NCBI RefSeq assembly: GCF_001010945.1
Contig: NZ_LBHB01000002.1
Span: forward strand, 1-64,000
Direction of reading: 5' to 3'
Length of the DNA stretch: 64,000 bases
DNA from: Aurantiacibacter luteus
GTDB lineage: Bacteria > Pseudomonadota > Alphaproteobacteria > Sphingomonadales > Sphingomonadaceae
Shown: positions 1 through 64,000 of the stretch, piece after piece
How the letters are laid out: each line of letters starts with the position of its first letter
Numbering within the stretch: position 1 is the stretch's first letter
The notes under the pieces: model-generated
Told to the model about the DNA's origin: nothing
The model's input: only the letters and a program-made list of their open reading frames with translations
The model's database searches: none
Program-made: the position numbers and the translations under genes

Positions 1-28
1 CACCACGGTCACGCTGCGCGCGCTGTAA
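1..28 (+). CDS. C-terminal end of an upstream tandem pilin paralogue (partial)
   Basis: Only the last eight codons and the TAA stop (26-28) of a gene lying mostly outside the window are present. They encode TTVTLRAL, the same C-terminus as the next two genes, and the first 25 bases are identical to 931-955 and 1857-1881. In chaperone-usher subunits a C-terminal strand of this type belongs to the beta-sandwich. I infer that the tandem pilin array has at least three members and extends upstream of the window. Confidence 0.8.
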
Positions 29-39
29 GATCGAACGGA

Positions 40-65
40 AAGGGCGGGGCAACCCGCCCTTTTTC
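40..65 (+). terminator. Rho-independent terminator after the first pilin copy
   Basis: An 8-bp perfect stem AGGGCGGG (41-48) pairs with CCCGCCCT (53-60) around a GCAA tetraloop, followed by TTTTT. It begins 12 bases after the stop codon at 26-28. Confidence 0.85.
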
Positions 66-172
66 GATCGGATTGGAAGAGAATAAAGGGTGCGAGGCAT
101 CGGCGCATCTGGGTTGCGAACATCGGTGCAAACGCAAGGTTCATCGGACCATTCAGAAGAGGAAATGTTATC

Positions 173-958
173 ATGAAGACCGCACTCTACCTCGCTGCCG
201 CCTCGGCCGCCCTGATCGCCACCGGCGCCCAGGCCCAGACGCACCAGACGACCAACGTCGCCGAGTACGCCAGCGTTGCGCCAATCAACGGATCGCCGAC
301 GACCTATAACGCTGCTCCCGGCGCCGATCGCGCTGCTGCCGATGCCGTCCTGGCGGAGGGTAACAACCCCACCGTCGCGCTCGGCACCCGCATCACGCTG
401 ACCTCGACTGCCGCCGACGACACGGAAGCTGCCACTCCGACCGTCGCCAATACCTTCACGCTGACCGGCACCGTGAGCCGCGACTGCTCGTTCTACGCCG
501 GCAACACCGCTGCCGCGCGCACGATCGACTTCGGTACGATCGGCGTTCGCACCGGCAACAACGAGAACGTGAATGCCGCGTTCGAGATGGCCGGTAATGC
601 CACCGCTACCGTTCAGACGCTGACCGCGGGCTGCAACACCAACAACGCCGTCGAACTTAGCAAGGACGACATCCGTGGCATGGTGAACGCCAATCCGGGC
701 GGCTACGATACCGACGAGTTCCAGGCGAACATCCCTTACGCGGTGTATGCCACCTGGACCGGCGTCGGCCTCAATGCCGTGACTACCGGCACGCAGCAGG
801 CCGTGTATGTCGCTCCGCAGGCCAATGCCGCCACCCTGCAGCAAGGTGCCTGGCGCTCGGCAATGCGCATCGACTTCAACGCGCCGGCAATCTCCGACCG
901 CGGCCTGGTCGCCGGCACCTACACCGGCACCACCACGGTCACGCTGCGCGCGCTGTGA
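173..958 (+). CDS. Secreted fimbrial major subunit (pilin) of chaperone-usher type, tandem copy
   Basis: The protein has 261 residues. It has a clear Sec signal peptide ending near AQA at about residue 22. The start is ATG 173 with AGAAGAGGAAA upstream. After the signal peptide comes a stretch of about 60 residues that differs from the next copy. From about residue 87 onward (VANTFTLTGTVSRDCSF) it is nearly identical to the copy at 1105. Two cysteines (SRDCSF and AGCNTNN) could form the usual intradomain disulfide, and the protein ends in a TTVTLRAL beta-strand. The chaperone and usher genes directly downstream support assembly as a surface fibre, with this as the abundant shaft subunit. The fold assignment (spore-coat-U/archaic pilin-like) is inferred from context and strand pattern, not from a database match. 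Confidence 0.7.
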   Translation: MKTALYLAAASAALIATGAQAQTHQTTNVAEYASVAPINGSPTTYNAAPGADRAAADAVLAEGNNPTVALGTRITLTSTAADDTEAATPTVANTFTLTGTVSRDCSFYAGNTAAARTIDFGTIGVRTGNNENVNAAFEMAGNATATVQTLTAGCNTNNAVELSKDDIRGMVNANPGGYDTDEFQANIPYAVYATWTGVGLNAVTTGTQQAVYVAPQANAATLQQGAWRSAMRIDFNAPAISDRGLVAGTYTGTTTVTLRAL

Positions 959-963
959 GGCAC

Positions 964-993
964 AAGGGAGAGGGCGAATTCGCCCTCTCCCTT
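964..993 (+). terminator. Perfect 30-bp palindrome terminator after the second pilin
   Basis: The arm AAGGGAGAGGGCGAA (964-978) is followed directly by its exact complement TTCGCCCTCTCCCTT (979-993), then TTCACCCTTTC. It lies a few bases past the TGA at 956-958. The hairpin must open a few central pairs to form a loop. The U-tract is weak, so it may terminate partially or protect mRNA ends. Confidence 0.7.
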
Positions 994-1104
994 TCACCCT
1001 TTCTTGATAATGCTGGTTGCGTGGCACCGTCGCGACCCGCGTCGTAAATGCTCGGTGCATTTTTCGGGCTCCAACGAGAGCCTTGCAACGGAGGGAAAAT
1101 CATC

Positions 1105-1884
1105 ATGAAGACTGCTCTTTACATCGCTGCCGCTGCGGCCGCGCTCGTCGCGACCGGCGCACAGGCGCAGACCCATCAGACGACCAACCAGCGTCATTAC
1201 AGCGGTAACGTTTATCACGCACCTGCGACGAACCCTGGCCCGAACGACACCTACTTCGGCCAGAACCTTGCCGATCATCTCGATGCTGACATCACGTTCC
1301 TCCAAATCGGCACCCGTTACACCGCTACGTCTATCGCCGCCGATGACACCGAATTGGCCACGCCGACCGTCGCCAACACCTTCACGCTGACCGGCACCGT
1401 AAGCCGCGACTGCTCGTTCTACGCCGGCAACACCGCCGCCGCGCGCACGATCGACTTCGGCACCATCGGCGTTCGCACCGGCAACAACGAGAACGTGAAC
1501 GCCGCGTTCGAGATGGCCGGTCCGGCCAATGCCACCGTCCAGACGCTGACCGCGGGCTGCAACACGAACAATGCCGTCGAAGTCGCCAAGAATGACATCC
1601 GCGGCATGGTGAACGCCAACCCGGGCGGCTACGACACCGACGAGTTCCAGGCGAACATCCCCTACTCGGTCACCGCGAGCTGGACCGGCGTCGGCCTCAA
1701 CGCCGTGACCACCGGCACGCCGCAAAGCTTCACCGTGCCCACCACCGGCAATGCCGGCTCGCTGCAGCAGGGTGCCTGGCGTTCGGCCATGGAAATCGCC
1801 TTCAACGCGCCCGCCATCACCGATCGCGGCCTGGTCGCCGGTTCCTATACCGGCACCACCACGGTCACGCTGCGCGCGCTGTAA
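1105..1884 (+). CDS. Secreted fimbrial major subunit (pilin), second full tandem copy
   Basis: This is a 259-residue paralogue of the gene at 173. I chose ATG 1105 because GGAGGG lies 9 bases upstream (1090-1095) and the signal peptide MKTALYIAAAAAALVATGAQA begins there; a longer frame upstream lacks a signal sequence. The segment after the signal peptide (NQRHYSGNVYHAPAT and following) is unrelated to the first copy. From VANTFTL onward the two proteins are almost identical, with differences again near YAVYATW/YSVTASW and QQAVYV/PQSFTV. The pattern suggests gene conversion within the array with local diversification. It is followed by its own terminator and then by the chaperone gene. Confidence 0.7.
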   Translation: MKTALYIAAAAAALVATGAQAQTHQTTNQRHYSGNVYHAPATNPGPNDTYFGQNLADHLDADITFLQIGTRYTATSIAADDTELATPTVANTFTLTGTVSRDCSFYAGNTAAARTIDFGTIGVRTGNNENVNAAFEMAGPANATVQTLTAGCNTNNAVEVAKNDIRGMVNANPGGYDTDEFQANIPYSVTASWTGVGLNAVTTGTPQSFTVPTTGNAGSLQQGAWRSAMEIAFNAPAITDRGLVAGSYTGTTTVTLRAL

Positions 1885-1898
1885 GCCGACTGACTGGA

Positions 1899-1928
1899 GA
1901 AAGGGGAAAGTGGGATCTTTCCCCTTTC
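1899..1928 (+). terminator. Rho-independent terminator after the third pilin
   Basis: A 12-bp perfect stem GAAAGGGGAAAG (1899-1910) pairs with CTTTCCCCTTTC (1917-1928) around the loop TGGGAT, followed by TT. It sits between the major pilins and the chaperone gene, so the low-abundance assembly proteins could depend on read-through or on a promoter in 1929-1977. Confidence 0.8.
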
Positions 1929-1977
1929 TTCACGTCTGACGGGTATCTAATTTTACAATCGACGGACGGGGTTGCAG

Positions 1978-2772
1978 ATGCTGGTTAAACTATGGCGCCG
2001 AGGCGTAGCGACGCTGGGAGCACTCGCGCTGGTCATGGGGCCCACACCGGCTTCTGCAATGCGTGTTTCCCCGATGGTCGTCGAAATGGAATCGCAATCC
2101 GGCGCCGCTGTCGCTCGGATCGAAGTCCAGAATATAAATCAGGGCAGCCTTGCGTTCGAAACGCGCATCTATCGCATGACGCTGGATGCGGATGGCAATA
2201 TCGTCGAGGAGCCTGCCGACGAGGATTTCCTCGTTTTTCCGCCGCAAGGCGTTCTATCGCCCGGCGCGCGCCAGGTGGTGCGGCTGCAATGGGCCGGTGC
2301 GCCGGACATCGCGGCCTCGCAGGCTTACTATGTCTCCGTCAACCAGTTGCCGATTGCCTTTGCGCCAGCCGATAGCGAGAACGTCGCGGCGCAGGTGCAA
2401 GTGGTTTACAACATGCGTGCGCTTGTCGTTGTCGCGCCCCCAGGGGCCACCCCAAACGTCAGTGCCCAGTCTGTCCGCCCGGTGACCTACACGCCCGATA
2501 GCCCTCCCGGTTCAACCGAAGTTGCGCAGAGCGTGCGGGGTCTGGAAATCACCTTGGCAAATACAGGTCGGCGTCATGCCATGATGTCCGGTTTCAATTG
2601 GCGCTTCGAAGGAACGGACACCGAAGGCCAGCCCCTGCGTGTCGACGTGTCGAGCGAGGAGCTCAACCGCGCGGTCGGGACGGGATACGTGCCCGCACTG
2701 GGCCAGCGTACATTCCGAATTCCCGTGCTCGGATTTTCGGATCAACCCGTCCGCCTCACCTTCTTCCAGTGA
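1978..2772 (+). CDS. Periplasmic fimbrial chaperone (PapD-like)
   Basis: The protein has 264 residues with a signal peptide ending at PASA. The mature part starts RVSPMVVEME and shows the two-domain immunoglobulin-like chaperone pattern: alternating beta strands, then FPPQGVLSPGARQVVRLQW, the usual segment before the G1 strand, and YYVSVNQLPIAF. ATG 1978 is preferred over the TTG at 1972 because GGACGGGG lies at proper distance. By family knowledge it donates a G1 strand to fold and hold pilins until the usher takes them. The stop codon overlaps the usher start (GTGA, 2769-2772), so the two are translationally coupled. Confidence 0.88.
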   Translation: MLVKLWRRGVATLGALALVMGPTPASAMRVSPMVVEMESQSGAAVARIEVQNINQGSLAFETRIYRMTLDADGNIVEEPADEDFLVFPPQGVLSPGARQVVRLQWAGAPDIAASQAYYVSVNQLPIAFAPADSENVAAQVQVVYNMRALVVVAPPGATPNVSAQSVRPVTYTPDSPPGSTEVAQSVRGLEITLANTGRRHAMMSGFNWRFEGTDTEGQPLRVDVSSEELNRAVGTGYVPALGQRTFRIPVLGFSDQPVRLTFFQ

Positions 2773-5399
2773 AGCGCCTGCTGCTGTCAACGGCAGCGCT
2801 GCCTGTAATCCTCGCGTCCGGCGCCGGGGCGCAGGTCGTCGTGCCGTTGCCGCAGCAAAATCCGGCGCCGACTACCGACCGCGAAGTCCCTACGCAGCAG
2901 ACACAACCTCCCGGCGGTATCGTGGTACCCTTGCCCGGGACGACCCCTTCCGAAGAGGCTTTGCAACCTGCAGTGCCGATCGGCGTGCACGGGCGCCCGG
3001 ACATCAACCCTTACGAGCGCGACATCGACATGACGGTGCCGCTTACCTTTCTCTCCCGCTCGCTCGGCGACATCCCAATGCGACTGACGGCGGACGACAG
3101 GTTCCTGCTCGATTCGCCAGCTTTTCTTCGACTGATGCGCACAGTCCTGAATGCCGAAGCGCATTCGGAGCTTTCGGCAACCCTTGCCCCGTTCGCGGTC
3201 TTCGGGCCGGAGGACCTGGCCGAAACAGGGGTCGCATTGACCTACGATCCTGCCTCACTGGCGGTCGTGGTCGTTCAGGTAAGGCCGGATCAGCGTGCGG
3301 TGGAGGACCTTTTTGCGCCCCCGCGCGATGACCTGAACGACGTGAATCTCGCGCCCGCCGCGCTGTCTGCGTATCTCAATCTCAACGCCTCGCAAACCTA
3401 CGTTTGGGGTGCGGACGATCAACAACGCCCGACGATCAACATCGATGGTGCCGTTCGTTTCGGACGGGTCGTGTTCGAGGGGGACGCATCTCTCGGCGAG
3501 GAGTTCGGGCTGACGGATACGACCTACCGATTTGCGCGCAACTATGCCCGCTTCGTTTACGACCAACCTGAGGATTACCGCCGCTGGTTCCTGGGCGATC
3601 TCGACCCCGAGGTGCGCGGACAGCAGTCTTTCGTGCAGATGGGCGGCATCGGTGTCGCGCGCCAGCAGCGCCGTTTCAACACGTTCCGTGCCGCCGTGCT
3701 ACAGGGCAACCGACAACTGGTCCTGCAGCGACAAGCGACGGTCAGATTTTTTCGCAACGGCAGCCTGTATCGGGAATTGCGCCTGCAACCCGGACGCTAC
3801 GATTACAGCTCGCTACCACTCCTTGCTGGCAGCAACGATGTTCGGGTCGAGGTGCAGGATATTACCGGTGCTGTGCAGGACTTGTCCTATTCGCAATATC
3901 TCGATCCGATCGACCTAGATCCGGGCGATTACGAATACGGGGCTTATCTGGGCGCGACGAGCCGGCAACTCGGCCGAGCTCCGGACTACCGCGGTCCTCT
4001 GGCTTTCACGGGGTTCTTCCGAAAGGCATTTTTCGGTCGACCCGCCATCGGGATAGGCGTTCAGGCGAGCGCGAAGGTTCAAAGTCTCACAGGCCAGACC
4101 CAGTTTGTCCTGCCGAACGGCGCACGGTTGCTGCTGGATGCCGGCGCAAGTCGCTCGAACCTGGCCGGCGCGGGGTATGCCGCGGGTATTGCCTATGACC
4201 AGTTTTTCGATCGCGGAGGTCTTGCGGACAATTTTTCGCTCAGGGCCGACTACGTATCTCCCGATTTTGCCAATCTCTCCAATCCTGAGGGGTTCAACCT
4301 TACCGCTCTCTCCGTGACGGGGCAGTATACCCGGCAATTCAGCCAGAGCCTCCTTGCGACGGTCAGCGGGTCGTATCTGAAAGGCCGAGAAGAAACCGGC
4401 GATACATATCGTATAGGCGCCACGGCTTTTTACCGCATCAACGAACGCTGGACCGTGCGAGCCGGTGTCGATTACGCTGGCTTCCCCCGCGAATTTGCCA
4501 TTGGCAGCGGGTTCAGTGCCAATATCGGCCTTGTTTTCCAGCCCGATTACCGCCGCCGCGCCGAAGCTCGATACGAATCGCGCGATAATCTTGCAGAACT
4601 GTCTTACACCCAGAGCGGTCTCAACGAACTCAACAGCGTCGGCTTCGGCGGTGTTCTCACGCATCGCGAAGATTCTGTACAAGCGCAGGGTTTCGCCAGC
4701 TACGCAGGCAATCGGTTCGACGCATCGGTCAGTCACGCGGCATTCGGCCCATCCCTGTCGTCGATCGATCAATTGCAGGCCACATCTGTCCGGGTAGGAA
4801 CGACCATCGCCTTTGCCGATGGTGTCGTCGGCATGGGGCGGCGGATCAATGACAGTTTCGCTCTCGTGTACCCGCACGAGACCCTAGGAGACCGCTCGGT
4901 CGTCGCGGGCGCTTCGCTGGCACAGAACAACTACCTCGGCAAAAGTGGAGGGCTCGGCGCCGCGGTTAACAATTTTCTCGCTTCCTACGTCACGCAATCG
5001 GTGCAGTATGATGTCGAGAATCCCCCAACTGGATATGACATCGGGCCCGGCGTGGTTCGGGTAAGGCCCCCCTACCGCAGCGGCTATGCAGTGCGTGTGG
5101 GCACGGAAGCCTTTATCAGCGCGACCGGAACTCTTGTAAGGGGCGGGAGCCCGGTTTCCCTTGCTGGGGGGCGAACAACTCTCCTCGATCTGCGTGATGG
5201 CGAAAACCCGCAGCCCATGCCCTTCTTCACGAATACGGTCGGGCGTTTCGCGATTTCCTCGCTACTACCGGGGCGTCGTTATCTCGTTGAAACCTACGGC
5301 AACAACGGGACCACGGAGCGCAGTTTCGAGTTTACCGTTCCCGCAGATAATGATGGGCTTGTCGACCTCGGCACCGTGGTTGCAGGCGTGGCCAGATAA
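2769..5399 (+). CDS. Fimbrial outer-membrane usher protein
   Basis: From GTG 2769 (overlapping the chaperone stop) the protein has 876 residues and begins with a signal peptide ending at SGAGAQ. An N-terminal region of about 100 residues rich in P, Q and V precedes the conserved core: LSAYLNLN, the YRRWFLGDLDPEVRGQQSFVQMGGIGVAR segment typical of usher barrels, and FRNGSLYRELRLQPGRYDYSSLPL, which resembles the plug. The C-terminus (RFAISSLLPGRRYLVETYG) looks like the usher C-terminal domains. The length fits the family (about 800-870). It should form the outer-membrane pore through which chaperone-bound subunits are polymerised. A longer in-frame extension upstream of 2769 overlaps the chaperone and lacks a signal peptide. 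Confidence 0.9.
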   Translation: MKRLLLSTAALPVILASGAGAQVVVPLPQQNPAPTTDREVPTQQTQPPGGIVVPLPGTTPSEEALQPAVPIGVHGRPDINPYERDIDMTVPLTFLSRSLGDIPMRLTADDRFLLDSPAFLRLMRTVLNAEAHSELSATLAPFAVFGPEDLAETGVALTYDPASLAVVVVQVRPDQRAVEDLFAPPRDDLNDVNLAPAALSAYLNLNASQTYVWGADDQQRPTINIDGAVRFGRVVFEGDASLGEEFGLTDTTYRFARNYARFVYDQPEDYRRWFLGDLDPEVRGQQSFVQMGGIGVARQQRRFNTFRAAVLQGNRQLVLQRQATVRFFRNGSLYRELRLQPGRYDYSSLPLLAGSNDVRVEVQDITGAVQDLSYSQYLDPIDLDPGDYEYGAYLGATSRQLGRAPDYRGPLAFTGFFRKAFFGRPAIGIGVQASAKVQSLTGQTQFVLPNGARLLLDAGASRSNLAGAGYAAGIAYDQFFDRGGLADNFSLRADYVSPDFANLSNPEGFNLTALSVTGQYTRQFSQSLLATVSGSYLKGREETGDTYRIGATAFYRINERWTVRAGVDYAGFPREFAIGSGFSANIGLVFQPDYRRRAEARYESRDNLAELSYTQSGLNELNSVGFGGVLTHREDSVQAQGFASYAGNRFDASVSHAAFGPSLSSIDQLQATSVRVGTTIAFADGVVGMGRRINDSFALVYPHETLGDRSVVAGASLAQNNYLGKSGGLGAAVNNFLASYVTQSVQYDVENPPTGYDIGPGVVRVRPPYRSGYAVRVGTEAFISATGTLVRGGSPVSLAGGRTTLLDLRDGENPQPMPFFTNTVGRFAISSLLPGRRYLVETYGNNGTTERSFEFTVPADNDGLVDLGTVVAGVAR

Positions 5400-5413
5400 A
5401 AGGATTCTTGATC

Positions 5414-6370
5414 GTGCGTCTTGCCCCTTTCCCTGTCGCATCCGCTCTTGCGCTGGTTTGCTCGTTAATGTCGGCCCCCGCAAGCGCTCAGGGCGTGCCA
5501 TCAGGATCTGCGTCCGGCGGAGCGCAGACATCCCCTCTTGCCAATTGCCAACTCCGGATAAACGCGACGCCGACGGCTTGGATTATCAGTGGTTACGATG
5601 CATACGAAACGGCTCCGCCCGAAGCAGTATTCAGCGCCACCTTCGTCAACGATGGTTCTGCCGAGTGCCGGTTCACGCCGACGTTCGAACTGGGTCGGCC
5701 TCCCTTCGGGCTCTCTTCGGGAATGGGCCGCCCGATCGGCTATGCCCTTATCAACCTTTCCGATTCGCAGGACGTCACCCCGCGAACCGGAAGAACGGTG
5801 CGTAACTCTTCCGAGCAGCGCACGCTCGTTTTGGCGGCCAACGAACAGCGCACGATCACCTATCGCCTCGTCGCGTCGCCCGATGAAGTGAGCGGTTCTG
5901 GGACCTTTACGCAGGATGTGACGCTCGAGGCACAGGATCAGGCAATGCGCGTGCTCGGCGGTGCGCGTATCGTCCTGGGGCTAGAGGTCCTTCCCTCTGC
6001 CAGGATCGGCTTGGCCGGTGCATATCGCATTTCCGACGGGCAAGCACTCGTCAGCCTCGGGGAGCTGCGCGAAGGGCCTGCACCTGTTCCGCTGCAACTG
6101 CGCGTCAGCAGCACGGGTCGGTACGATCTTGATGTAACGTCCCTCAACGCCGGCAACCTTCGCCTAGCCGGTACGGAATGGACGGTTCCCTACTCGCTGA
6201 CCATTGGCGGCAGCCGCGTGAATCTGTCGGGAATGGACCGTGTCTCAGGCCCGGTAGAAACCGGAATGTATCGTGCCGCTCTCCCGATCCAGTTTTACAT
6301 AGGCGATGTCTCACGCAGGCGAGCAGGAACCTATTCGGACCTCATTTCGATCTCGGTCACGGCACGCTAG
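5414..6370 (+). CDS. Fimbrial subunit, probable two-domain tip adhesin (spore coat U-like)
   Basis: The protein has 318 residues with a signal peptide ending at ASAQ. GTG 5414 is chosen because AGGA (5401-5404) lies 9 bases upstream; TTG 5408 is too close. It has about twice the length of a single pilin domain. The first half contains CQLRINATPTAWIISGYD and a cysteine at AECRF. The second half (SARIGLAGAYRISDGQALVSLGEL through RRAGTYSDLISISVTA) looks like a normal pilin domain, with the terminal AGTYSD-type strand common in spore-coat-U family proteins. Two-domain subunits encoded after the usher in archaic (Csu-like) systems are tip adhesins, and I infer that role here. Confidence 0.65.
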   Translation: MRLAPFPVASALALVCSLMSAPASAQGVPSGSASGGAQTSPLANCQLRINATPTAWIISGYDAYETAPPEAVFSATFVNDGSAECRFTPTFELGRPPFGLSSGMGRPIGYALINLSDSQDVTPRTGRTVRNSSEQRTLVLAANEQRTITYRLVASPDEVSGSGTFTQDVTLEAQDQAMRVLGGARIVLGLEVLPSARIGLAGAYRISDGQALVSLGELREGPAPVPLQLRVSSTGRYDLDVTSLNAGNLRLAGTEWTVPYSLTIGGSRVNLSGMDRVSGPVETGMYRAALPIQFYIGDVSRRRAGTYSDLISISVTAR

Positions 6371-6447
6371 GACCGACTTAACCAAACGCCAAACTTTCGC
6401 CGCTATCCACTCCCCTCGCAATCGAAGCGATGTGTGGGGTGACAATT

Positions 6448-6864
6448 ATGCGTGTGGCAGCGGCAATCTGTATCATGGCCTTAGCGCTCTCGTCGGTTCC
6501 GGCTGCTGGAACGGACGCATCCTTTTCGCTTCGCGCGGTTGTCCCGGTCTATTGCGAGGTGCAGTACCGGGGTACAGGCAGCATCGGCACCGGCGGCCAA
6601 TCCGTATCGCTCGGTTCTTTCCGCGAATACTGCAATGCGCCAGGCGGGTATTCCTTGGTCGTCCGCTATGCCCCCGGTACACTCACAGGGACGGTGATCT
6701 CCGCAGACGCGGACATGGTGGTGCTCGACGGCTCCGGTGAAGCCGTGCTGAGTCGAACTCAAGGCCCCCGATTTCGGAGCCGAACATTCATCGCAACTCC
6801 CGGCGCACGCGGCTTCGATACCGATCGCGTATATTTCGACCTGCGGCCGATCATTTCAGCTTGA
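6448..6864 (+). CDS. Small secreted protein, possible minor fimbrial subunit
   Basis: The protein has 138 residues with a signal peptide ending near PAAG. ATG 6448 has a GGGGTGA Shine-Dalgarno-like sequence upstream. Short beta-strand-like segments (ASFSLRAVVPVYCEVQYRG, GGYSLVVRYAP) and two cysteines at VYCEV and REYCNA suggest a single immunoglobulin-like pilin domain. It lacks the clear C-terminal strand of the larger subunits, ending DRVYFDLRPIISA. It is the last gene of the fimbrial locus, 77 bases after the tip-like gene. Function is inferred from position; it could be a minor pilin or an assembly inhibitor. Confidence 0.55.
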   Translation: MRVAAAICIMALALSSVPAAGTDASFSLRAVVPVYCEVQYRGTGSIGTGGQSVSLGSFREYCNAPGGYSLVVRYAPGTLTGTVISADADMVVLDGSGEAVLSRTQGPRFRSRTFIATPGARGFDTDRVYFDLRPIISA

Positions 6865-7447
6865 TGAAATGTAATTTTTCTTCGCGACGGCATTTTGCTG
6901 CAAGGATCTACAATACTTCCTCGAGTTGGCCGGGGCGGGCCGCTTTGCCGGGGGCGTGGATTCGCTCAGCTATGTTCCGGCCATGCGCGGCGAGGCCTTT
7001 GCCCCGCAGCGGCCGGTCTACTGGTACAGCTCGCGCCCGCGCCCAAGTCAGACGGGCGACACCGCCGGTCTCGCCTTGCGCGACGGCGACTGGAAGTTCA
7101 TCCGCCGCTTCGACCCGCAAGAGGCGGACGAACTATTCAACCTCGCCGCCGACCCATACGAAACCACCAACCTTGCCCAGCGGGAACCCCAACGTGCCAG
7201 CGCAATGCGCGCACGCATCGAGGCTTGGATGACCGAGATCGACGCGGTGGCCCCGCAGTTTCAGCGCGGTAACCGGCGCAAGCGTGGAGAACGAGACCGG
7301 GATCGTAGGCGTGATCGGAATAACGGAAGGGAGCGCAACCGCGATCGGAGCCAGTAGCAGCCGATAATGTTTTATGGCGGAGTTTGAAAACGATATGCCT
7401 TCGAATGCGCAGGCCTATCGACTAGAAGGCTGACGCCTGTCAGACTT
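6865..7447. other. Junction region: low-GC spacer, sulfatase remnant and short spacer
   Basis: This stretch of about 580 bases between the fimbrial locus and the catabolic island holds no intact gene. A visibly AT-richer segment (6865-6925) leads into a sulfatase remnant (annotated separately), then a spacer of about 90 bases to the end of the reverse-strand thioesterase gene. I see no insertion sequence ends. Confidence 0.5.
6881..7357 (+). pseudogene. C-terminal remnant of a sulfatase (arylsulfatase family)
   Basis: A reading frame running from about 6881 to TAG 7357 encodes the C-terminal part of a type I sulfatase: FAGGVDSLSYVPAMRG, then ALRDGDWKFIRRFD and ELFNLAADPYETTNLA, which match the conserved tail segments of that family. 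The catalytic N-terminal part with the formylglycine C/S-x-P-x-R site is missing, so the product cannot be an active sulfatase. The normal protein is about 450-550 residues; only about 145 remain. The extreme C-terminus is a low-complexity R/D/N-rich tail. The upstream break lies close to the AT-rich end of the fimbrial locus, which suggests a deletion or insertion boundary. Confidence 0.7.
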
Positions 7448-8353
7448 TCACGGGTTTTCGAAAACAACGCCCCCTGCCCTCGCCAGCCGCCCGTCGGTCA
7501 CTCGCATGAGATTTTCCTGCGCGACGCTCGCCACCAGCGCGCCGTCTGCGGCGAAAAAGTGACCGCGGCTCAGGCCGCGGGCGTGGCCCGCCCAAGGGCT
7601 CTCTCCGGCGTAGAGGTGCCACCGACCGAAGTCGGGCTCCTCGTGAAACCACATGGCATGGTCGAGGCTGGCGATCTGGATGCCCGGCTCGCCCGGCCGC
7701 ACGCCGTGGGGCAGCAGCGCGTTCCTGAGGAACAGCATGTCCGAGGCGTAGGCCATGGCGGAGCGCTGCATGGCGATGGTCATCCCTTCAGGCTTGCGCA
7801 CGCGCATCCAGCAGGCAGAACGCGGCGGGCGCGGGGTGTCGCCGAAGGTCGCGGCGACATCGATGGGCACAACGTCGACGGGGCGCGCGGTGAGGCGGCC
7901 GATGATCGGCAGCGTCTCGAAATCGGCCTGCGCGCGCTGCCAGTCCTCCAGCGCGCGGCGGGCGGCGGCGAGATCGGCCACCTGCGGCATTTGCGCGGCA
8001 TGGGCGAACCCTTCTTCCGCCACCTGTGCGGAGACGGTCATGGTCAGCACGGTGCGCTCGCCCTGCAAGGCATCGATGCGCAGGGTGCTGAAGCTGCGCC
8101 CTTCGCGCAAGGTTGCGACACGGTAGAGCGTCGCCGCGTCCGCCCCGCCGGGTGCGAGGAAATTGACGTGCAGCGAATGCGGATGGCGGTCCTCAGGCAA
8201 GCTCAGGCCCGCCGCCATCAGCGCCTGCGCCAGCGCGTGACCGCCGAACATGCGCGGGCCGATGCCGGGTCCGGGCATGCCGGTGAACGTTTTCTCGTCC
8301 ACTCGCTCCAGGGCGAGCAGGGCGGGAAAGGCGATCGGTTCGCGCGCGGTCAT
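7448..8353 (-). CDS. tesB: Acyl-CoA thioesterase II (TesB-like)
   Basis: The protein has 301 residues, close to the 285-300 of TesB. The first hot-dog domain shows RMFGGHALAQALMAAG and the HSLHVNFLAPG and REGRSFSTLRIDALQ segments. The second has LRNALLPHG and SLDHAMWFHEEPD, where the catalytic Asp of TesB lies (DHxMWFH). It hydrolyses acyl-CoA to free acid and CoA. It sits just downstream of the TonB receptor on the same strand, separated by a terminator, at the edge of the catabolic island. Its role is probably to release CoA or excrete acids during growth on long or branched acyl substrates; the substrate range cannot be read from sequence. Confidence 0.88.
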   Translation of the reverse strand: MTAREPIAFPALLALERVDEKTFTGMPGPGIGPRMFGGHALAQALMAAGLSLPEDRHPHSLHVNFLAPGGADAATLYRVATLREGRSFSTLRIDALQGERTVLTMTVSAQVAEEGFAHAAQMPQVADLAAARRALEDWQRAQADFETLPIIGRLTARPVDVVPIDVAATFGDTPRPPRSACWMRVRKPEGMTIAMQRSAMAYASDMLFLRNALLPHGVRPGEPGIQIASLDHAMWFHEEPDFGRWHLYAGESPWAGHARGLSRGHFFAADGALVASVAQENLMRVTDGRLARAGGVVFENP

Positions 8354-8363
8354 GCGTCACACG

Positions 8364-8393
8364 CGAAAAGGGCCGGGGCATCGGCCCCGACCC
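8364..8393 (-). terminator. Rho-independent terminator after the TonB-dependent receptor
   Basis: On the minus strand a 10-bp stem with one mismatch (GGGTCGGGGC / GCCCCGGCCC, loop CGAT, 8370-8393) is followed by TTTT (8366-8369). It lies 24 bases past the receptor stop and separates the receptor from the thioesterase. Confidence 0.75.
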
Positions 8394-8417
8394 TTCGCGT
8401 CCCCTCCCGTGGACGTA

Positions 8418-11183
8418 TCAGAAGCGGCCGCGCACGGTCAGGCCGTAGGTTCGCGGCTCGGCCAGGAAGGTCGAGAACGTCTGCTGCGGCGCCACGAACG
8501 GCGTGTTGAAAGCGACCTGGGTGTAGTCGACATCGAACAGATTGGCCGCCCATGCCTCGATCGACCAGGCATCGTCCGGTCCGACCAGTCCGACGCGCCC
8601 GTTTACCAGGATGTATGCGTCCTGTTCCTTGCCGTAGAGCAGGTCCGAACCGGTGTTGTAGCTGTCCGTCACGCGGGTGTTGACGAAGAACAGACCCGAC
8701 AGGCCGGAATTGCCGAGCGGCGGGGTCCAGCTGAACGAGGCGGTGTAGGTCAGTTCCGGCGCGTTCGAGAGGTTGTCGCCCGGCAGCAGGCGCAGCGCCG
8801 GATCGAGCGGGGCACCGCTGTCGTTGCCGATCAGGTTGTCCTCGTACTTGGTGTCGGCATAGGTCAGGCCGACGGTCGCGACGATGTCGCGGATGGGCGA
8901 GATCGTGGTTTCCAGCTCGATGCCCTGCGCGATCACGCCGGGCCGCACGTCGTCGGGACTGCACGATCCGGTCGTTGCGCTCGCATCCCTGTCCGCACCG
9001 TTTAGGTCGGTGCCGCAGGAATTGATATTCTGCACCAGGAAGACCGAGCCGTTGAAGGTGTTGAGCTGGAAATTCTCGAACTCCTGCCGGAACGCCGCCA
9101 CGCTGACCGAGAAGGGCCGGGTGGAATACTTGGCACCGATCTCGAAGGCATCGACCGTCTCTTCCTCGAACTGCAGCGCGGCGGGGTTGAGCGCGTTGAC
9201 GTTGAAGAGCACTGGATTGGCCAGCGCCGAGCGGTCGAGGTTGAAGCCGCCCGCCTTGTAGCCGCGCGAATAGCTGGCGTAGAACAGCAGGTCCGGGTTG
9301 GGCTGGTAGCTGAGCACCGCGGTACCGGTGAACTCGTCCTCGTCGCGGGTATCCGACAGGCTGACGCCGTCGAGCTCCGAGGTCGAGTTGCCCTGGCACG
9401 AAAGCGCCAGCAGGCCGCCCGCGAGACCCGCCAGCGCGGCATTGCCGAGCAGCGGCGAGAGCAGCGCCCTGTTGCGCGGACAGAACACGTTGTCGTTGCC
9501 GAAGGTGGCGTCGAGATCCTTGGTCTCGGTGGTGTAGCGCAGGCCCAGCGTCAGATCGAGCTGATCGGTCAGGTGGACGATGTTGTGCGTGAACAGCGCG
9601 AAGTTCTCGCTCTGCTGGTTGTACACGTCGCCCGTGCTGCCGCGGTCGCGCACCTGCGCCAGGTTGCCGATGGCACCGATAATCAGCGGTGTGGCCGGAC
9701 CGAAGGCACCCGCGCCGCCGTTGGCAAAGCGTAGTGCATTGATGTTGGCGCCGAAGCAGTCGCTGGCCGCCGGATTGGCGAGCGCCGGATTGATGGCGAG
9801 GGCGATGCGGCAGTTGGCAAAGGTTCCGTATTGGGTGCCGAAGCGCAGGTTATCCTGCACCCGGAGGTCCTCGTTGGCGTAGTAGCCGCCCACCAGCCAG
9901 TCGAGCCGGTCATTGAACAGCGTGCCGTTGAAGCGGATTTCCTGGGTGAAGGTCTCGAAGTAGCGGGCGAGGCCGAATTCGTTGGGGGCGCGGTAGAGAA
10001 GGTCGACCGTGGTGTAGTCGGTGTCCGAACCCTGGAAGTTGCCGTACTCCCGGTAGCCGGTGATCGAGGTCAGGGTGACGTTGCCGAAGTCCCAGTTGAG
10101 CTCACCCGAAATGCCGTAGTCCTCGGTCTCGCCCTCGTAGGAGCGGCCCGCGGTGGGATAGATGTCGCGGTCGAAGGTGCTCTGCGTCAGGCCGTCGGGG
10201 TTCTGGCCGAGCGCGCGCAGGATCGGGATAATCGGATTCGCATTGCTGGTCAGCGAAGGCGAGCCGGGCAGCGGTCGGCGGAAGGAATCGAGGCCCGGGC
10301 TGACGCGCGAGAGCGGCGCGAAGTCGGCCTGCACGAAGGTTGCCGCGCAGCACGCCTCCTCCTTCTTCGAATAGTCGCCGACAAGGCGGAAGCTGATGTC
10401 GGGCGTCGGCTCGAACAAGGCCTGCGCGCGGACCAGGAAGCGATCGCGATTGTTGACATCGGTGCCGTTGACGAGGTCGTTGTAGAAGCCGTCGCGCTGG
10501 AAATAGACGCCGTCCACGCGCGCCGCCACGGTGTCGCCGAAAGGCACGTTGACGCCGCCCTCCACGCGGATCGCGTCGTAATTGCCGTAGGTAAAGGCGC
10601 CGTAGCCGCTGAAGTCGAATTCCGGCGGCGCGGTGTAGATGTTGATGAGGCCGGCCGACGAGTTGCGACCGCCGAGCGTGCCCTGCGGCCCGCGCAGGAT
10701 CTCTACCCGATCGATCGGGCCGAGTTCGGAGAGCGCGTTGCCCGAGCGCGAGCGATAGACGCCGTCGACGAAGACCGCGACCGAGCTTTCCAGGCCCGGA
10801 TTGTCGCCCACCGTGCCGATGCCGCGGATACGCGCCGAGCCGTTGGCCTCATTGCCGGTCGAGGACACCAGCAGCGAGGGAACGACCTGATTGAGGTCGC
10901 GGATGTCGTTGGTGCCGGACTGCTGCAGGGCCTCACCGGAAACGGCCGAAACCGCGATCGGCACGTCGGCCAGCGACTGCTGGCGGCCCTGCGCGGTGAC
11001 GATGATGGTGTAGGGATCGTCCTCGGGAGAGGCGGGCTCCTGCGCCTCGCCATTCACGTCGCCGCCTTCGGCCAGGCTGTCCTGGCCCACGGGCGCCTGC
11101 TGCGCCGCGGCGAGCGAGGGGGTGCAGACAAGGGCGCATGCCAGCGCACCGCGAGCGATCGTATTGTGCAACACCGACTTCAT
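8418..11183 (-). CDS. TonB-dependent outer-membrane receptor
   Basis: The protein has 921 residues. The start at 11183 gives a signal peptide (MKSVLHNTIARGALACALV to LAAAQ) with GGGAGAGAG upstream; the longer frame has none. The mature N-terminus carries a TonB-box-like TIIVTAQ and the plug signature ADVPIAVSAVSGEAL, then VFVDGVYRSRSGN and VEILRGPQGTLGGRNSSAG. The rest is barrel, ending in the aromatic GLTVRGRF. This fits the FecA/CirA-like receptors that sphingomonads carry in large numbers. Such receptors import siderophores, cobalamin, or hydrophobic and oligomeric carbon sources. Its position beside lipid-catabolism genes suggests a hydrophobic substrate, but nothing in the sequence fixes it. 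Confidence 0.92.
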   Translation of the reverse strand: MKSVLHNTIARGALACALVCTPSLAAAQQAPVGQDSLAEGGDVNGEAQEPASPEDDPYTIIVTAQGRQQSLADVPIAVSAVSGEALQQSGTNDIRDLNQVVPSLLVSSTGNEANGSARIRGIGTVGDNPGLESSVAVFVDGVYRSRSGNALSELGPIDRVEILRGPQGTLGGRNSSAGLINIYTAPPEFDFSGYGAFTYGNYDAIRVEGGVNVPFGDTVAARVDGVYFQRDGFYNDLVNGTDVNNRDRFLVRAQALFEPTPDISFRLVGDYSKKEEACCAATFVQADFAPLSRVSPGLDSFRRPLPGSPSLTSNANPIIPILRALGQNPDGLTQSTFDRDIYPTAGRSYEGETEDYGISGELNWDFGNVTLTSITGYREYGNFQGSDTDYTTVDLLYRAPNEFGLARYFETFTQEIRFNGTLFNDRLDWLVGGYYANEDLRVQDNLRFGTQYGTFANCRIALAINPALANPAASDCFGANINALRFANGGAGAFGPATPLIIGAIGNLAQVRDRGSTGDVYNQQSENFALFTHNIVHLTDQLDLTLGLRYTTETKDLDATFGNDNVFCPRNRALLSPLLGNAALAGLAGGLLALSCQGNSTSELDGVSLSDTRDEDEFTGTAVLSYQPNPDLLFYASYSRGYKAGGFNLDRSALANPVLFNVNALNPAALQFEEETVDAFEIGAKYSTRPFSVSVAAFRQEFENFQLNTFNGSVFLVQNINSCGTDLNGADRDASATTGSCSPDDVRPGVIAQGIELETTISPIRDIVATVGLTYADTKYEDNLIGNDSGAPLDPALRLLPGDNLSNAPELTYTASFSWTPPLGNSGLSGLFFVNTRVTDSYNTGSDLLYGKEQDAYILVNGRVGLVGPDDAWSIEAWAANLFDVDYTQVAFNTPFVAPQQTFSTFLAEPRTYGLTVRGRF

Positions 11184-11386
11184 AGCTCTCTCCCAGCTAA
11201 CGGTTATTCCTGCCGAGAGTATGCCCTGCGCCGCGCGCGGTGCGTCGGAGCGGTCAGCGTCTTGCGCGCTGCCTTGCGCCCCTTGTGCGGCAATCTCCCT
11301 GCCTTGTTGCCTGTCATACCGTTCGCGCGGCCTCGTGCAAGCAATTTGAACATTGGGTATCCTCGTGTGCCCAATTGGCACCAGCT
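11184..11386. promoter_or_regulatory. Promoter region of the receptor gene with candidate operators
   Basis: This 203-base spacer separates two reverse-strand genes, so it must carry the receptor promoter. It contains CATACCGTTC (11315-11324), a motif that recurs in other spacers of this island. It also has CCAATTGG (11371-11378) inside a larger imperfect inverted repeat with GTGCC/GGCAC arms. CCAATTGG occurs again at 25660-25667. The regulator is unknown. Confidence 0.4.
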
Positions 11387-12619
11387 TCAGCCACGGCTCT
11401 CTTCCAGCGCGGCATAGATCATGGTCTTTAGCTGGCGACGGATGGGGTAGGCGCTGGACGGGTAGAGCTGGGTCATGAAGACCATCGACACGCCCTCGAC
11501 CGGGTCGATGAAGAAGGCAGTGGAGTAGGCGCCGCCCCAGTAGAACTCGCCGCGGCTCGCCGGCATCAGCGTGCGCGCCGGGTCGATGACGACCGCGAAG
11601 CCCAGGCCGAAGCCGGTGCCGGCATTGCTCGCTTCGGAGAACAGCGCGTCGCTCGTCTGCGCCAAGTCCGCGCCGCCGGGCAGGTGGTTGGCGGTCATCA
11701 GCGCCAACGTCTTGGGCGAGACGATTCGCGCATCGCCCAAGCGTCCACGCCCGATCAGCATGGCGCAGAAGCGGTGATAGTCGGCCAGCGTCCCCACCAG
11801 TCCGCCCCCGCCGCCGTGAAAGGCAGCGGGGGTGAAATGCACGCTATCCGCCCCGCGCTCTATCCGCATGGGCTTGCTGCCGGGCACGAAGGCGTAGCTG
11901 TCGGCGAGGCGGCCGCGCGCGCTGTCGTCCAGGTCGAAACCGGTGTCGTCCATGCCTAGCGGGGCGAAGATGTGTTCGCGGAAATAGTCGCCCAGCCGCT
12001 GGCCGCTGAGGCGTTCGACCGCGACGCCCAGCACGTCGGTGGCGACCGAATAGGTCCAGCGCTCGCCCGGCGCGTGCTGCAACGGGATCTTGGCCAGAGC
12101 TTCGAGATATTCCTCCGGCGAGTGCGAGCGCGACAAGTCGAGCTTGCCTTCGCGGTAGGCGGCATCGACGTTGGTGCGGTTCTGCAACCCGTAGGTCAGC
12201 CCGCTCATGTGCGTCATCAGGTCGACGAAGCGGATTGGCGGCGCGGCCCTGCCCGGAAAGAACGGCATGCCGCCGCCCCCGCCGGCGAAAACGCGCATCT
12301 CCGCAAGTTCCGGCAACACGCGAGCAATCGGGTCATCGAGCGCCACCTTGCCCTGCTCGACCAACTGCATGAAGGCGATCGAGGTAACCGGCTTGGTCAT
12401 CGAGGCGATGCGAAAGAGCGCGTCGTCCACCAGCTCCGCGCCCTCCTGCGTCAGCGTCCCCGCCTTGGCGTGGTAGACCGGAGTGCCGTCGCGCGCGACG
12501 AGCAGCTGCGTATTCGGCAGGCGGCCCGGCTTGACGTAGCTGTCTTCGAGGAAGGCACCGATGCGCGCGAGCCGCTCGGGGTTGAAGCCCAGGGTGGCCG
12601 GGTCGGCGCAGTCGATCAT
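11387..12619 (-). CDS. Serine hydrolase of the class C beta-lactamase/EstB family
   Basis: The protein has 410 residues. I chose ATG 12619 because GGGAG lies 7 bases upstream; the ATG at 12634 has no ribosome site. The SxxK motif is S73-M-T-K76 in FRIASMTKPVTS, and YSVATDVLG matches the YxN/YSx position, the two catalytic elements of family VIII carboxylesterases and penicillin-binding-like enzymes. No signal peptide is visible, which favours a cytoplasmic esterase over a true beta-lactamase. In this setting it may hydrolyse esters or lactones feeding the acyl-CoA synthetase gene that diverges from it. Confidence 0.85.
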   Translation of the reverse strand: MIDCADPATLGFNPERLARIGAFLEDSYVKPGRLPNTQLLVARDGTPVYHAKAGTLTQEGAELVDDALFRIASMTKPVTSIAFMQLVEQGKVALDDPIARVLPELAEMRVFAGGGGGMPFFPGRAAPPIRFVDLMTHMSGLTYGLQNRTNVDAAYREGKLDLSRSHSPEEYLEALAKIPLQHAPGERWTYSVATDVLGVAVERLSGQRLGDYFREHIFAPLGMDDTGFDLDDSARGRLADSYAFVPGSKPMRIERGADSVHFTPAAFHGGGGGLVGTLADYHRFCAMLIGRGRLGDARIVSPKTLALMTANHLPGGADLAQTSDALFSEASNAGTGFGLGFAVVIDPARTLMPASRGEFYWGGAYSTAFFIDPVEGVSMVFMTQLYPSSAYPIRRQLKTMIYAALEESRG

Positions 12620-12776
12620 TCGTATGTCTCCCATTTTGGCATACCAGTCGTTTGACGCCTATCCATACCGTCAACCGTGCCGCGTGCAAACGCGTCATAC
12701 CCGACTTTCAGTTTTCTGCCTCGACCCTTGCGCGTTCCAAGCGTGTGGGTATTCTGCGCGGCAGGAGAGAAAGCCG
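12620..12776. promoter_or_regulatory. Divergent promoter region with three CATACC boxes
   Basis: This 157-base spacer lies between the reverse-strand hydrolase and the forward acyl-CoA synthetase. CATACC occurs at 12640-12645, 12664-12669 and 12696-12701, all in the same orientation. The third continues as CGACTTTCAG, matching elements at 25579 and 31632. This is a likely operator region shared by the catabolic island. Confidence 0.45.
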
Positions 12777-14525
12777 ATGGCCGAGAATCACGACGTCGAA
12801 AGCGCGCCTGCGCGCTGGACCCCGCCACCGGGATGGCCCGCAATGACGCGCGATCAGGTTCGCGCCGCGCTAACCGCGCCGGGCATGCCGTTTGAGATGG
12901 AGACGGTCGTCATCGACGGCCGCCCCACGCGCACCTGGAAGAATGCGCCAGCCAGTTTGCGCGCGATCATCGAGGCGAGCCGTGCGCACGGCCACGCCAC
13001 CTGCGTCGTCTACGAGGACGAGCGCGTCAGCTACGATGCCGTGCATCGCGCCACCGCCGCTCTGGCGCATCACCTGAAGGCGCAGGGCGTGGGCAAGGGC
13101 GACCGCGTGGCGCTGGCCATGCGCAACCTGCCCGAATGGCCCGTCGCTTTCTTCGCCATCACCGCGCTCGGCGCGATCTGCGTGCCCCTCAATGCCTGGT
13201 GGACGGCGGACGAGCTGGCCTTTGCGCTCGCCGATTCGGGCAGCCGCGCGCTGATCTGCGACGGCGAGCGCTGGGCGCGGGTGGCGAGCGTGCGGGGCGA
13301 CCTGCCCGCGCTCGAGGCCTGCATCGTCTCGCGCATCGACACAGCGCCCGATGGAGCCGAGCGGCTGGAGGACCTGATCGGCCCCAGCGCCGCGTGGAAG
13401 AATCTGCCCGAGCGCGACCTGCCGCCCGCCGACATCGTGCCCGAGGACGAGGCGACCATCTTCTACACCAGCGGCACGACGGGCAGGCCCAAGGGCTCGC
13501 TCGGCACGCACCGCAACATCTGCACCAACGTGCTCTCCAGCACCTACAACCTCGCCAGCGCCCCCCTGCGGCGCGGGGAGATGCCGCCCGAGCCGAGCCG
13601 CAAGGTCATCCTGCTCGTCATCCCGCTGTTCCACGTCACCGCCTGCTCGGCGGCCATGGCGGGCTACTTCGTCTCCGGCCACACGATGGTCTTCATGCAC
13701 CACTGGAATGCGGGGGAGGCCTTGGCACTGATCGAGCGCGAGGGCGTGAACCTGACGGGCGGGGTGCCGACCATCGCCTGGCAGCTACTCGACCACCCGG
13801 AGGCGGAGAAGCACGATCTCTCCAGCCTCGAGCTCGTCAGCTACGGCGGCGCGCCCGCCGCGCCCGAGCTGGTGCGCCGCATCGACAAGGGCCTCGGCGC
13901 CGCGCCCGGCAGCGGCTGGGGCATGACCGAGACCATGGCCACCGTCACCGGCCACGTCGCCGAGGACTACTTGAACCGCCCCGACAGCTGCGGCCCGCCC
14001 GTGGCTGTGGCGGACCTCAAGATCATGGACGCGGACGGCACGCGCGAACTGCCGGTGGGCGAGGTGGGCGAGCTCTACGCCTTCGGACCGATGGTCGCCA
14101 AGGGCTACTGGAACCGCCCGGAAGAGAGCGCTGCCACCTTCGTCGACGGCTGGGTCCGCACCGGCGATCTCGCCCGGCTGGACGAGGAAGGCTTCTGCTA
14201 CATCGTCGACCGCGCCAAGGACATGGTCATCCGCGGCGGCGAGAACATCTATTCCAGCGAGGTCGAGAACGTCCTCTACGAACACCCCGCCGTCACCGAC
14301 GCCGCCGTGATCGGCCTGCCGCACAAGCAACTGGGCGAGGAACCCGCCGCCGTGGTCCACCTTGCCGAGGGGCAGGAGGCGAGCGAGGCGGAACTGCAGG
14401 CCTGGGTGGCCGAGCGGCTGGCGCACTTCAAGGTGCCGGTGCGGGTGGTGTTCACGCCGGGGATGCTGCCGAGGAACGCGAACGGGAAGATTTTGAAGAA
14501 GGAGCTGGGGGCGTTGTTCGGCTGA
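12777..14525 (+). CDS. Acyl-CoA synthetase (AMP-forming, class I adenylate-forming enzyme)
   Basis: The protein has 582 residues. The start ATG 12777 has AGGAGAG upstream; the longer open frame before it has none. The P-loop-like motif YTSGTTGRPKG starts at residue 230, followed by the adenine-binding SYGGAPAAP and GWGMTETMAT, the hinge segment GWVRTGDLARLDEEGF and DRAKDMVIRGGENIYSSEVE. The catalytic lysine of the C-terminal domain is K571 in NANGKILKKEL. It should activate a free fatty or cyclic carboxylic acid to its CoA thioester, the entry step for the downstream beta-oxidation genes. Confidence 0.92.
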   Translation: MAENHDVESAPARWTPPPGWPAMTRDQVRAALTAPGMPFEMETVVIDGRPTRTWKNAPASLRAIIEASRAHGHATCVVYEDERVSYDAVHRATAALAHHLKAQGVGKGDRVALAMRNLPEWPVAFFAITALGAICVPLNAWWTADELAFALADSGSRALICDGERWARVASVRGDLPALEACIVSRIDTAPDGAERLEDLIGPSAAWKNLPERDLPPADIVPEDEATIFYTSGTTGRPKGSLGTHRNICTNVLSSTYNLASAPLRRGEMPPEPSRKVILLVIPLFHVTACSAAMAGYFVSGHTMVFMHHWNAGEALALIEREGVNLTGGVPTIAWQLLDHPEAEKHDLSSLELVSYGGAPAAPELVRRIDKGLGAAPGSGWGMTETMATVTGHVAEDYLNRPDSCGPPVAVADLKIMDADGTRELPVGEVGELYAFGPMVAKGYWNRPEESAATFVDGWVRTGDLARLDEEGFCYIVDRAKDMVIRGGENIYSSEVENVLYEHPAVTDAAVIGLPHKQLGEEPAAVVHLAEGQEASEAELQAWVAERLAHFKVPVRVVFTPGMLPRNANGKILKKELGALFG

Positions 14526-14750
14526 GGATTCCGCCGTGCAAGGCCTTTGAGCGTGCTCTGATTAAATCCGATTGAACCGTTGATCGGTAAGCGCATCGGC
14601 ATTTGCGATCAACGCATACACCAAAATCGGTTGGTGCGATTACCGACCTGGTGGTAGTCGCAATGGCATGGCGCAAGTCTCCACATGTCAGACGACTTGG
14701 CCGCGCCGCAATCGACCAGACGGCGTCTGCATTCCGAAGGCGAAAGCAAG
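14526..14750. other. Intergenic region with inverted repeats
   Basis: No gene is seen here unless the next protein starts at ATG 14685. Two nested inverted repeats stand out: TTGATCG (14580-14586) with CGATCAA (14606-14612), and TCGGTAA (14584-14590) with TTACCGA (14640-14646). Base composition is closer to even than in the flanking genes. It could be a structured leader or a short mobile-repeat relic. Confidence 0.35.
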
Positions 14751-15032
14751 ATGATGAAACGAAAAGTAGAGGCGATGCGTGAGTTTCGCCGGACGATGGC
14801 GTGGATCATAATTCTCGCTGTAATTGTTGTGATAGGCGCGCTTGTGTTCCTCGGATCGATGGGCGAATTGCATCTACACATGGTTGTCGCCACGATCTTG
14901 GGCGTTTTCATCTCGATGCTGCTAGGCTGCGGTCTTTTCGCACTCGCGTTCTTCAGCGACAAAAGTGGGCATGACGATGTCGTCACGGACGCATCGAACA
15001 GCAGAGATTTGTCGCGCAACGGGACCGATTAA
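14751..15032 (+). CDS. Small inner-membrane protein with two predicted transmembrane helices
   Basis: From ATG 14751 the protein has 93 residues; an in-frame ATG at 14685 would add 22 residues but has no ribosome site. A basic N-terminus (MMKRKVEAMREFRRTM) precedes helix 1 (AWIIILAVIVVIGALVFLG). A short loop with HLHMVV leads into helix 2 (VFISMLLGCGLFALAFFS), then a charged hydrophilic tail. I recognise no family with a known function. Its composition is more AT-rich than its neighbours, and it does not obviously belong to the catabolic units on either side. Confidence 0.6.
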   Translation: MMKRKVEAMREFRRTMAWIIILAVIVVIGALVFLGSMGELHLHMVVATILGVFISMLLGCGLFALAFFSDKSGHDDVVTDASNSRDLSRNGTD

Positions 15033-15078
15033 AACGGCTCTGGCGCGCATCGAGCAAGCACGACCTGTAGACATCGCG

Positions 15079-16161
15079 CTACTCGAAAGTGATAACCGAC
15101 CGCGCGATCTGGCCCTTCTTCATCTCGGCAAACGCCTCGTTGACCTCGTCCAGCCGAATGCGGCGGCTGATGAGTTCGTCGAGTTTGAGCCGTCCGTTCA
15201 TGTAGAAATCGACGAGGCGCGGGATGTCGAGGGGGAACTGGTTGGAGCCCATCATCGAGCCGCGCAGCTGCTTTTCCTGCAAGAGCTCGTAGCCGTTCAA
15301 TGTCACCTTCTGACCGACCGGGATCATGCCGATGACCGTGGCTATGCCGCGGCGGCGGAGCATGCGGAAGGCGTCGCTGGCGGTATCGGCAAGGCCGATC
15401 GCCTCGAAGGCGTGGTCCACGCCGCCGTCGGTCAGGCCGAGCACTTTCTTCCACACGTCACCCTCTGAGGCGTCAATGAAGTCGGTGGCGCCGAAGTCGC
15501 GCGCCAGCGCCTCTTTTTCCGCCACCCGGTCGATGGCCACGATGCGCCCCGCGCCGGCGATCTGCGCGGCGTTGAGGGTGGCAAGGCCCACGCCGCCGCA
15601 GCCGATGACCGCCACGCTCTGCCCGGGCCGCACCTCGGCGGTGCGCACGACCGAGCCGTAGGCGGTGATGGTCGCGCAGCCGAGCAGGGCGGCGCGGTCC
15701 AGCGGCATGTCGCGGCGAATCTTCACGCAGGCGTTCTCGTGCACCAGCAGCTGCTCGGCAAAGGCGGAGAGGTTGAGGAACTGCGCCATGGGAGCCTCGG
15801 CGGTGCCGAGGCGCGGCTCGGCTTCCTTTGCGCGGCGGGTGTCGGGCTCGTTGCACAGCGACAGGTGGCCGCCGACGCAGAACTCGCAGTGGCCGCAAAA
15901 GGCGGAAAGGCAGGTGACGACGTGGTCGCCCGGCGCCAGCCCGTGCACCTCGCTGCCGACCTGCTCCACCACGCCCGCGCACTCGTGGCCGAGCACGGTG
16001 GGCATGGGGGTGGGGTAGTGACCTTCCACGAAATGCAGGTCCGAATGGCACACGCCGGTGGCCGCAGCGCGGATGAGCACCTCGCGCGGGCCGGGCTTGC
16101 CGATGGCGACGTTTTCGATCTCGAGAGGGCGGCCCACTTCGCGCAGGACGGCTGCTTTCAC
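15079..16161 (-). CDS. Zinc-dependent alcohol dehydrogenase (MDR family)
   Basis: The protein has 360 residues from GTG 16161 (VKAAVLREVGRPL is the usual start of the family; GGAG lies upstream). Catalytic zinc ligands are seen in GVCHSDLHF and GHECAGVVEQVG. The structural zinc lobe has four cysteines in CGHCEFCVGGHLSLC. The Rossmann motif is IGCGGVGLATLNAAQIAGA. It oxidises an alcohol to an aldehyde with NAD(P)+. It is divergent from the ACAD11-like gene and flanked by fatty-acid genes, so it may process alcohol intermediates; the substrate is unknown. Confidence 0.9.
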   Translation of the reverse strand: MKAAVLREVGRPLEIENVAIGKPGPREVLIRAAATGVCHSDLHFVEGHYPTPMPTVLGHECAGVVEQVGSEVHGLAPGDHVVTCLSAFCGHCEFCVGGHLSLCNEPDTRRAKEAEPRLGTAEAPMAQFLNLSAFAEQLLVHENACVKIRRDMPLDRAALLGCATITAYGSVVRTAEVRPGQSVAVIGCGGVGLATLNAAQIAGAGRIVAIDRVAEKEALARDFGATDFIDASEGDVWKKVLGLTDGGVDHAFEAIGLADTASDAFRMLRRRGIATVIGMIPVGQKVTLNGYELLQEKQLRGSMMGSNQFPLDIPRLVDFYMNGRLKLDELISRRIRLDEVNEAFAEMKKGQIARSVITFE

Positions 16162-16205
16162 GTTACTTGCTCCGGCTGACTGCTGATGTGCGCGCAGGGT
16201 CGCGA

Positions 16206-16234
16206 AAAATGCACCGCTTGCCAAGCGGCATTTT
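16206..16234. promoter_or_regulatory. Candidate operator: interrupted palindrome in a divergent promoter
   Basis: CCGCTTG (16214-16220) and CAAGCGG (16222-16228) form a 15-bp inverted repeat around one base. It is flanked by AAAATG (16206-16211) and CATTTT (16229-16234). It lies in the 160-base region between the alcohol dehydrogenase (start 16161, minus) and the acyl-CoA dehydrogenase (start 16322, plus), a natural place for a TetR-type repressor site. Confidence 0.5.
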
Positions 16235-16321
16235 GCTCTTTTAGAAAAATGCGTATGGTGACGGCGGCTCGAAAAGCGGCCACTGCATTACGAGAATCGA
16301 ACGCGCGGTGAGGATGAGTAC

Positions 16322-17632
16322 ATGAATTTCGACCTGAGCGACCGCCAGCGCGCCATGCGTGACCGGGTCAAGGCCTTCATCGACGAGAAGATGCGCCCCC
16401 GCGCAGGCGATTACAAGGCGGCGGCCAAGGCGCAGGACGCGGCCGGCAATCGCTGGCAGCCGAACCCGGTGATCGAGGAACTCAAGCCCGTCGCGCGGGC
16501 CGAGGGGCTGTGGAACCTCTTCATGCCGCCGCACTCCGGCCAAGACCACGTGGACGACAGTTTCGAATTCGACGGGACACAACTTTCGAACCTCGAGTAT
16601 GCTCTGTGCGCAGAGGAAATGGGCCGCGTCTACTGGGCCAGCGAGGTGTTCAACTGCTCGGCGCCCGATACCGGGAATATGGAGGTCATCCATCGCTACG
16701 GCACGCGCGAGCAGAAGGACCGCTGGCTCGCCCCGCTGATGAACGGCGAGATCCGCAGCGCCTTCCTGATGACCGAACCCGATGTCGCCTCGTCCGATGC
16801 GACCAATATCGAGGCGAGCATCATCAAGGACGGCAACGGCTGGCTTATTAACGGCCGCAAGTGGTGGAGTAGCGGCGCGGGCGATCCGCGGTGCAAGGTC
16901 GCCATCCTCATGGGCAAGTCCGATCCCGAGGGCTCGCGCCACGGCAGCCAGTCGATGATCCTGCTGCCGATGGATACCGACGGCGTGACGGTCGAGCGGA
17001 TGCTGAGCGTCTACGGTTACGATCACGCGCCGCATGGCCATGCGGAAATCAGTTTGACGAACGTGCGCCTGCCCGCCGATGCCATACTGCTGGGCGAAGG
17101 GCGCGGGTTCGAGATCGCGCAGGGGCGACTCGGGCCGGGGCGCATCCACCACTGCATGCGAACCATCGGCGTCGCGGAAGAGGCGCTGGAGGCCATGTGC
17201 CGCCGCCTCACGGCCCGCGTGGCCTTCGGCAAGTACATCTACCAGCAGAGCGTGTGGGAGGAGCGCGTCGCGCGCGCCCGCATCGACATCGAGATGAGCC
17301 GCCTCCTGTGCCTCAAGGCCGCCGACATGATGGACCGCGCGGGCAACAAGGCGGCCAGGAACGAGATCGCCATGATCAAGGTGCAGGCCCCCAACATGGC
17401 GCTCGCCATCCTCGACGACGCGATCCAGGCACACGGCGGCGGCGGGGTGAGCAGCGACCACGAACTTGCCGCGACTTGGGCGAGCGTTCGCACCCTGCGC
17501 TTCGCCGACGGTCCGGACGAGGTCCACAACCGCGCCATCGCCCGCAACGAATTCGCCAAGTACACCGACCTGAAGGCGAAACCCGGAGAGCCGCGTGGGG
17601 CCGTTCCCACCGGCGCAGGAGCCAACATATGA
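16322..17632 (+). CDS. ACAD10/11-like acyl-CoA dehydrogenase family protein
   Basis: The protein has 436 residues. Conserved segments include [83 protein letters not shown] and [15 protein letters not shown]. They match what I recall of the dehydrogenase domain of human ACAD10/ACAD11 and of bacterial LvaC much better than standard fatty acyl-CoA dehydrogenases. LvaC, with the kinase LvaAB, converts 4-phosphoacyl-CoA to enoyl-CoA by phosphate elimination. A matching APH-like kinase is encoded at 27350-28396. It overlaps the next gene by ATGA (17629-17632), starting an operon of thiolase and two further dehydrogenases. Confidence 0.88.
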
Positions 17633-18837
17633 CCCGCGAAGCCGCCATCGTTTCCACCGCCCGCACGCCCATCGGCAAGGCCCACCGCGGCGCCTTCAAC
17701 GCCACCATGCCCGACCGGCTCAACGCCCATGTCATTGACGCGGCGCTGGAGCGAGCGGGCGTCGACCCCGAAAGGATCGAGGACGTCTATTGGGGCTGCG
17801 GCAACCAGTACGGGCCGCAGTTCTACAACGTGGGCCGAATGAGCGTGCTCTGCAGCAGCCTGCCGCAGAGCGTTCCGGCCATGAGCCTCGACCGCAAGTG
17901 CGCCTCCGGCCTCACGACCGTGGCCATGGCCGCGCGCGCCATCATGGCGGGCGATGCCGACGTGCTGCTGGCGGGCGGGGGCGAGTCGGTGTCGCTGACG
18001 CTCGTGCCCGGAATGGTCGGCGACGACTGGCGCTCGCCTAACGTGCTCGAGCACGAACCCGACGCCTACATGGCGATGATCGAGACCGCCGAGATCGTGG
18101 CCGATCGTTACAATGTTTCGCGCGAGGTGCAGGACCGCTTCGCCGCCGAAAGCCAGCAGCGCGCCGCCGCCGCGACCGCAGCCGGGCGGCTGGCCGAGGA
18201 GATCGTGCCGCTCGAAACCGAAAAAGTCATTCGCGCCAGGGACGGTACCGTCCAGGGCCACGAGACCGTCACGCTCCAGCATGACGAGGGCATTCGCGGC
18301 GATACAACCTACGAGGCGCTGGCCGGTCTTAAACCCGTCTTCCGCGACGGTGCGAAGGTGAAGGAAGGCCGGCACATCACCGCCGGCAACGCCAGCCAGC
18401 TATCCGACGGCGCGGCAGCACAGGTGCTGATGGACCGCGCCACGGCCGAGGCGGAAGGGCTTGAGGTGCTGGGCGTGTTCCGCGGCTTCCAGGCGGCGGG
18501 CTGCGCGCCGGACGAGATGGGCATCGGCCCAGTCTTCGCGATCCCCAAACTGCTCGAGCGCGCTGGGCTATCGGTCGCTGATATCGGGCTGTGGGAGATC
18601 AACGAGGCCTTCGCCAGCCAGGCGCTCTACTGCCGCGACACGCTCGGCATCGATCCCGAGAAGCTCAACGTCAACGGCGGCGCCATCGCCATCGGCCACC
18701 CCTTCGGCATGACCGGCTCGCGCCTCGTCGGCGCGGCGCTGCTGGAGGCGCGGCGACGCGGCGAGCGGTACGCAGTCGTCTCCATGTGCGTGGCGGGCGG
18801 CATGGGCGCCGCCGGCCTGTTCGAAATCGTTTCCTGA
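17629..18837 (+). CDS. Acetyl-CoA acyltransferase (thiolase)
   Basis: The protein has 402 residues, typical for the family. The nucleophile is C91 in [12 protein letters not shown]. The second active-site segment is [18 protein letters not shown] with its GHP histidine, and the catalytic acid/base cysteine is in [10 protein letters not shown]. The start codon overlaps the previous stop (ATGA). It carries out the thiolytic cleavage of 3-ketoacyl-CoA, the last step of beta-oxidation. A degradative role fits the operon better than a synthetic one. Confidence 0.92.
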
Positions 18838-18848
18838 GGAGCTCCACC

Positions 18849-20045
18849 ATGAACCTCGACTACACCGCCGAAGAAGAAGCCTTTCGCGAGGAAGTGCGCG
18901 CCTTCCTGCGCGACAAGCTGCCGAAACGCCTCTCGGACAAGGTGCGCCAGGGCAAGAACCTGACCAAGGCCGATATGGAGGAATGGCACGCCATTCTCAA
19001 CGAGAAGGGCTGGCTCGCCCCCCACTGGCCGGAGAAATATGGCGGCACCGGCTGGTCCGTGATGCAGAAGTTCATTTTCGAGACCGAGGCCGCCGAGGCG
19101 CACGCCCCGCGCATCATTCCCTTCGGCCTTTCCATGCTCGCGCCCGTGCTGATCAAGTACGGCACCGAGGAGCAGCGCCAGCACTACCTGCCGCGCATTC
19201 TCGACGGCACGGACTGGTGGTGCCAGGGTTACTCGGAGCCGGGCGCGGGGTCGGACCTCGCCAGCCTGAAGACCAGCGCGGTGCGCGAGGGCGACCACTA
19301 CGTGGTCAACGGGCAGAAGACCTGGACGACGCTGGGCCAGCACGCCGACTGGATTTTCTGCCTCGTGCGAACGGACAACACTGGCAAGAAGCAGGAGGGC
19401 ATTTCCTTCCTGCTGATCGACATGAAATCACCCGGCATCGAGGTGCGTCCGATCAAGCTGCTCGACGGTGATTACGAGGTGAACGAGGTCTTCTTCACCG
19501 ACGTGAAGGTGCCCGTCGAGAACCTCGTGGGCGAGGAGAACAAGGGCTGGACCTACGCCAAGTACCTACTGACCTACGAACGTACGAACATCGCCGGGGT
19601 GGGCGCGAGCATGGCGGCGCTCGACGAGCTCAAGCGGATTGCCCGCACAACCAAGCGGAACGGCAAGCTGCTGATCGAGGATCCGCTGTTTGCCCAGCGC
19701 CTTGCCCGGCTGGAGATCGACCTCGAGAACATGAAGACGACCAACCTGCGCGTGCTCGACGCGGCGGGCAAGGGCGGGGCGCCGGTGGCCGAAAGCTCCA
19801 TGCTGAAAATCCGCGGCACCGAGATCCGCCAGCAGATCGGCGACCTGATGCGCCGCGCGGCGGGCCGCTATGCCCAGCCCTTCGTCGAGGAATCGTTCGA
19901 GGAAGGCTACAACGGCGCGCCCATCGGGCCGCAGTGGTCGGGCACGACCTCCTCCGAGTACTTCAACATGCGCAAGCTCTCGATCTTCGGCGGGTCGAAC
20001 GAGGTGCAGCGCGAGATCATCACCAAGGCCATCCTGGAGCTCTGA
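18849..20045 (+). CDS. Acyl-CoA dehydrogenase, large-subunit type (PimC-like)
   Basis: The protein has 398 residues and starts at ATG 18849, 11 bases after the thiolase stop, with GAGGAG upstream. It has the family segments WCQGYSEPGAGSDLASLKT and NGQKTWTTLGQHADW, and the C-terminal IFGGSNEVQREI, where the catalytic glutamate region lies. The paired gene directly downstream lacks that C-terminal motif. Such neighbouring large and small proteins form mixed tetramers in pimeloyl-CoA and steroid side-chain dehydrogenases (PimC/PimD, ChsE pairs). I infer a heteromeric enzyme acting on a bulky or branched acyl-CoA. Confidence 0.88.
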   Translation: MNLDYTAEEEAFREEVRAFLRDKLPKRLSDKVRQGKNLTKADMEEWHAILNEKGWLAPHWPEKYGGTGWSVMQKFIFETEAAEAHAPRIIPFGLSMLAPVLIKYGTEEQRQHYLPRILDGTDWWCQGYSEPGAGSDLASLKTSAVREGDHYVVNGQKTWTTLGQHADWIFCLVRTDNTGKKQEGISFLLIDMKSPGIEVRPIKLLDGDYEVNEVFFTDVKVPVENLVGEENKGWTYAKYLLTYERTNIAGVGASMAALDELKRIARTTKRNGKLLIEDPLFAQRLARLEIDLENMKTTNLRVLDAAGKGGAPVAESSMLKIRGTEIRQQIGDLMRRAAGRYAQPFVEESFEEGYNGAPIGPQWSGTTSSEYFNMRKLSIFGGSNEVQREIITKAILEL

Positions 20046-20046
20046 C

Positions 20047-21123
<1,077 letters not shown>

Positions 21124-21130
21124 GGCCGGC

Positions 21131-22267
21131 CTAGTATCCCTCCATCCGCGCCAACAGGTCCGCGTGGTAATCCGTGTCGCCGAACATCTCGGCGAGCACG
21201 CGCTGGCGCTTCATGAAGAAGCCGACGTCGTATTCGTCGGTCATGCCGATGCCGCCGTGCATCTGCACCGCCTCGCGCACCGCGAGCCCGCTCGCCATGC
21301 CGGCCATGGCCTTGGCGACGCTGGCGTCGCGGTCGGCGGTGTCGCTGCCGGCATCGAGCGACTGCTGCGCCTTAAGGGTCGCGGCGCGGGCGACCTCCAG
21401 TTCGGAATAGAGGTGCGCGGCGCGGTGTTGCAGCGCCTGGTAGCTGCCGATGACGCGGCCGAACTGCTTGCGCTGCTTGAGGTAGTCGAGCGTCATGGCG
21501 CTTGCCCCCTCGGCCACGCCCTGCAATTCCGACGCCGCCCCGGCGCGCACGCAGGAAAGGACGCGGTTCAGCACCGCCCGCCCGCCATCGACCTCGCCGA
21601 TCACTGCGCTGCCGTCGAGCTCCACTCCGTCGAGTTCGACGCGCGCGGCCATGCTGACGTCGGCCAGCCGCTCGGCGCTGACTGTGACGCCGGCCTGCGT
21701 GCGCGGGAGGGCGAAAAGCGTCACCCCGTCCTCGTCCGCCGCGCCGCCCGACGTGCGGGCGGAGACCACCAGCAGGTCTGCCTCGTGGCCGAAGGCGACG
21801 AACTGCTTGGCGCCCGAGAGGCGGAAGCCGTTGCCGTGCCGCTCGGCTTTGAGTGCTACCCGTTCGGGCCGATGCCGCGCGCTCTCGTCGAGCGCCAGTG
21901 CCGCGACCACCTCGCCGCTCACGATCCGCGGCAGCCAAGAGCCTTGCATCGCCTCGTCCGCATGCCGCAGCGCCTCGACCGCGCCGACCGCGGTGCCGAG
22001 GAAGGGCGAAGGCGTCAGGTTGCGGCCAATCTCTTCCAGCACGATGCCCGCCTCGACCTGGCCGAGGCCGAGCCCGCCATGCGCCTCGTCCACCAATACG
22101 CCGGTGAAGCCCATCCCGGCAAAGGCGCGCCAGACCTTGCGGGAGAAGCCCGCCGGGTCGTCTGCATCGCGAAGCGCGCGTAGGTGCGCGACCGGCGCGG
22201 TCTCGGCGATGAAGGGGCGCACGGTGTCGGCGAGCATTTCCTGCTCGGCGTCGAGGAACAGCGGCAT
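21131..22267 (-). CDS. Acyl-CoA dehydrogenase, small-subunit type (second pair)
   Basis: The protein has 378 residues, starting at ATG 22267, so only one base separates it from the upstream gene's stop on the same strand. It carries DYLKQRKQFGRVIGSYQALQHRA and QMHGGIGMTDEYDVGFFMKR but lacks the C-terminal GGTSEIQ motif that its partner has. Together with the product at 22269-23453 it forms the second large/small pair of the island, on the opposite strand to the first pair. The operon runs convergently toward the first pair's operon, with 7 bases between the stops. Confidence 0.85.
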   Translation of the reverse strand: MPLFLDAEQEMLADTVRPFIAETAPVAHLRALRDADDPAGFSRKVWRAFAGMGFTGVLVDEAHGGLGLGQVEAGIVLEEIGRNLTPSPFLGTAVGAVEALRHADEAMQGSWLPRIVSGEVVAALALDESARHRPERVALKAERHGNGFRLSGAKQFVAFGHEADLLVVSARTSGGAADEDGVTLFALPRTQAGVTVSAERLADVSMAARVELDGVELDGSAVIGEVDGGRAVLNRVLSCVRAGAASELQGVAEGASAMTLDYLKQRKQFGRVIGSYQALQHRAAHLYSELEVARAATLKAQQSLDAGSDTADRDASVAKAMAGMASGLAVREAVQMHGGIGMTDEYDVGFFMKRQRVLAEMFGDTDYHADLLARMEGY

Positions 22268-22268
22268 G

Positions 22269-23445
22269 TCAGGCCTCCGGCAGTTCGAGGATGCGCTTGG
22301 CGACGATATTGAGCTGAATCTCGCTCGTTCCGCCCTCGATGGAATTGGCCTTGGTCCGCAGCCAGGCCCGCGCCGCCGCGCCGCCGTGCGAGGCCTCGCT
22401 GTCCCATTCCAGCGCCTCACTGCCGCCCGCCGCCATTAGCAGCTCGTGGCGGTCCTTGTTGAGCTCGGTGCCAAGATATTTCATCATCGAGGCCTGCGCC
22501 GGGTGGACGCTGCCCGCCTTCAGCCTGTCGAGAAAGCGTTCGCTCATCGCGGCAAAGGCGTGGCTCCTCACCTCGAACAGCGCGATGCGCGCGCGCAGGA
22601 CGGGATCGTCGAGCCTGCCATGTTCGTCCCGCCCCGCGCGCCGCAGCGCCAGTTCGGGGAGCGAGGGGCCGAGCGAGCGCCCGCCCATGCCCGAGATCAT
22701 CTCGCGCTCGTGCCCGAGCAGGTACTTGGCGACGCTCCAGCCATCGTTGACCGCGCCCAGCACCTGGTCCTTCGGCACCACGACGTCGTCGAAGAAGGTC
22801 TCGCAGAAGGGCGAATTGCCGCTGATGAGCAGGATCGGCTTGGTCGAAACGCCGGGCGTTTCCATGTCGAACAGCAGGAAGGAGATGCCGCCCTGCTTGG
22901 CCGCCGGATCCGTCCGCACAAGGCAGAAAATCCAGTCGGCCTGGTCGGCGTAGCTGGTCCAGACCTTCTGGCCGTTGACGAGGAAGTGGTCGCCCTTGTC
23001 CTCCGCCCGCGTGGCGAGGCTGGCGAGGTCGGACCCGGCGTTGGGCTCGCTGTAGCCCTGGCACCAGCGGATTTCGCCGCGGGCGATCTTCGGCAGGTGT
23101 TCCTGCTTCTGCTCTTCCGTGCCATATTTCAGCAGCGCCGGGCCGAGCATGGAGATGCCGAAGCTCTCGAGCGGCTTGCGGCAGCCGAGCGAGGCCATCT
23201 CCTGCCGCAGCACCTTGGCCTCGGCCGGCGAGAGGCCGCCGCCGCCGTATTCGCGCGGCCAGTCGGGCACGGTCCAGCCGCGCTCCGCCATGATCTCCAG
23301 CCAGCGCCGCTGCGCCTCGCTCTGGAACGTCCACTTGCGCCCGCCCCAGCAGATGTCCTTTTCGCTGCGGACGGGTTCGCGCATCTCGGGCGGGCAGTTG
23401 GCCTCCAGCCAGGCGCGGGTGTCGCGGCGGAACTGCTCCAGATCG

Positions 23446-23453
<8 letters not shown>
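22269..23453 (-). CDS. Acyl-CoA dehydrogenase, large-subunit type (second pair)
   Basis: The protein has 394 residues, from ATG 23453, overlapping the end of the upstream fadB-like gene by 8 bases. Family motifs are WCQGYSEPNAGSDLASLATR, NGQKVWTSYADQADW and the C-terminal NSIEGGTSEIQLNIVAKRI with the catalytic region. The extended N-terminus (CPPEMREPVRSEKDICWGG) is characteristic of dehydrogenases annotated as pimeloyl-CoA or steroid side-chain large subunits. It is expected to introduce the 2,3-double bond as a heteromer with the next product. Confidence 0.88.
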
Positions 23454-25497
<2,044 letters not shown>

Positions 25498-25742
25498 GCT
25501 GGCTCCTGCTCCGGAATGGCGGTCACGCGACTGACGGAAAAGGTCTCGGCGCGACTCTCTCAAGGGCCAGACCTATTGCATACCGGATTTTCAGACAAGC
25601 GGCTTTGCCAATTGCACGCGGCGTGGTCCTATGGGGCGCATCGCGGGCGTGGGCAGGGTCCAATTGGCGACCTCGCAAGTACGCCGATGCCCCAGAGCCG
25701 TCCCTTGCCGTACCCTTGCGCCTCGTCACTATGTGGGCGTTT
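25498..25742. promoter_or_regulatory. Promoter region of the fadB-like operon with candidate operators
   Basis: This 245-base spacer between two reverse-strand genes contains the element CATACC-GGATTTTCAG (25579-25594), CCAATTGC (25608-25615) and CCAATTGG (25660-25667, inside GGTC/GACC arms). The first matches sites at 12696 and 31632, and CCAATTGG matches a site at 11371. These look like shared operators of the catabolic island. Confidence 0.45.
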
Positions 25743-26546
25743 TCAATCCCGCTTGAGCCCCGGCGGCCTGGTGACCGGGTGGGAGGTGGAAAGGCCGCCG
25801 TCGACGACCATCACGTGGCCGTTGACGTAGCTCGCCGCGTCGGAGGCGAGGAACAGCGCGGCGCGCGCGATCTCCTCCGGCTCACCGCCGCGGCCCAGCG
25901 GATTGAGGAGGCCGATCTGATCCTCGAGCCCCTTGGCGCGGGCGTTCTCGTAGAGCGGCGCGGTCATGCCGGTCTCGATCAGGCCCGGCGCCACGCCGTT
26001 GACGCGCACCCCGGTGCCGGCGAGCTGCTGCGCGGCGGTCTGCACGAGGTTGGCAACCCCGGCCTTGGAGGCGGAGTAGGGCGCCGGGCCCGCGCCCGAA
26101 CGCAGCGCCGCGACCGAGGCGGTGCACACGATGGCTCCGCCGCCCGAGGACTCTATTGCTGGCGCGGCGTGCTTCACCGCCACGAAAGGGCCGACGAGGT
26201 TGACCCGCAGCACCTCCATCCAGTTCGCCGCGTCGCTGTCGAAGAACCCGCCGCGAGCGGTGCCGGTAATGCCGGCGTTGGCGAAGAAGACATGCACCGC
26301 GCCAAACTCGGCCTGAGCCTTGGCGACCAAGCCGGCCACGTCCGCCTCCTCGCCCGCGTCGCCCGTCATGGCGAGCGCCTCGCCTCCGGCGGCGCGCACG
26401 GCCTCGGCGGTCGCTTCTACCGCGTCCGAGCGGTCGAAGCAGACAACCCGCGCACCATCGGCGGCGAAGAGCAGCGCGCTCGCCCGGCCGATGCCGCTGG
26501 CCGCCCCGGTGATGCAGGCGACCTTGCCTTGCAGAACTTCGCTCAC
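25743..26546 (-). CDS. SDR family oxidoreductase
   Basis: The protein has 267 residues from GTG 26546, which overlaps the preceding gene's stop (GTGA, 26543-26546). It has the NAD(P) motif [11 protein letters not shown], an aspartate after the second strand (CFDRSD) that favours NAD(H), and the catalytic YSASKAG. The C-terminus [21 protein letters not shown] is usual for classical SDRs. It is probably a hydroxyacyl or alcohol dehydrogenase step in the island; the substrate is not evident. Confidence 0.88.
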
Positions 26547-27319
26547 GCACCGCCCCCGATGGTCATGCCGCCGTCGATGACCAGCTTCTGCCCCGTCATC
26601 CAGGCCCCCGCCTCGCTGGCGAGATAGACCGCGGCCCCGGCGATGTCGCGCGGTTCGCCCAGACGCTTCATCGGGGTCATGGCGGCGGTACGGTCGTGGA
26701 CCTTCTGGTCCTCCCACAGCGCGCGGGCGAAGTCGGTCTTCACCACGCCCGGCGCGATGGCGTTGATGCGGATGTTGTCCTTGCCGACCTCGACCGCGTA
26801 GTTGCGCACCAGCTGGAAGTCTGCCGCCTTGGAGACGTTATAGGCCCCGATCATTGCCGATCCGCGCAGGCCCCCGATGCTGGAGACGACGATGATGGCC
26901 CCGCCGCCGCTTGCGCGCATGTCCGGCAGGGCGAGCTGGATCAGCCAGTGGTTGGAGAGCACGTTGTTGTCGAGGATCTTGCGGAACTGCTCGTCGCTGA
27001 TGCCGTCCATCGAGCCGTAGTAGGGATTGCTCGCTGCGTTGCAGACCAGCACGTCGATGGGACCGAAGACTTCGCGCGTCTGCGCGGCTAGGTTCTCCAA
27101 GGCGGATTTCTCGGAGATGCTGGCGGCGATGGCGACGGCGGTTCCCTCCCCGTGCTCGGCATTGATCGCGGCGGCCACTTCCTCGCAGGCGTCCTGCTTG
27201 CGGCTGGAGATGACGACGCGGGCGCCGTGGGCGGCCAGCTCCTCGGCGATGGCGCGGCCGATCCCGCGCGAGGACCCGGTGACGACGGCGACCTTGCCGG
27301 TCAGATCGAACAGCGACAT
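26543..27319 (-). CDS. SDR family oxidoreductase
   Basis: The protein has 258 residues; AAGGAG precedes ATG 27319. It has the cofactor motif [15 protein letters not shown], the SSRK segment (favouring NADP(H)), the NAG-equivalent [10 protein letters not shown] and the active site YNVSKAADF. It is coupled by overlap to the next SDR and lies 30 bases after the phosphotransferase gene, so the three form one reverse-strand operon. The NPYYG segment is common in SDRs annotated as dehydrogenase/reductase 4-like proteins of fatty-acid clusters. The substrate is unknown. Confidence 0.88.
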
Positions 27320-27349
27320 TAGCTCAACTCCTTGTGAAACGGTATGAAT

Positions 27350-28396
27350 TCAGGCGCCGGCCCGCTCTGCGAACCTAAGCGCTTCGGTGGCCAGCGGCTC
27401 GACCATGGCGGCCTTGGCGGCGGCGGCGCTGCTCGAGGCATTGCCGTCGATCATGCGCTTCTTGATGCCCTGCAGGATGCCGACGAGGCGGAAGAGATTG
27501 TAGGCGAAATACCAGTTCATGTCGGGCACCGCGCTGCGTCCGGTCGCCTCGCAGTACTGCTCGGTCACCGCCTCCAGCGACGGGATGCCGAGCGCCGGCA
27601 GGTCGAGCCCGCCGAGCTGCGCGTTCGGCCCGGTGCGCGGCAGGGCCCAGTTCATCGCGAGATAGGTGAAGTCCGCCAGCGGATCGCCGAGCGTCGAGAG
27701 CTCCCAGTCGAGGATGGCGCGAACCTGCGGCCGGTCCGGCGCATAGATGAGGTTGTCGATGCGGTAGTCGCCGTGAATCACGCTCGTGCGCTCCTGCACC
27801 GGCACGGTGGCGGGGAGCCATTCGATCAGCCGCTCGACCGCGGGCAGATCGTCGGTCTGCGCGGCGCGGTACTGCTTGGTCCAGCGGGCCACCTGCCGCT
27901 CGAAATAGTTGCCCGGAGCGCCGTAGTCCGCCAGCCCCGCCTCCACCGGATCGACCGCGTGCAGGCGGGCGAGGGCATCGACCATGGCGCGGTAGATCGG
28001 CGCGCGCTCCTGCGTCGAAACCTCGGGCAGCGCCCCGTCCCAGAAGGTGCGACCCTCGACCAGTTCCATCACATAGAACGGCGCGCCGATGACATCGGCG
28101 TCCTCGCAAAGCGCGAGGGGGCGCGCGACGGGCAGGCCCAGCGGATGCAGCGCGCCGATCAGGCGGTACTCGCGCTCGACCGCGTGGGCGCTCGGCAGGA
28201 TCGGGCCGAAGGGCTTGCGCCGCAGGACGTAGTTCCGCTCGCCGAGGCGAAGGCGGTAGGTCGGATTGGACTGGCCGCCGGCAAACTTTTCGAGAGCCAT
28301 TGCCGCCGTTTCAGCTTCGACGTGGGCGGACAGCCATGCGGCCAGCCGCTCGCCGTCGAGATCGGCGAAACGCCCTGCATCGCCCGCTTCACCCAT
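27350..28396 (-). CDS. APH-like phosphotransferase (ACAD10/11 N-domain / LvaA-like acyl-CoA kinase)
   Basis: The protein has 348 residues. It shows SNPTYRLRLGERNYVLRRKP (ATP-binding strand with lysine), SAHAVEREYRLIGAL, the Brenner-type catalytic motif HGDYRIDNLI and the metal-binding ILDWELSTLGDPLADFTYLA. These match the aminoglycoside-phosphotransferase-like domain fused to the dehydrogenase in animal ACAD10/11, and bacterial LvaA, which phosphorylates the 4-hydroxyl of 4-hydroxyacyl-CoA. The stand-alone ACAD11-like gene at 16322 would complete the pair. It is the first gene of an operon with two SDRs and is divergent from the tandem TetR regulator. Confidence 0.85.
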   Translation of the reverse strand: MGEAGDAGRFADLDGERLAAWLSAHVEAETAAMALEKFAGGQSNPTYRLRLGERNYVLRRKPFGPILPSAHAVEREYRLIGALHPLGLPVARPLALCEDADVIGAPFYVMELVEGRTFWDGALPEVSTQERAPIYRAMVDALARLHAVDPVEAGLADYGAPGNYFERQVARWTKQYRAAQTDDLPAVERLIEWLPATVPVQERTSVIHGDYRIDNLIYAPDRPQVRAILDWELSTLGDPLADFTYLAMNWALPRTGPNAQLGGLDLPALGIPSLEAVTEQYCEATGRSAVPDMNWYFAYNLFRLVGILQGIKKRMIDGNASSSAAAAKAAMVEPLATEALRFAERAGA

Positions 28397-28499
28397 AGTG
28401 TCCGGTCCGTGTCATCAGGATACCATACGTTCGAAAGCCGAGATCGTACAACCGGAAACATCGCTTGGCGCGCGGGCGCGAATGCGGCATGGGGCTGCC

Positions 28500-29768
28500 A
28501 TGGACGGCACAATCGCAGACCCCGTCGCCGACAGCGAACAGATGGGCCGCCGCGCCCGGTACGAGCGCAAGCGCGACGCGCTGCTGGATGCGGCGACCAC
28601 GCTCATCAACGATCGCGGCGCCAAGGCGACGACACTGCAGGCGGTGTCCAAGGCTGTCGAGCTCAGCACCACCAGCGTCACCTACTACTTCCCGCGCAAG
28701 GACGTGCTCGCTGCCGCCGTGTTCGAGCGTGCGATGGAGCGGCTGCGGGCCATGGTGGACGAGGCCGCGCAGGAGGCCACGCCGCAGGACCGGGTCTCCG
28801 CGCTCCTCGGCCTCCACGTGCGCCTGCGCGCCGACGTGCTGCGCGGGCGCGACGTTCCCATCGCCACCCTGTCCGAAGTCCGCACGCTGGAAGAGGACGT
28901 GCGCCGCCCGCTGCTGGACCAGTACACCGAGCTGTTCCGCGCCACCCGCTCGCTGTGGGGCGACTTCGCGCCCGAACACAAGCCGCTGATGACGGCGCGC
29001 GCGCACCTGTTGCAGGAGACGATCTTCTGGATGCCGGTGTGGCTGGCGCGCTATCCCATCGACGAGTTCCGCCGCGTCCACGCCCAGCTTTTCGACCTGC
29101 TGGCGAACGGTCTTGCCGTCCCCGGCACCCGCTGGTCTCCGCCGACCCTGCCGCCAGGCAGCGACGGAAGCGACGAGGATGCGACGGGCGTTCCTAACTT
29201 CCTCGGCGTGGCGACGCGGCTGATTAACGAGGCGGGCTATCGCGGCGCGTCGGTGGTGAAGATCGTCGACGAGCTCGAGGTGACCAAGGGCAGCTTCTAC
29301 CACCACCTGGATGCCAAGGACGACCTCATCCTCGAGTGCTTCCGCCGCAGCTTCAAGCGCATCTCCAGCGTCCAGTATGCCGCGCGCGAGGCGGGGACGA
29401 GCCAGTGGGAGCATCTGGAGGCGACCATGGCCGCGCTGATGGAGCTGCAGTTCGAGGGAGAGTTCCCGCTCACCCGCACCTCCGCGCTGCAGGCCCTGCC
29501 CGCCGAGGTGCGCGCCGAGGTCGTCGCCCGGTCGGACCGCACGGCGCTTCGCTACGGCAACACGCTGATCGAGGGGGCGCAGGAGGGGTCGATCCGCCTC
29601 GTCAACCCGCTGATCGCCAGCCAGACCATCGCCGCCATGCTGAACTCCGCCTACGACCTCAGGAACTGGGCGGCGACCATGCCGCGCGCGGAGGCGATCC
29701 GGCTCTACGCCTCGTGCCTCGTCCACGGCATGTTCGCCGATCCCGCCGCGATCATGGGCGAGGCATGA
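28500..29768 (+). CDS. Tandem double-TetR transcriptional regulator
   Basis: The protein has 422 residues, about twice a TetR monomer. A first DNA-binding domain lies at about 20-75, with helix-turn-helix TTLQAVSKAVELSTTSVTYYF. A second complete one lies at about 230-285 (SVVKIVDELEVTKGSFYHHL). Each is followed by a ligand-type helical domain. One chain could thus act as an intramolecular dimer. It is divergent from the kinase/SDR operon (103-base spacer) and leads the forward operon of catabolic genes, so it probably senses an acyl-CoA and represses the island. The start at ATG 28500 is the best supported; ATG 28482 is an alternative. Confidence 0.88.
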   Translation: MDGTIADPVADSEQMGRRARYERKRDALLDAATTLINDRGAKATTLQAVSKAVELSTTSVTYYFPRKDVLAAAVFERAMERLRAMVDEAAQEATPQDRVSALLGLHVRLRADVLRGRDVPIATLSEVRTLEEDVRRPLLDQYTELFRATRSLWGDFAPEHKPLMTARAHLLQETIFWMPVWLARYPIDEFRRVHAQLFDLLANGLAVPGTRWSPPTLPPGSDGSDEDATGVPNFLGVATRLINEAGYRGASVVKIVDELEVTKGSFYHHLDAKDDLILECFRRSFKRISSVQYAAREAGTSQWEHLEATMAALMELQFEGEFPLTRTSALQALPAEVRAEVVARSDRTALRYGNTLIEGAQEGSIRLVNPLIASQTIAAMLNSAYDLRNWAATMPRAEAIRLYASCLVHGMFADPAAIMGEA

Positions 29769-30571
29769 GCCTGACCGCCGCCGACCGCGAGCGGCTGCTC
29801 GGGCTGGCGGGCGCGCCCAACTTTCGCGACTTCGGCGGCTATGCGGTCGAGGGCGGGGGCAGGGTCAAGCGCGGCCTGTTGTTCCGTTCCAACCGGATGT
29901 CGCTGCTCAGCCCGGAAGAGACGGCGCGGCTGGAGCGTATCGGCATCGCCACGATCTTCGATCTTCGCACCCCGCCCGAGCGGGCCGCCCACCCCTGCGC
30001 CTGGGAGGCGCCGCATCTCGCCACGCACACTTGGCCCTCGGGCCACAAGCGGCGGCTGGTCGACATGGCCCGCGACTACCCGCGCACCGTGGAAGGGGCA
30101 CGGCAGGTCATGCTCGATTTCTACGCCGAGCTGCCGCGCGTGCTCGGCCATGCATTCGGCGACATCGTGGTAAAGATCGCCAACGGGACGGTGCCCTGCG
30201 TCATCAACTGTTCGGCGGGCAAGGATCGCACAGGGATGGCGGCGGCGCTGGTCCTTACGGCGCTCGGCGTCTCGCGCGCGGATGTGCTGGACGACTACGC
30301 GATGACCGGCCGTGTGATGGCGAGCGCGGAGGGCATGGCGGAGGCCGTCTTCATCGGCACCGGCGGGGGCGAGAAGGGGCAGACCGTTTTGCGCGAGGGC
30401 TTCGCGCCCGATGCCGTCGCCATGCTGCGCTCGTCACGCGCGGAGTTTCTCGAAAGCGCCTTTGCCGGGATCGATGCCGACTACGGCTCGCTGCCCGCTT
30501 ATTTCGCCGCCATCGGCGTGGACGAGGGCGTGCGCGCCCGGCTTGCCGCGCTGCTGGTGGAACCCGATTGA
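29765..30571 (+). CDS. Tyrosine-protein phosphatase (bacterial DSP/PTP type)
   Basis: The protein has 268 residues and overlaps the regulator stop by ATGA. The N-terminal NFRDFGGYAVEGGGRVKRGLLFRSNRMS and FDLRTPPER are typical of this family. The P-loop is C149-S-A-G-K-D-R155 in INCSAGKDRTGMAAAL. Members hydrolyse phosphotyrosine or phosphoinositides. Its place between a regulator and a quinone reductase in a fatty-acid operon is unexplained. One speculative role is dephosphorylation of phosphoacyl intermediates or regulation of the pathway. Confidence 0.87.
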   Translation: MSLTAADRERLLGLAGAPNFRDFGGYAVEGGGRVKRGLLFRSNRMSLLSPEETARLERIGIATIFDLRTPPERAAHPCAWEAPHLATHTWPSGHKRRLVDMARDYPRTVEGARQVMLDFYAELPRVLGHAFGDIVVKIANGTVPCVINCSAGKDRTGMAAALVLTALGVSRADVLDDYAMTGRVMASAEGMAEAVFIGTGGGEKGQTVLREGFAPDAVAMLRSSRAEFLESAFAGIDADYGSLPAYFAAIGVDEGVRARLAALLVEPD

Positions 30572-30586
30572 AGGAGATCTGAGACG

Positions 30587-31585
30587 ATGAAAGCCCTGCT
30601 ATCGAACGCACCCGGCGGCCCCGACACGCTCGAGCTCAGCGAGATTGACGCGCCCGTGCCCGGCAAGGGCCAGCTCGGCGTGCGCGTACTCGCCTGCGCG
30701 ATCAATTACCCGGACGTGCTCATCATCGAGGACAAGTACCAGATGCGCCCGCCGCGCCCCTTTGCGCCGGGCGCGGAGATCGCGGGCGAGGTGACAGAGG
30801 TGGGCGAGGGCGTCGAGGGCTGGCAGGTCGGCGACCGGCTGATCGCGGTGATCGGCTTCGGCGGGATGGCGGAGAACGCCGTGGTCAATGCCGCCAGCGC
30901 GGTCCGCCTGCCCGAGGGCGCGGATCCGGTGCCAGGCTCCGCACTGCTGCTGACCTACGCCACCACAATCCATGCGCTGAAGGATCGCGGCGACTTGGCC
31001 GCCGGGCAGACGCTGCTGGTGCTGGGTGCGGCGGGGGGCGTCGGGCTGGCGGCGGTCGAGATCGGCAAGGCCATGGGCGCCCGCGTGATCGCCGCCGTCT
31101 CCAGCGAGGACAAGGCCGAGGCCGCCTGCGCCGCCGGGGCGGACGAGACGATGCTCTACGGCCGCGCGCCCTTCGACAAGGAGGCGAGCAAGGCGCTGGC
31201 CGAGGCGTTCAAGCAGGCGGTCGGGCCCGGCGGGGCGGATGTGATCTACGATCCCGCGGGCGGCGACTACTGCGAGCCGGCGCTTCGGAGTATCGCGTGG
31301 GAAGGGCGCTACCTCGTGGTCGGCTTCCCGGCGGGCATCCCGAAGCTGCCGCTCAACCTGACGCTGCTCAAGAGCTGCGATGTGCGCGGGGTGTTCTGGG
31401 GCGGGTTCGCGGCGCGCGACCCGGCGGCGAACGCGGCGCATGTGCAACAGCTTATCGAATGGTGGCAGGCGGGCACCATCACGCCGCGCATCGACCGAAC
31501 CTACGCCCTGTCCGAGGGCGGCGAGGCCATCCGCCATCTGGCCGAACGGCGCGCCGTGGGCAAGGTCGTGGTGACGATGGGGTGA
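30587..31585 (+). CDS. NADPH:quinone oxidoreductase-like MDR enzyme
   Basis: The protein has 332 residues; AAGGAGATCTGAG precedes ATG 30587. It belongs to the zinc-free medium-chain reductases: CAINYPDVLIIEDKYQ, the glycine-rich VLGAAGGVGLAAVEIGKAMGA and the C-terminal GGEAIRHLAERRAVGKVVV. The structural zinc cysteines are absent. Such enzymes reduce quinones or enoyl-CoA-like double bonds with NADPH. In this operon reduction of an unsaturated acyl intermediate is plausible but not proved. Confidence 0.87.
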   Translation: MKALLSNAPGGPDTLELSEIDAPVPGKGQLGVRVLACAINYPDVLIIEDKYQMRPPRPFAPGAEIAGEVTEVGEGVEGWQVGDRLIAVIGFGGMAENAVVNAASAVRLPEGADPVPGSALLLTYATTIHALKDRGDLAAGQTLLVLGAAGGVGLAAVEIGKAMGARVIAAVSSEDKAEAACAAGADETMLYGRAPFDKEASKALAEAFKQAVGPGGADVIYDPAGGDYCEPALRSIAWEGRYLVVGFPAGIPKLPLNLTLLKSCDVRGVFWGGFAARDPAANAAHVQQLIEWWQAGTITPRIDRTYALSEGGEAIRHLAERRAVGKVVVTMG

Positions 31586-33562
<1,977 letters not shown>

Positions 33563-33566
<4 letters not shown>

Positions 33567-34858
33567 GCGCCGGAACCGCGCCCCCGGCGACCACGCGCCA
33601 GACCCCGCTGCCCGGGGCGAGCCTCGTGATGGCCATGCTGCTGCTGGTCTACATCTTCAACTTCCTCGACCGCATGATGCTGTCGATCCTCGCCGCGCCG
33701 ATCCAGGCGGAGCTGGGGCTATCGGACGGAGAGATGGGGCTGCTCGGCGGACTGGCCTTTGCCGTCCTCTATTCGACGCTCGCGGTGCCGCTCTCCGCGC
33801 TGGCGGACCGGACGAGCCGCAGCTGGGTCATCACGATCGCGCTGGTGTTCTGGAGCGGCTTTACGGCGCTTTGCGGCATGGCGCAGAGCTTCCTCCACCT
33901 CTTCCTCGCCCGCGTGGGCGTAGGCGTGGGCGAGGCCGGCGGCGTGGCGCCGAGCTATGCGCTGGTGGCGGACTACTTCCCCCCGCGGCGCCGGGCGACG
34001 GCGCTGGCGATCTACTCGCTCGGCGTGCCCATCGGCAGCGCCATCGGCGTGCTGGGCGGCGGCTACATCGCCTCCACCGTGGACTGGCGGACGGCGTTCT
34101 TCGTCATGGGCGGGCTCGGCATCCTCATCGCCCCGCTGTTCAAGCTGGTGGTAAAGGATCCGCCGCGCCCAGTATCTGTGACTGGGCCCGTCGCCGGCGC
34201 GCCCGCGCGGCAGTCGATCTGGCAGGTGGCCAGGCTGCTGGCGAGGAAGCCGACCTTCTGGTTCCTCGCTTTCGGCGCGGCGAGCAGTTCCATGCTCGGC
34301 TACGGCATCGGCTTCTGGAAGCCGAGCTACATCCTGCGCACCTTCGACATCGGCCTTTGGGAGACTTCGCTGTTCATCGGCGGCGTGCTGCTAATTGGCG
34401 GGGTATCGGGCATGTTGGCGGGCGGCGCGATCGCCGACCGGCTGGGCGGCAACCGCAAGTGGTACGCCCGCCTGCCCGCCATCGCCTTCATCCTCGGCGC
34501 GCCGATCTATGCGGCGGGTGTGCTGACCGACAACCTGTGGCTGGCGTTCGCGCTGTTCATCGTGCCGCAGGGGCTCGCCTACGTGTGGTTCGGGCCCGTG
34601 CTGACGGCGGTGCAGAACCTCGTCGAGCCGCCGGCGCGCGCGACGGCTTCGGCGCTGTTCCTGCTCATCAACAACCTCATCGGGCTCGGCGGCGGCATCT
34701 ACGCGCTCGGCCTCATCTCCGATGCCTATGCCCCGGTCTACGGCGACGAATCGCTTAGGATGTCGATCCTGACGGTGCTGCCGATCTACGTGCTCGCGGG
34801 AATCCTCATGCTGCTGGCCGCTCGCACGATCGAGCGCGACTGGGTGGAGGAGGCCTGA
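33563..34858 (+). CDS. MFS transporter (spinster-like)
   Basis: The protein has 431 residues with about 12 hydrophobic helices, coupled to the crotonase gene by ATGA. It has LVYIFNFLDRMMLSILAAPIQ in helix 1, the motif-A segment ALADRTSRSWVI between helices 2 and 3, and RVGVGVGEAGGVAPSYALVADYFPPRRR in helix 4. The last two are typical of the spinster-like subgroup abundant in sphingomonads. It sits at the end of the regulator-led operon, so it may export or import a pathway substrate or product. Confidence 0.9.
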
Positions 34859-35030
34859 CACCACGACCAACCTCGCACGGCAGGTCCCAAGGTCGATTTC
34901 GCCGGTGGGGTACGGGCCCTGTGTCACTCAACTCTGGGACAGTAGGCCAGCGAGCTTTCTAGCATGATGCAGGCCTCGGCGAGCCCGCCCTGCCCCCGAC
35001 TATCGCGACTCTGACCAATGCGCTGTTCGC
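34859..35030. other. Intergenic region between convergent MFS and modC genes
   Basis: No gene, clear terminator hairpin or repeat is seen here. The region adjoins the shortened 3' end of modC, so it could hold decayed modC sequence, but I could not trace a convincing frame. Confidence 0.4.
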
Positions 35031-35651
35031 CTAGGTCAGCGTCACCACCTGCTCGGCCAGCCGCTCCACCTCCTCGGCGGAGTGGCTGACGAGCAGGATC
35101 GGCACGGAGATCTCGTCGCGTATGCGTTCGATCAGCGCGGCGAGGCGCTCGGCCTTTTCGGCGTCGAGCGAGGAGAGCGGCTCGTCGAGCAGCAGGAAAC
35201 GCGGGGCGCAGAGCAGCGCGCGGGCGATGGCCACACGCCGCACCTCGCCGCCCGAAAGCGTCGCCGGCCAGCGATCGAGCAGGTGGCCGATGCCGAGAAG
35301 GTCCACGACCTCGTCCCGCCCGATCCACCCCGCCCGCCGCGCCAGCTTCTCGCCGTAGGTCAGGTTCGCCAGAACCCGGCGGTGCGGGAACAGCCGCGCG
35401 TCCTGGAAGACGTAACCCGCCCCGCGCGCCTCGGGCGGCAGGTCCACGCCCGCCGCGCTGTCGAACAGCACCTCGCCCGCCGCCACGATCCGGCCCGAGA
35501 TGGGGTGCAGCGTCCCGGCGATGGCGTTCAGCACGCTGGTCTTGCCCGCCCCCGATGGGCCGACCAGCGCCGTCAGCCGCGCGTTCGAGGAGAAGCTGGC
35601 GCGAATGGGCCGATCGCCCGGCTGGACCGTACAGTCGAGGTCAAAGGACAT
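35031..35651 (-). CDS. modC: Molybdate ABC transporter ATP-binding protein, short form
   Basis: The protein has 206 residues. It has a complete nucleotide-binding domain: Walker A GPSGAGKT (31-38), Q-loop VFQDARLFPHR, signature LSGGEVRR, Walker B FLLLDEPLSSLD and the switch histidine in LLVSHSAEEV. It stops right after the ATPase core (EQVVTLT), so the C-terminal TOBE/Mop molybdate-sensing domain of full ModC (about 350 residues) is absent. The start ATG 35651 overlaps the end of modB by 11 bases. It should energise molybdate (or tungstate) import with ModA and ModB, without ModC-mediated trans-inhibition. Confidence 0.88.
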   Translation of the reverse strand: MSFDLDCTVQPGDRPIRASFSSNARLTALVGPSGAGKTSVLNAIAGTLHPISGRIVAAGEVLFDSAAGVDLPPEARGAGYVFQDARLFPHRRVLANLTYGEKLARRAGWIGRDEVVDLLGIGHLLDRWPATLSGGEVRRVAIARALLCAPRFLLLDEPLSSLDAEKAERLAALIERIRDEISVPILLVSHSAEEVERLAEQVVTLT

Positions 35652-36333
35652 GGGCGCGGCTTCCCTGCGAGCGGCGAACCAGCCATTCGGACACCAGCAG
35701 CGCGCCCAGCGACAGCACGATGGAGATGACCGCCAGCCGCGCCACCGCGCCCTCGCCGCCCGGCAGTTGCAGCCCGGTGTAGATGGCAAGCGGCAGCGTG
35801 CGCGTCTGCCCGGCGATGTTGGCGGCAAAGGTGATCGTCGCGCCGAATTCGCCCAGCGATCGGGCAAAGCCCAGCATGGCGCCCGCGGCAATGCCCGGCG
35901 CGCTGAGCGGAAGGGTGATGGTGAAAAAGGCGCGGCCCGGGCTCGCCCCCAGCGTGCGCGCGGCATCGACGAGGCGGCGATCCACCGCCTCGATGGAAAG
36001 GCGCATGGCGCGCACCATCAACGGGAGTGCCATCACCGCCGCCGCCACCGCCGCGCCGGTCCAGTGGAATACCAGCGTCACACCGAAGGTCCTGTCGAGC
36101 CAGCCTCCAATCGGGCCGCCACGTCCCAGCAGCAGCAGCAGCAGCCAGCCCGTCACCACAGGAGGCAGCACCAGCGGCAGGTGGATCGCCGCGTCGAGCA
36201 GCATTCGCCCCGGAAACCGCCGCCGGGCGATCAGCCAGGCCAAGGCGTAGGCGAGCGGCAGGGTCAGCAGCACCGCGACGATACTAACCCTCAACGACAG
36301 CAGGATAATGGACCACTCGGCCGGGGTCAGCAT
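35641..36333 (-). CDS. modB: Molybdate ABC transporter permease
   Basis: The protein has 230 residues, the usual size for ModB. It begins MLTPAEWSIILLSLRVS and carries about five to six membrane helices. The ABC-interacting EAA loop is DAARTLGASPGRAFFTITLPLSAPGI, followed by GFARSLGEFGATI, a strong ModB/CysT-type signature. It starts 7 bases after the modA stop and overlaps modC, so the three are one transcript in the order modABC. Confidence 0.92.
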   Translation of the reverse strand: MLTPAEWSIILLSLRVSIVAVLLTLPLAYALAWLIARRRFPGRMLLDAAIHLPLVLPPVVTGWLLLLLLGRGGPIGGWLDRTFGVTLVFHWTGAAVAAAVMALPLMVRAMRLSIEAVDRRLVDAARTLGASPGRAFFTITLPLSAPGIAAGAMLGFARSLGEFGATITFAANIAGQTRTLPLAIYTGLQLPGGEGAVARLAVISIVLSLGALLVSEWLVRRSQGSRAHVL

Positions 36334-36340
36334 ATATGCC

Positions 36341-37090
36341 TTATGGCGAACCGAAGCCGTAGGTGGCAACACGCCTGCGTGCCGCATCGCTGCCGAGGTA
36401 GGCGGCGAACGCCTCGGCCTCCCGCCCCTGCGAACCCGCAACCAGTGCGCCGAAGTAGAGGATTCGCGGGTGGCGCGAACTGTCGATGCGCTCGATCACC
36501 CGAACACCCTGCGATGCCTGGGCATCGGTGGCATAGACCACGCCCAGCGGCACCTCGCCCCGCTCGACCAGTGCCAGCGCCGCGCGCACGTTCTCTGCCG
36601 GGACCACGCGCGGGGCGAGCGCCTGCCACAGGCCGAGATTTTCCAGCGCCGCGCGGGCGTAGCGGCCGGCGGGCACGCTCGACGTCTCGGCGAGCGCGAT
36701 GCGGCCAGCCTCCGCGTCGCGCGCGAAGGCGGCGAGCGAAACCGGGGTGGTGGAATCGCGCGGCGCGACCGCCACGAGGCCGTTGCTTGCGACGGGGAAC
36801 GGCTCGCCCGCCAGCAGCCCGCGCTCCTCCAGCCAGTCCATCCACTCGCGATCCGCCGTCAGCACGAGGTCGGCAGGCGCACCGGATTCGACCTGGCGGG
36901 CGATGGCGGGGGTCGCGGCGAACGAGAGGACGGGGCGGGGATGACCGGTGGCGGCCCAGTCGTCGGCGACGGCCTCGAGCGCTTCCTGCGTTGACGAAGC
37001 GGCGAGCACGGTCGGACCCTGATCGGGTTCCGGTGCACAGGCCGCCAGCACCAGCAGAGCGAGCAGCGCCGAAAGTTTCGGCAGGCGCAT
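36341..37090 (-). CDS. modA: Molybdate-binding lipoprotein
   Basis: The protein has 249 residues. The N-terminus has a lipobox LAAC at residue 18, so the mature protein is probably a lipoprotein facing the periplasm. VLAASSTQEALEAVADDW and GAPADLVLTADREWMDWL match the ModA segments that bind the oxyanion; serine and threonine residues (ASSTQEA, SFAATPAIA) replace the more usual SLTDA-like loop. The C-terminus PRILYFGALVAGSQGREAEAFAAYLGS is conserved in the family. It precedes modB in one operon. Confidence 0.9.
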   Translation of the reverse strand: MRLPKLSALLALLVLAACAPEPDQGPTVLAASSTQEALEAVADDWAATGHPRPVLSFAATPAIARQVESGAPADLVLTADREWMDWLEERGLLAGEPFPVASNGLVAVAPRDSTTPVSLAAFARDAEAGRIALAETSSVPAGRYARAALENLGLWQALAPRVVPAENVRAALALVERGEVPLGVVYATDAQASQGVRVIERIDSSRHPRILYFGALVAGSQGREAEAFAAYLGSDAARRRVATYGFGSP

Positions 37091-37096
37091 TAGTAA

Positions 37097-38770
37097 TCAG
37101 GCCTCCGCGGCTTCGGCCCGTCCCGCGCGCAGGACGAAGTCGGTCGCCCGGCGAACCGGGATCAGCAACACGCAGCGCACGCCCGCCGGGTCGAAGTCGA
37201 GCTCGACAGGGTGCTTCAGTTCGTGCGCCACGATCCGCTCGATAAGGTCGGTGCCGAAGCCGCGATTGCGCTGCTGCTTGACCGGCGGCCCACCGCGCTC
37301 GAGCCATTCGACCCGCACCAGCGACTCGGTCACGGTCTTCCACTTGACCGAAACGCTGCCGCCCGGCTGGCTGAGCGAGCCGTACTTGGCGGCATTGGTC
37401 GCGAGTTCGTGGATGGCCAGGCCGAGCGAGAGCGCGTCGTTGGGAGCCAGTTCGACGTCCGGGCCCTCGAGCTGCACGTCGTGGTCGCCGCCGTGGGCAT
37501 AGGGCAGCAGCTCTGCATCGACGACGGCGCGCACTGGGGTCGATCCCCAGTCCGACTGGGTCAGCAGGTCGTGCGTCGCGGAAAGCGCACGGATGCGCCC
37601 GTCGAGGCCATCGGCGAATTCATTGATGTCGTCGGCGCGGCGGCGGGTCAGCGCGATGATCGAAAGCACGTTTGCAAGCGTGTTCTTGACCCGGTGATTG
37701 AGCTCGCGCGTCAGCGAGTTGCGGATCGAGGCCTGCTCCTCGAACCAGGCGAGCGAGGCCTCGTCCTCCTGCGCCTGCTGGGTCAGCATCCGCACCAGCA
37801 GCATGAGCAGCGCGCCGACCAGCAGGCCGAAGATCAGCGTAGCGACCGACAGGCCGGAAAGCCCCGCCTCCTCGCGTGAGGTGATGACGAGCTGCCACGG
37901 GTTGTTGGCGATGGTGACCACCTGCGACACGCTGCGCACCGACGGTCCTTCGTCGGAATTGACCTGCGCGAGCATCTCACCCTCCCGCCGGTCGCCGTCG
38001 TAGAGCGTGATGCCGTAGGAGCCTGCGCCTTCCAGCTCCAGCGCGCTCTGCAGGAAGTCCTGCGCGTTGAAGGGACTGAAGATGAAACCCTTGAGCGAGC
38101 GTCCGCCGGCGGACGCCTCGAACACCGGCATGTAGATGAGGAAACCCGCAGCATCGTCTTCCCCCTCCTGCACCAGCACGATGCGGTCGGTGGCGGTGGG
38201 GCGGGCGGTTCGCTCGGCCTCCTGCATGGCGGCGCGGCGGATCGGTTCGGAATACATGTCGAAGCCCAGCGCGCGGCGATTGCGCTCGGTATCGGGCTGC
38301 AAAAAGGTGACCGGCACGGCAAAAGGGCTGTTGCCCGAAGGGCGCGGATGAAGCTGCGCGTTGCCCGACCCTTGCGAGGAGACGAGCGCGTTGAACGCCT
38401 CCTCCTGCGAGGGCCGCACGACCTGTGCCCAGCCGATGCCGTCGGCGCCGCGGTAGTCGGCATCCAGGCGCAATTCGGAAACGAAGCGGCGGAATTCGGA
38501 GGCCGGGATGTCCTCCATCGTCGAGAGCAAGGCGGCGCCCGCGCGCAGATAGGCGCTGGAGGAATTGGCGCGCCGCTCCAGCGCCGAAGCGACCGTGGTC
38601 GCCCGCGCGCTGAGCTGGGCGGCCTCGCGCTGGCTCTCGCCCCGCTCGATGGCAAAAATGCTGAGCACGGTGATCGCGGCGATCAGCACGAAGATCCCGA
38701 GCGGCATGCCGCGCGGGTAGCGCATCAGCCACCGCCTCGTGCTGCTTCGCCGGGTTAGCTGCTGCTGCAA
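37097..38770 (-). CDS. CHASE-domain HWE histidine kinase of the general stress response (PhyP/PhyK-like)
   Basis: From TTG 38770 (AGGAG five bases upstream) the protein has 557 residues; in-frame starts up to 38842 lack a ribosome site. A membrane helix (about 24-43) precedes a periplasmic CHASE sensor domain (about 44-305, with YRGADGIGWAQVVRPSQEEAF). A second helix follows (about 307-328), then the kinase core. The phosphoacceptor is H359 in ELNHRVKNTLANVLSI. The HWE signature is complete: the histidine in IHELATNAAKYGSLS and W-L-E in VEWLERGGPP. It is divergent from nepR-ecfG, as partner kinases of the PhyR response regulator often are in sphingomonads; some of these act mainly as phosphatases. 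Confidence 0.88.
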   Translation of the reverse strand: MQQQLTRRSSTRRWLMRYPRGMPLGIFVLIAAITVLSIFAIERGESQREAAQLSARATTVASALERRANSSSAYLRAGAALLSTMEDIPASEFRRFVSELRLDADYRGADGIGWAQVVRPSQEEAFNALVSSQGSGNAQLHPRPSGNSPFAVPVTFLQPDTERNRRALGFDMYSEPIRRAAMQEAERTARPTATDRIVLVQEGEDDAAGFLIYMPVFEASAGGRSLKGFIFSPFNAQDFLQSALELEGAGSYGITLYDGDRREGEMLAQVNSDEGPSVRSVSQVVTIANNPWQLVITSREEAGLSGLSVATLIFGLLVGALLMLLVRMLTQQAQEDEASLAWFEEQASIRNSLTRELNHRVKNTLANVLSIIALTRRRADDINEFADGLDGRIRALSATHDLLTQSDWGSTPVRAVVDAELLPYAHGGDHDVQLEGPDVELAPNDALSLGLAIHELATNAAKYGSLSQPGGSVSVKWKTVTESLVRVEWLERGGPPVKQQRNRGFGTDLIERIVAHELKHPVELDFDPAGVRCVLLIPVRRATDFVLRAGRAEAAEA

Positions 38771-38872
38771 TTCAACTCCTGTGCCGCCAGCGCGGCCACC
38801 CCTGTCAGCACGGCCCATCGCCCGGCTGTTGCCGGTTTGCAACTGTTACCGCGCGCACGTATCTACTAGCGG

Positions 38873-38899
38873 GGAACCGGACGGGCCCGGTTTCGTTCC
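38873..38899. promoter_or_regulatory. EcfG-type promoter, near-palindromic, between kinase and nepR-ecfG
   Basis: On the plus strand GGAAC (38873-38877) is followed after exactly 16 bases by CGTT (38894-38897), the established consensus for EcfG/sigma-EcfG promoters in Alphaproteobacteria. It lies 100 bases before the nepR start. On the minus strand GGAAC (38899-38895) with a 16-base spacer reaches GGTT (38878-38875), one base off the consensus and directed at the kinase gene. The same 27 bases may therefore drive both divergent units and autoregulate the locus. Confidence 0.8.
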
Positions 38900-38996
38900 A
38901 AGCCCACGCAATATCGCGCACCAAGCCGGGCGCCGCGTGCCCGGCGTAGGGCGCTGGCACCGTTACGGCAGCGGGGACGGGAAAATTTTACAGACG

Positions 38997-39179
38997 ATGT
39001 CTTCACCTGAAAACGACAAGAAGGTTGATAAGCCGGTGTCGAAACCCGATGTTGCCAAGGAAGGCGAGCCGGAGTGGACGACCGGGCTGAGGCGCCTTTA
39101 CGACAGCGTGCTCGACGAGCCGATGCCGGATGCATTCGCTGACCTGCTGGCCAAGCTGGACAAAGACGGGGGTCGATGA
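38997..39179 (+). CDS. nepR: Anti-sigma factor NepR
   Basis: The protein has only 60 residues: a charged disordered N-terminus, then the NepR core GLRRLYDSVLDEPMPDAFADLL and KLDKDGGR. This helical hairpin binds sigma EcfG and is displaced by phosphorylated PhyR. The ATG is at 38997; an open frame reaches further upstream, but only this start gives the family length. Its stop overlaps the ecfG start (ATGA, 39176-39179), giving equal production of sigma and anti-sigma. Confidence 0.92.
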   Translation: MSSPENDKKVDKPVSKPDVAKEGEPEWTTGLRRLYDSVLDEPMPDAFADLLAKLDKDGGR

Positions 39180-39808
39180 CCAAGGGGTCCCAGACACGCG
39201 AGCTGCCCGTGCGCAGCGACGACGACAAGCGCGATTTCAAACGGGAGCTGACGCAGGTCGTCCCGCATCTTCGCGCCTTCGCTCGTGGCTTGTGCGGCCG
39301 TCCCGACATGGCGGACGACCTGGTGCAGGAAACGCTTCTCAAGGCCTGGGCGGCGCAGCAGCGCTTCGAGCCCGGCACCTCCATGCGCGCCTGGACCTTC
39401 GTGATCCTCAGGAACGCCTATCTCACCGACATGCGGCGCAACCGCTTCCGCGGCGAGTATGACGAGACCGTGGCCGAACGCATCCTGACCGCGCCCGCCG
39501 GGCAGGAAGAGCCGATCCACCTGTCGGACCTGCACCGTGCGCTCCTCACCCTTCCGCCGGAACGGCGCGAAGCCTTGCTGCTGGTGGGGGCCGGAGGCTT
39601 TTCCTACGAGGAAGCGGCCAACATCTGCGGCTGCGCGGTCGGCACGATCAAGAGTCGCGTGGGCCGGGCCCGCGCCGCGCTTTCCAGCATGATCCAGGAT
39701 GGCAACATTCCCGATCGCGCCATCGACGACCCCACCGCCCATCGTGCCATCCTCGAGGAGCTCGACGAAGTCGCTGCCGGCCGGGGTGAATCCGCGGCCA
39801 CGCGATAG
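39176..39808 (+). CDS. ecfG: General stress response sigma factor EcfG
   Basis: The protein has 210 residues. Region 2 is LRAFARGLCGRPDMADDLVQETLLKAW through MRAWTFVILRNAYLTDMRRNRF. Region 4 is LTLPPERREALLLVGAGGFSYEEAANICGCAVGTIKSRVGRARAAL with its helix-turn-helix. The sequence is close to what I recall of EcfG proteins of sphingomonads. It directs RNA polymerase to GGAAC-N16/17-CGTT promoters, one of which lies upstream of this operon. A phyR gene, often adjacent, is not present on either side within the window. Confidence 0.93.
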   Translation: MTKGSQTRELPVRSDDDKRDFKRELTQVVPHLRAFARGLCGRPDMADDLVQETLLKAWAAQQRFEPGTSMRAWTFVILRNAYLTDMRRNRFRGEYDETVAERILTAPAGQEEPIHLSDLHRALLTLPPERREALLLVGAGGFSYEEAANICGCAVGTIKSRVGRARAALSSMIQDGNIPDRAIDDPTAHRAILEELDEVAAGRGESAATR

Positions 39809-39823
39809 GGCGATGGCGCGGCG

Positions 39824-40990
39824 ATGATCGCGGCCGACGAGGGGCAGGGGAAGTCAGACGCGACCGGTTCGCCGGCCGAGACGGCGTTCGCCAGGCAGGA
39901 ACTGCGGCTTATCTCGGCCCTCGTCGTCCTGCTGGCGATCGGCCTGTTTCTTGCCCTGCCCTTCGTGCTTTCGATCGGCTCGGTGGTCTTCCTGCCGCTG
40001 GTGGCCGGGCTGATGGTGACCATCATCCTCTCCCCGCTGGCGGACAAGCTGGCGAGCTGGGGCCTGCCCAACTCCCTTGCCTCGATCCTCGCCCTGCTGC
40101 TGATGTTCGCCGTGCTCGGCCTGGCGCTGACCGCGGTGATCACCCCCGCGATCTCGCTCTACGACCGGGTGCCGGCCATGTTCGCGCAGGTGCGCGACCA
40201 TTTCAGCGACCTGCGCCTGGCCTTCGCCTGGGTCGATCAGCTCAACGAGCAGATCGCCGAAATGAGCGGCGACAAGGGCAACGAGGTGACGCTCGCCAAT
40301 CCGTCCATGCTCGAACAGCTGGCCTTTGCCACGCCGACCGTGCTGCTGGAGACGCTGCTCACCTTCCTGCTCGCTTTCTTCATGATTGAGGCGCGTATCC
40401 GCCTGCGCCGGCGGCTGCTGCTCGACCGTGCCGAGGTCGGCTCCAGCCTCAAGGCCGCACGCGCGCTGCGCGACGTGCAGGACAGGGTCGCCGCCTACAT
40501 CATCACCGTCGGGCTCATCAACACGGGCGTGGGCGTGGTGACGGCACTTGGCGCCTGGGCGCTGGGGCTGGAGGCGCCGATCATGTGGGGCGGCCTCGCC
40601 ATGCTGCTGAACTTCGTGCCCTATGTCGGGCCGCTCGCCATGATGGTGCTGCTCGGCCTGTTCGGGCTGGGGACGGCGGATTCGGTTTTCGTCGGCATGA
40701 TCCCCGCTGCCGCCTACCTCGCCTTGCACACCGTGGAAGCCAACGTCATCACGCCGTCCATTTTGGGCGCGCGCTTCACCATGAACCCAGTGATGATCCT
40801 GCTGGCGCTGAGCTATTTCGGCTGGATCTGGGGCGTGGTCGGCGCGCTGCTGTCGGTGCCGATCCTGCTGACGCTGACGGCGCTGGTCGACCACCTTGGG
40901 CGACCCAACTTCATCGGCTTCCTGTTCGGCGAGCCATTGTTCGGCGACCACGGGCCCAAACTGGGCGTGCCGGACGAGATCAAAACCTGA
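39824..40990 (+). CDS. AI-2E family transporter (PerM/TqsA-like permease)
   Basis: The protein has 388 residues with about eight hydrophobic helices. It begins with a hydrophilic segment, then [21 protein letters not shown] and [26 protein letters not shown]. The family signature region is [45 protein letters not shown] and [33 protein letters not shown]. It lies 15 bases after ecfG and may be part of that stress operon. The family includes exporters of AI-2 and Na+/H+ antiporters; the substrate here is open. Confidence 0.9.
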
Positions 40991-41000
40991 CGGCCAATCA

Positions 41001-41035
41001 AAAGGCCCGCCCCTCGCATGGAGGGGCGGGCCTTT
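41001..41035. terminator. Bidirectional Rho-independent terminator
   Basis: A perfect 15-bp stem AAAGGCCCGCCCCTC (41001-41015) pairs with GAGGGGCGGGCCTTT (41021-41035) around GCATG. A-rich sequence lies on one side and T-rich on the other. It lies between the convergent permease and superoxide dismutase genes and can serve both. Confidence 0.9.
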
Positions 41036-41067
41036 ATGTTATCGGCGAGTGGCCGGATCGGGTCGGG

Positions 41068-41679
41068 TTAGCCCGGATAGGTCCAGGCGCTGCCGCGGGC
41101 GAGGTTCTCGGCCGCGAAATCCCAGTTGAGATGGCCATCCACCACCGCGTCGAGATAGCTCGGGCGGGCGTTCTGGTGGTCGAGGTAGTAGGCGTGTTCC
41201 CACAGGTCGATGACCAGCAGCGGGTTGGCATCGCCATCGGCCATGGTCTCGGCGTCGTGGCTGTCCTCGACGGAGAGCTTGCCGTCCTTTTCCACCAGCC
41301 ACACCCAGCCGCTGGCGAAGTGGCCCGCGCCCTTTTCCTTCAGCTTGTCGCCCAGTTCCTTGAGGCTGCCGAAGCTTTCCTCGATCTTGTTGGCGACATC
41401 GCCGCTCGGGCCGACGGCCGAGGGGGCGAGCGAGTGCCAGAAGAAACCGTGGTTCCACACCTGCGCGGCGTTGTTGAACAGGCCCTGGTTGCTGCCGCGG
41501 GCCGACTTGATCACCGAGATGAGGTCCTTGCCGTCCATGTCGGTACCCTCGATGGCGGCGTTGGTCTTGTCGACATAGGCCTTGTGATGCTTGCCGTGGT
41601 GGTAGCTGAACGTCTCGGCCGAGATGGCGGGCGCGATCGCCTCGTCATCGAAGGGCAGGGGGATGAGGGTGAAAGCCAT
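41068..41679 (-). CDS. sodB: Superoxide dismutase, Fe type
   Basis: The protein has 203 residues. Metal ligands are the histidine in [15 protein letters not shown], the one in [11 protein letters not shown], and the aspartate and histidine of [18 protein letters not shown]. The spacing and the segment [14 protein letters not shown] are typical of Fe-SOD or cambialistic enzymes of Proteobacteria. It lacks a signal peptide, so it acts in the cytoplasm. It removes superoxide. It is divergent from glmM; I see no GGAAC-CGTT promoter in the spacer, so control by EcfG is not supported. Confidence 0.93.
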
Positions 41680-41844
41680 GGGGTGGTCCGTCCTTCCTGT
41701 TGTACGGGGTCTGTCTGTCAGACCAATGCGCGAGCACGCCATGGGTTGCAACGCACGCCGCCTTTTTCGCCCGCCGCAAGGGACGTGACAACGCAGGGCG
41801 GAGGCGGCATTGAGCTTCAAGAGCCTTGCGACAAAGGGACAGCA

Positions 41845-43182
41845 ATGGGACGCGAATTCTTCGGCACCGACGGCATCCGCGGCCGCGCCAACGGCAAGAA
41901 GCTGAATGCCGCGATAGCCATGAAGGTCGGCCAGGCGGCGGGCCGGCACTTCCTGCGCGGCGACCACAAGCACCGCGTGGTGATCGGCAAGGACACACGG
42001 CTGTCGGGCTACATGATGGAGAACGCGCTGGTCGCGGGCTTCACCAGCGTGGGGATGGACGTGGTGATGACGGGGCCGCTGCCCACGCCCGCCGTCGCCA
42101 TGCTGACCCGCGAGATGCGCGCCGACATCGGCGTGATGATCTCGGCCAGCCACAACCCCTACGACGACAACGGCATCAAGCTGTTCGGCCCCGACGGCTT
42201 CAAGCTCTCCGACGAGGACGAGGAAGCGATCGAGGCGGCCATGCACGCCGAGCCCGTACTGGCCGAGGGCGACCACATCGGCCGCGCCCGGCGGATCGAG
42301 GATGCGCGCGGGCGCTACATTCACGCGGTGAAGCGCGCGCTGCCTTCGGACCTCCGGCTCGACGGCCTGAAGATCGTCGTCGATTGCGCCAATGGCGCGG
42401 CCTACAACGTCACCCCGACCGCGATCTGGGAGCTGGGCGCGGAAGTCGTGACGATGGGCGTCACCCCCAACGGCCTCAACATCAACGACGGCGTGGGCTC
42501 CACCTCGCTCGATGCCATTCGCGCGAAAGTGGTGGAGGAGGGTGCCGATATCGGCATCGCGCTGGACGGGGATGCCGACCGGCTGATCGTGATCGACGAG
42601 AAAGGTGAGGTGGTCGACGGCGACCAGATCATGGGCCTTATCGGCAGTCGCTGGAAACTGAAGGGCTTGCTGAAAGGCGACGGCATCGTCGCCACGGTCA
42701 TGTCGAACCTCGGGCTCGAGCGCTTCCTGCAGGGCGAGGGGCTGAAGCTCGTGCGCGCCAAGGTGGGCGACCGCTACGTGCTCGAGGCGATGAAGGCGGG
42801 CGGTTACAACGTGGGCGGCGAGCAGTCGGGGCACATGATCCTGCTCGACCACGCCACCACCGGCGACGGCACCATCGCCGCCATGCAGGTGCTCGCCGCC
42901 ATGGTCCGCACCGGCAAGCGGGCGAGCGAATTGCTCCACCTTTTCGACCCCGTGCCGCAGTTGCTCAAGAACGTGCGCTACGAAGGCGGCGATCCGCTCG
43001 CGGCCGAGAGCGTGAAAGCCTGCATCGCCGAGGCGGAGGCAGAACTGGAAGGCAAGGGCCGCCTCGTCATCCGCAAGTCCGGCACCGAGCCGCTGGTGCG
43101 CGTCATGGCCGAAGGCGACGACGAGGCGCAAGTGCGCCGGCTGGTCGACGCGATCTGCGCCGAGGTGCAGGCGGCGGCGTGA
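41845..43182 (+). CDS. glmM: Phosphoglucosamine mutase GlmM
   Basis: The protein has 445 residues, the exact family length, starting at ATG 41845. The hallmark start [12 protein letters not shown] is present. The active-site serine is S102 in [14 protein letters not shown]. The metal-binding loop is [12 protein letters not shown], the sugar-binding [10 protein letters not shown], and the phosphate-binding [15 protein letters not shown]. It converts glucosamine-6-phosphate to glucosamine-1-phosphate for UDP-GlcNAc and thus peptidoglycan and lipopolysaccharide. The thiD gene follows after 15 bases. Confidence 0.96.
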
Positions 43183-43197
43183 ACGGGCGTTAGAGCA

Positions 43198-43986
43198 ATG
43201 ACCGCCGATCCCAATCGCCCGCCCCGCGTGCTGGTCATTGCCGGGTCCGACAGCTCGGGCGGCGCGGGGATCCAGGCGGACATCAAGACTGTCACCATGC
43301 TCGGCGGCTATGCCATGACCGCCATCACCGCCGTCACCGCGCAGAACACGCGCGGGGTGCGCGCGGTAGAGACGCTCTCGCCCGATTTCGTCGCCGCGCA
43401 GATCGACGGCTGCCTGGAAGACATCGGCGCGGACGCGGTCAAGGTGGGGATGCTGGGCAGCGCCGACATCGCCGAGGTGGTGGCGGACCGGCTGGAGGAC
43501 CTGCCCTGCCCCATCGTCTTCGACCCCGTCATGGTCGCCACCAGCGGCAGCGTGCTGGCCGACCCGGCTACCGTCGAGGTGTTCGACTGGCTGATGGAGC
43601 TGGCCGCGCTCACCACCCCTAACGTGCCCGAACTCGCCGCGCTCGGCGGCCCGGAGGGCATGAAGGCCAGAAACGACGGTGGCGGCGTCGCCTACCTCGC
43701 CAAGGGCGGCGATGCCGAGGGGCCGATGGTTGAGGACCGCCTCGTGCGCCCCGGCATGGAGGACGTGGTCTGGAGCGAGGCGCGCATCGTCACCCGGCAC
43801 ACGCACGGCACGGGCTGCACCTTGTCGAGCGCGATCGCCACCCACCTCGGACGCGGGCTGCGGCTGGAGGATGCCGTCGCGCTAGGCCGCCGCTTCGTGC
43901 GCGAGGCGATGATGCAGGCGCCGGGCTTCGGGCTCGGCAACGGCCCGCTGGGGCATCAGGCGGTGAGCCAGGCCGGCCAAAACTAA
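43198..43986 (+). CDS. thiD: Hydroxymethylpyrimidine/phosphomethylpyrimidine kinase
   Basis: The protein has 262 residues, the usual size. It starts with the ribokinase-fold segment VLVIAGSDSSGGAGIQADIKT and contains the alkaline loop MTAITAVTAQNTRGV, VFDPVMVATSGS and the anion-hole HTHGTGCTLSSAIAT with its catalytic GTGC cysteine. It phosphorylates HMP and HMP-P in thiamine synthesis or salvage. Its 3' end overlaps the convergent marR gene by 4 bases. Confidence 0.94.
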   Translation: MTADPNRPPRVLVIAGSDSSGGAGIQADIKTVTMLGGYAMTAITAVTAQNTRGVRAVETLSPDFVAAQIDGCLEDIGADAVKVGMLGSADIAEVVADRLEDLPCPIVFDPVMVATSGSVLADPATVEVFDWLMELAALTTPNVPELAALGGPEGMKARNDGGGVAYLAKGGDAEGPMVEDRLVRPGMEDVVWSEARIVTRHTHGTGCTLSSAIATHLGRGLRLEDAVALGRRFVREAMMQAPGFGLGNGPLGHQAVSQAGQN

Positions 43987-44441
43987 CCCAGGAATTTGGC
44001 CAGCAACCTACGCAGTTCCTCGACCTCGTCGCTTTCCAGCTTTTCGCGCAGCCGCTTTTCCGCCTCCGCCGTCTGCATTTCAAAGGCGGCAACCAGGTCT
44101 TCTCCCGCAGGAGTAACGAACAGACCGCGACTACGGCGGTCCCCTGGCACTACGCGCCGCTGCATGCAGCCACGCTCCTCCCAGAAATCGATCGCGAGCG
44201 TCGCGGCTGGGCGCGACAGGCGCAGCGCCTCGCCGATGCGGACCTGCGAGGCGCCGGGGTTGGCGGCCACCAGCGTCAGCACCGACATGCGCTGCGATGT
44301 AAGCGCCTTGTCCGGCATTTCCCCCGCGAGGTGCGACAGGTTCATCACGCTGGCAAGGCGCAGCAGAAACCCGGTGCGTCGGGACAGGAAGCTGTAGTCG
44401 AGCTCGGCGTCACTTTCGTCCGCCGGTATAATCGGCGCCAT
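43983..44441 (-). CDS. MarR family transcriptional regulator
   Basis: The protein has 152 residues from ATG 44441, with GGGGAGAG upstream. The winged helix region is RMSVLTLVAANPGASQVRIGEALRLSRPAATLAIDFWEERG, and the wing follows as RRVVPGDRRSRGLFVTPAGED. The C-terminal helix (AEAEKRLREKLESDEVEELRRLL) is for dimerisation. It is divergent from a TonB-dependent receptor, with a palindrome between them, so it probably controls that receptor and itself in response to a small ligand. Confidence 0.88.
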   Translation of the reverse strand: MAPIIPADESDAELDYSFLSRRTGFLLRLASVMNLSHLAGEMPDKALTSQRMSVLTLVAANPGASQVRIGEALRLSRPAATLAIDFWEERGCMQRRVVPGDRRSRGLFVTPAGEDLVAAFEMQTAEAEKRLREKLESDEVEELRRLLAKFLG

Positions 44442-44523
44442 GGTCACGCTCTCCCCGTGTGACTTTTCCGACACGATAAACAGGCCGCCACTATGCGGCA
44501 AGCGACGCGATATTGTCGGCATA

Positions 44524-44540
44524 TGTTATCGATGATAACA
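44524..44540. promoter_or_regulatory. Palindromic candidate MarR operator
   Basis: TGTTATC (44524-44530) and GATAACA (44534-44540) are exact complements around GAT. The site lies between the divergent marR start (44441) and the receptor start (44586), in locally AT-rich DNA. MarR dimers usually bind such 15-20 bp palindromes. Confidence 0.65.
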
Positions 44541-44585
44541 AATTTCCAAGACCGCGTACGATCGGTCGTTTTTGGGAGAACAGTC

Positions 44586-47000
44586 ATGCACATCTTCGGC
44601 CTGTCCGCTTTCCGTTGCGTCGTCCTCTCCGGCACGGCTCTCGCGGCGCTTACTTCGGCTCCGCCCGCCGCCGCGCAGGTGAACCCTGCCGACACCGGCG
44701 CATCGGCAGAGGAAGCCCGCCAGAACGAGCAGGCGGGAGACGTCATCCTTGTCACCGCGCGGCGTCGCGAAGAATCGCTGCAGGACACCCCTATCGCCAT
44801 CTCCGCCTTCAGCGCCGAAACGCTGGAGGATCGGCAAATCGTGCAGACATCCGACCTCGAGCGGATCACGCCCAGCCTGCAGTTCAAGCCTGCCGGTCAG
44901 CTGTCCGGCAACAGCGCCTCGTCCGTCGTTTTCATCCGCGGCATCGGCCAGCTCGATCCCACGGCGGCAGTCGATCCGGGCGTCGGCATCTACATCGACG
45001 AGGTCTATGTCGGTCGCGCTGCGGGTGGCACAATCGAGTTCGGCGACATTGCCAGCGTCGAAGTGCTGCGCGGACCGCAAGGCACGCTGTTCGGCCGCAA
45101 CACCATCGGCGGCGCAATTCTGGTCCGCACCCGCGAACCGGAATTCGGGGAATTTTCCGGCCGGGCGCGGATGCGCTTTGGCCAGTACGACCTGTTCGAA
45201 GGCTTCGCCGCATTGAACGTGCCGCTTGGCGACACGCTGGCGGCCCGCATTTCGGGCGGAATTCGCGAGCGACAGGGCTACGTCATCCGCGAGTTCGACA
45301 ATCGCGACCTTGGCAACGAGAGCGTGCGTTCGGGCAATGCTGCCCTGCGCTGGGAGCCCTCGCCCGCCTTCGAGGTGAACCTGCGTGCCGATTACACCCG
45401 GCGCGACGAGAACGGCGCGCCGTTCGTTTTTGCCGGCATAAACGAGCGGGCCCCCGTGCCTGCCATCGTCAGCGTGGCGGCGGGCTGTCCCGGCGCGACC
45501 ATTCCCTTCGCCCCGCTCGCCCCCGGCAATCCGCGCTTCGGCGCCCCCAACGTGCCCTTGATCGACGACGCGCGCTGCGCCAACGATTTCCAGGCACGTG
45601 GCAACTTCGTCAACGGCGGGACCGCGCCCGTACTGAGCGAATCCGAGGTCTGGGGCGTATCGGGCACCGCCACCTACGAACTGTCGGACGCTTTCACCGT
45701 GAAGAGCATCACCGCCTATCGCTCCACGGAATCGCGCGGCATCCGCGATGCCGACAACACGCCGTTCGAGATCCTGACTACCGATGTCGGCTCGCAGTCC
45801 GACCAGTTCAGCCAGGAGCTGCAACTGCAGTACAACTCCGATCGTGTGAGCGCGATCATCGGCGGATACTACTTCGACGAGGACACGACCGAGCGGGCCA
45901 CGGTGTTCCTGGCGTTTCCGCCCTCGCCGCCCGTCATCGGCTCGGTATTGAACGGCGGGCCGGGAAGCCGCGACCTGCAATTTTCCGATCTCGAGACACG
46001 CTCGCTTGCAGCTTTCGGCGAAGTTTCGTTCGAAGTGCTCGAGGGCCTCGAGCTGACCGGCGGCCTGCGCTACACGGAAGATCGCAAGACCTATGCCGGC
46101 ACGGTGTTCAACCTCTTTCCCTCGACGCTGCCCGACCCCGATCCGCTGCCGGTATTGGCCATTCCCGAAGGCGGCCCCCTGTTTATCTACAGCCGCCCGT
46201 TCGAGGATACCTTCACCGCTCTCACCGGCTCTGCCAGCGCGGCCTACACGTTCACCGATTGGCTCAACGCCTACGTCTCCTACGCGCGCAGCTTCAAGTC
46301 CGGAGGATTCAACACCCGCTACAACGCACCGCCTGCTGGCTTCGTCCCGGTGCCTTTCGACGAGGAGAGCGTAAACAGCTACGAAGTCGGAGCGAAGATG
46401 GATTTCGGCGATCTGCGCCTGAACCTCGCCGCCTTCCAGGCCAATTACACCGACATCCAGCTGGTCTTCCGCCAGGGCCCTGTGCCGCTGCTGTTCAACG
46501 CCGGCGAGGCACGGATCCGCGGGTTCGAGGCGGAGGCAACCTACAATCCCTACGGCAGCGGTCTGCGGATCGATGCCGGGCTCAGCGTGCTCGACGACGA
46601 GATCCGCACGATCACGCCTGTCCCCGGCACCACGGCCACCGTGGCGCCAGGCGACGACCTGCCTCTGACCCCGTCGTTCCAGGGTAATATCGCCATCGGT
46701 TACGAGATCGACGTATCTCCCCGAGTCACCGTGACCCCGCGCGTGGACGGGAGTTATACATCCAGCCTCACCTTCATCACCGGCAGCGTGCCGGAGATTG
46801 AGCAGGACGGGTATTTCGTGGGCAACGCTTCGATCGAGGTGGAAATCGACGATACCTATCGCATCCAGGCAGGTGTCATCAACGCGCTGGACGAGGAATA
46901 CCTGATTCAGGGCAACGCCTCACTCGGCACGCTCGGCTACGCCGAGAAGATCTTCGCCCGCCCCCGCAACTGGTACGTGCAGGTCTCGACCGAATTTTAG
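44586..47000 (+). CDS. TonB-dependent outer-membrane receptor
   Basis: The protein has 804 residues from ATG 44586 (GGGAG upstream), with a signal peptide ending at PAAAQ. The plug shows VILVTARRREESLQDTPIAIS, FIRGIGQLDPTAAVDPGVG, IYIDEVYVGRAAGG and VEVLRGPQGTLFGRNTIGGAI. The barrel ends in the family-typical FARPRNWYVQVSTEF. No adjacent periplasmic or ABC partner is present. The divergent MarR regulator suggests induction by an aromatic or amphipathic ligand rather than iron control; this is inference. Confidence 0.92.
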   Translation: MHIFGLSAFRCVVLSGTALAALTSAPPAAAQVNPADTGASAEEARQNEQAGDVILVTARRREESLQDTPIAISAFSAETLEDRQIVQTSDLERITPSLQFKPAGQLSGNSASSVVFIRGIGQLDPTAAVDPGVGIYIDEVYVGRAAGGTIEFGDIASVEVLRGPQGTLFGRNTIGGAILVRTREPEFGEFSGRARMRFGQYDLFEGFAALNVPLGDTLAARISGGIRERQGYVIREFDNRDLGNESVRSGNAALRWEPSPAFEVNLRADYTRRDENGAPFVFAGINERAPVPAIVSVAAGCPGATIPFAPLAPGNPRFGAPNVPLIDDARCANDFQARGNFVNGGTAPVLSESEVWGVSGTATYELSDAFTVKSITAYRSTESRGIRDADNTPFEILTTDVGSQSDQFSQELQLQYNSDRVSAIIGGYYFDEDTTERATVFLAFPPSPPVIGSVLNGGPGSRDLQFSDLETRSLAAFGEVSFEVLEGLELTGGLRYTEDRKTYAGTVFNLFPSTLPDPDPLPVLAIPEGGPLFIYSRPFEDTFTALTGSASAAYTFTDWLNAYVSYARSFKSGGFNTRYNAPPAGFVPVPFDEESVNSYEVGAKMDFGDLRLNLAAFQANYTDIQLVFRQGPVPLLFNAGEARIRGFEAEATYNPYGSGLRIDAGLSVLDDEIRTITPVPGTTATVAPGDDLPLTPSFQGNIAIGYEIDVSPRVTVTPRVDGSYTSSLTFITGSVPEIEQDGYFVGNASIEVEIDDTYRIQAGVINALDEEYLIQGNASLGTLGYAEKIFARPRNWYVQVSTEF

Positions 47001-47010
47001 GAGAGGGTTC

Positions 47011-47037
47011 GGGGGCGCGGCTCAACGCTGCGCCCCC
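47011..47037. terminator. Strong GC-rich hairpin between convergent genes
   Basis: GGGGGCGCGGC (47011-47021) pairs with GCTGCGCCCCC (47027-47037) around TCAAC with one G-T pair. It lies between the convergent receptor and LOG-family genes. There is no clear U-tract, so it may be a Rho-dependent or mRNA-stabilising end. Confidence 0.5.
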
Positions 47038-47046
47038 GCCCGGATT

Positions 47047-47922
47047 TCAATTCTTGATCTTGTAGAAGCCCGCGATCGCCGCCCAGGCATCCTCTGCCGT
47101 CTCGCACCAGGTGATGAGATCGAGGTCGCGGCGCGAGATCACGCCTTCCTCGGCCAGCGCGTCGAAATCGACCACGCGGGTCCAGAAGTCCTTGCCGAAC
47201 AGCAGGATCGGCAACGGCTTCATCTTGCCGGTCTGCACCAGCGTCAGCAGTTCGAAGAACTCGTCGAAGGTGCCGAACCCACCGGGGAAGACCGCCACCG
47301 CCCGCGCGCGCAGCAGGAAGTGCATCTTGCGAAGCGCAAAGTAGTGGAAGTTGAGCGACAGGTAGGGCGTAACGTAGGGGTTGGGCGCCTGCTCGTGCGG
47401 CAGGATGATGTTGAGACCGATGCTTTCCGCCCCCGCATCGCTCGCGCCCCTGTTGGCCGCTTCCATGATCGAGGGGCCGCCGCCGCTACACACGACGAAC
47501 TGGCGCTTGCCGTCCTCCACGATCGACTTCTCGCTGACCAGCCTGGCGAGCTTGTGCGCCTCGCCGTAGTACTTGCTCTTGGCCGCGAGGTTGCGGATCA
47601 CCAGCGCCTCGTCCTCGGGCAGGGTCTCGGCCTGCTTCAGCGCCGCCTCGGCGGCCTCGGGCGGGGGAATACGGGCGGACCCGTACATGACCAGCGTGGA
47701 GCCCACGCCCGCCTCGTCCAGCAGAGTCTCGGCCTTCAAGAGCTCGAGCTGGAAGCGCACCGGGCGCAATTCCTCGCGCAGCAGGAAGTCGGTGTCCTGG
47801 AAGGCCAGCTTGTAGGCCGGGTGCCGCGTCTGCGGAGTGGAGGGGACCGCCTTCTCGGCGAACTGCGCCTCGGTATCGGCGTGATAAAACTTGTGGTCGG
47901 TCAATTCGTCTTCGGGGCTCAC
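47047..47922 (-). CDS. LOG family protein (TIGR00730-type Rossmann fold)
   Basis: The protein has 291 residues from GTG 47922, with GAGAGG upstream; TTG 47940 lacks a site. The family motifs are CSGGGPSIMEAANRGA and PGGFGTFDEFFELLTLVQTG (PGGxGTxxE), which form the nucleotide and catalytic site. Proteins of this group are nucleoside-5'-monophosphate phosphoribohydrolases, named for plant cytokinin activation, or nucleotide-hydrolase relatives such as PpnN. The N-terminal extension of about 90 residues is longer than in plant LOG. The role here is probably nucleotide turnover. Confidence 0.88.
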   Translation of the reverse strand: MSPEDELTDHKFYHADTEAQFAEKAVPSTPQTRHPAYKLAFQDTDFLLREELRPVRFQLELLKAETLLDEAGVGSTLVMYGSARIPPPEAAEAALKQAETLPEDEALVIRNLAAKSKYYGEAHKLARLVSEKSIVEDGKRQFVVCSGGGPSIMEAANRGASDAGAESIGLNIILPHEQAPNPYVTPYLSLNFHYFALRKMHFLLRARAVAVFPGGFGTFDEFFELLTLVQTGKMKPLPILLFGKDFWTRVVDFDALAEEGVISRRDLDLITWCETAEDAWAAIAGFYKIKN

Positions 47923-47995
47923 GCCGTCATCCTCTCGCAAAACAGCACACGGCCTTAGAGACCATGGTCAGTATTGGAAAGGGCCGGGAAAACGC

Positions 47996-48069
47996 TGGAT
48001 GCCCCGCAAGGACTCGAACCTTGATTGACGGAGTCAGAGTCCGCTCTCTTACCATTAGAGGACAGGGCA
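47996..48069 (-). tRNA. tRNA-Gln (anticodon CTG)
   Basis: Read on the minus strand, the 74 bases fold as a cloverleaf. The acceptor is TGCCCTG/CGGGGCA with one G-T pair. The D arm is CTCT/AGAG, and the anticodon stem is GCGGA/TCCGT with loop CTCTGAC (anticodon CTG). A four-base variable region follows, then a T arm CAAGG/CCTTG with loop TTCGAGT. The base before the encoded CCA end (47996-47998) is T. It decodes CAG codons. Confidence 0.95.
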
Positions 48070-48132
48070 CTGCAGCGAGGGCGGGCGTTTATAACGGGGT
48101 TTGGATTCGGTCAACCCTTGCAGTCTGGGCAA

Positions 48133-48573
48133 TTACGCGGCGGGCCAAGTGACCGTGCGGCAGACGATGGAGAGGCAGCCCTGCACGTCGAGCGCACCGT
48201 TGCGGCCCGGGCGCACCACGGCGCGGTAGGTGCCGCCGTCCTCGGGGTTGTAGACCTGCCCGCGCCAAGCCCCGTCGCGCCAGGAAAGGGCGCTCAGCAC
48301 CCGCACGCCGACGATGGGCCGGTCCCGCAGGGCGGGGTTGTCGTTGTGGCGGTCGCGGTTGGTCTCGCCCGGTTTCATGCGGATGATGCGGGTGATGGTC
48401 CCGCAGCGCGTGTTGCCGCATGGGGCCACCGTGATTTCCACGTAACCGCCTTGGTCGCGGTAGGTGCCGTCGATGCTGCGCTGTGCCAGAGCATCATCAG
48501 GCGCAGCCGTGGAGGCGAGCGCGAGGACGGTGGCGGCGGCGAAGATGGTGCGGATCATGACGAACGAACGCAT
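48133..48573 (-). CDS. Secreted DUF2147 family protein
   Basis: The protein has 146 residues (141 if it starts at the in-frame ATG 48558). A signal peptide ends near DALAQ. The mature domain has the DUF2147 pattern: GTYRDQGGYVEITVAPCGNTRCGTITRI, then GVRVLSALSWRDGAWRGQVYNPEDGGTYRAVV and a final LDVQGCLSIVCRTVTW. Four cysteines may form two disulfides in the periplasm. No biochemical role is known for the family. It does not seem linked to the arsenic genes beside it. Confidence 0.8.
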   Translation of the reverse strand: MRSFVMIRTIFAAATVLALASTAAPDDALAQRSIDGTYRDQGGYVEITVAPCGNTRCGTITRIIRMKPGETNRDRHNDNPALRDRPIVGVRVLSALSWRDGAWRGQVYNPEDGGTYRAVVRPGRNGALDVQGCLSIVCRTVTWPAA

Positions 48574-48591
48574 GACACGCCGGAATGGTGC

Positions 48592-49572
48592 CTAGGCTGA
48601 ACAACTCGCCCCGCCGAGCACGCAGAAGCGCGCGCAGTGCGGGTGGTTGAGCATGACCGGGCGGCTCGCCTCGGCAACGGTCGCGCCGAGATCGAACTGC
48701 GGATCGTAGGGCAGCAGCGTGCAGGCGACGACACGCGCGGCGGGCTCGCCCTTGCGGTGGACGACCATTCGGCTCGAGGCGCACATGATGTCGTCCGGGG
48801 ACTTGCCGAGGATGCCCCAGCACGCGGTGGTGATCTCGGGCACGTCGGCGCTCGCGTCCATTTCCGGGAAGAGCACCAGCTGCGCGGGATCGGCGGCGTC
48901 GATGGCGATACCCTCGGCGGCGAACAACATGGCGTAGGCATTGCGGGCCAGTGCCTCGCTTTCCCCGCCCAGCCTGCGCCCGGCGGCGGCGAGCGAGAAG
49001 CCGTTGGCGCTGAGCCAGCGCAGCCCGTCCAGCATGGGCGCCCAGCTTCCCGGGCCGCGCTCCTCCTCGTGCACGTGCTGGGTGTGGTGATCGATGGAGA
49101 CGCGGATCGTCAGCCGGTCGCCGTAAGCCTGGCGCAGCCGCAACAGTTCGGCTTCGTGGCGGCGCAGCGGCTTCATGGCGTTGGAGAGGACGAGCACCTC
49201 GTGCCCACGCGACAGCGCGTCCTCGATCATCGCCAGGATGTGCGGATTCATGAACGGCTCGCCGCCGGTGAACCCGATCTCGCGGACCCCTTGTGCCTCG
49301 ATCTCGTCGAGGAAGCGCGTCACCTCGGCAGCGGTCAGGTAGATCAGCGCATCGTTGGTCGGACTGCTCTCGATGTAGCAGTTGGCGCAGGCGAGATTGC
49401 ACAGCGTGCCGGTAGCGAACCACAGCGTGTCGAGGTGCGTCAGCGCCACGCTCGCGCGCTCCGAGCCGTCGGCGGTAACCAGCGGATCGGCGAATTTTTC
49501 GCGCGGCAGGGCCGTGGCATCGACCGCGAAGGGCGAGGGGCCGGTGGGGGCGTTCCTGCTGCGGCTTGCCAT
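48592..49572 (-). CDS. Radical SAM protein with Cys-rich C-terminus, in an arsenosugar-type cluster
   Basis: The protein has 326 residues from ATG 49572, overlapping the upstream oxidoreductase stop (ATGA). The radical SAM 4Fe-4S motif is C58-x3-C62-x2-C65 in TLCNLACANCYIESSP, and the SAM-binding GGEP is at 103-106. Six further cysteines (251, 264, 284, 313, 317, 324) fill the last third, suggesting a SPASM-like auxiliary cluster. It also has conserved-looking SIDHHTQHVHEEERG and LVLFPEMD. It does not show the N-terminal pattern of ArsS that I recall (GKLCNQACKHCHVDA), so it may be a different enzyme replacing ArsS, or one with another role. Context links it to arsenic. Confidence 0.82.
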   Translation of the reverse strand: MASRSRNAPTGPSPFAVDATALPREKFADPLVTADGSERASVALTHLDTLWFATGTLCNLACANCYIESSPTNDALIYLTAAEVTRFLDEIEAQGVREIGFTGGEPFMNPHILAMIEDALSRGHEVLVLSNAMKPLRRHEAELLRLRQAYGDRLTIRVSIDHHTQHVHEEERGPGSWAPMLDGLRWLSANGFSLAAAGRRLGGESEALARNAYAMLFAAEGIAIDAADPAQLVLFPEMDASADVPEITTACWGILGKSPDDIMCASSRMVVHRKGEPAARVVACTLLPYDPQFDLGATVAEASRPVMLNHPHCARFCVLGGASCSA

Positions 49573-50987
49573 CAGAACGCCCGCCGCATCTTGGCCACCA
49601 GCCGCGCCCAGCGCTTGGGCCATGCGCCGAAGACCATCGGCTCCCACGCGGCAAAGGCGGCGGCCTTCACGATTTCGGCGCGGGTGGGATAGGCGATGAC
49701 CGCGCCGCCGAGCGCAAAGGTCGATGTCTTGCCGGTGATGGCCTGCCACAGCGGCAGCAGCAGTTCGCCCGCTTGCTCTCCGCAGACACTGGCGCCGACC
49801 ATCTTCTTGCCCTTCAGCATCAACTTCAGATGGCCGGCGGGGCGACCTTCCGCGACCGCACGATCGTTGTGGTCGAAGTGCTCGGTGACGACGACTAGCG
49901 CCTCACCGTATTTTGCCCGCGCCTGCTGTTCGGTCAGCCCCACCTGCCCCACCTCGGGCGAAGTATACGTGCACCACGGCAGCGCGGCGTAATCCGCCTT
50001 GGTCGGCAGGCCGAGCGCGATCTCCATCACCACGTTCGACCCCTCGTAGCCCGAGACGTGCGTCAGGCGCGGGCCTTCGTTGCAGTCGCCCACGGCGTAG
50101 ATGTGCTTGACGCTGGTGCGGCGGCGGGCGTCGACGGCGATGCCGTTCTTCCCCAGCTTCACGCCGGTTTTTTCCAGCCCGTAGCCTTCGGTACGCGCCT
50201 TGCGGCCCGTCGCCACCAGCAGGTGCGAGCAGGCGATTGTCTCTCCGCCGTCGGTTGTCACCTCGATGGCCCCCGCCTCGCCCGAGACGCTGGCGGCCTT
50301 GCCCTTCACGAAGCGCACGCCCTCGTCCTTCATCGCCTCCACCAGCAGGTCCACGCTGTCGCGGTCGTCACGGGCGAGCAGGTCGTCGGGTTCGATCAGC
50401 GTGACCCGGCTGCCGAGGCGGCGAAAGGCCTGCGCCATCTCCATGCCAATGTTGCCGCCGCCGAGCACCGCGAGATGGGCGGGCAGTTCGTCCAGCTCGA
50501 ACAGGTTCTCGTTGGTGAGGTAGGGCACGCCGTCCAGCCCCTCGATCGGCGGCACGGCGGGGCTGGAGCCGGTGGCGATAACCACGCGCGGCGCGCTCAG
50601 CGTGCGCCCCGCCACCTCGACCGTCTTCGGCCCGGTGAATTTTGCCCAGTCGCGGAAAACCTCGCAACCCATCCCCTCGAATCGCTCCTGCGAATCGTGC
50701 GGCGCGATGGCGGCAATGGCACCCTGGACGTGGGCGCGCACGCCCGCCCAGTCGACCTGCGGAGCCTCCAGCTTGACCCCCATGCAGCTGGCCTCTCTCC
50801 CCTCGGCTGCCCGCGCCGCCGCGGCGATCAGCGCCTTCGACGGCACGCAGCCGTTGTTGAGGCACTCGCCGCCCATTTCGCCGGCCTCGATCAGCGCGAC
50901 CTTCAGCCCGAACAGCGCGCAGCCGCCCGCCGCGGTCAGCCCCGCAGCGCCGCCGCCGATCACGATAACGTCATGCGTGTAATCCAT
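49572..50987 (-). CDS. FAD-dependent pyridine nucleotide-disulfide oxidoreductase (mercuric-reductase-like)
   Basis: The protein has 471 residues. The FAD motif GGGAAG (11-16) precedes the redox disulfide C42-LNNG-C47 in GGECLNNGCVPSK. The second Rossmann motif is LGGGNIGMEMAQAFRRLG, and IYAVGDCNEGPRLTHVSGYEG is the FAD-contacting segment. The C-terminal active-site His-x4-Glu of lipoamide dehydrogenase and glutathione reductase is missing; the region reads VIAYPTRAEIVKAAA, with tyrosine, which resembles mercuric reductase. There is no N-terminal metal-binding domain and no C-terminal cysteine pair as in MerA. It starts the operon with the radical SAM gene and is divergent from arsM, so it may reduce an arsenical, a thiol cofactor or the radical SAM partner. 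Confidence 0.85.
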   Translation of the reverse strand: MDYTHDVIVIGGGAAGLTAAGGCALFGLKVALIEAGEMGGECLNNGCVPSKALIAAAARAAEGREASCMGVKLEAPQVDWAGVRAHVQGAIAAIAPHDSQERFEGMGCEVFRDWAKFTGPKTVEVAGRTLSAPRVVIATGSSPAVPPIEGLDGVPYLTNENLFELDELPAHLAVLGGGNIGMEMAQAFRRLGSRVTLIEPDDLLARDDRDSVDLLVEAMKDEGVRFVKGKAASVSGEAGAIEVTTDGGETIACSHLLVATGRKARTEGYGLEKTGVKLGKNGIAVDARRRTSVKHIYAVGDCNEGPRLTHVSGYEGSNVVMEIALGLPTKADYAALPWCTYTSPEVGQVGLTEQQARAKYGEALVVVTEHFDHNDRAVAEGRPAGHLKLMLKGKKMVGASVCGEQAGELLLPLWQAITGKTSTFALGGAVIAYPTRAEIVKAAAFAAWEPMVFGAWPKRWARLVAKMRRAF

Positions 50988-51062
50988 TGCCCATGGGGCC
51001 TAGCCCATTGCGGGCGGCGGGCGAAGCGCTATCGGGTTGGGCGACACCAAGGGATGCAGCGC
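50988..51062. promoter_or_regulatory. Divergent promoter spacer of the arsenic cluster
   Basis: These 75 bases separate the oxidoreductase (minus) and arsM (plus) starts, so both promoters must lie here or inside the genes. AGGGAT lies close before the arsM start. I found no clear inverted repeat resembling an ArsR site. Confidence 0.4.
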
Positions 51063-52109
51063 ATGAACCTCCAGAACTCGCAGGACTATTACGGCAAGGT
51101 GCTCTCGGGCTCGCAGGATTTGCGGACCGATGCCTGCTGCACCTTCGAACGGCCATCGGACCGGATCCTCGCCGCGCTGAAGAACGTCCACCCTGAGGTA
51201 AAGGCGCGCTACTACGGCTGCGGGCTGGTGGTGCCGCAGGCGCTGGAGGGGTGCCACGTGCTCGATCTGGGTTCGGGCAGCGGGCAGGACGCCTACTTGC
51301 TCGCACAGCTCGTCGGACCTGAGGGCAGCGTCACCGGGGTCGACGCCACGCCCGAGCTGCTCGCCGTCGCGCGCGAGCACCAGGGCTGGCACGCCGAGCG
51401 TTTCGGCTATGCCAACACCCGCTTCGTGGAAGGCGACATCGAGAAGCTGGGCGAGCTGGACCTTGCGCCCGAAAGCTTCGACGTCATCGTCTCCAACTGC
51501 GTCATCAACCTCGTCGCCGACAAGGCCGCGGTCTTTGCCGCCGCGCACCGTCTGCTGAAGCCGGGCGGTGAGCTCTATTTCTCCGACGTCTATGCCGACC
51601 GCCGCGTGCCGGAGGCGCTGCTGGCGGACCCGGTGCTGCACGGCGAGTGCCTGTCGGGCGCGCTTTACTGGGGCGATTTCGACCGGCTGGCCAAGGCCGC
51701 GGGCTTTGCCGACCCGCGCCTCGTCACCGACCGGCCGATGGGCATCAACGATGCCGAAATCGCGGCAAAGCTGGACGGCATCAATTTCGTCTCGGCCACC
51801 TGGCGCCTGTTCAAGCTCGACGGGCTGGAGCCGCAGTGCGAGGACTATGGCCAGGCGGTCGTCTACCATGGCGGCATTGCGGGCGAGGAGCGCGTGTTCA
51901 TGCTCGACGCGCACCACGCGATCGAGGCGGGGCGGGTGTTCCCGATCTGCGGCAATTCGTGGCGGATGCTAGCTGATACGCGCTTTGCCCCGCACTTCGA
52001 CTTCATCGGCGACTTCTCGCGGCACTACGGCGTATTTCCCGGATGCGGGACGGCCATGCCGTTCGGTCAGGGCGAGCAGACGGCAGCGACCGGCGCGGCC
52101 TGTTGCTGA
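51063..52109 (+). CDS. arsM: Arsenite S-adenosylmethionine methyltransferase
   Basis: The protein has 348 residues. The SAM motif is LDLGSGSGQDAYLLAQLVG, followed by VTGVDATPEL. The As(III)-binding cysteines can be placed: C25/C26 (DACC), C53 (YYGCGLV), C146 (SNCVINL) and C196 (GECLSGA). The 50-residue gap between the last two equals that between C174 and C224 of the characterised algal enzyme. LKPGGELYFSDVYADRRVP and the C-terminal CGNSWRML region are also ArsM-like. The chain ends in AACC, an extra vicinal cysteine pair that could bind arsenic. It methylates As(III) stepwise, giving dimethylarsenicals, the presumed precursor of arsenosugars. Confidence 0.9.
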   Translation: MNLQNSQDYYGKVLSGSQDLRTDACCTFERPSDRILAALKNVHPEVKARYYGCGLVVPQALEGCHVLDLGSGSGQDAYLLAQLVGPEGSVTGVDATPELLAVAREHQGWHAERFGYANTRFVEGDIEKLGELDLAPESFDVIVSNCVINLVADKAAVFAAAHRLLKPGGELYFSDVYADRRVPEALLADPVLHGECLSGALYWGDFDRLAKAAGFADPRLVTDRPMGINDAEIAAKLDGINFVSATWRLFKLDGLEPQCEDYGQAVVYHGGIAGEERVFMLDAHHAIEAGRVFPICGNSWRMLADTRFAPHFDFIGDFSRHYGVFPGCGTAMPFGQGEQTAATGAACC

Positions 52110-53089
52110 GGGTCCTCGTTACCGGCGCGGCCGGGCTGATCGGGGGCGAGGTCTGCGCCCGGCTGGCGGCGCGCGGCCACGCGGTGACCGCCATGGTCCG
52201 CCGCAATCCCGAAGTTCGCGGCAACGATGGGGCATTGGTCGATGGCCTGCGCGTGGTGCGGGGCGATGTCACGCTGCCGCTGATGGGCCTCGCGCCGGAG
52301 CCGCAGGACGTGGTGATGCACTGCGCGGCGCATCTGGACTTCGACGCACCGGAGGCGGAGCTTCACGCGGTCAACGTGGCCGGTACGCAGAACGCGCTCG
52401 ATCATGCGCGGGAGGCGGGAGCGGCGTTCCTGCACGTCTCCACCGCATACGTTTGCGGCGACCGCGATGGCCACATCGTCGAAGGCCCTGTGCCTGAGGG
52501 CACGTGCTTCACGAACCGCTACGAGGCGAGCAAGGCGGCGGGCGAGCGGGTGGTCGAGGCGAGCGGCCTGCGCTTCGTGATCGCCCGCCCGTCCATCGTG
52601 CTGGGCGACAGCGCAACCGGGGCGATCCGCGACTTTCCTTCGCTCTGCAACGTGTTCCGCCTGATGGCGCGCGGCAAGGTGACGCGGCTGCCGGTGGCGG
52701 GCGGAGCGACCTTCGACTGCGTGCCCATCGACCATGTCGCCGAAGGGCTGGTGGCGCTGGCGGAAAGGATGGACGAAGCGGCGGCCGGGCATTTCCACCT
52801 CGTCGGGGACGAGCCGATGCCGGTGGCGGAGCTGGCGGCGGGGGTGGCGCGGGTGCCGCACTTTCCCGACCCTGAGATTGTCCCGCCCGAAGGCTACGAA
52901 CCGGAAGGCCCGCTCGCCCAGCGCATGATCGCGACCTTCGGCCCCTACTTCACCCGCTCGCCGCGCTTCGACGACAGCAGGTTTCGCGCCGCGACCGGCC
53001 TCGCCTGTCCGCCGACCGACCGCGCCTGGCTCGACCGGCTGATCGCCTACGGCATCAAGCGCGGGTACCTCCCCTCACCGCCTGCCTAG
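52103..53089 (+). CDS. NAD(P)-dependent epimerase/reductase (extended SDR)
   Basis: The protein has 328 residues if it starts at TTG 52103, which overlaps the arsM stop; ATG 52043 gives a longer form lying within arsM and lacks a ribosome site. The Rossmann motif is VLVTGAAGLIGGEVCARLAARG. The active site is HVSTAYVCGDRDG with the YxxxK in NRYEASKAAGERVV. Related extended SDRs modify sugar nucleotides or reduce acyl-carrier or CoA esters. Coupling to arsM suggests work on a sugar or lipid part of an arsenic compound. Its stop (TAG 53087-53089) overlaps that of the convergent glycosyltransferase in the four bases CTAG. Confidence 0.8.
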   Translation: MLRVLVTGAAGLIGGEVCARLAARGHAVTAMVRRNPEVRGNDGALVDGLRVVRGDVTLPLMGLAPEPQDVVMHCAAHLDFDAPEAELHAVNVAGTQNALDHAREAGAAFLHVSTAYVCGDRDGHIVEGPVPEGTCFTNRYEASKAAGERVVEASGLRFVIARPSIVLGDSATGAIRDFPSLCNVFRLMARGKVTRLPVAGGATFDCVPIDHVAEGLVALAERMDEAAAGHFHLVGDEPMPVAELAAGVARVPHFPDPEIVPPEGYEPEGPLAQRMIATFGPYFTRSPRFDDSRFRAATGLACPPTDRAWLDRLIAYGIKRGYLPSPPA

Positions 53090-53811
53090 CGCACGTCAGG
53101 GTAGTGCTCGTGTAGCCGCTCGCGTGCGCCCATGGCCCAGAGCAGCCCGACCTTGAGATAGATCCAGTTCGCCTTCAGCGCCCCCCATTCGGCGATGCGG
53201 CGGTCCGAAGTCTCGACGGTGCGGGCGAGCAGCTTCACGCGGCCGAAGCGGTTGAGGCGAATGCACAGGTCCGCTTCCTCCATAACCCGTGCCGCCGGGT
53301 CGCAGCCGCCAACGGCGAGGAACTGGTGGCGGCGGAAGAACATCGCGTGATCGCCGAACAGCAGGCGGCAGCCGCGCATGAACAGGTGCGGGCGGAACAG
53401 CAGGGGCGCGTACCAGGTCTTGGCCCAGTTGTGCGCTGTGGTACCCCAGCGGGTCTTCTTCGGCCCACGGATGATCGGGGTGAAGCCTGCGAGCGCAGTC
53501 TTCGGGTCGGCCAAGGTCGTGGCGATCACCGCCACGATGTCGGCCGGCGGCACAGTGTCGGCGTGCAGCACCACCACAAGTTCGCCCCGCGCCGCGGCGA
53601 CCCCGGCGTTAATCTGGCGGCCCCGGCCGCGCTCGGTCTCCACCACGCGCCAGCCCGCAGCCCGTGCGATCGCGACCGAGGCATCCGCGCTGCCGCCGTC
53701 GACCGCCACCACTTCCAGCGGCGCGGGATCGAGCGCCGCCAGATGCGAAACAATCGCGGGGAGCGCCGCCTCCTCGTTGAGCATCGGTACGACGATGGAG
53801 ACTTTGTTCAC
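53086..53811 (-). CDS. TIGR04283-type glycosyltransferase (arsenosugar-associated)
   Basis: The protein has 241 residues. It is a GT2-like glycosyltransferase: VSIVVPMLNEEAALPAIV, the nucleotide-binding VVAVDGGSADAS, ERGRGRQINAGVAAARGELVVVLHADT with an HADT (DxD-like) metal site, and RVMEEADLCIRLNRFGRVKLL. The combination GRGRQINAG and LHADT is characteristic of the family defined as arsenosugar-biosynthesis glycosyltransferase in genome annotation. It overlaps the start region of its operon partner by four bases (53808-53811). It would transfer a glycosyl or ribosyl unit in arsenosugar assembly, though direct biochemical proof for the family is not known to me. Confidence 0.88.
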   Translation of the reverse strand: MNKVSIVVPMLNEEAALPAIVSHLAALDPAPLEVVAVDGGSADASVAIARAAGWRVVETERGRGRQINAGVAAARGELVVVLHADTVPPADIVAVIATTLADPKTALAGFTPIIRGPKKTRWGTTAHNWAKTWYAPLLFRPHLFMRGCRLLFGDHAMFFRRHQFLAVGGCDPAARVMEEADLCIRLNRFGRVKLLARTVETSDRRIAEWGALKANWIYLKVGLLWAMGARERLHEHYPDVR

Positions 53812-54392
53812 CGCGTCAGGTCCGGCCAGCGGGTGAGATCCTCAGGCCGGTCGCAATCGGCGAGCGTTTCGAGCAGCCGGTAGGCCGTGCCCGAGCCGCG
53901 AAGACGCGCCACTGTCTCCGCCAGCACCCGGTCGGTACCCCATGGCATGTCTGCGAACAGCTCCGGCATCGGCTGCCGGAAGCCGAGCAGATAATAGCCG
54001 CCGTCCTCCGCCGGTCCAACGACGACGGGCACCTCGGTCAGCGCCGCGGCCGCGGCTGTCAGGTGATGCGGCCGCAGGTCCGGAATGTCCGCGCCCAGCA
54101 GGATCCCGGGCGCGGGAACGCGGGCCAGCCGCGCACCAAGGTCGCCCTCGCCCTGCGCCGCCAGCGGCACGTCCTCGCCCAGCCATTCGCGAAAGTCCGC
54201 GTGCGGCGCGCCCGTGGTCCACACCGTGACGGCAAGCCCGCTCGCGCGCACCGTTGCCAGCGTGCGCTTGACCAGCCGGCGGTGCAGCATGGCCGCGCCC
54301 TCGGTCCCCAGCGCCGGGATCAGCCGCGTCTTCGCCTCTCCGGCGCGCGGATACTTCGCGAACAGGGCGACGGTGGGCGGGACTGGCGACAC
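53808..54392 (-). CDS. TIGR04282-type glycosyltransferase (arsenosugar-associated)
   Basis: The protein has 194 residues from GTG 54392 (TTG 54398 gives two more). Motifs are VALFAKYPRAGEAKTRLIPALG at the start, QGEGDLGARLARV, ILLGADIPDLRPHHL with the metal-binding aspartates, and VVVGPAEDGGYYLLGFRQP. These are the hallmarks of the DUF2064/TIGR04282 family with a CofC/MobA-like nucleotidyltransferase fold. Such genes travel with TIGR04283 and arsM in arsenosugar clusters. By fold it may activate or transfer a nucleotide-linked group. It is the first gene of this two-gene reverse operon, divergent from the Ppx/GppA gene. Confidence 0.87.
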   Translation of the reverse strand: MSPVPPTVALFAKYPRAGEAKTRLIPALGTEGAAMLHRRLVKRTLATVRASGLAVTVWTTGAPHADFREWLGEDVPLAAQGEGDLGARLARVPAPGILLGADIPDLRPHHLTAAAAALTEVPVVVGPAEDGGYYLLGFRQPMPELFADMPWGTDRVLAETVARLRGSGTAYRLLETLADCDRPEDLTRWPDLTR

Positions 54393-54491
54393 GGACAAAG
54401 GCCTAGCCGCGCGCCAACTTGTGTCAAACGGGCATTGGGTCTACCTTGAGGTCAAGTTCCGCCCGGCACGGGCGGTGAAATCGAAAGTACG

Positions 54492-55694
54492 ATGACGATG
54501 GCGGACCATATTCCGCCGGTTGGACGCGACAGGGCCGGTGGGCCGACGGCAGGTGACAGGAGCCGCGACCACCATGCGAGCAGGGGCCCGCAGCGCGCTC
54601 CCGGCGATTCCCGGCAAAACGAGCATGGCAGCGGGCGGCCCGGCAACGGCTGGCGCCGACCGCCGCATCAGAAGAGTTTTCGCCAGTCCTATGCCGCGAT
54701 CGATCTCGGCACCAACAACTGCCGCCTGCTGATCGCCCGCCCCTCGGACGAGAACTTCGTCGTGGTCGACGCCTTTTCGCGCGTGGTGCGCCTCGGCGAA
54801 GGGCTGGCGCAGACGGGCCGCCTCTCCGACGAGGCGATGGACCGGGCGCTCGGCGCGCTCAAGGTGTGCTCCGACAAGCTCAGGAAGCGCAACGTCCACC
54901 TAGCCCGCTCGGTCGCCACCGAGGCCTGTCGCCGCGCCACCAATGGCGAGGCCTTCATCGAGCGCGTGTACAGGGAAACCGGCATCGCGCTCGACATCAT
55001 CAGCGCGCAGGAGGAGGCCCGCCTCGCGGTGCTGGGCTGCCACATCCTGCTTGAAGATGGCGTCGGCCCCGCAGTCATCTTCGACATCGGCGGCGGCTCG
55101 ACCGAGCTGGTGCTGATCGAGCCCGGCGCTCCCGTTCCGCGCATCATCGACTGGCAGAGCGTGCCCTGGGGCGTCGTCTCGCTGACCGAGACCGTGGGCC
55201 GCGAAAACGGCGGGCTCGAGCAGCGCCTGCGCCGGTACGAGACCATGAAGCAAAAGGTGCGCGACAGCTTTGCCGAGTTCGCGGAGCGCATCGCGCCCCA
55301 TTCCGCCCCCGACCAGCGCCTGCTCGGCACCAGCGGAACGGTGACGACGCTGGCGAGCGTGCACCTCGAGCTGCCCCATTACGACCGCAAGCAGGTGGAC
55401 GGGCTGATAGTGCCCGCCAATGCCATGCTCGACATCTCGCAGCGCCTGTCGCGCATGTCGCCAGCGGAGCGCAGCGAACTCGACTGCATTGGCAACGAGC
55501 GCGCCGAGCTGGTCGTGGCGGGCTGCGCGATCCTCGAGGTGATCCTGGAGATCTGGCCCGCCGACCGGCTGGGCGTTGCCGACCGCGGCATCCGCGAGGG
55601 CATCCTGCGCAGCCTGATGAGTGCCGATGCCGAGGGGGCCGAGGCGCAGGCGGCGCTTCGGCGCCTGAAAACGGGCGGAGCCAGCGCGAGATGA
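54492..55694 (+). CDS. Ppx/GppA family phosphatase
   Basis: The protein has 400 residues if ATG 54492 is used. The first 65 residues are low-complexity and rich in R, G, P and H. The ASKHA-fold domain starts at [18 protein letters not shown] and continues with [28 protein letters not shown] and the second phosphate loop [24 protein letters not shown] follows. Family members hydrolyse polyphosphate or pppGpp. The start is uncertain because the N-terminal extension could be non-coding. The following rlmE gene overlaps it by ATGA. Confidence 0.88.
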
Positions 55695-56356
55695 CCCGCG
55701 CCGGACGCGAACCCGACCGCAAGCTGAAATCGGGCAAGAAGCGGAAGGAGAGTTCCAAACGCTGGTTGCAGCGGCAGCTCAACGACCCCTACGTCAAGCG
55801 CGCCAAGGACGAGGGATGGCGCAGCCGCGCGGCCTTCAAGCTGATCGAACTCGACGACCGTTTCGGCCTCGTCAAGGGCGCCCGGCGCGTGATCGACCTC
55901 GGCGTGGCGCCAGGCGGCTGGGCCCAGGTGGTGCGCAAGCGGGCGCCCGGCGCGGCGGTCGTCGGCATCGACCTGCTGGAGGTCGAACCCATCGACGGCG
56001 TCACCATCCTGCAGATGGATTTCATGGCCGACGAGGCCCCCGCCGCGCTGGAGGAAGCGCTGGGCGGCAGGCCCGATCTCGTGCTGTCGGACATGGCGGC
56101 CAACACCGTGGGCCACAAGCAGACCGACCACCTGCGCACCATGGCGCTGGTGGAGGCCGGCGCATGGTTCGCGGTGGATGTGCTGGAGGATGGCGGTGCT
56201 TTCGTCGCCAAGGGCTTTGCCGGGGGCACCGACAAGGAACTGCTCGACCTGCTCAAGCGGCACTTCGCCAGCGTGAAGCACGCCAAGCCGCCCGCCAGCC
56301 GCAAGGGCTCGAGCGAGTGGTACGTCGTGGCGCAGGGCTTCAAGGGGCGCGGCTAG
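55691..56356 (+). CDS. rlmE: 23S rRNA (uridine-2'-O-)-methyltransferase RlmE
   Basis: The protein has 221 residues, near the 209 of E. coli RlmE (RrmJ/FtsJ). A lysine-rich N-terminus is followed by [14 protein letters not shown] with the first catalytic lysine. Next come the SAM motif [13 protein letters not shown], the DxxPN-like [13 protein letters not shown] with the catalytic aspartate, and [12 protein letters not shown] with the second lysine. It methylates U2552 of 23S rRNA (E. coli numbering) in the large subunit A-loop. Its start overlaps the phosphatase stop. Confidence 0.94.
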
Positions 56357-56377
56357 CACCCCTCGCGCGTTATCCGA

Positions 56378-57067
56378 TCAGGTGTTGTTCTGGTTGGCGG
56401 TCGCGGGCTGAGCCGTGGGCACTGCGCCGTCCGTCGCGACGGCACCGGCCGCCTCGCCGGGCTGGTCGGTCGCCGCTTCGTCCGCGCCGGCACCGTCGGT
56501 CTCGCCCTCGGCGGGCGCATCGGCGGCCACAGGCGGCGGGAAGTCCGGGCCGCCGCCGCCTGCCGAGTGCAGGTAGGCGATCACGTCGGCGCGCGTCTGC
56601 GGGTCGGACAGGCCGGGGAAGGACATCTGGTTGTTGGGGATGAAGGTGCTCGGCTTGGTCAGCCACTGGTCCAGCGCCTCGTAAGTCCACTGGCCGCCGT
56701 GCGCCTTGATCGCCGCGGAGTAGGCGAAGTCGCTGGCATGCGCGCCGATGGTGGAACCGATTACGCCGTTCAGGTTGGGGCCGAGACCGCTCGGGCCGGC
56801 GGTGACCTGGTGGCACGACTGGCAGCGCGCGAAGGCCGCTTCCCCCGCGGCAATGTCCGCCACGGCCAGCCGGTTGCCGATGGGCTCGACCGCTTCGCCG
56901 CCGCCCTCGCCGCCCTCGACCGCCTCGATCGGATAGCCGGGCTGCACGCCTTCAGGCAGTTCGGCGCCGTTGCCGTGGAAATACATGTTGGCGACGATGG
57001 AGCCGCCCAGAGCGACGCCCGCGCTGGCCAGGACCCAGCCGAAAATGGTGTTCATGCGATCGTTCAT
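56378..57067 (-). CDS. Membrane-anchored cytochrome c (CycM/c2 type)
   Basis: The protein has 229 residues from ATG 57067 (57055 is another in-frame ATG). An uncleaved signal anchor (IFGWVLASAGVALGGSIVANMYF) is followed by a proline/acid linker. The haem domain comes next, with C-x2-C-H in FARCQSCHQVTAG and the axial methionine in NNQMSFPGLSDPQ. A long Ala/Gly/Asp-rich tail ends the protein. It resembles CycM, which carries electrons from the bc1 complex to cytochrome c oxidase. It is divergent from the prephenate dehydratase gene. Confidence 0.9.
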   Translation of the reverse strand: MNDRMNTIFGWVLASAGVALGGSIVANMYFHGNGAELPEGVQPGYPIEAVEGGEGGGEAVEPIGNRLAVADIAAGEAAFARCQSCHQVTAGPSGLGPNLNGVIGSTIGAHASDFAYSAAIKAHGGQWTYEALDQWLTKPSTFIPNNQMSFPGLSDPQTRADVIAYLHSAGGGGPDFPPPVAADAPAEGETDGAGADEAATDQPGEAAGAVATDGAVPTAQPATANQNNT

Positions 57068-57218
57068 GACGTGGTCGTTCTGCCGCTCTTTTAAGGCCAA
57101 TGCGATTTGGCCTGCGCTCTAGTCACCCGGCGACAAGCGCGCAAGGGGCCAGATGACCGTATGCCGGGCGCAAGGGCGCTTGTCCGCACGGCCATGCGAG
57201 GCTAGCGCGCGCTTCACG

Positions 57219-58115
57219 ATGGACTCCTTCCCCGCCCCCGCCCTCGCGATGGTCGAAACCATGCGCGCCGCCGCCGCCGCCGAGCCGGAGCGCGCGATCG
57301 CCTTCCAGGGCGCGCCGGGTGCCAATTCGCACCGCGCGGCGATGGAATGGGCACCCGATGCGCTGCCGCTGCCCTGCTTCAGCTTTGCCGCCGCGATCGA
57401 GGCGGTGGAGGCGGGCGAAGCGGCCTGCGCGATGATCCCCATCGACAATTCGCAGGCCGGACGCGTGGCCGACATTCATTTCCTGCTGCCGGAAAGCGGC
57501 CTCTTCATCGTAGGCGAACACTTCCTCGCCATCCACCACGCGCTGATGGCGACCAATACCGCCGGCCCGTTCCGCGCCGCCTACAGTCACCCCCACGCGC
57601 TCGCCCAGAGCCGCGAATACCTGCGCGCGCGCGGCATCGTGCCGATGAGCCATGCCGATACCGCGGGCAGCGCCGCCTGGGTGGCCGAGCAGGACGACCC
57701 GTCGATCGCCGCCATCGCCCCCGCTCTCGCCGCCGACCTCTATGGTCTCGTCATCGTCGAGGAGAACGTCGAGGACGCCGCCGACAACACCACGCGCTTC
57801 GTCGTCCTGGCCCGCGAGGCGCTGAACCCTGCGGCGCTGGCCGACCAGGCGGCGATGACGACCTTCGTGTTCGAGGTGAACAACGTGCCTGCCGCGCTCT
57901 ACAAGGCGCTGGGCAGTTTCGCCACCAATGGCGTCAACATGACCAAGCTGGAAAGCTACCAGCGGGGCGCGAGCTTTGCCGCGACCATGTTCTATGCCGA
58001 CATCGTCGGGGCGGCCGGCGAACCCGCCGTTGACCGCGCGCTCGACGAACTGCGCTTCCACTGCAAGAGCGTGCAGATGTTCGGCAGCTATCCGATGGCA
58101 AGGGCGCGGGGGTGA
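57219..58115 (+). CDS. pheA: Prephenate dehydratase
   Basis: The protein has 298 residues from ATG 57219, the normal size of the monofunctional enzyme. Motifs are AFQGAPGANSHRAA at the start, CAMIPIDNSQAGRVADIHFLLPESGL, and the catalytic NTTRFVVLAREAL, where TRF holds the key threonine. A C-terminal ACT domain with ESYQRGASFAATMFYADIVG gives feedback inhibition by phenylalanine. It makes phenylpyruvate from prephenate. It overlaps the following acetyltransferase gene by a base or two. Confidence 0.94.
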   Translation: MDSFPAPALAMVETMRAAAAAEPERAIAFQGAPGANSHRAAMEWAPDALPLPCFSFAAAIEAVEAGEAACAMIPIDNSQAGRVADIHFLLPESGLFIVGEHFLAIHHALMATNTAGPFRAAYSHPHALAQSREYLRARGIVPMSHADTAGSAAWVAEQDDPSIAAIAPALAADLYGLVIVEENVEDAADNTTRFVVLAREALNPAALADQAAMTTFVFEVNNVPAALYKALGSFATNGVNMTKLESYQRGASFAATMFYADIVGAAGEPAVDRALDELRFHCKSVQMFGSYPMARARG

Positions 58116-58582
58116 TGCCCGCCTTCGTCATCGCGGCGGAGGACCCCGCAACCCCCGATATCGCCGCGCTGGTCGCGTCGCACCTTCGCGAGATGCACGC
58201 CTGCTCTCCCGCCTGCAAGGTCCACGCGATGCCCGCCGCGCGACTGGCGGAGAGCGATGTCATCATGTTCGCCGCGCGGGTGGACGGAGAACTCGCCGCC
58301 ATCGGCGCTCTCAAGGCGCTGGGGCCGCTCGAGGGCGAGATCAAGTCGATGCGCGCCGCCGACGCCTTTCGCGGCACCGGGGCCGGGCGGGCGATCCTGG
58401 CACACATCCTCGCCGAGGCACGGGCGCGAGGGCTTTGCTGGATCGGCCTCGAAACCGGCCGCCACCCGGTGTTCGCATCGGCCCAGCGGCTCTATGCCGC
58501 GAACGGCTTTCGCGAATGCCCGCCCTTCGCCGGCTATGTCAGCGACGACTTCAGCCTGTGCATGGGCCTGCCGCTGGCCTGA
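58115..58582 (+). CDS. GNAT family N-acetyltransferase
   Basis: The protein has 155 residues from ATG 58115, which shares one base with the pheA stop; GTG 58112 is an alternative. It has the acetyl-CoA-binding motif A: GEIKSMRAADAFRGTGAGRAILAHILAEA (R-x2-G-x-G-x-A). GLCWIGLETGRHPVFASAQRLYAANGF is motif B. The substrate is unknown. The operon position after pheA does not by itself suggest a role. Confidence 0.88.
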   Translation: MPAFVIAAEDPATPDIAALVASHLREMHACSPACKVHAMPAARLAESDVIMFAARVDGELAAIGALKALGPLEGEIKSMRAADAFRGTGAGRAILAHILAEARARGLCWIGLETGRHPVFASAQRLYAANGFRECPPFAGYVSDDFSLCMGLPLA

Positions 58583-58618
58583 GGCGCTGATTTCCCCGCG
58601 AAACCCGCGCCCTCGTCA

Positions 58619-59332
58619 TTGCGCGGTAACGATTGGCGTGGCATCCCCGCCCGCGTGACGACGGGCAAGGGGACAGGGGCGCTGCCGGCGCGCGGGAGCG
58701 ACTTCGCCGATGCCTGGCGCGAGATGCGCGGCAACGGCGACACCCAGTTCGCACCCGTCGAATTTCCCGCGCAGGAGCCTCCTCCCGACTGGCTGGTCAG
58801 CCTGCTGGACGCCATTGCCCGCCTTTTCGCCCCCATCGGCCGCTTCATCGTCGCCATCTGGCCGGTGCTGATGTGGGTGCTGATCGCCGCCGGTGCGGCG
58901 CTGCTGCTGTGGCTCGCCTGGCGCACCTTGGCGCCCGAGGGCACGCGGGCGAAGCGGAAGGCGCGGCGCGGTGGCGAGGACTGGGTGCCCGACCAGGGCG
59001 AGGCGCTGGCCCTGCTGGAGGAAGCGGACCGCCTCGCCGCGGCGGGCGACTACGACGAGGCGACGCACCTCTTGCTCAAGCGCTCGGTCGGCCAGATCGC
59101 CGCCGCGCGCCCTAACCTGTTCCAGCCGTCGAGCACGGCGCGCGAACTGTCGGCCGACACCCGCCTGCCCGAGGCCGCGCGCTCGGCCTTCGGCGTGATC
59201 GCGGGCCGGGTGGAGCGCAGCCTGTTCGCCCTCACCCGCCTGACGCAGGACGACTGGACCGCGGCGCGTACCGCCTATTCCGATTTCGCTTTGCAGGAAC
59301 GGGCGCTCCAGCATCACGGATTGGCCGCGTGA
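58619..59332 (+). CDS. DUF4129 domain-containing membrane protein
   Basis: From TTG 58619 the protein has 237 residues; the start is uncertain and GTG 58655 is possible. It has one strong membrane helix (IWPVLMWVLIAAGAALLLWLAW) and a cytosolic C-terminal domain. The DUF4129-like segment LLEEADRLAAAGDYDEATHLLLKRSVGQI is followed by SSTARELSADTRL and GVIAGRVERSLFA. DUF4129 is often fused to transglutaminase-like proteins, and here it is coupled to DUF4350, MoxR and DUF58 genes. These form an envelope-related cluster of unknown biochemical role. Confidence 0.8.
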   Translation: MRGNDWRGIPARVTTGKGTGALPARGSDFADAWREMRGNGDTQFAPVEFPAQEPPPDWLVSLLDAIARLFAPIGRFIVAIWPVLMWVLIAAGAALLLWLAWRTLAPEGTRAKRKARRGGEDWVPDQGEALALLEEADRLAAAGDYDEATHLLLKRSVGQIAAARPNLFQPSSTARELSADTRLPEAARSAFGVIAGRVERSLFALTRLTQDDWTAARTAYSDFALQERALQHHGLAA

Positions 59333-60582
59333 GCCGGGCTCGCGGTCCCTTCCGCCCCGGCGCGGTGCTGGCGATGCTGCTGGTGGGCGCGCTCGCCTTC
59401 CTGCTGATGCTCTACGCCATCGGTCGCGGCTGGACGGGTGACAGCGAGGGGGAAGGCGGCGCCCATGCCGGGGCGAACGGGCTCAACGGTTTTTCCGGTC
59501 TCGTCCAGCTGCTCGATGGCAGCGGCTACGAGGTCGAGGTCAGCCGCAACCGCGCGCGGCTTTCCGACGCGGCGCTGGTCGTGCTCACCCCGCAGCTGAA
59601 CGGCGATGCCGAGGCCATCGGCGAGGCGATCATGGAACGGCAGGACATGGACGCGGGGCCGACCTTGCTGATCCTGCCCAAGTGGTTTGCCCTGCCGGTC
59701 CCGCAGAACGATCAGGTCGAGAGCGAGCCCGGCTGGGTGGCGCTGGCCGGCGCGGCATCGCCCACGTGGTTCGGCGAGCTCGACTGGGCCGAGGGCGGCG
59801 AGCTGGCGCTGGGCGAGACGCGCGGCTGGAACGGTTTCGGCGCGAGCGGAGCCCTGCCCGATCCGGACAAGGTGCAGGCGCTGGTCAAGCAGCCGAATCT
59901 CGAAATCGAGCCCGTCGTCGTCGACAGCGAGGGAGACGTGCTGGCGGGTCGCCTGCAATCGACCGCGGACTACTACGACTACGAACCCTACCCGGTCATC
60001 GTGGTGTTCGAGCCCGACCTCCTCAACAACTACGGCCTCGCCGACCGCGGACGGGCCGAAGCGGCGGTGGCGCTGATCGACGCGGCGATGGACGGCGAGG
60101 ACCTGCCGATCGTCTTCGACATGACGCTCGCCGGGCTGGGCTCTGCCGAGAACCTGCTGACCCTCGCCTTCCGTCCGCCGTTCCTGGCCGCGACGCTGTG
60201 CCTGTTGCTGGCCGCGCTGGTGATCGGCTGGCGCGCCTTCAATCGCTTCGGTCCGCCCGTGGCGGAGGCCCCGGCGATGGCGCGCGGCAAGCGTCAGCTG
60301 GCAAGGAACGGCGCGGCGCTGGTGGCGCGGGTGAAGCGCTTCCACCTGCTCAAGGACCCCTACGAGGCGCTCGTCGGGCGGCGGGTGGCCGCGCGGCTCG
60401 GCCTGCGGGTGGCCGACACCGACGCGCGCGAGGCGGCGATCGACCGCGTGCTGGCCGCGCGCGGGCACGCCGGCCCCGCCTTTGCCAGCCTCGCCGCAGA
60501 TCTTCGCGCCGCGGACCATGCGCGCGACATCATTCGTGCCGCCACGGCACTCCGGAACTTCGAAAGGACCCTCACCCCATGA
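59329..60582 (+). CDS. DUF4350 domain-containing membrane protein
   Basis: The protein has 417 residues from GTG 59329 (GTGA overlap with the previous stop). An N-terminal membrane helix ([22 protein letters not shown]) is followed by an extracytoplasmic domain. That domain begins [28 protein letters not shown], the DUF4350 pattern of a Rossmann-like degraded ABC-type subunit. A second membrane helix ([19 protein letters not shown]) precedes a cytosolic tail. It is coupled to moxR by ATGA. It is probably part of a complex with MoxR and DUF58. Confidence 0.83.
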
Positions 60583-61541
60583 CCATGACGCTGGAACAGA
60601 CAGCCGAGCTCGCAGGCCGCATCCGCGGCGAGATCGGCAAGGCCGTGGTCGGCATGGAGAGTACGGTCGAACACCTGCTGATCGCGCTGCTCAGCCAGGG
60701 CCACGTGCTGCTCGAAGGTCCGCCGGGCACGGCCAAGACCTTCCTCGCCAACTGCTTCGCCTGCGCCACCGGCCTCGATTTCGGGCGCATCCAGTTCACG
60801 CCCGACCTGCTGCCGGGCGACATCCTCGGCTCCAACCTGTTCAACTTCCAGACGAGCCAGTTCACCCTGACGCGCGGGCCGATCTTCTGCGAGGTGCTGC
60901 TGGCCGACGAGATCAACCGCACTCCGCCCAAGACCCAGGCCGCGCTGCTGGAAGCCATGCAGGAACGCAAGGTGACGCTGGACGGCGAGACCCATTCGCT
61001 GGGTGACACCTTCATGGTCGTCGCCACGCAGAACCCGATAGAGAACCAGGGCGTCTATCCGTTGCCCGAGGCCCAGCTCGACCGCTTCGCCTTCAAGCTG
61101 CTGGTCCCCTACCCCAGCCTCGAGGAGGAAGCGCAGATCGTGCGCCGCTTCGGCGAGCGCAGCGGGCCGCAGAAGCCCGCCGACTTCGGCATCGCGCGGG
61201 TGGCCGACGCCGCCACCATCGCCGCCGCGCAGGAAAGCGTGAAGCATGTGACGCTCTCGGACGAGGTGCTGCACTACTGCGTCGCGCTGGTGCGCGCCAC
61301 GCGCGACAATGCCGACATCGCCAGCGGTGCTTCCCCTCGCGCCGCGGTCCTGCTCGCCAACGCCGCCCGCGCCCGCGCCGCGCTGGAGGGCCGCGCCTAC
61401 GTGGTGCCCGACGACGTCAAGGCGCTCGCCACCGCCTGCCTGCGCCACCGCCTGCTGCTCAGCCCCGCGGCCGAGATCGAGGGCAAGCTGGTCGAGGATC
61501 TCGTCGCCGGCATGATCGAGCAGACCGAGGCGCCGCGGTGA
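60579..61541 (+). CDS. MoxR family AAA+ ATPase
   Basis: The protein has 320 residues. Walker A is [10 protein letters not shown], Walker B is [23 protein letters not shown], sensor 1 is [24 protein letters not shown], and the C-terminal helical lid includes [18 protein letters not shown]. MoxR ATPases act with VWA/DUF58 proteins as metal-insertion or assembly chaperones. The next gene encodes such a DUF58 protein, two bases after the stop, so the two are very likely partners. Confidence 0.92.
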
Positions 61542-61542
61542 G

Positions 61543-62904
61543 GTGAACCGCATCCGCGCCCTCCTTGCCCGCGTGCCCGCCCCACCGGTCGTGCCGACGG
61601 CGCGCACGCTGGTGCTGCTGGCCTTGCTGGCCCCGCTCGCCGTGGTCGTCGCCGCCACCGCGCCCGGCGCCTGGGTCGTCGCGCCCGCGGCGGGGCTGGC
61701 GCTGCTGCTGGTCGTGCTGATCGACGGCTGGCTGGCGGGATCGCTGAGGGACCTGCGCTACTACGTCCCCGCCGACGTCGAGGTGGGCCAGCCCGCCATG
61801 CTGCGCGTCGATGCCACCATCGAGCGCGACGGCGATGCTGCCTTGCCCGAGGCCGCCATCGGTTTCGACCCGCGGCTGGGCGAACACGGGCGCGCCGCGT
61901 TTCGCCTGCAGCCGACCGGGGAGGCCAACGGCTTCACCGGCATGGGAGAGGCCGTGCCGGTGCGGCGCGGCTCCGGCGCGTTGCACGACCTGTGGCTGCG
62001 CTGGGCCGGCCCGCTCGGCCTCGCGGTCCGGCAGCGGCACCTGGCGCTCGAAGCCACCTTGCGCGTGTGGCCCGACCTCTCGCCGGTGCGCAGCCCCGTG
62101 CTCCAGCGCTTCCTGCGCGACAGCCAGTTCGGCCTCGTCGCCCGGCGCATCCGCGGCGAGGGCACGCAGTTCGAGGCGCTGTCCGAATACGAGGCGGGCA
62201 TGGACCGCCGCCGCATCGACTGGAAGGCCAGCGCCCGCCACACCGCGCTCTACGCCCGCGAGAACGAGAGCGAACGCGACAACCAGATCGTCTTCGCCTT
62301 CGATTGCGGGCAGTCGATGATCGAGCCGGTCGACGGCCTGCCGCGCATCGACCGCGCCGTCTCCGCCGCACTGACCGCGGCCTATGTCGCGCTGAAGGGC
62401 GGCGACCGGGTGGCGCTGTTCGGGTTCGCCGACCAGCCGCAGCTGATGACGCCCTTCGTCGCCGACACCCGCGCCTTTCACCGCCTGCAGAGCGCCGCGG
62501 CGGAGCTCGACTACACGCCCCGCGAGCCCAACTTCACGCTGGCGCTGGCAACGCTCGCCTCGCGGCTGAAGCGTCGCAGCCTGATCGTGCTGTTCTCCGA
62601 TTTCGCCGATCCGACCTCCGCCGAGCTGATGGTCGAGAGCGTGGAGCGGCTGGTGCGCCACCACCTCGTCATCTTCGTCACCATGATCGATACCGAGCTC
62701 GAGGACCTCGCCGCCATCGAGCCCGCTTCCATCGGCGACATCGCGATGGCCGTCAGCGCCGATTCGCTGGTCCGCCAGCGCGCGCTGGTGCTGGAGAGGT
62801 TGCGGCGGCTGGGAGTCAACGTGATCGAGGCCGCGCACGATGCCATCGGCTACCGCCTGATCGACCTCTATCTCGAGAAGAAGCGTAGCGAGGCGATCGG
62901 CTGA
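61543..62904 (+). CDS. DUF58 domain-containing protein (VWA-like)
   Basis: The protein has 453 residues from GTG 61543. Two N-terminal membrane helices (LVLLALLAPLAVVVAATAPGAWVVAPAAGLALLLVVLID region) precede a beta-rich segment. The DUF58 signature is GTQFEALSEYEAGMDRRRIDWKASARH. A von Willebrand A-like domain follows, with a modified MIDAS: FAFDCGQSM in place of DxSxS, and LIVLFSDFADP. It is expected to act with the MoxR ATPase encoded just before. Its stop shares bases with the next start (TGATG). Confidence 0.88.
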   Translation: MNRIRALLARVPAPPVVPTARTLVLLALLAPLAVVVAATAPGAWVVAPAAGLALLLVVLIDGWLAGSLRDLRYYVPADVEVGQPAMLRVDATIERDGDAALPEAAIGFDPRLGEHGRAAFRLQPTGEANGFTGMGEAVPVRRGSGALHDLWLRWAGPLGLAVRQRHLALEATLRVWPDLSPVRSPVLQRFLRDSQFGLVARRIRGEGTQFEALSEYEAGMDRRRIDWKASARHTALYARENESERDNQIVFAFDCGQSMIEPVDGLPRIDRAVSAALTAAYVALKGGDRVALFGFADQPQLMTPFVADTRAFHRLQSAAAELDYTPREPNFTLALATLASRLKRRSLIVLFSDFADPTSAELMVESVERLVRHHLVIFVTMIDTELEDLAAIEPASIGDIAMAVSADSLVRQRALVLERLRRLGVNVIEAAHDAIGYRLIDLYLEKKRSEAIG

Positions 62905-63959
62905 TGGCGCTCGCCCTGTTCCGCAAGGCCGAGATCGTGCCGCCCGCCGACATCGAGGCGGCCAGCCTGCGCTCCGACCGTTTCCGGCTTGAGCGCGAGG
63001 TCGACTGGCAGCGGCTCGACGCTATCGTCACCGCGCTGGAGAAGGGCCGCCCGCGCGCGATCAGCGACGACGACCTCCTCGACCTGCCCGTGCTCTACCG
63101 CAAGACCGCCTCCAGCCTCGCCGTGGCGCGCGAGACATCGCTCGATGCCGCCGCGCTCGACTATCTGGAGGCGCTGGTGCGGCGCGCATGGTTCCAGATC
63201 TACGGGCCGCGCGTGGGCTTCATCGGCTGGCTGCGCCGCTTTTTCGGGGGCGGCTGGAGTACCTCGGTGCGCGCCATCTGGCTCGACATTTGCATCGCGC
63301 TGGCGGTCTCGGTGGCGGGCGCGCTCGTCGGCTGGCTGCTTGTCGCGCGCGACCAGGAATGGTTCTACGCGCTCGTCCCCGCAGGGATGGCGCAGGGCCG
63401 CGTGCCCGGTGCCTCGCGCGAGGTCCTGCAAGAGGCATTGACCCACGACGGCAGCACCGAAGGACTGACGACGTTCGCCGCCTCGCTTTTCTCCAACAAC
63501 ACCGGCGTCGCCATCATGGCCTTCGCGCTGGGCTTCGCCTTCGGCGTGCCGACCCTGCTGCTGCTGGTCTACAACATGGCGCTGTTGGGCGCGATGCTGT
63601 GGGTCTTCCACGATGCCGGGCTGGGCTACGAATTCGGCGGCTGGCTGAGCGTTCACGGGACGACCGAACTGCTCGCCATCGTCCTTGCAGGGGCCGCGGG
63701 GCTGCACGTGGGGCGCACGATGGCCTTTCCTGGCGAGCGCTCTATCCTCGCCGCCATGCAGGCCGCGGGCCTTCGCGCGGCGCAGGTGATGGCGGGGGTG
63801 GCGCTGATGCTGGTGGTGGCGGGCCTGCTGGAAGGCTACGCCCGCCAGCTCGTCGAGAGCACCGAAATCAAGTATGTCATCGGCGGCTTCATGCTGACGC
63901 TGTGGGTGCTCTACTTCCTCGGCATGATGCGCCCTCCCGAAAGCGAAGGCGAGGCATGA
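62904..63959 (+). CDS. SpoIIM-like (stage II sporulation protein M family) membrane protein
   Basis: The protein has 351 residues. A soluble N-terminal part (LRSDRFRLEREVDWQRLDAIVTALEKG) is followed by several membrane helices and the family segment FSNNTGVAIMAFALGFAFGVPTLLLLVYNMALLGAMLW. Next is GWLSVHGTTELLAIVLAGAAGLHVG, a hallmark of SpoIIM/DUF95 proteins. This organism shows no sign of sporulation; in Proteobacteria these genes accompany MoxR/DUF58 clusters. It overlaps the next gene by ATGA. Confidence 0.87.
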   Translation: MALALFRKAEIVPPADIEAASLRSDRFRLEREVDWQRLDAIVTALEKGRPRAISDDDLLDLPVLYRKTASSLAVARETSLDAAALDYLEALVRRAWFQIYGPRVGFIGWLRRFFGGGWSTSVRAIWLDICIALAVSVAGALVGWLLVARDQEWFYALVPAGMAQGRVPGASREVLQEALTHDGSTEGLTTFAASLFSNNTGVAIMAFALGFAFGVPTLLLLVYNMALLGAMLWVFHDAGLGYEFGGWLSVHGTTELLAIVLAGAAGLHVGRTMAFPGERSILAAMQAAGLRAAQVMAGVALMLVVAGLLEGYARQLVESTEIKYVIGGFMLTLWVLYFLGMMRPPESEGEA

Positions 63960-64000
63960 GCGGGGCCGTCATCCAGATGCGCGTCGATGCCGAAAGGAAT
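63956..64000 (+). CDS. Start of the next gene in the MoxR cluster (partial)
   Basis: Only the first 15 codons (MSGAVIQMRVDAERN) are inside the window. The start overlaps the previous stop by ATGA, so it belongs to the same operon. In comparable MoxR/DUF58/SpoIIM clusters the neighbour is often an RDD-family membrane protein. That is a guess from gene order only. Confidence 0.5.
   Translation, partial: MSGAVIQMRVDAERN

Follow-up and report, generated by a model that had tools for sequence, protein, structure and literature searches.

In this study, we have examined a 64,000-nucleotide stretch of Aurantiacibacter luteus DNA, hereafter the window, in which all six genes that the original prediction had assigned to one cluster are present at their predicted positions. 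On the minus strand, a radical SAM protein (rSAM1; 48592..49572) starts at an ATG that overlaps the TGA stop of the gene for a MerA-like, FAD/NAD-linked disulfide oxidoreductase (49572..50987, minus strand). On the plus strand, arsM (51063..52109), which encodes a putative arsenite methyltransferase, is followed by a gene for an extended SDR of the epimerase/NAD_binding_4 type (52103..53089), whose TTG start lies inside the 3' end of arsM. Two further minus-strand genes, overlapping by GTGA, encode a TIGR04283-type GT2 glycosyltransferase (53086..53811) and a CofC-like TIGR04282 protein (53808..54398). A scan for promoters and terminators gave no signal above chance. The samples used for comparison are draws: 246 genomes of the order, 142 of the class (41 with an rSAM gene, 101 without, and for the most part a single genome from each family in the listed rows), and a phylum sample dominated by few families. 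From the order sample, 60 of the 76 rSAM places found were fetched; all six genes recur in 16 of these 60 loci, and the same arrangement minus arsM in 13.

Judged by its sequence, rSAM1 is a radical SAM family distinct from ArsS and widespread in Alphaproteobacteria, as the original prediction had suspected for the window protein. Against the ArsS profile TIGR04167, it scores 62.3 bits, 238 bits under the cut-off of 300, with a match to residues 46-197 only. A separate profile comparison of rSAM1 with ArsS is likewise confined to the radical SAM core and stops short of the C-terminal cysteines, which counts against the explanation that we prefer below; two wrong-reading-frame rows in the ArsS seed alignment affect this second comparison and also enter the neighbourhood counts. 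In a tree of 59 rows (unrooted, built by a quick method from a distant alignment), a branch with SH-aLRT 100 separates the 28 ArsS rows from the window protein.

The cysteines do not distinguish rSAM1 in the way first proposed. C58, C62, and C65 of the CX3CX2C motif are kept in all rows of rSAM1, of a second family (rSAM2), and of ArsS, and the six C-terminal cysteines are conserved in 53-54 of 54 sequences of family 1 and in 7 of 7 of family 2. These six had been considered extra relative to ArsS, a claim contradicted by the 28-row alignment because five have ArsS counterparts: C264, C284, C313, and C324 align with Cys in 28/28 ArsS rows, and for C317 the ArsS Cys is one residue off in 28/28, leaving C251, with a counterpart in 0/28. 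Conversely, rSAM1 lacks one cysteine present in all 28 ArsS rows (the column of window H162). We have therefore ceased to regard these six residues as setting rSAM1 apart; CX3CX2C is common to ArsS and the two rSAM families, and in this alignment most of the cysteine pattern at the C-terminal end appears to be so too. The Rv1681 family (NF049973) is the top NCBIfam match for the scanned rSAM1 and rSAM2 proteins, with the best stretch inside the core domain, but scores of 91-108 bits (93.1 for the window protein) against a cut-off of 380 led us to reject membership. Within the open-licence papers covered in part by our literature search, we found no description of rSAM1. Many rSAM1 genes sit near metZ-apaG-like or zwf-pgl-pgi-like housekeeping genes.

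The genome partners of rSAM1 are two TIGR families that also neighbour ArsS, each of them present in 40 of the 41 class-sample genomes with an rSAM gene. At E 1e-10, TIGR04282 is found in 40/41 rSAM genomes versus 15/101 others (Fisher 1e-21; Fisher values take no account of relatedness among genomes), and over its curated cut-off in 32/41 versus 9/101. TIGR04283 is found in 40/41 versus 16/101 at E 1e-30 and in 38/41 versus 11/101 at E 1e-46, with class tallies of 110/142 at E 1e-10 and 46/142 over the cut-off. Against the explanation preferred below, TIGR04282 can also be present where both enzymes are missing: 15 class genomes have it without an rSAM, and 14 of them lack ArsS as well (E 1e-20). 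ArsS, present in a single one (G403), was thus rejected as the explanation of these 15. Physical linkage is another matter. Besides the window genome, 39 of the 40 class genomes with an rSAM were fetched (G480 was left out), as 40 loci. Outside Sphingomonadales, an rSAM gene lies near the TIGR04282 and TIGR04283 genes in 11/57 named loci and 4/40 class loci, and near arsM in 0/57 and 1/40, that one being an rSAM2. Homologues outside this order are thus mostly separated physically from arsM and the glycosyltransferase-type genes, as would weaken the original proposal, whereas genome-wide the link to TIGR04282 and TIGR04283 is nearly complete and the link to ArsM is weak.

Of the two partner proteins in the window, the TIGR04283-type protein reaches 177.7 bits, just under the cut-off of 182, with 77 bits to Pfam Glycos_transf_2. 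The TIGR04282 protein reaches 185.6 bits, over the cut-off of 134, and its AlphaFold model (pLDDT 96.5) has as its top Foldseek match 3cgx, a structure with no assigned function, followed by nucleotidyltransferases: MM2497 (probable), Rv2983, 3-phosphoglycerate guanylyltransferase, KdsB, GlmU, and IspD. The predicted fold is that of the CofC/FbiD nucleotidyltransferases, at ~20% identity, and K23, R25, and L26 of a KTRL motif are invariant in 27 sequences. On the strength of this model, the protein is most likely a nucleotidyltransferase.

The flavoprotein had been proposed as a new component. It scores 382 bits against a PRK06370-type profile (cut-off 620) and 321.6 bits against MerA TIGR02053 (cut-off 454), missing both. 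MerA has a C-terminal vicinal cysteine pair; the window protein has a CX4C motif (C42, C47), and its last cysteine is C402 of 471, leaving it without such a pair. However, 6/20 fetched ArsS loci have a same-profile protein near ArsS, and the one that was scanned, from locus L286, shares its best family with the window protein. We have therefore abandoned the novelty of the flavoprotein. The SDR (Pfam NAD_binding_4, 112 bits; Epimerase, 87 bits; weak PDB matches only) is a Sphingomonadales addition to the cluster: it lies near rSAM in 32/53 family-1 loci of the order sample and, at the score used, in 0/57 named loci outside Sphingomonadales and 0/40 class loci. Its proposed coupling to arsM holds for the overlap of the reading frames, but the SDR is kept in 13 clusters without arsM and therefore travels with the rest of the cluster.

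No genome of the order (0/246) has an ArsS over its cut-off, and true ArsS clusters were compared from elsewhere. Locus L286 reads MTAP-ArsS-TVP38-flavoprotein-TIGR04283-TIGR04282; L287 reads MTAP, ArsS-flavoprotein-TIGR04283-TIGR04282-ArsM; L288 reads ArsS-TIGR04283-TIGR04282. L286 and L287 match the window in having both TIGR partners and a same-profile flavoprotein together with a CX3CX2C radical SAM enzyme that is rich in cysteines toward its C-terminus, with ArsM in L287 as well; they differ in that the window enzyme falls outside the ArsS clade and that ArsM is often absent beside rSAM1. It counts against our preferred explanation that the TIGR04282 and TIGR04283 genes lie near true ArsS in 3/20 fetched loci only. 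MTAPs over the curated cut-off adjoin rSAM1 (L047, L139), rSAM2 (L088), and ArsS (L286, L287). Also against that explanation, MTAP is near true ArsS in only 2/20 fetched loci and near rSAM in 0/40 class loci, and none was found within the window; beside a radical SAM enzyme, it may merely recycle free 5'-deoxyadenosine.

Somewhat more probably than otherwise, in our judgment, the cluster encodes an arsenosugar-type pathway in which rSAM1, from a separate family, is a non-orthologous substitute for ArsS. What stands of the distinct route first proposed is a non-ArsS radical SAM enzyme with ArsS-type partners; the flavoprotein novelty and the extra cysteines have fallen away. All catalytic steps and substrates that follow are those we infer. 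ArsM would convert arsenite to DMAs(III), and rSAM1 would place a 5'-deoxyadenosyl radical onto trivalent arsenic to form a 5'-arsenical adenosine. Adenine would then be removed by phosphorolysis, to yield an arseno-sugar 1-phosphate, by an MTAP that is presumed to be encoded elsewhere in this genome and that adjoins rSAM1 in some relatives. The TIGR04282 CofC-like nucleotidyltransferase would then activate this phosphate or a glyceryl acceptor, and the TIGR04283 GT2 enzyme would link the sugar to an acceptor. The flavoprotein would most likely be the source of reducing equivalents, keeping either the arsenic or a thiol pair of an enzyme in the reduced state, and the SDR would act as a clade-specific tailoring enzyme. 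The open-licence literature searched, in the parts consulted, contained no description of the arsenosugar steps downstream of ArsM and ArsS.

The raw material of this pathway is in question because some relatives carry the set without arsM. By sequence comparison, the window ArsM is a relative of the solved arsenite methyltransferases, with 325 bits to 5evj and C25, C53, C146, and C196 aligned with its cysteines, which we take to be those that bind arsenic. It falls under three NCBIfam cut-offs (NF008823, 170.7 of 263 bits; NF040538, 142.3 of 500; NF038099, 86.4 of 400). Counting against a simple version of the preferred pathway, NF008823, applied to every one of the 41 class genomes with an rSAM, recognizes ArsM in 13 (19 when six weak single-segment matches of 72-80 bits are counted) and in 11/31 at >=95% completeness. 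At E 1e-18, weak matches included, 32/80 genomes tested match NF008823. In the phylum sample, under another threshold and sampling, 54/72 ArsS genomes have an ArsM match.

It is thus conceivable, if improbable, that self-made DMA is not needed and that rSAM1 adenosylates arsenite or environmental DMA, with ArsM optional. In support of this, arsM is absent from 14/35 loci of the same family; ArsM was not detected at E 1e-18 in any of the 14 tested genomes with rSAM and both glycosyltransferase-type genes but an empty arsM slot, in which the rSAM frame is open (pN/pS 0.29) and the rSAM and partner genes are under purifying selection. On the rSAM tree, arsM presence and absence require six changes, at least three of them forced by well-supported branches. 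An order of this kind is known from arsinothricin synthesis, where, in the portion of PMC8552651 consulted, ArsL acts on arsenite first and ArsM methylates afterwards. That system likewise joins a CX3CX2C radical SAM enzyme with ArsM in one cluster, but the constant partners of rSAM1 are TIGR04282 and TIGR04283, and ArsL (428 aa in the same portion) is set apart from rSAM1 (326 aa) by length rather than by sequence comparison. Against an optional ArsM, and in favour of the preferred pathway, 43/44 order-sample genomes with ArsM at E 1e-40 also have rSAM at E 1e-10 (counting partial rSAM matches, for example in G181 and G040); wherever this ArsM occurs, it is therefore linked to rSAM. Sequence, moreover, cannot separate environmental supply from direct use of arsenite. 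Nor are genomes with a solo rSAM all ArsM-free: a longer ArsM-like methyltransferase, whose best match is the arsinothricin ArsM model, below its cut-off, is indicated in 8/26 tested order-sample genomes that carry rSAM and lack an ArsM match at E 1e-40 (the G023 match is only partial). These 26 come from 31 such genomes, with G078, G092, G111, G113, and G214 left out; the longer proteins were read in L306, L308, and L311 and scanned in L306 and L311, and the others rest on a two-segment NF008823 match.

A still less probable alternative is that rSAM1, TIGR04282, and TIGR04283 make a 5'-deoxyadenosine-derived glycoside without arsenic and that arsM is a detoxification gene joined to them in some lineages. 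Such a product would fit the constancy of the two TIGR partners (40/41) rather than of ArsM (13 to 19/41), and the many rSAM1 genes that lie near housekeeping genes and away from both. However, ArsS, whose activity on arsenic is published according to the consulted parts of PMC12159101 and PMC8552651, is accompanied in L287 by these partners and by ArsM as well, and 6/7 fetched rSAM2 loci have ArsM no more than 8 kb from rSAM2. We consider it very unlikely that rSAM1 acts as a maturase or epimerase of the SPASM/twitch type with no carbon-arsenic chemistry: the nearest PDB folds to its AlphaFold model (pLDDT 93.1) are indeed BlsE and the peptide-modifying radical SAM enzymes SuiB, SkfB, and EpeE, but TM-scores of the first ten matches are only 0.42-0.57, and the link to TIGR04282 and TIGR04283 would be unexpected for peptide maturation.

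The natural substrate may be DMA, either made by the organism or taken up from its surroundings, or arsenite, or a compound that contains no arsenic at all. For the preferred arsenosugar-type pathway, gene neighbourhoods suggest an order after ArsM and ArsS of MTAP, nucleotidyltransferase, and GT2. Alphaproteobacteria seem to use a radical SAM family other than ArsS and would then be overlooked in surveys based on counts of arsS. The arsM-less genomes keep the other genes, so that either the chemistry can draw on arsenic that is unmethylated or imported, or "arsenosugar" is too narrow a label for TIGR04282 and TIGR04283. It is possible, if somewhat doubtful, that rSAM1-family enzymes make an adenosyl-arsenical directly, starting from arsenite or from arsenic that the cell scavenges and with no ArsM of its own, or that all these genes together produce, through 5'-deoxyadenosyl chemistry, an undescribed glycoside that is free of arsenic. 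If rSAM1 does act independently of ArsM, an arsenosugar-type route from rSAM1 through MTAP and nucleotidyltransferase to GT2 would exist across a sizeable fraction of the families of Alphaproteobacteria, uncoupled from arsenic methylation.

The cluster at 48592-54398 of the window is organized into three coupled gene pairs: a flavoprotein gene followed by the radical SAM gene (rSAM) on the minus strand, divergent from arsM followed by an extended SDR gene on the plus strand, which in turn converges on the minus-strand TIGR04282 gene followed by the TIGR04283 gene (GT82 and GT83). In profile searches, the window ArsM scored 170.7 bits against NF008823, and its match to 5evj, an arsenite methyltransferase of solved structure, reached 325 bits and aligned four cysteines. 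The TIGR04282 protein scored 185.6 bits (cut-off 134), the TIGR04283 protein 177.7 bits (cut-off 182), and the PRK06370/MerA-like flavoprotein fell below its cut-off, while rSAM reached 93.1 bits with Rv1681 and 62.3 bits with ArsS, both far below cut-off. Elsewhere in the window, a MarR-type regulator gene (43983-44522; Saro_0803-like, below cut-off) adjoins a long reading frame (44493-47000) that by eye resembles a TonB-dependent receptor.

We conclude that the cluster is real and conserved, that the window rSAM is a non-orthologous counterpart of ArsS and not ArsS itself, and that most of the remaining parts are also found in ArsS clusters. The confident AlphaFold model of rSAM (pLDDT 93.1) has SuiB, BlsE, SkfB, and EpeE as its nearest solved folds. 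Profile comparison aligned its family (rSAM1) with rSAM2, a further family at 33-39% identity represented by seven fetched loci, over 299 columns at a probability of 100, and with ArsS over only 188 core columns at 97.8, the ArsS alignment including two wrong rows. In a 59-row tree, the 28 ArsS sequences form one side of a branch, as do the five rSAM2 sequences. The six C-terminal cysteines that the original prediction took as a trait of rSAM proved mostly common to ArsS too.

rSAM matches occur in 74/246 Sphingomonadales genomes at E 1e-10, a count that takes in partial matches, rSAM2, and one doubtful match (G214), and in 41/142 genomes of the alphaproteobacterial sample at E 1e-30, one of them (G496) of rSAM2 type; the best 80 of 592 confirmed candidate loci in a scan of named genomes were, judging by their titles, largely alphaproteobacterial. 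ArsS above cut-off was found in 0/246 Sphingomonadales genomes, 1/57 alphaproteobacterial genomes tested, and 72/150 phylum-sample genomes, none of the 72 being listed as the same class. The one alphaproteobacterial case (genome G403, locus L298; 445.5 bits) shows no match to rSAM; TIGR04282 and a TIGR04283-like match both fall within a few kilobases. Genome G476 carries two rSAM1 copies (L242, L268), one adjoining GT82/GT83 and the other near a flavoprotein and a TVP38-type gene.

GT82 or GT83 lies within the fetched locus in 33/53 Sphingomonadales rSAM1 loci, 11/57 named loci outside that order, 4/40 alphaproteobacterial-sample loci (one of the four rSAM2), and 3/20 ArsS loci; for rSAM2, ArsM, GT82, and GT83 are each found no more than 8 kb away in six of the seven loci. 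Gene order depends on the group: rSAM-GT83-GT82 in L161 and L162 (Reyranella) and L180 (Caulobacter), and GT83-GT82-rSAM in L142 (Rhodospirillales). The ArsS clusters L286 and L287 likewise hold MTAP, flavoprotein, GT83, and GT82, with ArsM also in L287. Because many fetched contigs are short, local absence of partners is weak evidence. Genome-wide, in the alphaproteobacterial sample, TIGR04282 accompanies rSAM in 40/41 genomes versus 15/101 others at E 1e-10 (32/41 versus 9/101 above the curated cut-off), and TIGR04283 in 40/41 versus 16/101 at E 1e-30 (38/41 versus 11/101 at E 1e-46), G422 being the sole rSAM genome without either at the looser limits.

In several of L068-L083 and L239-L276, the genes downstream of rSAM1 are what we take to be apaG-, folE-, and trkH-like genes and one resembling O-succinylhomoserine sulfhydrylase, a setting that is frequent for rSAM1; in Rhodobacteraceae, rSAM1 adjoins what are presumably zwf-pgl-pgi-like genes. 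Directly after rSAM1, with GT genes not nearby, stands a metallophosphoesterase-type gene in L166:10983-11858 (Pfam Metallophos_2), and, by resemblance, in L178:10902-11792 and L239:9418-10539; it is possibly a phosphatase acting on the product.

In the pathway that we propose, ArsM would yield DMAs(III), to which rSAM1 would attach 5'-deoxyadenosyl; MTAP would presumably phosphorolyze the nucleoside, the TIGR04282 protein would activate a phosphate, and the TIGR04283 protein would carry out transfer, any roles for the flavoprotein and SDR being guesses. The ArsS reaction itself is as cited in PMC12159101 and PMC8552651. MTAP lies near rSAM in 12/53 Sphingomonadales rSAM1 loci, 3/57 named loci outside that order, 2/7 rSAM2 loci, and 0/40 alphaproteobacterial-sample loci, and near ArsS in 2/20; all five neighbouring MTAPs scanned exceed the curated TIGR01694 cut-off. 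MTAP also splits 5'-deoxyadenosine, a usual radical SAM by-product, so its place beside a radical SAM gene could be housekeeping.

For the activation step, the model of the TIGR04282 protein (53808-54398; pLDDT 96.5) matched best 3cgx, titled a putative nucleotide-diphospho-sugar transferase, followed by MM2497 (a probable nucleotidyltransferase), Rv2983, 3-phospho-D-glycerate guanylyltransferase, KdsB, GlmU, and IspD, with no glycosyltransferase title seen among the 50 matches listed. These nucleotidyltransferase-like matches suggest that the family name "glycosyltransferase" is wrong for TIGR04282 and that transfer is carried out by its GT2 partner TIGR04283.

ArsM lies near rSAM in 20/53 Sphingomonadales rSAM1 loci, 0/57 named loci outside that order, and 1/40 alphaproteobacterial-sample loci, and near ArsS in 9/20 loci, eight of which (L278-L285) carry a shorter type whose scanned example, L278, exceeds the NF008823 cut-off. 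With the window ArsM as query (E 1e-20), 8/41 rSAM genomes of the alphaproteobacterial sample matched versus 3/101 others; strong or two-segment NF008823 matches, a test that took in only part of the rSAM-negative genomes, raise the former to 13/41 (one, G474, with a stop inside the match), and six further rSAM genomes have weak matches of 72-80 bits. In the phylum sample, ArsM (E 1e-15) was matched in 54/72 ArsS genomes versus 11/78 others. A longer ArsM-like methyltransferase (L306:997-2190, L308:988-2193, L311:1012-2139, and 12 more genomes by profile match) resembles ArsM in its cysteine contexts and has a C-terminus of CC type; the two proteins scanned were closest to the arsinothricin ArsM model yet below its cut-off, and rSAM is present in all 15 genomes except G504.

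Among 35 same-family loci including the window, 21 have arsM and 14 do not, and NF008823 at E 1e-18 found no match in the 14 arsM-less genomes. Six changes of the arsM label are required on the rSAM tree, of which well-supported branches force three or more. The SDR and flavoprotein genes are neighbours by spacing in the 13 arsM-less loci that have both. From this shared slot, we infer a probable loss of arsM, not repeated gain. As uncorrected proportions from non-independent pairs with high synonymous divergence, median pN/pS for rSAM is 0.29 in the arsM-less group versus 0.35 in the arsM group, with 0.29, 0.30, and 0.34 for the flavoprotein, GT83, and GT82 of the former. The main point, missed by the original prediction, is that this set of genes can apparently do without ArsM.
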